The notes beneath the pieces are model-generated. The model was given only the letters and a program-made list of their open reading frames with translations, did no database searches and was not told the origin of the DNA. The position numbers and the translations under genes are program-made. Of a stretch of DNA of 35,955 bases, positions 1 to 35,955 are shown in pieces; the first letter of the stretch is position 1; every line of letters begins with the position of its first letter. Source of the stretch: Ruminococcus sp. (GTDB taxonomy: Bacteria > Bacillota > Clostridia > Oscillospirales > Ruminococcaceae). The stretch spans positions 1 to 35,955 of the forward strand of contig JAISHJ010000049.1 in NCBI GenBank assembly GCA_031262625.1, written 5' to 3'.

Positions 1-555
1 CGCACCGACGTTATCGAAAAGGTTATCAATGTTGTTGTTCCTAAAGAAATGATGATTGATACAAAGATTTTCGTTAACCCGACAGGACGTTTCGTTATCG
101 GCGGACCTCAGGGCGACAGCGGTCTCACCGGGCGTAAAATTATCGTAGATACATACGGCGGTTACGCTCGTCACGGCGGCGGCGCTTTCTCCGGGAAAGA
201 TCCGACGAAGGTTGACAGGAGCGCGGCTTATGCTGCAAGATATGTTGCTAAGAATATCGTTGCAGCAGGCGTTGCAAGCAAGTGTGAAGTTCAGATAGCT
301 TACGCTATCGGCGTAGCGCACCCGGTTTCCGTAATGGTTGATACCTTCGGAACGGGAAAATATGCGGATGAGAAGATTGCGGAAGCTGTTACGAAGATAT
401 TTGATCTTCGTCCGGCGGCAATTATCGAAACACTTGAACTTCGCAAGCCCCAATATCGTCAGCTTGCGGCATACGGGCACATGGGGCGTGAAGACCTCGG
501 TGTTAAGTGGGAGAAAACCGACCGCATTGACGAGATTAAGGCTGCTCTGTCGTGA
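1..555 (+). CDS. metK: S-adenosylmethionine synthetase, C-terminal part (5' end outside window)
   Basis: Open from base 1 in frame; MetK motifs [62 protein letters not shown]. Confidence 0.97.
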
Positions 556-627
556 ATATCGGCAGACTGACATTTTGTAGTTTACGCCGTCGTTTTACAT
601 AAATTGGTATGCAAGGAAGTTTACCCG

Positions 628-915
628 ATGGATTATAACATTCTATACGAAGTGCCGGATGTAATAGATTTTTATGTTCTGGCAATCGGACAAAATTGTT
701 ATGTCTACAAAAACCACTCAATCGTTCATGATATAAATATCGCACGAAAATTCGTTACCATAAGTGCCTCCCACCGTTATGCACGTTCAATCGGTATTAA
801 AGACTACCGTCTTATCGGTGTGAAAAATTACGATGAAGACGGGCGCCGTATACAAAAGCTTGTTTTCATAAAGCCGCGCAGTAAGAAAACGGAGGAAAAT
901 GACACCGTTACATAG
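628..915 (+). CDS. small hypothetical protein (95 aa)
   Basis: ATG at 628 with AAGGAAG about 7 nt upstream; the track start at 604 is a TTG. No family recognised. Confidence 0.6.
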   Translation: MDYNILYEVPDVIDFYVLAIGQNCYVYKNHSIVHDINIARKFVTISASHRYARSIGIKDYRLIGVKNYDEDGRRIQKLVFIKPRSKKTEENDTVT

Positions 916-941
916 TTAATGCATATAAATTTTGCAGTGAA

Positions 942-975
942 AAGCCTCCTTGGGTAAAAATTCCTAAGGAGGTTT
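942..975 (+). terminator. probable rho-independent terminator after the 628-915 ORF
   Basis: AAGCCTCCTTGGG-taaaaatt-CCTAAGGAGGTTT, 13-bp stem including G.T pairs, followed by a T-rich gtttattt. Confidence 0.65.
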
Positions 976-1170
976 GTTTATTTGGAGGTAATAAATGAAA
1001 ATAGTACACAAAAAATAGACTTTTATTGGCTCGATTTTTTCACTATATTACAAAATATTTTAGTTAATATTTAATAAGATATTTGTTAATATATATATAT
1101 TATAATAAAAAAGTACGTTTTCTATATACCTATTTAAATAGATTATATTCATTACAGAACGGAGCTTAAT

Positions 1171-1440
1171 ATGAGGGCGGTTATAACCGTAATCGGCAAG
1201 GATAATGTCGGAATTTTAGCGAAGGTAAGCGGTGTTTGCGCAAACCTTAACGCGAACGTTACCGATGTAACCCAGAGCGTGCTTGACGATATGTTCGCAA
1301 TGATTATGCTCGCGGATATTACTAATATGAACACGGATTTTTCCGTGCTTGCAGACACCATGACCGAACTCGGAAAGACTCTCGGGCTCGCTATCCACAC
1401 CATGCATGAAGATATCTTCACTGCCATGCACGGAATATAA
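1171..1440 (+). CDS. ACT domain protein (UPF0237-like)
   Basis: 89 aa, MRAVITVIGKDNVGILAKVSGVCANLNANVTDVTQSVLDDMFAMIM; immediately upstream of its usual PFL/UPF0210 partner. Confidence 0.9.
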   Translation: MRAVITVIGKDNVGILAKVSGVCANLNANVTDVTQSVLDDMFAMIMLADITNMNTDFSVLADTMTELGKTLGLAIHTMHEDIFTAMHGI

Positions 1441-1455
1441 GGCGGAGGTTTTGTT

Positions 1456-2814
1456 TTGGTAAATACTTCCGATATTTTAGAGACCATCCGTATGATACAG
1501 GACGAAAACCTTGACATACGAACGATTACTATGGGGATTAGTCTCACCGACTGTATCGACTCCGACATAACTAAAGCTAATACGAAAATTTACGATAAAA
1601 TATGCAAAAAAGCGGAGAATCTTGTTTTTGTTGGTAATACTATAGAGAAAGAATACGGAATTCCCATAATTAACAAGCGGCTTTCGATTACGCCTATCTC
1701 GATTATTTCAGCCGCTACTCAAAGCGAATCGCCTGTAGCTTTCGCGAAAACGATGGATAAAGCAGCCGAAACTGTCGGAGTTAACCTTATCGGCGGTTAT
1801 ACGGCGCTGGTACAAAAAGGCTTTTCTGCCGGTGACCGTGAACTTATCGAGTCTATTCCCGAAGCTTTATCCGAAACCTCCCGCGTATGCTCCTCCGTAA
1901 ATATCGGAAGTACAAAAACCGGGATTAACCTTGATGCCTGCGCTTTGATGGGTAGGATTGTTAAGGAAACAGCAGAGCGGACGGTGAATAATAAGTGTTT
2001 CGGTGCGGCAAAGCTTGTGGTATTTTGTAACGCCGTTGACGACAACCCCTTTATGGCAGGAGCATTCCACGGTGTGGGAGAGCCTGACTGTATTATAAAT
2101 GTCGGTGTTTCGGGACCGGGTGTCGTACGCTCCGCGCTGTCAAAATATAAAGGCGCGGATATTACAGAAATAGCCGATGTAATAAAGAAAACTTCTTATA
2201 AAATTACCCGCGTGGGACAGCTTGTGGGTACAGTCGCGGCAGAGCGGTTAGGCGTACCCTTCGGTATAGTTGACCTATCTCTTGCTCCGACTCCTGCAAT
2301 TGGCGACTCTGTCGCTCATATACTCGAAGAAATCGGGCTTGAAAAATGCGGCTGCCCGGGAACTACGGCGGCACTTGCGCTCCTTAACGATGCTGTTAAA
2401 AAGGGCGGAGTAATGGCTTGCTCGAAAATCGGCGGACTTTCCGGAGCATTTATACCTGTTTCGGAGGATGCCGGAATGATAGACGCCGCAGTCTGCGGTT
2501 CATTAACACTTGAAAAGCTTGAAGCTATGACGGCGGTATGTTCCGTCGGCATAGATATGGTAATAATCCCCGGAGATACTTCTCACGAGACGATTGCTGC
2601 CATAATTGCCGACGAAGCGGCAATAGGTATGGTTAACAACAAGACAACTGCTGTGAGAATTATTCCTGCAATCGGCATGAAGCCCGGCGAGGAGCTTGAC
2701 TGGGGAGGACTTTTCGGAAAAGGTCCGGTAATGCCGGTAAATACCTATTCTCCCGCAAAATTTATAAGCCGCGGCGGACTTATTCCGGCACCGCTTCACA
2801 GCTTGAAGAATTAA
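1456..2814 (+). CDS. PFL family protein (UPF0210/DUF711)
   Basis: 452 aa; TTG start with GGCGGAGG upstream; motifs [22 protein letters not shown] and [29 protein letters not shown]. Confidence 0.9.
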
Positions 2815-2842
2815 AAATATAATAGTTAGGGGTGATAATCGG

Positions 2843-3157
2843 ATGGAAGAAAACATAATCTCGGATATCATTGAAATAGACGAGCAGGCAAAAGACAAGA
2901 TGGCGGATGCCGATAAAAAGCGTATTCAGATTATCGCAAGCGCGAAATCCGAACGCGATGAAATAATATCCGACAAACTCAAAAAAACACATGAAAAGCT
3001 TGCTGCAATCGAAAAATCCGAAAACGATAAGGCTGCCGATAAAAATACAGTAATCGAAGAGAATAAACAAACGGAAATCAGCCGTATAGACAACATATTT
3101 GCTGAAAAAAGCAACGGTTGGGTTGAAGAAATAGTTAAGGCGATAATAAACAGCTAA
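2843..3157 (+). CDS. V/A-type ATPase peripheral-stalk subunit (G/H-like), coiled coil
   Basis: 104 aa charged helical protein at the head of the V-ATPase operon; ATG preceded by AGGGGTG. Confidence 0.7.
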   Translation: MEENIISDIIEIDEQAKDKMADADKKRIQIIASAKSERDEIISDKLKKTHEKLAAIEKSENDKAADKNTVIEENKQTEISRIDNIFAEKSNGWVEEIVKAIINS

Positions 3158-3191
3158 GCAACGAAAATTATCGGAAGAGGGAGGGTATGTT

Positions 3192-4229
3192 TTGAGGATA
3201 GATGACCATAACGCGACGGTTGCCAAGCTTCGTGCTATGTACGGAAAACGCCTGAAAATTGCGGATTATAACGAACTTGCCGCCCAGCGCCGTATTTCTG
3301 ACATTGCCGAGATGCTCCGCAATAAGCAAAATTACTCCGACACCCTCTCCGGCATCAACTCAAACACTATTCACCGCGGGATGCTTGAAGATCTGCTCCG
3401 CAGAAGCGTTTACGACAACTACAGCAAGATAACCGGTTTTGAACATATAGCAGGCGAAATGTTCTTCGATTATCGTCAGGTTCAGGCGGAAGTGCGCGAG
3501 ATATTAAACGCTATTCATTATATTAACGCGAAATCGGAACAGCATATCGAAAAGATGCCGATGTATCTTGATAAGCTGACACGGTTTTCGCAGATTGAAA
3601 TGGCGAAAGCCCGCACAAAGGATGACCTTTTGAAGGTTATTGCGAAGACGCCTTACCACGAAATAATCGAAAAAATTCCGCTGCGGAAAAGCGGAAAAAT
3701 GGATTATAATCCTATAGAAAAGGCTCTCCGAAGCTATCAATACGAACATATTTTAAGTAACGATTATTTTCAGACGGAGGAGTCCCGTCCGCTTTATAAT
3801 CTTATTACGATAGATATTGAGCTTATCAATATAATTAATGCATATCGCATGACTGAATATTTTGAGTACACTCCCGAAAAGATACGCGATAATATGCTTC
3901 CTTTCCCCGGGAAACTCAACTATGCTATACGCAACGACCTCTTGAATGCTCCCGACGGAAAAGAATTTATCGCGCGTTTTTCCCACAGCTATTATGGGCG
4001 GGTCATGACTGCAAGAGGAATTGAAATTAACGGCGACCTTGAAATTGAAGCGCAGAAACTCCGTTACCAATACGCCAGACACGCTCTCCACACTTCAACT
4101 TCACCGATGCTTTCGGTATACGCTTATATGTTTCTTTTTGAAACGGAAGTTAATAATATCACGACAATTATTGAGGGCATAAGGTATGGTTTAGCGGAAA
4201 AAGAACTCTTTGAAATGATAGTAATTTAA
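3192..4229 (+). CDS. ntpC: V/A-type ATP synthase subunit C
   Basis: 345 aa; subunit C/d-like sequence and operon position; TTG start with GAGGGAGGG upstream. Confidence 0.85.
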   Translation: MRIDDHNATVAKLRAMYGKRLKIADYNELAAQRRISDIAEMLRNKQNYSDTLSGINSNTIHRGMLEDLLRRSVYDNYSKITGFEHIAGEMFFDYRQVQAEVREILNAIHYINAKSEQHIEKMPMYLDKLTRFSQIEMAKARTKDDLLKVIAKTPYHEIIEKIPLRKSGKMDYNPIEKALRSYQYEHILSNDYFQTEESRPLYNLITIDIELINIINAYRMTEYFEYTPEKIRDNMLPFPGKLNYAIRNDLLNAPDGKEFIARFSHSYYGRVMTARGIEINGDLEIEAQKLRYQYARHALHTSTSPMLSVYAYMFLFETEVNNITTIIEGIRYGLAEKELFEMIVI

Positions 4230-4247
4230 TAAAAAAGGGGGGACATC

Positions 4248-6200
4248 ATGGCATCAATAGAAAGAATGACTCTTGTTAATATCGCCGGAATGACGAAAGA
4301 CCTTGACATGACACTTATGAAGCTTTCGGAATGCGGCTGCTTTCATATTGAATCGGCAACAGGGCTTGCGGATAAAAAGCGCGGCTTTAATGTTGATAAG
4401 GAGATAAACCCCTATATCGCGCCGCTTAAGACGCTTCAGGAAATCTCCGCAAGGTATGGCGTTAACTACGAGTTTGTTGATTATTCCGATGTTGACGGAA
4501 AAAGCGTTGACGCGATAAATCACTACCTTAAAGACACTCTTGAAAAGCTTGAAAAATTCGCGGAGAAGAAAAAAGATCTTAACGAATCTCTTTCCGTACA
4601 TGAACAGGCGCTTTTCCAGATAGAGCATCTTTCGGGCATGAGCGTTGATTTCCAGAGACTTTTCCACTGTGAACACATAAAGGTTCGTTTCGGGCGAATT
4701 CCTGTTGACAGCTACGCGAAACTGCCGTACTATAACGAGAAGGTTTTCTATTTCACCTACTTCTCGAAGGAAAAAGAGTTCTATTGGGGTGTATATTTTG
4801 TCCCGGTAAACTATTCGGCGGAAGTTGATGAAATTTTCGACAGTTTATATTTCGAGCGTATGCATATCCCTGATTTTGTCGAGGGGAAGGGCGTTGATGC
4901 ACTCGATGCGATGAACAAAGCAATTTCGGACGACAAAGCCGGGATTGAAGACTGCGAAGATAATATTGCGGAGATTTTAGCGACAGAAAGGAACAGTCTT
5001 AACAAAATTTATTCGCGTATACTCACTCAGCATGACCAGTTTGAATTGCGGAGCAAAGCCGCAATTGTTAACGCAAAATTCTACATTGTCGGATTCATTC
5101 CTTCCTCCTTTAACGATGAATTCCAGCGAATCTTTGAGCCGATAACAAGCGTTTCGATAGTCATGCAGCCTGCGGAGGAAAACGGAAAACTAAAGCCGCC
5201 GATTAAGCTTAATAACAACAAATTCTCCGAACCGTTCGGTATGTTTGTCGAGATGTACGGACTGCCGTCGTATAACGGCTTCAACCCGACTAATCTTGTC
5301 GCGATTACCTACACGCTTCTTTTCGGAATGATGTTCGGTGATATGGGGCACGGCTTCTGTGTGGCACTCCTCGGGTTCATTCTCTGGCACAGAAAAAAGA
5401 TGGCGCTCGGCAGGATTATGGAGCGTATCGGCTGTTCAAGTATGATTTTCGGATTTTTATTCGGAAGCATATTCGGATTTGAAGACCTTCCCGTATTTAA
5501 CCACATATTTACTGCGATCGGTCTCGGCGGTATACTGCCGTTCCACACCGCAAATACCGCAAATGCACTGCCGATAATCATCGGCGCGATCGCCCTCGGT
5601 ATTATAATAATGATTATATCAATCGTTATCAATATCGTCACCGGCGTTAGGGCGAAGGAATACGAAGAAGCACTCTTTGCAAACAACGGCATCGCGGGAC
5701 TCATATTCTTTGTAGGAATACTCGTTATGATGCTTTCGATGGTGTTAAAATGGGGTATCGTTACGCCGCTTTATGTTGTTCTTGTGGTAGTGCTGCCGCT
5801 ACTTGTTATGTTCATGCGCGACCCGCTGAGTAAGTGGGTAAGGCGTGAACCATATAAATTCGGAAGTATGGGTGAATTTATTGCGACAAACTTCTTTGAA
5901 CTGTTTGAATTCTTGCTCGGATACGCTTCAAATGCACTTTCCTTTGTAAGAATCGGCGGATTCGTCCTCTCCCACGCGATAATGATGTCTGTTGTAATGC
6001 TCCTTGCCGGAGTAGAAAGCGGACACCCTAACATCTTCATAATTATCTTCGGTAACCTCTTTGTTATGGGGCTTGAAGGATTTATAGTAGCAATTCAGGT
6101 TTTAAGACTTGAGTTTTACGAAATCTTCTCACGCTTTTATAAAGGAAACGGTAAGGCATTTACCCCGGTTAAACTCCAAACCCACGTTATTGAAAAGTAA
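4248..6200 (+). CDS. ntpI: V/A-type ATP synthase subunit I (a-subunit)
   Basis: 650 aa; soluble N-terminal half then multi-TM C-terminal half with LLFGMMFGDMGHG and LLGYASNALSFVRIGGFVLSHA. Confidence 0.97.
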   Translation: MASIERMTLVNIAGMTKDLDMTLMKLSECGCFHIESATGLADKKRGFNVDKEINPYIAPLKTLQEISARYGVNYEFVDYSDVDGKSVDAINHYLKDTLEKLEKFAEKKKDLNESLSVHEQALFQIEHLSGMSVDFQRLFHCEHIKVRFGRIPVDSYAKLPYYNEKVFYFTYFSKEKEFYWGVYFVPVNYSAEVDEIFDSLYFERMHIPDFVEGKGVDALDAMNKAISDDKAGIEDCEDNIAEILATERNSLNKIYSRILTQHDQFELRSKAAIVNAKFYIVGFIPSSFNDEFQRIFEPITSVSIVMQPAEENGKLKPPIKLNNNKFSEPFGMFVEMYGLPSYNGFNPTNLVAITYTLLFGMMFGDMGHGFCVALLGFILWHRKKMALGRIMERIGCSSMIFGFLFGSIFGFEDLPVFNHIFTAIGLGGILPFHTANTANALPIIIGAIALGIIIMIISIVINIVTGVRAKEYEEALFANNGIAGLIFFVGILVMMLSMVLKWGIVTPLYVVLVVVLPLLVMFMRDPLSKWVRREPYKFGSMGEFIATNFFELFEFLLGYASNALSFVRIGGFVLSHAIMMSVVMLLAGVESGHPNIFIIIFGNLFVMGLEGFIVAIQVLRLEFYEIFSRFYKGNGKAFTPVKLQTHVIEK

Positions 6201-6233
6201 AATTCCATCATATTTAAGTGAGGTAATAAAAAC

Positions 6234-6680
6234 ATGAGCATAGCATTAATTTTCATACTCCCGTTAATAGTTACGGCACTCCTTTTCGTTCCCTTTATGG
6301 TAAAATCAAAGAAAGGTCTTAACGTTAAGAAGGCTATCGTCGCTAACCTCTGCGCATTCTTTGCGGTGCTTTCCCTCTGTATAGCTGTTCCTATGGGCGT
6401 TTCGGCGGCAGATGAAGAAACAGCTTCTGCGACAAGCACTTCGGAAGCGGCTGACTCCGGGCTTTCAGATAAGGCGTTTGCTTATATCGGCGCGGCACTT
6501 GCGGTAGGACTTGGTTCTCTCGGATGCGGTATCGCGGTTGGTAAGGCTGCTCCTGCGGCAATCGGCGCGGTTTCGGAAGATCCTTCTTCCTTCTCAAAAT
6601 CTCTCATATTCGTAGCTCTCGGCGAAGGTGTTGCTATCTATGGTCTCCTTATCGCCTTCCTTCTCATATTCCAATCATAA
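6234..6680 (+). CDS. ntpK: V/A-type ATP synthase subunit K (c-ring) with N-terminal hydrophobic extension
   Basis: 148 aa; C-terminal hairpin AYIGAALAVGLGSLGCGIAVGKAAPAAIGAVSEDP...FVALGEGVAIYGLLIAF. Confidence 0.95.
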   Translation: MSIALIFILPLIVTALLFVPFMVKSKKGLNVKKAIVANLCAFFAVLSLCIAVPMGVSAADEETASATSTSEAADSGLSDKAFAYIGAALAVGLGSLGCGIAVGKAAPAAIGAVSEDPSSFSKSLIFVALGEGVAIYGLLIAFLLIFQS

Positions 6681-6692
6681 CGGAAGATAACT

Positions 6693-7001
6693 ATGTATTT
6701 TTTTCTGATTTCCGATAATGTAGATACACAAGTCGGTATGAGACTTGCAGGGGTTGACGGAATAGTAGTCCACGAAAAGAAGGAATTCAAGGAAGCCTTA
6801 CTTAACGCAATGGAAGTTAAGGAAACGGCAGTAATACTCATAACAAGCAGACTTTTTAACCTTGCCCCCGATTTCGTGTTTGACTTAAAACTAAACCGCC
6901 GCAGTCCTTTAATCGTGGAGATTCCCGACCGTCACGCGTCGGTTAATGTCACCGATAATATCGCGAAATATATCGAGTCGGCAATCGGCTTGAAGCTTTA
7001 A
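6693..7001 (+). CDS. V/A-type ATP synthase subunit F
   Basis: 102 aa; MYFFLISDNVDTQVGMRLAGVDGIVVHEKKEF...VILITSRLF, with operon context. Confidence 0.9.
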   Translation: MYFFLISDNVDTQVGMRLAGVDGIVVHEKKEFKEALLNAMEVKETAVILITSRLFNLAPDFVFDLKLNRRSPLIVEIPDRHASVNVTDNIAKYIESAIGLKL

Positions 7002-7027
7002 GTTTTATACATTGAGGTGTTTTATTC

Positions 7028-7609
7028 ATGGCAGATGATGCTAAGTTATCGCGGTTTATAGATGCGGTAAACGAAGACATAGATTCAAAAGTCGCGGTAA
7101 TAATAAGCGGCGCGGAGAATGAGCGGGACGGTATACTGTCCGATGCTAAATCTCAAGCCGATGAACAGGCGGCAAAGCTTTATGACACAAATATGAAACG
7201 CATTACACAGAAGATTACAAGGCAGGTATCGCAGAACGAATTTACTGCGAAAAAAGAGATTCTAAAGCACCGCGAGGAACTTACAGAAAAGCTTTTTAAT
7301 GAAGTTACCGATAAGCTTTTAGAACTTCATAACTCCGCCGGCTATGTGGATATACTTTCAAAACGGCTTGCGATGCTTAACGTTGACAGCGGTTCTGAAA
7401 TTTCTGTTTCGCCGGATGATATGAAGTATGCAGATACGCTTAAAAAGTCACTCAAAACAGACAACGTAACCTTTACACCCGACAGCGCAATTCGTTACGG
7501 CGGATTTTCGATTTACAATAAACATAACGGAACAATAATAGATAAAACCTTTGACGGCGCGATTGACGAACAGCGCGTCCTGTTTACCAACCGTAACATC
7601 TTCGCATAA
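7028..7609 (+). CDS. V/A-type ATP synthase subunit E
   Basis: 193 aa helical stalk protein, DEQRVLFTNRNIFA C-terminus, upstream of subunit A. Confidence 0.88.
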   Translation: MADDAKLSRFIDAVNEDIDSKVAVIISGAENERDGILSDAKSQADEQAAKLYDTNMKRITQKITRQVSQNEFTAKKEILKHREELTEKLFNEVTDKLLELHNSAGYVDILSKRLAMLNVDSGSEISVSPDDMKYADTLKKSLKTDNVTFTPDSAIRYGGFSIYNKHNGTIIDKTFDGAIDEQRVLFTNRNIFA

Positions 7610-7637
7610 AAATAGGTAAAACAGAGGGAGAAATACA

Positions 7638-9389
7638 TTGAATACAGTATTTGGTATTAACGGACCGGTTGTAAAGGTTCGTGATACGAAGTCGTTCTCT
7701 ATGATGGAGATGGTTTTCGTCGGAAAAAAGCGGCTTATCGGCGAGATAATCGGGATTAATTCCGATGAGACGACTATTCAGGTTTACGAATCGACTACCG
7801 GGCTTATGCCGGGCGAACCTGTTGTAGGTTCGGGTGCGCCTATGTCCGCGACACTCGGTCCCGGTATCCTTGCTAATATTTTCGACGGAATCGAGCGCCC
7901 CTTAAAATCGCTCGAAGCCGTTACCGGTGCGTTTATTGCCGAGGGCGCGGCGGTTACTACCCTTGATGAAGATAAAAAATGGGAAGTAACGCTTAACGTC
8001 AAGCCCGGCGACACAGTTTCCGGCGGGCAGATTTTCGCAACCTGTCCCGAAACTCCTGTTATAATGCACAAATGCTTAGTTCCTCCCGATATATCAGGTG
8101 AGGTTACTTGGGTTGCTTCCGACGGCGAATACACGATAGTTGACAAAATCGCTGTTGTTAAGGCTTCCGACGGCACTGAGCATGAACTTAAGCTTGCGCA
8201 AAAATGGCCTATTAAAATTCCCCGCCCGATTACTAAACGTGTAGCGGTTTCACGCCCGCTTATTACAGGGCAGAGGATCATTGATACAATTATTCCCATT
8301 TCAAAGGGCGGCACGGCGGCAATTCCGGGCGGCTTCGGTACAGGGAAAACTATGACCCAGCATCAGCTTGCGAAATGGTGCGATGCGGATATTATCGTCT
8401 ATATCGGCTGCGGCGAGCGCGGAAATGAGATGACACAGGTTCTCGAAGAATTCACGGGGCTTGTTGACCCGAAGACGGGCAATGCTCTCACCGACAGAAC
8501 CGTGCTTATCGCTAACACTTCTAATATGCCGGTTGCAGCGAGAGAAGCTTCCATTTACACCGGAATTACTCTTGCTGAATACTATCGCGACATGGGTTAC
8601 CATATCGCTATTATGGCGGATTCAACCTCACGCTGGGCGGAAGCGCTCCGCGAAATAAGCGGCAGACTTGAAGAAATGCCGGCAGAGGAAGGTTTCCCGG
8701 CGTATCTTCCGTCAAGGCTTTCGGAATTTTACGAGCGTGCAGGCTATGTTGAAACGCTTTCCGACAGCGAAGGTTCCGTTACAATTATCGGTGCAGTTTC
8801 ACCGCAGGGCGCAGACTTCTCCGAGCCTGTTACGCAGAATACAAAACGTTTTGTGCGTTGCTTTTGGGCGCTTGACAAAAACTTAGCGTATGCGCGCCAT
8901 TACCCCGCGATTAACTGGAACGACAGTTACTCCGAATATGCGGACGAACTTGCGGAGTATTACCACGATAATGTTAACATAGATTTCATGAGTTATCGCC
9001 AGCAGATTGCCAATATCCTCCATGAGGAGAGCAAACTCATGGAGATTGTAAAGCTTATCGGGTCGGATGTTTTACCGGAAGACCAAAAGCTTGTTATCGA
9101 AATTGCTTCGGTTGTCAGAATAGGATTTTTACAGCAAAACGCCTACCATAAAGATGACACCTATGTTCCGCTTGATAAGCAGTTTAAGATGATGAACAGC
9201 ATACTTCACCTTTACGACAAGTGTAAAGCAGCAGTGGCGAGCGGAATTCCCGTTTCTGAAATTTCAAAAACAGGTGTTTTCGACAAGGTTACTAAGATGA
9301 AATATGACATACCGAACGACAAACCGCAGTTCTTCAACGTGCTTGATACTGAAGTTGAAGAAACGCTTAAAAACATTAAAAAGGAGTAG
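7638..9389 (+). CDS. ntpA: V/A-type ATP synthase catalytic subunit A
   Basis: 583 aa; P-loop GGFGTGKTMTQHQLAKWCDADIIVYIGCGERGNEMTQVL; TTG start with GAGGGAG upstream. Confidence 0.98.
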   Translation: MNTVFGINGPVVKVRDTKSFSMMEMVFVGKKRLIGEIIGINSDETTIQVYESTTGLMPGEPVVGSGAPMSATLGPGILANIFDGIERPLKSLEAVTGAFIAEGAAVTTLDEDKKWEVTLNVKPGDTVSGGQIFATCPETPVIMHKCLVPPDISGEVTWVASDGEYTIVDKIAVVKASDGTEHELKLAQKWPIKIPRPITKRVAVSRPLITGQRIIDTIIPISKGGTAAIPGGFGTGKTMTQHQLAKWCDADIIVYIGCGERGNEMTQVLEEFTGLVDPKTGNALTDRTVLIANTSNMPVAAREASIYTGITLAEYYRDMGYHIAIMADSTSRWAEALREISGRLEEMPAEEGFPAYLPSRLSEFYERAGYVETLSDSEGSVTIIGAVSPQGADFSEPVTQNTKRFVRCFWALDKNLAYARHYPAINWNDSYSEYADELAEYYHDNVNIDFMSYRQQIANILHEESKLMEIVKLIGSDVLPEDQKLVIEIASVVRIGFLQQNAYHKDDTYVPLDKQFKMMNSILHLYDKCKAAVASGIPVSEISKTGVFDKVTKMKYDIPNDKPQFFNVLDTEVEETLKNIKKE

Positions 9390-9398
9390 GCGGATATT

Positions 9399-10805
9399 AT
9401 GGCACTTCAATATGTCGGCTTAAAAGAGATTAACGGTCCGCTTATCGTCCTTGATAACGTAAGCAATGCGTTTTATGACGAGATGGTGGAAATAAAGCTT
9501 GAAAACGGCACTTCCCGTATGGGACGTGTGGTTGAGATACAGGGGCGGCGCGTAGTTCTCCAAGTATTTGAGGGAACGAAAGGCTTGTCACTCGAAAATA
9601 CACGTACAAGATTTATCGGTAAACCGATGGAGATGCCGCTGTCTACAGACCTTTTGGGGCGTGTATTCTCCGGCGCAGGAAGACCGATTGACGGACTGGG
9701 CGACATCTTCGCGGAAAGTGCAGCAGACGTTAACGGAAAGCCTCTAAACCCTGTTTCCCGCGAATACCCCCGAAACTATATACGTACCGGAATTTCCGCG
9801 ATAGATGCGCTTATGACTTTAATCCGCGGGCAGAAACTCCCGATATTTTCGGGCTCGGGTCTGTCGCACAATAAGCTTGCGGTACAGATTGTACGTCAGG
9901 CGCAGATTACAGACGACAGCGGCGTTACAAGCGACGACTTCGCGATAGTTTTCGCTGCAATGGGCGTAAAAAATGACGTTGCGGAATATTTCCGCAAATC
10001 CTTCGAGGAAACAGGCGTACTCTCAAGAGTAGTTATGTTTTTAAACCTCTCTAACGACCCGATTATCGAACGTATTTTAACTCCGCGCTGTGCTTTGGCA
10101 GTTGCGGAATATCTTGCATTTGAAAAGGATATGCATATCCTTGTTATCCTCACAGATATGACTTCTTACGCCGAAGCAGTCCGCGAATTTTCAAGTTCTA
10201 AGGGCGAAATTCCCGGGCGTAAAGGCTTCCCGGGTTACCTTTATTCCGACCTTGCTTCGATTTACGAAAGAGCCGGTATTATAAATACCGCGAAAGGTTC
10301 TGTTACACAAATTCCGATACTGACAATGCCTAACGACGATATTACTCACCCTGTTCCTGACTTAACCGGATATATCACAGAGGGGCAGATTGTTCTTGAC
10401 AGAACCCTCGACCAGACGGGAGTTTATCCTTCAATCAGTGTCCTGCCGTCACTTTCAAGGCTTATGAAGGACGGTATCGGCGAAGGTTATACCAGAGATG
10501 ACCACGCCGACGTTTCTAACCAGCTTTTCGCTGCATACGCGAAGGTACAGGATGCGAGAGCGCTTGCTCAGGTTATCGGCGAAGATGAACTCTCCGACAC
10601 AGATAAAGCTTATATGAAGTTCGGTAAGCTTTTTGAAAAATATTTCGTTGCCCAACGCCCGGACGAAAACCGCACTATTGAAGAAACTCTCGACCTTGGT
10701 TGGGCTCTCCTCTCAACCATGCCGCGCAGTCTCCTTGATCGAGTAAGCGATGATGTTCTTGACAAACATTATGACCCCGAAAAAGCGGAGAATTACAAGG
10801 TTTAG
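9399..10805 (+). CDS. ntpB: V/A-type ATP synthase subunit B
   Basis: 468 aa; [66 protein letters not shown]. Confidence 0.98.
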
Positions 10806-10806
10806 C

Positions 10807-10884
10807 GTGGGTAGACGACGACTGTACAAAGATAAGAAACGGTTACGGAGACTGTACAGAGAAGGCACAGGGATGTCGGATTAA
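10807..10884 (+). CDS. candidate micro-ORF, 25 codons, Arg-rich (MGRRRLYKDKKRLRRLYREGTGMSD)
   Basis: GTG start 1 nt after the ntpB stop (TAGcGTG), AAGG 6-7 nt upstream, ends TAA at 10882-10884; not in the ORF track because of length. Confidence 0.35.
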   Translation: MGRRRLYKDKKRLRRLYREGTGMSD

Positions 10885-10919
10885 CGCTAATTATTGCAAA
10901 TTTGAAAGGGTGAGGATTT

Positions 10920-11573
10920 ATGGCTGATCAAGTTTTCCCGACCAAAGGCAACCTCTTAAATACACAGAAATCGCTGAGCCTTGCAACGCTCGGTTATGAA
11001 CTGCTTGATAAAAAGCGCAATATCCTCATCCGCGAATTAATGTCGATGGTTGACAAGGCAAAACAGCTTCGCGGAACTATCGACAGCACCTATATTCAAG
11101 CTTATCAAGCACTCCAGATGGCGAATATTTCACGCGGTATTATCGGAAATATCGCCGACAGTATGCCGATTGAAGACAGTCTCACTGTGACATACAGAAG
11201 CGTTATGGGATGTGAACTTCCGCAGGTTTCTATAAACGAAAAAAAGCCGCAGATTTTATACGGCTTCTTAAACACCGATGTCCATATTGACAAAGCTTAT
11301 ATCTGCTTTGAAAAAGTTAAGGTTATGACTGCCGCGCTTGCGGAAGTTGATAACGGTATCTACCGCCTTACAAACTCAATCAGAAAGACACAAACTCGCG
11401 CAAACGCACTCCAAAACATCGTTATTCCGCGTTATAAAAAGACTGTGAAATTTATATCCGAATCTCTTGAAGAAAAAGAGCGTGAGGATTTTTCACGTAT
11501 GAAGGTTATTAAAACGCAGAAGGAACGGCGTAAAAAACGCTATAAAATTAAATCAACCGAAAATGCGGCGTAA
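10920..11573 (+). CDS. ntpD: V/A-type ATP synthase subunit D
   Basis: 217 aa; FPTKGNLLNTQKSLSLATLGYELLDKKRNILIREL and ALQNIVIPRYKKTVKFISESLEEKEREDFSRMKVIK. Confidence 0.97.
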   Translation: MADQVFPTKGNLLNTQKSLSLATLGYELLDKKRNILIRELMSMVDKAKQLRGTIDSTYIQAYQALQMANISRGIIGNIADSMPIEDSLTVTYRSVMGCELPQVSINEKKPQILYGFLNTDVHIDKAYICFEKVKVMTAALAEVDNGIYRLTNSIRKTQTRANALQNIVIPRYKKTVKFISESLEEKEREDFSRMKVIKTQKERRKKRYKIKSTENAA

Positions 11574-11588
11574 GAATTTTGAGGGAAT

Positions 11589-12155
11589 ATGACAGTCACT
11601 GCGGTTATGAAAAACCTTCCGGAAATCGAAACGCCGCGCCTAATTTTAAGAGCGGCTAAGACTTCTGATGCGCCCGATATAGCAGAGTGGATGTCCGACC
11701 CGGAACTTTATGAACTGTGGGCGGCAAATCCGCTTCCGCTTGAACTTAATCCGCTTGAATACTATTCAGACGAAAAAAATCTTCTTGAGCCGGAATTTGA
11801 ATCCCTTGACTGGTTTATCTATCATAAAGCGGACGGAAAAGTTATAGGCGAAGTAGAATTTTACGACATAAAAAATGACTATCAGACTGAAATGAGTTAC
11901 AGAATTTCAAAGCATTACCGTAACTGCGGATATGCATCAGAAGCGGCAGAAGCGGCGGTAAAAGCAGTCTTTCGCTATACTGATATTAACCGCATTTCTG
12001 TGCACATAGATACGAAAAATACTGCATCGGAAAAGCTTATTAAAAAAATCGGCTTTTCATATGAAGGTACATTACGAAGCGAAATGTTCTTTGACACAGT
12101 GTCTGACTATAAAATATTCTCAGCTTTACGTTCAGATAATAATTTTAGGAAGTGA
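11589..12155 (+). CDS. GNAT family N-acetyltransferase (RimJ/RimL-like)
   Basis: 188 aa; IETPRLILRAAKTSDAPDIAEWM...YRISKHYRNCGYASEAAEAAVKAVF...NTASEKLIKKIGFSYEGTLR. Confidence 0.92.
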   Translation: MTVTAVMKNLPEIETPRLILRAAKTSDAPDIAEWMSDPELYELWAANPLPLELNPLEYYSDEKNLLEPEFESLDWFIYHKADGKVIGEVEFYDIKNDYQTEMSYRISKHYRNCGYASEAAEAAVKAVFRYTDINRISVHIDTKNTASEKLIKKIGFSYEGTLRSEMFFDTVSDYKIFSALRSDNNFRK

Positions 12156-12159
12156 AAAA

Positions 12160-13008
12160 GTGTATAAAATAGCATACAAAAAAATGCTTAACCCGACTGT
12201 AGGATTAATGAAAATTGAAGCGCCGCTAATTGCAAAAAAAGCTTTGCCGGGGCAGTTTATAATCCTTCGTACAGATGAAAACGGTGAGAGGATTCCCTTA
12301 ACCGTTGCGGAGACGGACAAGAAGTCTCTCGTAACGATTATTTTTCAGCTTGTGGGCGCGACAACTATAAAATTAGGCGCAATGAACGAAGGCGATTACT
12401 TATCTGATTTTGCAGGACCTCTCGGTCGCCCTTCAAAGCTTGAAGGGCTTAAAAACGTTGCTGTAATCGGCGGAGGTGTCGGCTCTGCAATTGCTTATCC
12501 TGTTGCGAAAGGTTTACACGAAAACGGCGCGAAAGTTCATATTATAGCAGGGTTCAGAAGCCGCGACCTCGTAATTTTAGAAGAAGAATTCGCCGCAATT
12601 TCCGACGAATTTTTAATAATGACCGACGATGGTTCATACGGGCAAAAAGGACTTGTTACGGATGCACTTAAGGCTATAATTGAGCGGGGTGAAAACCTCG
12701 ACGAAGTTATCGCGATAGGACCTCTTGTTATGATGAAATTTGTCGCAAAACTTGCGAAAGAATATAACATAAAAACCACCGTTTCGATGAATCCGATAAT
12801 GGTTGACGGCACGGGAATGTGCGGATGCTGTAGGATTACTGTCGGCGGAAAAACTAAATTCGCTTGCGTTGACGGTCCTGATTTTGACGGATTTGAAGTA
12901 GATTTTGATGAAGCTATGAGCAGACTTTCGGAATACAAAGTTTTCGAGGGAAATGCTAAAGACCACGTTTGCAATCTATTAAATATGAAGAACGGGACGG
13001 TGAATTAA
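12160..13008 (+). CDS. nfnA: ferredoxin-NADP+ reductase / sulfide dehydrogenase subunit (NfnA/SudB-like)
   Basis: GTG start at 12160 with AGGAAGTG upstream; NVAVIGGGVGSAIAYPVAKGL; Cys cluster GTGMCGCCRITVGGKTKFACVDGPDFDGFEVDF. Confidence 0.85.
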   Translation: MYKIAYKKMLNPTVGLMKIEAPLIAKKALPGQFIILRTDENGERIPLTVAETDKKSLVTIIFQLVGATTIKLGAMNEGDYLSDFAGPLGRPSKLEGLKNVAVIGGGVGSAIAYPVAKGLHENGAKVHIIAGFRSRDLVILEEEFAAISDEFLIMTDDGSYGQKGLVTDALKAIIERGENLDEVIAIGPLVMMKFVAKLAKEYNIKTTVSMNPIMVDGTGMCGCCRITVGGKTKFACVDGPDFDGFEVDFDEAMSRLSEYKVFEGNAKDHVCNLLNMKNGTVN

Positions 13009-13010
13009 TC

Positions 13011-14396
13011 ATGCCTAACATGAGCTTAAAGAAAAATGATATGCCGTCCCAAAAGCCTGATGTACGTAACAAAAATTTCTCGGAAGTAGCCCTCGGTTAC
13101 AGCGAGGAACAAGCTTTAGATGAAGCTTCGCGCTGCCTTAACTGCAAGAATAAACCCTGTGTTTCGGGTTGCCCTGTGGGGATTGATATTCCTTCGTTTA
13201 TTGAACTTATGAAGGCGAAAGACTATATCGGAGCGCATAAAAAAATCACCGAAGCCTCCTCTCTTCCGGCTGTTTGCGGCAGAGTTTGCCCTCAAGAATC
13301 GCAGTGCGAAGGAAAATGTGTTCGCGGGATTAAGGGCGAAAGTGTAGCAATCGGACGGCTTGAACGCTTTGCGGCGGATTTTTACAGCGCTAACTGCGAA
13401 GAAAAAACGACCGGTAAAATTACTCCCTGCGGTATAAAAGCGGCGGTTGTAGGTTCAGGTCCGGCAGGGTTAACCTGTGCGGGTGAACTTGCGAAAAACG
13501 GCTGTGAAGTTACCGTTTTCGAGGCTCTCCATAAGCCCGGCGGAGTACTTGTTTACGGAATTCCCGAATTTAGGCTTCCGAAAGCAGTTGTTGCGCGTGA
13601 AGTTGAAGGCTTAAAATCAATGGGAGTTGAAATTGTCACAAACGCTGTAATTGGGCGGACAATTACTGTTGATGAACTTTTTGAGCAAGGCTACAACGCG
13701 ATATTTATCGGTTCCGGCGCGGGTCTGCCGAACTTTATGAAAATTCCCGGGGAGAGCCTTAAGGGCGTGTATTCCGCCAACGAATACCTGACTCGGATTA
13801 ACCTTATGAAGGCGTATGAAAACGAATCCGATACACCTGCAAAACGCGCAAAAAATGTTGCTGTTGTCGGCGGCGGAAATGTCGCTATGGATGCGGCAAG
13901 ATGTGCTAAACGTCTTGGTGCAGAAAATGTTTATATAGTTTATCGCCGCTCCGAAACGGAGATGCCGGCGCGTACGGAGGAAGTTCACCACGCAAAAGAA
14001 GAGGGAATTATCTTCAAAACTCTCTGTAATCCTACCGAAATTATAGGCGATGAAAGCAAAACAGTTACACAGTTAAAATGTTTTGAAATGACTCTCGGTG
14101 AGCCGGACGATTCCGGGCGCAGACGTCCTGTAGTAAAGCCCGAGTCGGAATTTATTCTTGACTGTGATGCGGTAATTATGGCAATCGGAACGTCTCCGAA
14201 CCCGCTTATAAAAGACACTACGGAAGGGCTTGACACTAACCGCTGGGGCTGTATAGTAGCGGATGATAACGGTAAAACTACACGCGAAAATGTATATGCC
14301 GGCGGAGATGCAGTAACCGGCGCAGCTACGGTAATTTTAGCGATGGGTGCCGGAAAAACTGCCGCACAAGCTATACTGAAAAAATTTGAAAAGTAA
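13011..14396 (+). CDS. nfnB: NADPH-dependent glutamate synthase small-subunit-like / NfnB (SudA-like) flavoprotein
   Basis: 461 aa from ATG 13011; CLNCKNKPCVSGCPVGIDIPSFI, CGRVCPQESQCEGKC, VVGSGPAGLTCAGELAKNG, VVGGGNVAMDAARCAKRLGAENV. Confidence 0.9.
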   Translation: MPNMSLKKNDMPSQKPDVRNKNFSEVALGYSEEQALDEASRCLNCKNKPCVSGCPVGIDIPSFIELMKAKDYIGAHKKITEASSLPAVCGRVCPQESQCEGKCVRGIKGESVAIGRLERFAADFYSANCEEKTTGKITPCGIKAAVVGSGPAGLTCAGELAKNGCEVTVFEALHKPGGVLVYGIPEFRLPKAVVAREVEGLKSMGVEIVTNAVIGRTITVDELFEQGYNAIFIGSGAGLPNFMKIPGESLKGVYSANEYLTRINLMKAYENESDTPAKRAKNVAVVGGGNVAMDAARCAKRLGAENVYIVYRRSETEMPARTEEVHHAKEEGIIFKTLCNPTEIIGDESKTVTQLKCFEMTLGEPDDSGRRRPVVKPESEFILDCDAVIMAIGTSPNPLIKDTTEGLDTNRWGCIVADDNGKTTRENVYAGGDAVTGAATVILAMGAGKTAAQAILKKFEK

Positions 14397-14400
14397 CAAG

Positions 14401-14559
14401 AACTTGTATTCATAGCGTGAAGTCGTTCGAGAGCGGCGCGATTTTTTCGCTATGCAAGGAAGTTTTGCGCCGCTTTGCTGACGCAAGGCAAGCAAAACTG
14501 ACGTAGCAGAGCGGAAAAAGCGCGCTGCTATCGGGCGGCTGAACCTATGAATACAAGTT
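14401..14559. repeat. 159-bp palindromic element with perfect 15-bp terminal inverted repeats
   Basis: AACTTGTATTCATAG (14401-14415) and CTATGAATACAAGTT (14545-14559) are exact reverse complements; interior continues as a long imperfect hairpin. Confidence 0.8.
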
Positions 14560-14565
14560 ATAAAA

Positions 14566-14588
14566 TCCCCGCAAAAATTTTGCGGGGA
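14566..14588. terminator. perfect 11-bp hairpin TCCCCGCAAAA-A-TTTTGCGGGGA
   Basis: Exact inverted repeat; the T-rich flank (TTTTAT) is on the - strand side, so + orientation termination is uncertain. Confidence 0.5.
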
Positions 14589-14614
14589 TACGTACATAAT
14601 TATAAGGAGTAATT

Positions 14615-15241
14615 ATGATAAAAAAATCAATAATTATTGTAATTAGTATGTTTATGTTTGGTTTGACTGCCTGCGGTTTAAGTGAGACAGAAATGAACAA
14701 TGCGGCGACCGGAATTCTCTCTGCAATTCAATCGGAAACGAGTGAAACTACAGTCAAAACTACAGAGAAAAAAGCGGGAATTACAGAGACTGCGGAAGAT
14801 GATATTATGACGGCGGAAACTACTGCCGCAGAGACTGCAACAGTTACGACTACAACCGCGCCTGCTACTACTACCGTTACGACAACTACTGTTGCGCCTG
14901 TTGATAACGAAGCGGAGTACATAAAATCGCTTTTTGATTCACAGAGCAGCGACGTTTGGGTAACCGGCAGCGGTGTCGTTACGCGTGTCCTAAAGGACGA
15001 CAATGAGGGCGACCGCCACCAGCGTTTTATTCTCGAATTATCTACCGGGCAGACCCTGCTTTTTGCGCATAATATCGACATTGCGCCGCGAATTGATGAC
15101 ATCGCGAAGGGCGATATAATCAGCTTTTACGGCGAATATATCTTTTCCGATGAGGGCGGCACTGTCCATTGGACGCACCATGACCCGGACGGCAGTTCCG
15201 ACGGCGGTTGGCTTAAAAAAGGCGATACGGTTTACAAATAA
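14615..15241 (+). CDS. DUF3465-like lipoprotein with Thr-rich linker
   Basis: Lipobox LTAC after a hydrophobic signal; Thr/Ala-rich linker; C-terminal domain GSGVVTRVLKDDNEGDRHQRFILELSTGQTLLFAHNIDIAPRIDDIAKGDIISFYGEY...HWTHHDPDG. Confidence 0.8.
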   Translation: MIKKSIIIVISMFMFGLTACGLSETEMNNAATGILSAIQSETSETTVKTTEKKAGITETAEDDIMTAETTAAETATVTTTTAPATTTVTTTTVAPVDNEAEYIKSLFDSQSSDVWVTGSGVVTRVLKDDNEGDRHQRFILELSTGQTLLFAHNIDIAPRIDDIAKGDIISFYGEYIFSDEGGTVHWTHHDPDGSSDGGWLKKGDTVYK

Positions 15242-15250
15242 TCATCGAAT

Positions 15251-16081
15251 TTATATTCGAGATTTTTCACCCATCGCGTATTTTGCGCAAGGCTTTGCAC
15301 CTAATTTACCGTACCAAGAAACTAAACCGGTGTATCCTATAAAGCAACGTTTTATCTTTAATTCCGTCAAAATTTTTAGTGCTTCTTTGCATAGTTTCAT
15401 ACCGAGTCCGAATTTCCGATAACGCTCTCGAACGCCCACACAGCCGAATCCACCGGTATTCGGAAAGCTTAGAGAATATGGATTATCTTCATCAATAACT
15501 ATGCCGCCGGCGATTTCGCCGGTGCTTTTTTCGATTGCGAGAAGGCACCTGTCAGAAGATGCGTAAGCATCACCCCAGCCGCTTATTTCATCGCCCGCTA
15601 TTTTAGCGGCGGCAATTTCATCATCTTTTCGATACCGAAAATCGAAATCATCACCATCATAAGCACTGACATTTTCCCAAATGTTATTATCAGTTTCAAG
15701 CATCATATCAAAGCTGTCCCAAGTGAAATTATAGCCGCATTTTGTGAAAAATTCTTTCGCAGAATTACACGGAATTTCCGGCACACCCGGATATAAATAA
15801 TGCGTTGTGGAGTGTCCTAAAATGAGTTTATCATATTCTGAAAAAATCTCTTTTTCTACATCTTCAAGAAGCTTTTTACCGATACCTTGACGTCTGTAAT
15901 CCTGTCTCACACACAAGAGAAGCAGAGCGTTTTTTTGGTATATCGCATAGCCTTTATCTTCGTAAAAAAGTATTTTTGAAGGATTATTATCAAGTCCAAG
16001 TTGCTCAAAAAACGTCTCAAAATTTGCAAGAAGTTTTGGAAAACACTCAGTGTAGATTTTATAAATTTCATTCTTATTCAT
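15251..16081 (-). CDS. GNAT family N-acetyltransferase
   Basis: 276 aa from MNKNEIYKIYTECFPK; RQDYRRQGIGKKLLEDVE and VGVRERYRKFGLGMKLCKEAL acetyl-CoA binding motifs (two GNAT-like regions). Confidence 0.85.
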   Translation of the reverse strand: MNKNEIYKIYTECFPKLLANFETFFEQLGLDNNPSKILFYEDKGYAIYQKNALLLLCVRQDYRRQGIGKKLLEDVEKEIFSEYDKLILGHSTTHYLYPGVPEIPCNSAKEFFTKCGYNFTWDSFDMMLETDNNIWENVSAYDGDDFDFRYRKDDEIAAAKIAGDEISGWGDAYASSDRCLLAIEKSTGEIAGGIVIDEDNPYSLSFPNTGGFGCVGVRERYRKFGLGMKLCKEALKILTELKIKRCFIGYTGLVSWYGKLGAKPCAKYAMGEKSRI

Positions 16082-16086
16082 GTTTT

Positions 16087-17103
16087 TTACTCCGAATACG
16101 CGATAGTTTCTATCATTTTTTCCGTTAATTTTTCGACTGCTTCCATGTCTGAAATTGCCGCCGCACAGTTTGCGGTGTGAAGATAGCGACATGGGATTGA
16201 AATAGCACAAGTCCTTATCCCACCGGACTTTAAGCTAATCGCAGAAGCATCATTTCCGCCTGCAATAAGAGTTTTTGTCTGCCACTTTATTTTGTTTTCA
16301 TCAGCGGTTTTTTTGCACATTTCAAAGAGATTTTTGTCGTATATAGTGCCGCGATCCATGTAACTTATAACTGCTCCGCCGTCAATTTTTGTGCATTTTT
16401 TATCGTCTTCTACACCGTCAAAATCAGCGGCAGTAGTAGTCTCAATTACAATCGCAAAATCTGCGTTAAGATCAGCCGCTTTTGCACCGCGGCAACCGAT
16501 TTCTTCCTGAACTAAAAATGCGAAAACAACATCAAACGGTAAATCTTTCGTAATTAACGACATCAAAACTGCACAGCCGAAACGGTCGTCAATTGCTTTT
16601 GATGCAATCATTCCGTTGCCGAATTCGATGAAATTTTTCTCAAAATATATACGATCACCGAGTGAAATAATTTCTTTAGTTTCTGCTTTTGATAATGGGC
16701 CTATATCAATCGAAAAGTCATCAAATTTCGCCGGTGCTTTCTGCTCCTCAGCACTCATATTATGGATAGCATTCGCGCCGATTACGCCGTTTCTTCCGTT
16801 AACGACAACACGTCTCCCGAGCACAGAATCAGCGTTCACACCGCCGACAGGTGCGAATTTCAGTGAACCGTCATCGCGTATTGATGTAATGATAAAACTG
16901 ACTTCATCCATGTGTGCAGTTAATGCAATTATTTTGTTGCTTTTCATTTTTGATTTTTTGCGGGCGATTAGATTTCCGAGATTATCTACCGAAATTTCAT
17001 CAGAATGATTTTTGATATTTTCATAGATGAAATCCCGTACTGCGTTTTCATCACCTGAGCCGCCGTAAAGATTACAAAGGCTTTCAAGAAGTTTAATATT
17101 CAT
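16087..17103 (-). CDS. M42 family metallopeptidase
   Basis: 338 aa; ALTAHMDEVSFIIT, SKAIDDRFGCAVLM, VQEEIGCRGAK, RYLHTANCAAAISDMEAV. Confidence 0.93.
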   Translation of the reverse strand: MNIKLLESLCNLYGGSGDENAVRDFIYENIKNHSDEISVDNLGNLIARKKSKMKSNKIIALTAHMDEVSFIITSIRDDGSLKFAPVGGVNADSVLGRRVVVNGRNGVIGANAIHNMSAEEQKAPAKFDDFSIDIGPLSKAETKEIISLGDRIYFEKNFIEFGNGMIASKAIDDRFGCAVLMSLITKDLPFDVVFAFLVQEEIGCRGAKAADLNADFAIVIETTTAADFDGVEDDKKCTKIDGGAVISYMDRGTIYDKNLFEMCKKTADENKIKWQTKTLIAGGNDASAISLKSGGIRTCAISIPCRYLHTANCAAAISDMEAVEKLTEKMIETIAYSE

Positions 17104-18099
17104 CTACGACCTCACAAATTCGACTATTAAATCGACTGTTTTTTCAATATCAAAAATGCTGACCGTTTCAGATTGTGTATGCATGAATTTTATCGGAATT
17201 GACAGGGTTGAAGCTTTAACTCCGCCGCGTGAAACCGCGATTACATCAGCGTTTGTGCCGGTTCTTGACGACATGACTTCAATCTGATAAGGTATATTTT
17301 TTTTCTTAGCAATAGTAATTAGTTCTTTCGATAAATCTTTGTCGAGAGAAGCAGAAACGCCGATCATAACGCCGCCTTTTGTTTCACCGCAGTTTGAATT
17401 TTCGCCGTGCGTTTTAGCAAAAGTAACGTCAACTACAAGCGCAATATCAGGGTTAATGTTGAATGAGGAAATAATTGCACCGCGTTCGGTTACTTCCTCG
17501 CAGGAAGAAAAGAGCAAAACGACATTGTATTCGTGTGTAGTTTCAAGTATTTTTTTTCCGGCAGCAATTACTGCAGCTGCTCCTGCACGATTATCAAGTG
17601 CAGATGCTGCGACAACATCACCCTCAAGTTTTGAAAACTTTTCATGGAGTAAAATTCGATCACCGGGTGAAATTATTTTTTCTGTATCAGCTTTTTTCAT
17701 ACCGACATCTATCAAAATGTCTGAGACGGAAAACGGCTTAGTGTCTTTGTCAGACAGGTGCGGCGGTTTTGTACAAATGATACCGGGATAGCGATTTTTT
17801 CCGACATAAACTCTGCTTGCAGGAAGAATTCGCATATCGGTTTTACCGATATTTCCGACACGTAAAAATCCGTTTTCGGTAATTTGCGTAACGATAAAAC
17901 CTATACGATCAATATGCGCGTCGATTAAAACTGTCTTTTTTGCAGGGTCGATTTCGCTTAGAAAAACAACTAAATTTCCGTCAGTTATTGTCGTTTTGCA
18001 CTCGGGGAATTCGTCTGTAATAAGGGCGCAAATATCATTTTCATCACCTGAAACGCCGTCAGCATCAGTTAATTTCTCGAGTAAATTATATAAATCCAT
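17104..18099 (-). CDS. M42 family metallopeptidase (second tandem paralog)
   Basis: 331 aa; LIDAHIDRIGFIVTQI, SALDNRAGAAAVI, SSCEEVTERGA, KFMHTQSETVSIFDIE. Confidence 0.92.
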   Translation of the reverse strand: MDLYNLLEKLTDADGVSGDENDICALITDEFPECKTTITDGNLVVFLSEIDPAKKTVLIDAHIDRIGFIVTQITENGFLRVGNIGKTDMRILPASRVYVGKNRYPGIICTKPPHLSDKDTKPFSVSDILIDVGMKKADTEKIISPGDRILLHEKFSKLEGDVVAASALDNRAGAAAVIAAGKKILETTHEYNVVLLFSSCEEVTERGAIISSFNINPDIALVVDVTFAKTHGENSNCGETKGGVMIGVSASLDKDLSKELITIAKKKNIPYQIEVMSSRTGTNADVIAVSRGGVKASTLSIPIKFMHTQSETVSIFDIEKTVDLIVEFVRS

Positions 18100-19467
18100 T
18101 TATTTCAGAGCATTTACAATATTCTTAAAATGCTTTCCTCTTTCCTCGAAATTTTTGTAAAGATCAAAGCTTGCAGATGCCGGTGAAAGCGAAATTATAT
18201 CGCCGGAAACTGCGTTTTTTCGAGCTGTTTTTACTGCTTCTTCAAGGTTTTCTGTACGTAAAATTTTAATATTTTCTGCGTTATAATAATCCGAATTTTT
18301 AACGGCATTTTCGATTTTTTCAGCCGTAGCGCCCAATGTCACAAGGCATTTTACGTATTTGTTAACAGGTTCTCCAAGCGGTTCATACGGTATTTTTTTA
18401 TCATATCCGCCGCTGATAATAATTATCTTGCGACCAAATGCTTTCAGACCCGCTATAACTCTTGTCGGAGATGTCGCAATACTGTCGTTATAATATTTTA
18501 CACCATCAATTTCCCGGACAAATTCAATCCGATGTTCAACGCCGTTAAAAGTTTTTGCAACTTCGCAGACCGATTTTGGGGAGACAAAATCAAATGTTGC
18601 TGCAATTGCTGCAAGATAGTTTTCAACGTTGTGAATACCGCGGATTTTAATATCTTCCATATGAAGATATTCCACAATTTCGCCGTTATTATTATAACAC
18701 AAAATCCCGTCTTCACGCAAAAATGCACCGAACGGCATGGGCTTTTCTTTAATCGAAAACTTTATCAATTTGCCGCGAATTTCTTCTGAAAATCTGTTTA
18801 CAATTTCGTTATCTGCGGATAAAATTGTGCGCGAAAATGCATCCTGATGGAGAAAAATCTGCTTTTTGCAGTCGATATATTCGCCCATTTCACCATGAAC
18901 ATCGAGATGATTAGGTGTTATATTTGTGATTACTGTAGTGTCAAATGGTGTGCGCATTGACATTAATTGAAAGCTTGAAAGTTCCGCAACGACATTATCT
19001 GTATCGCGAATGTCATCGATTATCGGCAGAAGTGCTCTCCCTAAATTTCCGCCGAGATGAACTTTTTTGTTTTCAGTTTCGAGTATTTTTGCGATTATAT
19101 TTGTAGTAGTTGTTTTGCCGTCAGAACCTGTCACAGCAAAGGTTTGCGCTCTGTTAAGCTTAAAGAAAACTTCAAGTTCTGACGTTACTGTCTTTCCATT
19201 ATCGCGTGCTTTTTTGAGCGCAGGATGATTAAAATACATCCCGGGAGTTCTGAAAATAATATCGTAATTTTCAAGAGAATCAAGATAATTTTCGCCGATG
19301 GAAAGTTTCGCACCAAGTTTTATATATTCTGAAAAATCGTCAGGATTTGATCTTTTATCAAAAATAGTAATGTCGTAACCGATAGATAAAAATTTTTTTA
19401 TCAAATCATGATGACTCACGCCTGTACCGATAATTGCGATTTTTTTGTCTGTTAAAAACTCGAACAT
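18100..19467 (-). CDS. murD: UDP-N-acetylmuramoyl-L-alanine--D-glutamate ligase
   Basis: 455 aa; VTGSDGKTTTTNIIAKIL, NITPNHLDVHGEMGEYIDCKKQIF, YYNDSIATSPTRVIAGLKAF, LSPASASFDLYKNFEERGKHF. Confidence 0.96.
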   Translation of the reverse strand: MFEFLTDKKIAIIGTGVSHHDLIKKFLSIGYDITIFDKRSNPDDFSEYIKLGAKLSIGENYLDSLENYDIIFRTPGMYFNHPALKKARDNGKTVTSELEVFFKLNRAQTFAVTGSDGKTTTTNIIAKILETENKKVHLGGNLGRALLPIIDDIRDTDNVVAELSSFQLMSMRTPFDTTVITNITPNHLDVHGEMGEYIDCKKQIFLHQDAFSRTILSADNEIVNRFSEEIRGKLIKFSIKEKPMPFGAFLREDGILCYNNNGEIVEYLHMEDIKIRGIHNVENYLAAIAATFDFVSPKSVCEVAKTFNGVEHRIEFVREIDGVKYYNDSIATSPTRVIAGLKAFGRKIIIISGGYDKKIPYEPLGEPVNKYVKCLVTLGATAEKIENAVKNSDYYNAENIKILRTENLEEAVKTARKNAVSGDIISLSPASASFDLYKNFEERGKHFKNIVNALK

Positions 19468-19548
19468 ATTTATGTTGCCTTTCGTTATTTTTATGTTTAA
19501 TAGAATATTTTATGAATTTATTGAGTAAAATTATGCGGAGGAAAATTT

Positions 19549-21102
19549 ATGTTCGGAATCAAGAAAACAGGAATTGCAATCGACACTGTAAAACTTTCGA
19601 CAATTTCATTTGTACTAAACGGGCTCGGACTGCTATTAAATATATTGCTGACAAACACGCTGGGGACGGCTGCTGTAGGCGTAATGACGCTTATAACTAC
19701 CGTTTTCGGATTTATAATTGTGCTCGCAAACGGAAATATTTTTGTATCAACCGAACGTTTTGTATCAGAAGAAATCGGAGCAGGAAATCGAAATTTTAAG
19801 TCAATAATGCGATTTTCGCTGACATTTTCGCTTGTTTTATCAGGAACTTTCACACTCTTTTCGCTGTTTTTTGCAGAAAAACTTGCGGTAATATCAGGAG
19901 ATGCGAATATCGAAACTGCAATCCGAATAATGGCTTTGTCGCTTCCTCCGGCAGGTGTCGGCTCGTGTATAAAAGGATTTTTTCATGCAAAAAGGCAGGT
20001 GAAATTTCCTCTAATCGGTGACGTTTTTGAGTTTTCATGCCGTTACGTAATATTGATGTTCGGCATAATTGTGTTCATTCCAAACGGCGTGAGTATTTAC
20101 CTTTTAATTTCAATTGCGATGCTTATAGCAGAAGTTTCAAGCTGTGTTTTTTATATTTTTAATTACGTAAGTGAATATAAAATTTTCTCAAAACTCCCGG
20201 AAAACAATAAGCGTATAATTACCGTCAAAACCTATATGAAACTGAATTTACCGATAATTCTTTCCGGCTATGTGACTATGACAATGTCAGCGCTTAATGA
20301 CGTTTTAGTTCCGGTTGCGCTTCTTGATTATCATGAAAATGCCGAAAAAGCAATGTCGGAATACGGTCTTTTTGAGTCGATAATTATCCCTGTAATTTTT
20401 TATCCGAGTTTCATTTTAACGAGTCTCCAAACGCTTATTATCCCCGAAATTGCACGAGCAAATTCCGCCGAAAATCATTTTCGTGTCAACTATTTAATTG
20501 ATAAACTTTTTCGCAAAACTCTTACGTTTGCTTTATTCGTTTCCGCAGTACTATTAACAGAAGGAGCAGAACTCGGCGAACTGCTATGCCCATCAGATAA
20601 TCTTGCAGCAAAAACGCTGCGGTTGATGTTCTTTGCGATACCGTTTATCTACATGGAAATCATACTCGAAGGGATTTTACGGGGTCTCGGAAAGCAGGGA
20701 TTTTCCACCGTAAATTCGCTTTTTGAGTATGTAATCCGCATCGGAACGGTCATAATTGCAACGCGATTTTTAGGATTTTACGGCGTTTTACTGTCATATT
20801 ATTTGAGCAATATATTATCAAATATCGTACGTGTGATTAAGGTTTGCAGTACTGTTAAACTGAAATTCAACACGCTTGAATACATAATTAAACCTATTTT
20901 AGCGAGTTCATTTTGCGTACTGACTGCAAAGGCTTTATCGTCGATAATATTTAGCGGAAAGATTTTTTCTGTTGCAGGATTTCTTCTTACAGCGAGTATT
21001 TTATACCTAATTATAATTGAAATTTCGGACAGATATTTCTATACAGAATTTAAATTTTCAGAACGTAATCAGGAAATTTTACTTAAGAGTACAACTGCAT
21101 GA
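19549..21102 (+). CDS. polysaccharide/lipid flippase-like membrane protein (MOP superfamily, SpoVB-like)
   Basis: 517 aa with many hydrophobic segments; SpoVB/polysaccharide biosynthesis-like; ATG with CGGAGGAAAA upstream. Confidence 0.75.
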   Translation: MFGIKKTGIAIDTVKLSTISFVLNGLGLLLNILLTNTLGTAAVGVMTLITTVFGFIIVLANGNIFVSTERFVSEEIGAGNRNFKSIMRFSLTFSLVLSGTFTLFSLFFAEKLAVISGDANIETAIRIMALSLPPAGVGSCIKGFFHAKRQVKFPLIGDVFEFSCRYVILMFGIIVFIPNGVSIYLLISIAMLIAEVSSCVFYIFNYVSEYKIFSKLPENNKRIITVKTYMKLNLPIILSGYVTMTMSALNDVLVPVALLDYHENAEKAMSEYGLFESIIIPVIFYPSFILTSLQTLIIPEIARANSAENHFRVNYLIDKLFRKTLTFALFVSAVLLTEGAELGELLCPSDNLAAKTLRLMFFAIPFIYMEIILEGILRGLGKQGFSTVNSLFEYVIRIGTVIIATRFLGFYGVLLSYYLSNILSNIVRVIKVCSTVKLKFNTLEYIIKPILASSFCVLTAKALSSIIFSGKIFSVAGFLLTASILYLIIIEISDRYFYTEFKFSERNQEILLKSTTA

Positions 21103-21560
21103 GAAGCTATACCTTTATCTTTATTGTCACCGAATCCTGATACGCCTAAACCCTCTTCAGTAGTGGCTTTAACACTAATTTGCGATACGTCGCATTTGAG
21201 TGAATGCGCTAAATTTTTTCGTATTTCATCAATAAATTTTGCGAGTTTAGGTTGCTCTGCAATGACAGTGCTGTCGATATTTCCAATTCTATAACCCTTT
21301 TCGTGCATTATATCTGCTGTCTGTTTGAGGAGAAATAAGCTTGAAATATCTTTATATTTTTCGTCGTTGTCGGGGAAATGCTTTCCTATATCACCGAGAG
21401 CAAGTGCGCCTAAAATTGCATCAATAATAGCGTGTGTAAGAACGTCCGCATCGGAATGACCGAGCAAACCTTTTTCAAAAGGGATTTCTACTCCGCCTAA
21501 AATGAGTTTCCTGCCGTCACAAAGCCTGTGTACATCGTAACCATGCCCGATTCTAAACAT
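21069..21560 (-). CDS. ispF: 2-C-methyl-D-erythritol 2,4-cyclodiphosphate synthase
   Basis: 163 aa from MFRIGHGYDVHRL; LGHSDADVLTHAIIDAILGALALGDIGKHFPD; KATTEEGLGVSG. Confidence 0.97.
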   Translation of the reverse strand: MFRIGHGYDVHRLCDGRKLILGGVEIPFEKGLLGHSDADVLTHAIIDAILGALALGDIGKHFPDNDEKYKDISSLFLLKQTADIMHEKGYRIGNIDSTVIAEQPKLAKFIDEIRKNLAHSLKCDVSQISVKATTEEGLGVSGFGDNKDKGIASHAVVLLSKIS

Positions 21561-22233
21561 CATTTTCCTCCGCAAAAACATTCGCTATTAAAATGTCTTC
21601 CGGTGTAGTGATTTTTATATTTTTGTAGTCGGAAGGCGTAATATGCACCTTTATTCCGACTGCTTCAACCATTGAAGCATCATCCGTAAATTCAAGATTG
21701 TGGTCTACCGCGAATTGTACGCCGCGTACGAAATATTCGCGATTAAATATTTGCGGCGTTTGAACTGCGAAAAGTTTACGCCTGTCGGGAGTATCAAGTA
21801 TCATTCCGTCATCTGCGATTTTTATCGTATCCTTAACATTTACGCCCAAAACGCTAGCGCCGAAAATATTAGTATCTTTTATACAAGCCCTGATAAATTC
21901 AGGGTTTGTAAATGGCCGTGCACCATCGGAAACGGCAATTTGCCGCGAACTTTTATTGCAGTAATTATACGCTTTGCATACAGATTCTGTACGATTTTCA
22001 CCGCCGGGAATAACTTTTACCGGCTTTTTTATTTCGTATTTTTCTAAGATTTTTTCATATTCGTCAATAGAATTTTTCGGAGCGGCGATAATTATTTCGT
22101 CAACTTCTTTAATGCAATCGAGATTTTTTATAGCACGAATAAATATCGGAATTCCTTTAATCATATACATCTGCTTGTCAAAACCAAGTCTTGATGAACT
22201 GCCGCCGCAAGCTAAAATAACCGATACGCTCAT
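21553..22233 (-). CDS. ispD: 2-C-methyl-D-erythritol 4-phosphate cytidylyltransferase
   Basis: 226 aa; VSVILACGGSSSRLGFDKQM, VIPGGENRTESVCKAY, AVSDGARPFTNPEFI, FTDDASMVEAVG. Confidence 0.96.
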   Translation of the reverse strand: MSVSVILACGGSSSRLGFDKQMYMIKGIPIFIRAIKNLDCIKEVDEIIIAAPKNSIDEYEKILEKYEIKKPVKVIPGGENRTESVCKAYNYCNKSSRQIAVSDGARPFTNPEFIRACIKDTNIFGASVLGVNVKDTIKIADDGMILDTPDRRKLFAVQTPQIFNREYFVRGVQFAVDHNLEFTDDASMVEAVGIKVHITPSDYKNIKITTPEDILIANVFAEENDV

Positions 22234-22235
22234 AC

Positions 22236-23348
22236 TTAAAGTATCTCCCTAAAACTGCCTAAGAACCTGAAATATTCGAGGTTTTCGCGGAGGTCGTCAA
22301 GAAGCGCAAGCACATTTGGATCGGAATATGATCCGGCGAAATCGAGGTAAAAAATCACTTGAAAATCGCTTCCGGCAACCGCTTTATTTTCAATTTTCAC
22401 AAGGTTTAAACCCGATACCGCGAACTTTGTAAGCAATCTATAAAGCGAGGCTTTCGTATGCGGAATCGAAAGCAAAACTGAAATTGTGTCGGCATCGGCT
22501 ATCTCCGTAAATGTTTTTGAAAAGCAGATAAAACGTGTGTAATTCGGGCTTGCGTTGGCTGCGTCATGCTTAACTATTTCAAGTCCATACAGTTTTGCAC
22601 AGCTTTCAGAGCAGATGCAGGCGATATTGTTATCGTCGGAAGAAGCTACGTATTTTGCGGCAAGCGCAGTGTTCGCGAAAGCTAATGCTTCAAGCGAATT
22701 TTCGGCGATATAGTCGGAACATTGCGAAAGAGCTTCCTGCTTTGAATATACGCGGGTGATTTTTGTAAATCCCGGCTTTGCGGCTATGCAGTGAGAAGCG
22801 TTAACACGGATAATTGCGTTAATGTAAAGCTTGCTTTTCGCCAAAATATCGTAAGTTTCGCTGATAACGCCGCAGGTCGAATTTTGGAGCGGTAATAGTC
22901 CGCAGTCAACCTTCCCATCTGTTACCGCATCAATTACTTCTGAAAATTGCTCAAAATATACCGTCTGCGAACTTGGAAAAAGTTTTCTCGCTGCGTCGGT
23001 AGAATATGCGCCTTCAACACCCTGACAAGCGATTATTTTTTTATCTTTCGGGATGAATTTCAAAACCGGAGTAATATTTTTTTCGTTGAATAAACGCCTA
23101 TTTTGTATCGCTTTACTTACATCCATGAGGTCTAAAAAGAGTGTCTCAGAAGCATTTTCAAGTCCTTTTGGAGAATTGTCGCGAACACGGTTCACGATTT
23201 TTTCTTCTCGGTCAGATTGAAAGACCGGAAGAGAATTTGCGCGCTTATATTCAGCAATATCAGCCACAAGCGCCATTCGCTCCGTAAACAAATCCAATAT
23301 CTTTCCGTCGATACTATCAATTTTTTCGCGTAAATTTTGTAAATCCAT
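22236..23348 (-). CDS. pheA: bifunctional chorismate mutase / prephenate dehydratase (P-protein)
   Basis: 370 aa from MDLQNLREKIDSIDGKILDLF; GVEGAYSTDAARKLFP; ACT region SGLNLVKIENKAVAGSDFQVIFYLDF. Confidence 0.93.
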   Translation of the reverse strand: MDLQNLREKIDSIDGKILDLFTERMALVADIAEYKRANSLPVFQSDREEKIVNRVRDNSPKGLENASETLFLDLMDVSKAIQNRRLFNEKNITPVLKFIPKDKKIIACQGVEGAYSTDAARKLFPSSQTVYFEQFSEVIDAVTDGKVDCGLLPLQNSTCGVISETYDILAKSKLYINAIIRVNASHCIAAKPGFTKITRVYSKQEALSQCSDYIAENSLEALAFANTALAAKYVASSDDNNIACICSESCAKLYGLEIVKHDAANASPNYTRFICFSKTFTEIADADTISVLLSIPHTKASLYRLLTKFAVSGLNLVKIENKAVAGSDFQVIFYLDFAGSYSDPNVLALLDDLRENLEYFRFLGSFREIL

Positions 23349-23366
23349 AAAGCACCTATTTGCAAA

Positions 23367-23398
23367 CAAGGGCAATCCCCCGGGAGGAATTACCCTTG
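23367..23398 (-). terminator. hairpin between tsf and pheA (probable terminator or attenuating hairpin)
   Basis: - strand CAAGGGTAATTCC-tcccgg-GGGATTGCCCTTG (G.T pairs included) followed by TTTG. Confidence 0.6.
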
Positions 23399-23418
23399 CT
23401 ATAAAATCTTAGTTTTTC

Positions 23419-24339
23419 TTAGTTGCCTTTAGCAAGCTGTGCAACTTCTTCGGCGAAATTGTCGGATTTTTTCTCTAAGCCTTCGCCTTTTTGGTAACGT
23501 ACATACTCGGAAACTTCAATCGAACCGCCGCATTCCTTCGCAACACCCGCGATATATTGCGCAACAGTGAGTTTGTCTTCCTTAACGTACGCTTGGTTAA
23601 GAAGGCAGTTTTCGGTGTAAAATTTCTTGATTTTACCCTCTGCAATCTTAGCTTTAACCTGCTCGGGTTTATTCTTATTTTTCTCGTCTTCTTCAAGCTG
23701 TTTGAGAGCAATTTCCTTCTCGGTTTCGATAACATCAGCGGGAACGGATGCGTTGTCAAGATATTTCGCATTCATTGCGGCAATCTGCATTGCAACATTC
23801 TTCGCACATTCGTTAAGAGTAGGATTTGCAGGGTCAATGTCGGTTTTCAGATTAACCATAACTGCGATTTCGCCGCCGTTGTGTATATACGAACCAAGCA
23901 CGCCCTTCATGATTTGGAAGCGTCTAACCTTGAGATTCTCGCGGATTTTAAGGAAAAGTTCATCAAGAGCTTCCTTAACGGTTCCGCTTGTTCCGAGCAT
24001 AGGAGCAGCAAGAAGCGCATCCATGTCAGCCGGCTCTGCTTCATATGCAGACTTAGCAGCATTCTGAACGAATTCAATAAAGCTTTCGTTTTTCGCAACA
24101 AAATCTGTCTCGGAATTTACTTCGATAACGACACCTTTACCGTTAGCGATATAGCAGGCTACAAGCCCCTCTGCAGCGGCTCTGCCGGATTTCTTTTCTT
24201 GATTTGCCTTACCCTTTTCGCGGAGTATTTTCTGCGCTTCGCCAATGTCGCCGTTCGCTTCGTCAAGTGCTTTTTTGCAGTCCATCATACCTGCGCTGGT
24301 AAGGTTCATCAGTTCTTTTATATCTTTTGTGTTAGCCAT
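23419..24339 (-). CDS. tsf: elongation factor Ts
   Basis: 306 aa; DIKELMNLTSAGMMDCKKALDEANGDIGEAQKILREKG; NSETDFVAKNESFIEFV. Confidence 0.98.
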   Translation of the reverse strand: MANTKDIKELMNLTSAGMMDCKKALDEANGDIGEAQKILREKGKANQEKKSGRAAAEGLVACYIANGKGVVIEVNSETDFVAKNESFIEFVQNAAKSAYEAEPADMDALLAAPMLGTSGTVKEALDELFLKIRENLKVRRFQIMKGVLGSYIHNGGEIAVMVNLKTDIDPANPTLNECAKNVAMQIAAMNAKYLDNASVPADVIETEKEIALKQLEEDEKNKNKPEQVKAKIAEGKIKKFYTENCLLNQAYVKEDKLTVAQYIAGVAKECGGSIEVSEYVRYQKGEGLEKKSDNFAEEVAQLAKGN

Positions 24340-24425
24340 ATCAGAATACTGAATTCAGAGTAAAGATTACAGAGAACAACCGTCCCCCTATCTGTAACTC
24401 CGATTCGTATACCTCCTTGAAATTT

Positions 24426-25181
24426 TTATTCAGCTGCTTCTGTTTCTTCTTCTGCGATTTCTGCTTGGTCCGCCGAAGCCGCTTCTGCCGCATCCTGTCT
24501 GCCCTGTCTGCCTTCGATAATAGCGTCAGCCATTGCACCGGAGATGAGTTTAACCGCTCTGATAGCATCGTCGTTTCCGGGGATAACGTAGTCGATTTCA
24601 TCAGGATCGCAGTTTGTATCAACGATTGCAACTATAGGAATACCGAGTTTTTTTGCTTCGGCAACTGCAATGCGTTCTTTGCGCGGGTCAACTATGAAGA
24701 GAGCGCCGGGGAGACGTCTCATAGTCTTGATTCCGCCCAGATATTTATCAAGTTTTTCGATTTCAAGCTGTAATTTCGCAACTTCCTTTTTAGGAAGAAG
24801 AGCAAATGTGCCGTCAGCTGCCATAGCATTAAGCTGTTCAAGACGGGTAATTCTGCGCTGAATGGTCTTGAAATTTGTCATCATACCGCCGAGCCAACGT
24901 GCGTTAACGTAGTGTGCACCGCCGCGAACGGCTTCTTCTTTAATTGAATCGCCTGCTTGCTTTTTTGTACCGACAAAGAGAACATCTTCGCCGTCAGCCG
25001 CTACTTCACGAACGAATTTGTACGCTTCGTCAAGTTTTTTTACGGTTTTTTGCAGGTCAATGATATAGATCCCGTTTCTTTCTGTAAAGATATAGGGAGC
25101 CATTTTAGGATTCCAGCGTCTTGTTTGGTGACCGAAATGAACACCTGCTTCAAGGAGCTGTTTCATGGATACTACTGCCAC
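24426..25181 (-). CDS. rpsB: 30S ribosomal protein S2
   Basis: GTG start at 25181 preceded by GGAGGAAATAAA gives [46 protein letters not shown]; the longer track ORF (to 25220) has no such SD. Confidence 0.97.
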
Positions 25182-25185
25182 TTTA

Positions 25186-25259
25186 TTTCCTCCATCAGTT
25201 TCATACGCGCACGGATTCACACCGAAAAGTAAGTTTTCCGGAACTGATATTGCCGTGCG
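25186..25259 (-). promoter_or_regulatory. candidate structured rpsB 5' leader (interleaved helices next to SD)
   Basis: - strand CGCACGG (25259-25253) pairs CCGTGCG (25214-25208); ATCAGTT (25248-25242) pairs AACTGAT (25200-25194), directly abutting SD GGAGG. Confidence 0.45.
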
Positions 25260-25299
25260 GATTAAATTAGTACAGTTAAGTATACAACCATACCATAGT

Positions 25300-25328
25300 A
25301 TTATATCATACTATAAAACTAAAGTCAA
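25300..25328 (-). promoter_or_regulatory. sigma-A-type promoter for rpsB-tsf
   Basis: - strand TTGACT (25328-25323), 17-nt spacer, TATAAT (25305-25300). Confidence 0.85.
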
Positions 25329-25388
25329 GCGTAAAATACTATAATTATTCATAAAAAATTACGCACATTTTGTATAAACTGTACAAAT

Positions 25389-26645
25389 TTAGCCGACATT
25401 TAGAGAAAACGCCTTGAAACCGCTGTCACATTCGCACAGCGCATTGTTTAATTCACGCTTGCATTCGTCATTGCTGTTACAGAAATCTTCTGACGAGTGT
25501 TTCTTAAACATCTTCTTTATGAGCGCTAAAAATTCCGATTCGCCCCAATCTGTTATGTCGCCGAAAAGCATAATTGCAGTGGATAATATTACTCGTTTTT
25601 CGTACTTAATTATATTTTTTATCATAAGCACAAAATCATGATTAGCGGAAGCAATTTCGACAGCAGCAGCAAGAATAATCGCTATTGCTTCCGCTTGTTT
25701 TGTGCGGTTTTTTCTCGTTTCATCCATCATCAGCGTAACAATAGTATCACACAAAAATTTCTTTTTATCCGCATATTCCGGTGCAGTTAAAAGGTAGGTT
25801 ACGAGTGCGTTTATTGTTTCCGAAATGTATGAAAATTCTGCTTGTGTCATTATTTCATTATCGGAATTTCGCAGACTGTCGGGGAGGTGAAACCACGGCA
25901 GCGGAGAGCCGAAAAGGTAGTCGGGGAGTATCGTTTCGCCCCTTGCTCCCGAAAAATAAAGAGGAGGTCTGAGAGCATAAAATCCGAGGCAATTTACAAA
26001 ATCGCGGCGTTCCGCAAAACCAATAATTTTCTCCGCACGTTCCTTAATATTTTCCGAATATTTATCTGTGAATTCCGCCGAAAAACCCTGTCCGTCAAGT
26101 GAAAAACATTCATTAACGGTATAATTTCCGTAAAGTTTGCAAGTTAAAAAGCAATACATAGACTTATTTCCGCCGCCGGAATGACCTGCTGTGACGAGAT
26201 AATCAGGTGCGAATTTTATAAAAGTCCTGTTTACAAAAGCGGCACAATCAAGGAGTTCTTTGGTCTCTGTTTGATACATCCTCGCCCCATTATCAGCCCA
26301 TTCTGCATCACCGTGAGTACCGCGAAAAACTACTGCGATTTTTTTCCCGTTTCCGAAAACTAATATGCGGTTTCCGGGCGTTTTATCGTCTTTTTGATAG
26401 TTGAGCGGCACGTCATAAAAATCAAGAAGCTTTAGCGAGGATAAATTTTTATTCGTTATTATATCGCGATAAACTATAGAAAAATCAATGTTTGATACAT
26501 ATTCATCGGGAGTTTCCTTAGTCGTTTGCCGGAGCATATCACCGGCAATATCGCCAAGCGAAAGCTCTGCACTGTAATTTAAAAGATCGTCGGAATAGAC
26601 AAGGCAGCAAAGCCTTTCAAGCTCAGGCGGTGATAAAAAATCCAT
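25389..26645 (-). CDS. Mbeg1-like / DUF2974 alpha/beta hydrolase (lipase-like)
   Basis: 418 aa; VVFRGTHGDAEWADNG and nucleophile elbow TAGHSGGGNKSMYCFL, DGQGFSAEF; SD GGAGG before ATG 26645. Confidence 0.8.
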   Translation of the reverse strand: MDFLSPPELERLCCLVYSDDLLNYSAELSLGDIAGDMLRQTTKETPDEYVSNIDFSIVYRDIITNKNLSSLKLLDFYDVPLNYQKDDKTPGNRILVFGNGKKIAVVFRGTHGDAEWADNGARMYQTETKELLDCAAFVNRTFIKFAPDYLVTAGHSGGGNKSMYCFLTCKLYGNYTVNECFSLDGQGFSAEFTDKYSENIKERAEKIIGFAERRDFVNCLGFYALRPPLYFSGARGETILPDYLFGSPLPWFHLPDSLRNSDNEIMTQAEFSYISETINALVTYLLTAPEYADKKKFLCDTIVTLMMDETRKNRTKQAEAIAIILAAAVEIASANHDFVLMIKNIIKYEKRVILSTAIMLFGDITDWGESEFLALIKKMFKKHSSEDFCNSNDECKRELNNALCECDSGFKAFSLNVG

Positions 26646-26653
26646 AATTACCT

Positions 26654-26686
26654 CCGTATATCAAGTATTGTTTACATGATATACGG
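26654..26686. promoter_or_regulatory. 10-bp perfect inverted repeat upstream of DUF2974 gene
   Basis: CCGTATATCA (26654-26663) and TGATATACGG (26677-26686), 13-nt spacer; the 26654-side arm overlaps the hydrolase SD on the - strand. Confidence 0.6.
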
Positions 26687-26714
26687 AATGGGAAATATGG
26701 TTACTTAAACGACA

Positions 26715-29420
26715 TTAACTGAACGCTATTTTGCATACTTCAATTTCGTGTGCGCGGAGTTCATGCAAATCAAATTCGGGCAAATCACGCTCATTTTGAA
26801 TCGCCTTTTTATCATTTCCGAAAAAGTCAAGCTGACCTGATGATATGTTATCTCGTTCTTTACCGGCACGTTCCATGGTAATCGGAAGATTGCGAAGCAT
26901 TGTTCGGCGAGTTTGTCCGCAAAAATCAAAAGCCCCCGAATAAATCAAATTTTCAATAGCATTTCGCGGAACTGTGTAGTAGTCAAACCGCGAACAAAAA
27001 TCTTCAAGTGAGTAAAACCGTTCGCGCTCACGTTCTTCAAGCACTGCTTCAATCGGGTGAGTACCCATTCCCTTTATCAGTGACAGCCCGAAGCGAATTT
27101 TATTATTACTTTCTGCCGTGAATTTTCTGCCGGAATTATTTATGTCCGGAGGGAGAAATTTCATCCCCATTTTATATGCTTCATTGATGTATTTTTGGTC
27201 GAAAGAATTCGATAAAAGCGCCGATAAATATTCAGCAGGGAAGTGACATTTAAGGTAAGCGGTTCGATACGCAATATATGCGTAGGCGACAGCGTGAGAT
27301 TTGTTAAAAGCGTAGGATGAAAACTTTTCTATTTCGTCGTAAATGCTTTCTGAGACGTTTCGCGGTACGTTATTTTTGTCTGCACCGTTTAAGAATTCGA
27401 TCCGCTCACTTTCGATAATACCGGACTTTTTTTTCGCCATTGCGCGCCGTAAAATATCTGCTCTTCCGAGAGAAAATCCCGCTAATTTTTGAACGATCTG
27501 CATAACCTGTTCTTGATAAACTATTATGCCGTATGTTTCATCTAAAATGCCGTCGATAAGCGGGTGTAAAAACCGTCTTCTTATTTTTCCGTGACGTGCA
27601 TCAATGAAATTCTTGATACTGTCCATCGGTCCCGGTCGAAAAAGAGCGTTAACAGCAATAAGGTCGCCGATGTTTTCGGGAGCAAGCCGCATGAGAACGC
27701 TCATAAATCCTTCAGATTCAAACTGGAACACACCCAGAGTCTGCCCGGAAGCAATCATCTGATATGTTTTTTTATCATCAAGCGGTATAGAATTTTCGTT
27801 GAAATTCTTTATTTGTTTTAAGCAGTCGTCAATTATCGTGAGATGCTTAAGCCCCAAAACGTCCATCTTTACAAGACCTACGTCTTCAAGATAGCCCATA
27901 GTAAACTGGGTCATTTTTATTCCGCTCGTATTGATTACCGGTGCGTAATCGGTTATCGGCGCATCTGCGAGTACTATTCCCGAAGCGTGAGTAGAGATAT
28001 TTTTCGGAAATCCTTCGATTAATTGCGCAGCATCAAGAAATTTTTTTATCTGATTATCCTGTTCAATCCATTCGCCGTTTTCATTTTTTAAGGCTTTAAG
28101 AGTTTCGTTAATCGGAATTTGTTTTGCAATATAATCAGCTGTTTTTGCGGAGATATGAAGTACTCGTGATGCTTCTCTGACAGCGGATTTGCCCTTAATT
28201 GTCATGAATGTAACTATCCCGGCAACCCGTGTTTCGCCGTATTTTTTTACAGCATATTCGATAATTTCATGACGGCGATCATGCCCGAAATCAACGTCAA
28301 TATCAGGCAGAGTAACCCGTTCCGGATTGAGGAAACGCTCAAACAAAAGCTGATGTTTTATCGGATCAATTCCTGTGATACCGATACAGTAAGCGGTAAA
28401 TGAACCTACTCCCGAACCTCTGCCCAAACCAACGGGAATTCCCATACTGCGAGCGAATTTTACGAAGTCCCAAACTATCAGAAAATAGTCCGCAAAACCC
28501 ATACGTATAATTACTTCAAGTTCATATGAAAGTCGGTCTGTCTGTACCTTTGAAAGGTTTTCGCCGAAGCGTTTTTCCATACCTTTTTTCGCGAGAGCAC
28601 TTAAAAAACCTGCACTTTTCCCTATACTGTCCGGGAAGAAAACCGGCATATGAAATTCACCGAAAGGGATAACATTTTCGTCAATCATTTCTGAAATTTT
28701 CAACGTATTTATAATTGCTTCAGGTACATTTGCGAATAGTTTCGACATTTCATCCGAAGATTTTATATAGTACTCAGAATTTTGAGGAGGAGTGATTTTT
28801 TCGCTTAATGAAGACAGTAAATTTGCGGCTTCATAATCTCCGCAGCGCGCCATCCTAACGTCATTTGAAGCAACAAGAGGAAATTCAGTTTCTTCCGAAA
28901 GCTTCAGATAAAGCGGTAAAATTTCTGTTTCAAACGGAAGATTATGATTCCAAATCTCAATATAAATGTCCTTAAAACATGAGTGTAACCGATAAAGAAA
29001 ACGCTTTGTATCTTTATAAAAACCGTTTGACAAAAGTTCAAATATTTTACCGTTTTGTCCGCCTGTTAAGAGGATTAAACCTTCTGAACTTTGAAATAAT
29101 AAATCTTCGGTAAGAACGTTTGCAGATGCAATTTTCAGCAAATTTTTGTAGCCTTTTTGATTTTTGGCAAGTAAAACAATACCGGCATAATCCGTCAAAA
29201 TACGGTCGCTGTCAGACTTAATTTCAAGCCCTATAATAGGCTTAATTCCCGATGATAAAGCTTCTTTTGCAAACTTAATCGTACCGAACATATAGCCTTT
29301 GTCGGTTAAAGAAACTGCATTCTGACCGAGATTTTTCGCACACGAAATAATGTCCTCCGTGTGTGCGGAGGACTCTAAAAGACTGTAGTCAGATTTAACG
29401 TGAAGATGAACGAAATTCAT
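26715..29420 (-). CDS. dnaE: DNA polymerase III alpha subunit (DnaE), C-terminally short
   Basis: 901 aa; GLGRGSGVGSFTAYCIGI, PDIDVDFGHDRRHEIIEY, VKMDVLGLKHLTIID, FRPGPMDSIKNFIDARHG, YGIIVYQEQVMQIVQ; ends just after clamp-motif-like GQLDFFG. Confidence 0.93.
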   Translation of the reverse strand: MNFVHLHVKSDYSLLESSAHTEDIISCAKNLGQNAVSLTDKGYMFGTIKFAKEALSSGIKPIIGLEIKSDSDRILTDYAGIVLLAKNQKGYKNLLKIASANVLTEDLLFQSSEGLILLTGGQNGKIFELLSNGFYKDTKRFLYRLHSCFKDIYIEIWNHNLPFETEILPLYLKLSEETEFPLVASNDVRMARCGDYEAANLLSSLSEKITPPQNSEYYIKSSDEMSKLFANVPEAIINTLKISEMIDENVIPFGEFHMPVFFPDSIGKSAGFLSALAKKGMEKRFGENLSKVQTDRLSYELEVIIRMGFADYFLIVWDFVKFARSMGIPVGLGRGSGVGSFTAYCIGITGIDPIKHQLLFERFLNPERVTLPDIDVDFGHDRRHEIIEYAVKKYGETRVAGIVTFMTIKGKSAVREASRVLHISAKTADYIAKQIPINETLKALKNENGEWIEQDNQIKKFLDAAQLIEGFPKNISTHASGIVLADAPITDYAPVINTSGIKMTQFTMGYLEDVGLVKMDVLGLKHLTIIDDCLKQIKNFNENSIPLDDKKTYQMIASGQTLGVFQFESEGFMSVLMRLAPENIGDLIAVNALFRPGPMDSIKNFIDARHGKIRRRFLHPLIDGILDETYGIIVYQEQVMQIVQKLAGFSLGRADILRRAMAKKKSGIIESERIEFLNGADKNNVPRNVSESIYDEIEKFSSYAFNKSHAVAYAYIAYRTAYLKCHFPAEYLSALLSNSFDQKYINEAYKMGMKFLPPDINNSGRKFTAESNNKIRFGLSLIKGMGTHPIEAVLEERERERFYSLEDFCSRFDYYTVPRNAIENLIYSGAFDFCGQTRRTMLRNLPITMERAGKERDNISSGQLDFFGNDKKAIQNERDLPEFDLHELRAHEIEVCKIAFS

Positions 29421-30351
29421 TATTTTCTCGCAGATTTTCCGCCATAAGCGAAAGCTTTTTAAGCCTGTGATTTATGCACGAACGTGTTACGGGTTCGCCT
29501 GAAATTTCCGCTAAACTTTCTGATAATTCCTTTAGTGTCATCTGTGGATTTTCGAGCCTTAAATCGGCGGTTTCACGAAGTTTTTGCGGTAATTTTCCGC
29601 GTTTTCCTGCTGCATAAATAAGTTCTATATCGTAAAACTGCTTAAGCCCTGCATCCACGGCACGCTCTATGTTTGCGGCATCGCAGTTTGCAATCCGGTT
29701 CGCCTTATTTCGGACGTTTTTATAAATTTCAGTATTATAATAATCTATTGCGGCATCAGAGAGTCCGATGTAGGTTAAAAAGTCTGAAATTCGCTCTGAA
29801 CCTTTCATATATAAGACGTATTTTCCGCGTCTTGTTATAAGTTTTACACCTTCCTGCCAGAAGCTTTCTTCAAGCAGAATTTTTATGTCCAGTGCAGTTT
29901 TTTCAAACGGCAAAACCATCTCAAGATGATAACTTTTTTCCGGTTCGGTAAGGTTTCCGCATGATAAAAATACTCCTGCGAAAAAGTCTGCTGCTAAAAC
30001 ATTGTCGATAAAATTACGGTCGATATCAAGAGTTTCTCTATCGGTATTATTAAGGTGAAAAGCAGACAAAATGGTACTTCGCGCCGTCTCCGATATTATT
30101 GAAATTTTATAAAGAATAAGGCTGCCTTTTTTTTGTCCGACTGTTTCGGTACATCCTTTTTCATGAGCAAAACTAATGCAAAAATTCTCAAAAAGTTTTG
30201 CAGTATCGGCGTTTGCGGTAGTGAAAACTATCTCTTTTTCACTGCATTTTTTAAGCGTAATGAGTATGCCGTAAAAACATAAAAACTGCGATTCTTTACT
30301 GTATACTTTTCGCTTGCATAAATCAGATTTAATACTCTGTGAAGTTGACAT
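29395..30351 (-). CDS. whiA: WhiA family DNA-binding protein
   Basis: 318 aa; ADFFAGVFLSCGNLTEPEKSYHLEMV, NRIANCDAANIERAV, LKELSESLAEISGEPVTRSCINHRLKKL; overlaps dnaE start by 26 nt. Confidence 0.95.
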   Translation of the reverse strand: MSTSQSIKSDLCKRKVYSKESQFLCFYGILITLKKCSEKEIVFTTANADTAKLFENFCISFAHEKGCTETVGQKKGSLILYKISIISETARSTILSAFHLNNTDRETLDIDRNFIDNVLAADFFAGVFLSCGNLTEPEKSYHLEMVLPFEKTALDIKILLEESFWQEGVKLITRRGKYVLYMKGSERISDFLTYIGLSDAAIDYYNTEIYKNVRNKANRIANCDAANIERAVDAGLKQFYDIELIYAAGKRGKLPQKLRETADLRLENPQMTLKELSESLAEISGEPVTRSCINHRLKKLSLMAENLRENNEFRSSSR

Positions 30352-30353
30352 AA

Positions 30354-31238
30354 TCAGTGCCTGTTAATATCCCTGTGGCTGATTCGAGAGTTATAACCGC
30401 AGTCGGAAATGTATTTTCCGATAAGTTCAGCAAAGGTTATACTGCGGTGCTTCCCGCCGGTACAACCGAAGGCGATTATAAGCTGGCTCTTTCCTTCTTT
30501 TTTATACCGCGGTATTAAAAAATCGAGCATATCGGTAAGTTTTTTCATGAAATCCGTACTGTCAGAGCTGCTCATAACGTAGTTTCGCACTTCTTCCGAA
30601 AGCCCGGTTTTATGCTTTAATTCCGGAATATAAAACGGATTAGGTAAAAATCTTACGTCGAAAACTAAGTCAGCTTCAAGAGAAATTCCGTATTTGAAGC
30701 CGAAAGAAGTAACCTTTATGCTGATTCCGTCAAGAGGATTATTAAGGAGCAAAGCATTGACGGATTCTTTAAGTTCGGCAATTGTAAGCTCGGAAGTATC
30801 AATGTAATAGTCGGCGAGTTCACGAACATCCGAGAGTATAGACCGCTCTTTTTCGACGGCATTTTTAATGCTTTCGTTTGAGTTTGTGTCGAGCGGATGC
30901 CGCCGGCGGGTTTCTTTATAACGCCTGATTAAAACTTCGTTTGAAGCATCAAGAAACATTATTTTTGCGTTAATATTTTGTCCCTTTAGATAGGATAAAC
31001 CTTCACCGAATTCGCGGAAAAGTTCACCGCCGCGTATGTCGGTAACGAGAGCGATTTTTTCCATCGAAGAGCTGCCGCTTTTACCGACATTAACAGCAAT
31101 TTCGGCAAATTTCGGGATAAGCTGCGGAGGAATATTGTCGATGCAGTAATAGCCGTTGTCCTCCAAAACGTTGACAACGCCGGATTTGCCCGAGCCGGAC
31201 ATTCCGGTGATGATGAGAAATTTCGGCATTTGTGACAT
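30354..31238 (-). CDS. rapZ: RNase adapter RapZ / YvcJ P-loop nucleotide-binding protein
   Basis: 294 aa; ITGMSGSGKSGVVNVLEDNGYYCIDNIPP, FLDASNEVLIRRYKETRRRHPL, IAFGCTGGKHRSITFAE. Confidence 0.96.
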   Translation of the reverse strand: MSQMPKFLIITGMSGSGKSGVVNVLEDNGYYCIDNIPPQLIPKFAEIAVNVGKSGSSSMEKIALVTDIRGGELFREFGEGLSYLKGQNINAKIMFLDASNEVLIRRYKETRRRHPLDTNSNESIKNAVEKERSILSDVRELADYYIDTSELTIAELKESVNALLLNNPLDGISIKVTSFGFKYGISLEADLVFDVRFLPNPFYIPELKHKTGLSEEVRNYVMSSSDSTDFMKKLTDMLDFLIPRYKKEGKSQLIIAFGCTGGKHRSITFAELIGKYISDCGYNSRISHRDINRH

Positions 31239-31276
31239 TTATTATCCTCCGTTCGTGCGATTTTATCTGCTTCACT

Positions 31277-32209
31277 CTAAAATTCTATTATACCGTTTGA
31301 TATAATTATAGGCTCAGGCTCAAGGGTAAATCCAGTTTGAAGTTCTACAATTCCGACGACTTTCTTCATAAGCCCGATAACATCTGAAAATTTTGCGTCA
31401 CCGGTATTTATGATAAATCCGGCGTGCTTTTCGCTGATTTGCGCACCGCCGACACTTAAGCCCTTAAGTCCGCAATCATCAATTAAAGCAGATGCGTACG
31501 CGCCTTTCGGGCGTTTAAAAGCACTTCCTGCACTGGGAAATTCAAGAGGCTGTTTTTCTTTTCTTCGGGCAGTATAGCTTTCCATCTGCGACTTTATAAT
31601 GTCGGCTTTTCCCTGTGTGAGTTTAAGTCTGACGTTTGTGATAATTGCTCTGTTATGTATGAAAATGCTCTCGCGGTACGAAAATAAACATTCTGCGGCA
31701 GAATAAGTTTTTGAAGTTCCGTCGGGGTCTATTGCAGTAACCGACTCAATTAAATCTGAAATTTCGCGCCCGTAAGCGCCTGCATTCATAAATACTGCTC
31801 CGCCGATTGAGCCCGGAATTCCGAAAAGCGGCTCTATACCTGAAAGCGAATGTGTTGCGGCAACTCTGCAAACGCTCGAAAGCAACGCTCCTGCTTCACA
31901 ATCGAGATACTCTCCGTTATTTTTTACTACAGTAAAATCTCCTGTCATACGAAGAATTACGAGATTGTGGTCATTGTCATCGGCAAGCAGATTTGAGCCA
32001 TTGCCGATAACCATGTACGGTACGTTGTAAATCGAAATTAATTTTAGTATACAGATTAAAGAGTCAACATTGTTTATGTTAATAAGCAGCGGTATTTTTC
32101 CGCCTATTTTAAATGTAGTTAAACTCGAAAATTTTGCGTTAAACTCTGCTTTGCAGCTGAGTCTCACGGCGGCGTCAGCTATAATTCCGATAGCTTCCGT
32201 CAAATTCAT
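31277..32209 (-). CDS. murB: UDP-N-acetylmuramate dehydrogenase
   Basis: 310 aa; LTTFKIGG, VIGNGSNLLADD, FGIPGSIGGAVFMNAGAYG, PSAGSAFKRPKG. Confidence 0.96.
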   Translation of the reverse strand: MNLTEAIGIIADAAVRLSCKAEFNAKFSSLTTFKIGGKIPLLININNVDSLICILKLISIYNVPYMVIGNGSNLLADDNDHNLVILRMTGDFTVVKNNGEYLDCEAGALLSSVCRVAATHSLSGIEPLFGIPGSIGGAVFMNAGAYGREISDLIESVTAIDPDGTSKTYSAAECLFSYRESIFIHNRAIITNVRLKLTQGKADIIKSQMESYTARRKEKQPLEFPSAGSAFKRPKGAYASALIDDCGLKGLSVGGAQISEKHAGFIINTGDAKFSDVIGLMKKVVGIVELQTGFTLEPEPIIISNGIIEF

Positions 32210-32919
32210 AAATATTCTTTCCCCCTGACTTTCAAGTATCTTAAAAAATTATCATCGGAAGAGTTTACGATAAGTTCCTCCGGGAAGTTTATTTCGGTTA
32301 ATATCTTTACCGTACCGTTAAATTCACCTATGCGATTACAAAAATGCGCATCTGAATTGACGATAACAGGCACTTCATATTGTAAACATTTTTTTGCAAG
32401 TTCGAGATAGTTTTGTGCTCTGCGCTTATGTGAAATCTGCGTTTCGTTTATTTCAACAAGCTTATTTTTATCACGGAAGACAGGCAGTATTTTATCGTAG
32501 TCATAAGTATAGTAAGGATGTGCGGAGTGTCCGATAACATCAACCCAAGGATTATTCGCAACCGCTTCATAAATCTCGGTGTAGTCTTTAGGATTCCCTT
32601 CTACCGGGAAATGTACCGAAGCGATAACCCAGTCGAGCGCTGCTAATTCCGATAAATTGATATTAAGCGATCCGTCTGCGCCTGTTATCGAAGCTTCTGC
32701 ACCGAAAAGCATTTTTACACCGAGAAGAATCCGATCAATAGAACGTTCCATATTGTGAAAATGCCAGATATGCGGCGCATCTTCGTCATTCGGAACATGG
32801 TCGGTTATCGCAAGGTAATGAAAGCCTCTGTCAGCTGCAACTCTTGCGTTTTCCAATACCGTTGAGTATGCATGAGTAGAAGCGACGGTGTGCGTGTGAG
32901 TGTCCGCGATAAAATTCAT
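32206..32919 (-). CDS. PHP domain phosphatase (YcdX-like)
   Basis: 237 aa; ADTHTHTVASTHAYST, LAITDHVP, WVIASVHFP, VDVIGHSAHP, IVNSDAHF. Confidence 0.92.
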   Translation of the reverse strand: MNFIADTHTHTVASTHAYSTVLENARVAADRGFHYLAITDHVPNDEDAPHIWHFHNMERSIDRILLGVKMLFGAEASITGADGSLNINLSELAALDWVIASVHFPVEGNPKDYTEIYEAVANNPWVDVIGHSAHPYYTYDYDKILPVFRDKNKLVEINETQISHKRRAQNYLELAKKCLQYEVPVIVNSDAHFCNRIGEFNGTVKILTEINFPEELIVNSSDDNFLRYLKVRGKEYL

Positions 32920-32944
32920 AGGTTTATGCCTTTTTATATGTTAC

Positions 32945-33484
32945 TTAGATTTCATCGGGGAAACGTATTACCGATTTATGTCGGTTATTAAACCCGATAT
33001 CGAACAGCAATTTTATTGAGCTTTCATAATAGGGGATAAACAAGCCGGAACGGATCATCCCCGTGATATCATCATATGCCGCCCACTTCACCTTTGCAAC
33101 CTCAGTTTCCTGAAGCTTCAGCTTTGTAATATCAGGGGAGAGCCGCAGAATATAGATATCATCGAAAACGTCTTCCGTTGTGATAGTCAGCGCCGGCGTT
33201 AACTTTGAGAAATCTATATCAATACCGATTTCCTCTGAAAGTTCGCGCTGTGCGCCTTGCTGACTGTTTTCACCGGATTGAACCGAACCGCCGACGCTTA
33301 TGTCCCACATCCCCGCCCAATCGTGTTTGGTATCTGTACGGCGTTGGATAAGCATCTGTCCGTTTTCGTTAAAGATAGCAACTCGTATCACTATGCGATA
33401 TTCGCCGGGCAGAAATTTCTCGCCGCGCGGTTTTGTACGCCCTGTAGGCTTCCGGTATCGGTCGTATATATCGAACATTTCCAT
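32945..33484 (-). CDS. NUDIX hydrolase
   Basis: Start at M28 of track ORF (33484), just after hprK stop; Nudix box GSVQSGENSQQGAQRELSEEIGI fits Gx5Ex7REUxEExGU. Confidence 0.93.
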   Translation of the reverse strand: MEMFDIYDRYRKPTGRTKPRGEKFLPGEYRIVIRVAIFNENGQMLIQRRTDTKHDWAGMWDISVGGSVQSGENSQQGAQRELSEEIGIDIDFSKLTPALTITTEDVFDDIYILRLSPDITKLKLQETEVAKVKWAAYDDITGMIRSGLFIPYYESSIKLLFDIGFNNRHKSVIRFPDEI

Positions 33485-33485
33485 A

Positions 33486-34448
33486 TTAATATATGTCCCA
33501 TTTTTTAATAGTATCCTGTTTGTCAACGTCAAGTCCGAGGTTGTCGAGGAGTTCTTGCGCCGCATTATAGCCCATCTTCTTCTGGCGGTTATTCATCGCC
33601 GCAACTTCAAGGATAACGGCAAGATTACGCCCGGGCTTAACAGGAATAGTCGCACAGGGTACTTTTACCCCCATGATTGAAGTAAACTCGTTCGAGAGAC
33701 CCATGCGGTCGTATACTTTTTCGGAGTCCCATGCCTCAAGTTCGACAATTAAATCTATCTTTTCGGTAACCTTAACAGCACCCATACCGAAGAGACGGCG
33801 AGCGTTTACTATACCGATACCGCGAATTTCGAGGAAGTGACGGATATTTTCCGGGCTTGAACCTACAAGACTGATATTTGATACCCGACGGATTTCTACA
33901 GCATCATCAGCAACAAGGCGGTGACCGCGCTTAATAAGTTCAACAGCAACTTCCGATTTACCTACCCCAGACTCGCCGAGGATTAACATTCCTTCGCCGT
34001 AAACTTCTATTAAAACGCCATGGCGAGTGATTCTCTGGGCAAGATGAAGATTCAAGAAGGCTATAAGCGCCGCCATAAAGCCGGATGTACCTTCCTTTGA
34101 ACGTAAGAGCGGTACTCCGTATTTTTGTGCAATCTCCGTCATCTCCGGGAAATTCGGAAGTTCTCTCGAAATAATCAAAGCAGGAATCTTCATGGAGCAT
34201 AGCTTGTCGAGATGTTCTTTCCTCGTAGGTTCGTCAAGTGTCGCAAGGTAAGCAAATTCGGTTTTCCCCAAAACCTGTATACGGTCGGGGGAGAAGTACT
34301 CATAAAAGCCCATAATCTGTAATCCCGGGCGGTTTATGTCGGTTTGGTGAATTAAAAGCTTTGCCGCATCCATCGGAAGATATAAAGCTTCAAGCTCGAA
34401 GTGGTCTATAATCGCTTTCAGCGATACGGAATATTTCTTTTCAGCCAT
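33486..34448 (-). CDS. hprK: HPr kinase/phosphorylase
   Basis: 320 aa; Walker A LILGESGVGKSEVAVELIKRGHRLVADDAVEI and EIRGIGIVNARRLFGMGAV. Confidence 0.97.
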   Translation of the reverse strand: MAEKKYSVSLKAIIDHFELEALYLPMDAAKLLIHQTDINRPGLQIMGFYEYFSPDRIQVLGKTEFAYLATLDEPTRKEHLDKLCSMKIPALIISRELPNFPEMTEIAQKYGVPLLRSKEGTSGFMAALIAFLNLHLAQRITRHGVLIEVYGEGMLILGESGVGKSEVAVELIKRGHRLVADDAVEIRRVSNISLVGSSPENIRHFLEIRGIGIVNARRLFGMGAVKVTEKIDLIVELEAWDSEKVYDRMGLSNEFTSIMGVKVPCATIPVKPGRNLAVILEVAAMNNRQKKMGYNAAQELLDNLGLDVDKQDTIKKWDIY

Positions 34449-34520
34449 CTATGTAGAGCTCCTCGGCAAATTTATTCGTTTTTATTATTACTGATACTAC
34501 GACATAATATCAATAATCCC

Positions 34521-34549
34521 ATTATACACTATTTACAATAAAAAATCAA
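34521..34549 (-). promoter_or_regulatory. sigma-A-type promoter for hprK operon
   Basis: - strand TTGATT (34549-34544), 17-nt spacer, TATAAT (34526-34521). Confidence 0.75.
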
Positions 34550-34558
34550 CCATTTTAA

Positions 34559-34594
34559 GAAAAAAAACGGCAACGGTTATAAAAAACCGCTGCC
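34559..34594 (-). terminator. rho-independent terminator of serA
   Basis: - strand CGGCAGCGGTT-ttttat-AACCGTTGCCG followed by TTTTTTTT. Confidence 0.9.
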
Positions 34595-34617
34595 GCTGCG
34601 TTCTATATCGCGTTTGC

Positions 34618-35778
34618 TTACTTAATTACTCTTACTTTTATTACAAAATCAAGGGCAGAAAGTTTGTCAGCCGCATCACCTATATCACCGATTGCGTCAA
34701 CCATAGTATAAGCAATGTCCTTTTTCGACTTGTTAACCATGTTTTCAATGTTAACACCGGCAGCTCCGAATACACCTGTAATTTTTGAGATAGTATCGGG
34801 AAGGTTCTTGTGGATAATGCAAACCTTAGTTCCGACAGCATCCATTGAAGCGTTCGGGAGGTTAACGGAGTTAATAATATCGCCTTTTTCAATATAAGCG
34901 ATGAGTTCTTCGGCAGCCATTACAGCGCAGTTGTCCTCAGATTCAGGTGTGGAAGCACCGAGGTGAGGAATCGCGATAACGCCTTCAACGCCCAAAACAT
35001 CGTCGGAGGGGAAGTCAACAACATAGGAAGAAACTTTTCCGTCACTTAGAGCCTTAACCATAGCAGCAGTGTCAACAAGTTCGCCGCGAGCGAAATTGAG
35101 TACGCGAACGCCGTCCTTCATGGAAGCGATTGCCGCTTCGTTAACGGTGTGTTTAGTATCCTTGTTGTACGGGAGGTGAAGGGTAATGTAATCTGCTTCC
35201 GCGTATACTGCGGAGAGGGAGGAAGCGTAGATAGTGCCGGGCTTTAAGCCCCATGCTGATTTTACGGAGATGAATGGGTCGTAACCGATAACCTTCATGC
35301 CGAGAGACATTGCCGCATTCGCAACAAGTACGCCGATTGCGCCGAGACCGATTACGCCGAGGGTTTTACCTGCAATTTCGGGTCCTACATATGCGCCCTT
35401 GCCTTTTTCGACAAGCTTTCCTACTTCGTCGCCCTTGCCTTTGAGGGTCTGCGCCCACTCAAGTCCGGCGGGAATTTTACGGCTTGCTAGGAGCATACCG
35501 CAGATTACAAGCTCTTTTACAGCATTAGCGTTTGCACCGGGAGTGTTGAATACGCAGATACCTTGTTCCGCACATTTGTCAACAGGGATATTATTAGTAC
35601 CTGCTCCGGCACGAGCAATAGCAAGAAGTCCGGGCTCAAATTCCATGTCAAGCATAGAAGCGGAGCGAACCATTATAGCATCAGCGCCCGAAATGTCGTC
35701 TGTAATCGTATATTTAGTTTTATCAAAAATGTCAGTGCCTATAGCGGCAATTTTATTGAGTGTAGATATTTTTATCAT
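34618..35778 (-). CDS. serA: D-3-phosphoglycerate dehydrogenase with C-terminal ACT domain
   Basis: 386 aa from MIKISTLNKIAAIG with GAGGTG upstream; ARAGAGTNNIPVDKCAEQGICVFNTPGANANAV, LGVIGLGAIGVLVANAAMSLGM, NFARGELVD, HLGASTPESEDNCA. Confidence 0.93.
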   Translation of the reverse strand: MIKISTLNKIAAIGTDIFDKTKYTITDDISGADAIMVRSASMLDMEFEPGLLAIARAGAGTNNIPVDKCAEQGICVFNTPGANANAVKELVICGMLLASRKIPAGLEWAQTLKGKGDEVGKLVEKGKGAYVGPEIAGKTLGVIGLGAIGVLVANAAMSLGMKVIGYDPFISVKSAWGLKPGTIYASSLSAVYAEADYITLHLPYNKDTKHTVNEAAIASMKDGVRVLNFARGELVDTAAMVKALSDGKVSSYVVDFPSDDVLGVEGVIAIPHLGASTPESEDNCAVMAAEELIAYIEKGDIINSVNLPNASMDAVGTKVCIIHKNLPDTISKITGVFGAAGVNIENMVNKSKKDIAYTMVDAIGDIGDAADKLSALDFVIKVRVIK

Positions 35779-35955
35779 TTCAAACACCTCATTGTAGTTT
35801 TTAGGTTTAGCAGTTTTAAGGACTACTATTATAAATAATACTTCACAGAGCGAAACGCCGTACAACAAAGAATTAATAAGAGTTTTTCGTAAAGCGGTAC
35901 GTGTTCAAGCGACAATAAATGAATAATAGTATGAAGTCCGGGGGAGGAGGGGGTT

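Follow-up and report, generated by a model that had tools for sequence, protein, structure and literature searches.

Several reduced forms of bacterial replicative polymerases have been described. According to the sections of the 2013 survey cited here (PMC3919608), 4% of DnaE3 proteins lack both the OB fold and the C-terminal domain (CTD), including those of all Thermotogae and some Tenericutes; 6% of PolC proteins lack the exonuclease, almost all of them from Clostridia and Negativicutes; and DnaE1 variants truncated after the OB fold occur. A DnaE1 devoid of both the OB fold and the CTD was not found described in those sections. Clostridia usually have three active proofreaders (PMC12926913). 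In Bacillus subtilis, DnaE extends RNA primers briefly and then hands off to PolC (PMC5627055); it is kept at the fork via the SSB tail and not via tau, as reviewed in the cited sections of PMC3919608, and cells remain viable without its clamp motif (PMC12309361). Here we describe a gut-type genus of Clostridia in which DnaE ends before the OB fold, based on a stretch of 35,955 nucleotides (the window) that belongs to a fragmented, 67%-complete metagenome-assembled genome (MAG) of 126 contigs.

Domain structure and locus of the short DnaE

The dnaE gene is located on the minus strand at 26715..29420 and was called as an open reading frame of 901 residues, from ATG to TAA. It comprises a PHP domain with a degenerate metal site (residues 5–159), the palm/thumb and fingers (residues 273–684), the HhH region (residues 752–841), the clamp motif GQLDFFG (residues about 862–868) and a short terminal helix (residues 885–896). 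Pfam matches were obtained for PHP, DNA_pol3_alpha, the finger domain and HHH_6, with none after residue 841, and the matches to TIGR00594 and PRK05673 end at profile positions 927 of 1022 and 944 of 1146, respectively. The palm aspartates in PDIDVDF and VKMDVLGL are intact, and QLDFF is a predicted clamp-binding motif, as judged by its match to the motif. The TAA stop (26715..26717, minus strand) occupies the place where the sequence of relatives goes on with YLSGHPL and then the OB fold and CTD: when the protein is aligned with 25 relatives possessing this region, the end of its terminal KIAFS lies immediately N-terminal of GHPL, and the relatives extend for about 200–240 residues more. Both the OB fold and the tau-binding CTD are thus missing from the protein. 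An earlier note on this DNA, made from the sequence alone, had read a 901-residue DnaE that keeps its catalytic core and GQLDFFG, stops at the GHPL motif and is separated by 69 bp from the next ORF; the Pfam matches, the alignment and the ORF coordinates bear out each of these points. An AlphaFold model of the protein (mean pLDDT 86) fits residues 1–910 of the E. coli alpha subunit (2hnh) with a TM score of 0.84–0.85, and it also fits the T. aquaticus, M. tuberculosis and PolC polymerase structures.

The start of dnaE overlaps by 26 bp with whiA (29395..30351, minus strand), which is preceded by a rapZ-like gene (30354..31238, minus strand) named by eye from its sequence and the gene order; the minus strand of the window also carries a gene identified by eye as rpsB. 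The order rapZ-whiA-dnaE is common to the window, two other genomes of the genus (G002 and G004) and the full-length dnaE loci of two sister genera (G006 and G025). Behind dnaE lies an Mbeg1-like gene (PF11187) of alpha/beta-hydrolase type, at 25389..26645 on the minus strand, which has its own GGAGG ribosome-binding site. This gene stands behind dnaE in each of the four genus members having a dnaE (the window, L112, L113 and L114) and was not found in the seven sister-genus genomes searched; in the sister genus G025 a pfkA-like gene is found behind dnaE, unlike in the window's genus. In G003, the dnaE-Mbeg1 pair occupies a different chromosomal site, away from whiA and with other neighbours. 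The plus strand of the window carries an ordinary V/A-type ATPase operon (subunits C, I, E, A, B and D; 3192–11573).

Occurrence of the short form

A search with the window DnaE covered 61 relatives. The full-length matches within the genus show 74% (G004), 71% (G002) and 48% (G003) identity, and none of these three carries the full-length dnaE that, according to the earlier note, would count against its reading; their open frames encode 912–918 residues, compared with mostly 1118–1250 in other genera. The four proteins of the genus, with pairwise identities of 47–78%, end at one shared alignment column, and their genes terminate with TAA in three cases and TAG in one. No DnaE was found in the fifth genome of the genus (G001, 78% complete), so that the short form is seen in four of five. 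These five genomes (G000, which contains the window, to G004) are incomplete MAGs (67–93%), and the absences reported for the genus rest on joint absence. G004 has a second dnaE copy, on its contig C5, which runs off the edge of the contig and is uninformative for the C-terminus.

Among the matches listed, the other family members with clear frames have a DnaE of at least 989 residues. A 989-residue frame from G025 was considered as an intermediate short form and rejected, since it is interrupted by two Ns at a scaffold gap and the next ORF carries the OB domain. Two short frames from public genomes (L058 and L077) proved to be interrupted frames instead of C-terminal truncations.

The wider sample of the order consisted of 297 genomes, selected with a 95% completeness cut-off and with the window's genome included as centre. 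The OB/CTD region was detected in 289 of them, and the eight without a match to the C-terminal profile include the window's genome. Following up the other seven confirmed the double loss of OB fold and CTD only in the window's genus. The DnaE of G487 runs into a contig end, and that of G213 is full-length-like but divergent. Two proteins from other families, of 991 (L174, G354) and 1039 residues (L176, G405), appear by eye to have the OB region excised and a CTD-like tail kept. The remaining three genomes, G119 (genus g116) and G209 and G268 (both genus g120), gave no DnaE match at all (loci L178, L179 and L180); they are listed at 98–100% completeness, contain a full-length-like PolC and have whiA in the interior of a contig, where it lacks an adjacent dnaE. 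To our knowledge, published surveys report a DnaE in every bacterium, and these absences could be binning gaps.

PHP sites and loss of the PolC exonuclease

Two features that the earlier note did not mention, the degeneration of the DnaE PHP site and the loss of the PolC exonuclease, were found alongside the truncation. The PHP metal site of DnaE has five of its nine residues replaced in all four genus members, reading HHEKEGGDR in the window protein and HHQNEGGDR, HHQNEGGDC and HHTREGGDC in the other three, where most relatives have HHDHEHCDH and nearly all retain the nine residues. Decay of this site is also found without C-terminal loss, in the full-length DnaE L018 (G032; HHESEKTQR), and the PHP site of the G354 DnaE is degenerate as well.

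The PolC proteins of all five genus genomes (L118, L119, L120, L121 and L122) lack the entire DnaQ-type exonuclease insert, the two halves of the PHP domain being joined directly; the insert is present in the sister genera G006 and G025. These proteins keep the N-terminal region, the OB region and a clamp-type motif at the C-terminus, and the PHP site is complete (HHDHEHCDH, nine of nine residues) in all sequences inspected, also in the contig-cut copies of G000 and G004. A profile of the DnaQ family (PF00929) gave no match in any of the five genomes, and was positive in the controls, namely B. subtilis and, within PolC, the sister genera. Exonuclease-less PolC proteins were found in three further genomes of the order, from other families (G037, G054 and G060). 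Two of these encode separate RNase_T proteins, of 177 (G037:C9:18320-18784) and 206 residues (G054:C28:6719-7180), which are candidates for proofreaders acting in trans, and in the third, G060, the PHP site of DnaE is intact (L025). Unlike these sampled cases, the window's genus has neither a detectable PF00929 protein nor an intact DnaE PHP site.

With exonucleases sought as PF00929-type enzymes, no recognised site for replicative proofreading other than the PHP domain of PolC is left visible in the genus, one against the three active proofreaders that are the norm in Clostridia (PMC12926913). Since PolC has lost its exonuclease but keeps a complete PHP site, replicative proofreading, if any, would depend on that site together with mismatch repair; MutS1 was found in four of the five genomes. 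The stronger claim, that the genus copies its chromosome without any DnaQ-family exonuclease and with the PolC PHP domain as its sole replicative proofreader, is put forward tentatively, and we lean slightly against it. If it were true, the genus would constitute a natural test of the proofreading ability of the PolC PHP domain. The short DnaE, together with the loss of the PolC exonuclease and of all detectable DnaQ-family proteins, points to a lineage where this activity is accessible to direct testing.

Proposed role, alternatives and comparison with known systems

The dnaE gene is under purifying selection. For close pairs within the genus, omega is 0.12–0.15 (NG86), with synonymous sites near saturation; in the palm, fingers and HhH of unsaturated pairs it is about 0.08–0.12, lower than in PHP in both pairs broken down by region, and the pairs involving G003 are saturated in NG86. 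Relative to PolC distances, DnaE distances are about twice as large when they involve the genus as among other lineages, which is as expected for a relaxed or changed constraint. By this sequence evidence the window dnaE appears to be a working gene. We consider it likely that it encodes a functional minimal C-family polymerase, a clostridial DnaE1 turned into a DnaE3-like, non-proofreading primer extender under PolC. In the ancestor of the genus, a clostridial DnaE1 working beside PolC would have lost its OB fold and tau-binding CTD, and its PHP nuclease site would have decayed. Reduced to the polymerase core and the internal clamp-binding motif, the enzyme would have given up its contacts to tau and single-stranded DNA; as neither an intact PHP site nor the CTD remains, the prediction is that it neither proofreads nor stays bound to tau. 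It most probably acts as a short-range polymerase that extends primers before PolC, which would hold the clamp loader and carry out bulk synthesis, takes over. A core with a clamp motif fits the primer-extension role of the B. subtilis enzyme.

An unlikely alternative is that the short DnaE is an accessory, error-prone polymerase for repair or translesion synthesis, similar to DnaE2, and that genome copying is left to PolC alone, with primers extended by some other enzyme. Known PolC systems require DnaE for RNA primer extension, which speaks against this. The window DnaE is also the only DnaE found in its genome, the other C-family match being PolC; it retains the clamp motif, and in three of the four species it stays in the rapZ-whiA-dnaE locus. 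A dead PHP site and a missing CTD are indeed hallmarks of DnaE2 too in the cited sections of PMC3919608, and DnaE evolves fast in the genus, but DnaE2 is almost exclusive to genomes whose sole Pol III catalytic subunit is DnaE1 (PMC12926913).

Replicase genes that are split in two exist in other bacteria, and the OB fold and CTD could in principle come in trans from a gene of their own, the polymerase being split and not reduced. A profile built from 16 OB+CTD regions was run against the five genus genomes and sister genomes; it gave no match in G000–G003 and only PolC's own OB stretch in G004, whereas in the sister genomes G006 and G009 it matched with E around 1e-80. No detached OB/CTD was found in any of the five. 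With completeness values taken as independent probabilities, the chance of missing in every MAG a gene that all five contain would be about 2e-4, a rough figure, MAG losses being non-independent. This explanation is largely refuted and we regard it as very improbable.

Still less credible is the reading that a rearrangement cut the gene, leaving a fragment in decay, with another polymerase doing the work. The downstream neighbour of dnaE does differ from that in G025, but decay is contradicted by purifying selection, by the preserved catalytic residues, by the end point shared among four species and by the lack of any other DnaE, and the open frames conserved across species refute it. The earlier note's rearrangement is thus not supported as a recent event; the truncation may have originated in an older rearrangement, in the ancestor of the genus, by which the Mbeg1-like gene came to lie behind dnaE. 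An assembly chimera at 26640-26740, also raised by the note and conceivable in such a fragmented MAG, has a negligible probability, because the same dnaE-stop-Mbeg1 junction recurs in four independently assembled MAGs and in two genomic contexts, that of G003 being the second; damage or an assembly artefact is not supported. What stands of the earlier note is its other proposal, an OB-less Pol III alpha in real use at the whiA-dnaE locus: the form is conserved in four species under purifying selection, and the search for a second dnaE, a polC or a detached C-terminus that the note had called for yielded, in this 67%-complete genome, only PolC.

The reduction of a local clostridial DnaE1 after vertical descent is favoured by three observations taken together: the genus DnaE groups with those of Oscillospiraceae on a long stem and with moderate support (SH-aLRT 83) in a broader tree, the DnaE trees containing no DnaE3 sequences; the order rapZ-whiA-dnaE is kept; and the relative rate of DnaE is about doubled. 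The best NCBIfam scores are those of PRK05673 and PRK06826. The locus order and the Oscillospiraceae grouping make a transferred DnaE3, a clade of Bacilli, Tenericutes and Thermotogae, a disfavoured source. If the proposed reading holds, an enzyme of the versatile DnaE1 lineage is able, in the presence of PolC, to dispense with the OB fold, the tau-binding domain and the PHP nuclease, and so arrive at a DnaE3 form. This bears on a question left open in the cited sections of the 2013 survey (PMC3919608), namely why DnaE1 and DnaE3 differ in versatility despite the same typical architecture.

No description of a DnaE1 lineage that lost the OB fold and CTD together with the PolC exonuclease was found in the papers cited here. 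Compared with the classes in the cited sections of PMC3919608, the window DnaE resembles the clostridial DnaE1 paired with PolC (see also PMC12926913) in its phylogenetic grouping, rapZ-whiA-dnaE neighbourhood and PolC partner, and differs from it in lacking the OB fold, the CTD and the HHDHEHCDH site. With the OB/CTD-less DnaE3 it shares the bare core, the disrupted PHP, the variable C-terminus and the constant presence of PolC; unlike DnaE3, it comes from an Oscillospiraceae-like clostridial lineage (DnaE1 + PolC), retains the clamp motif and accompanies a PolC whose exonuclease is gone, and its reduction looks independent of that of DnaE3. DnaE2, accessory to DnaE1 in genomes without PolC, contrasts with the single DnaE beside PolC seen here. 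The PolC of the genus is like the exonuclease-less PolC of Clostridia and Negativicutes, with an N-terminal domain, OB, an uninterrupted and intact PHP, polymerase and HhH, and no DnaQ insert. Finally, the E. coli Pol III alpha cores (2hnh and 2hqa) and the 927-residue DnaE chain 5lew have nearly the same end boundary and match the predicted fold (TM 0.83–0.85 over the query); these chains were truncated for structural work, whereas the window DnaE is a natural protein.
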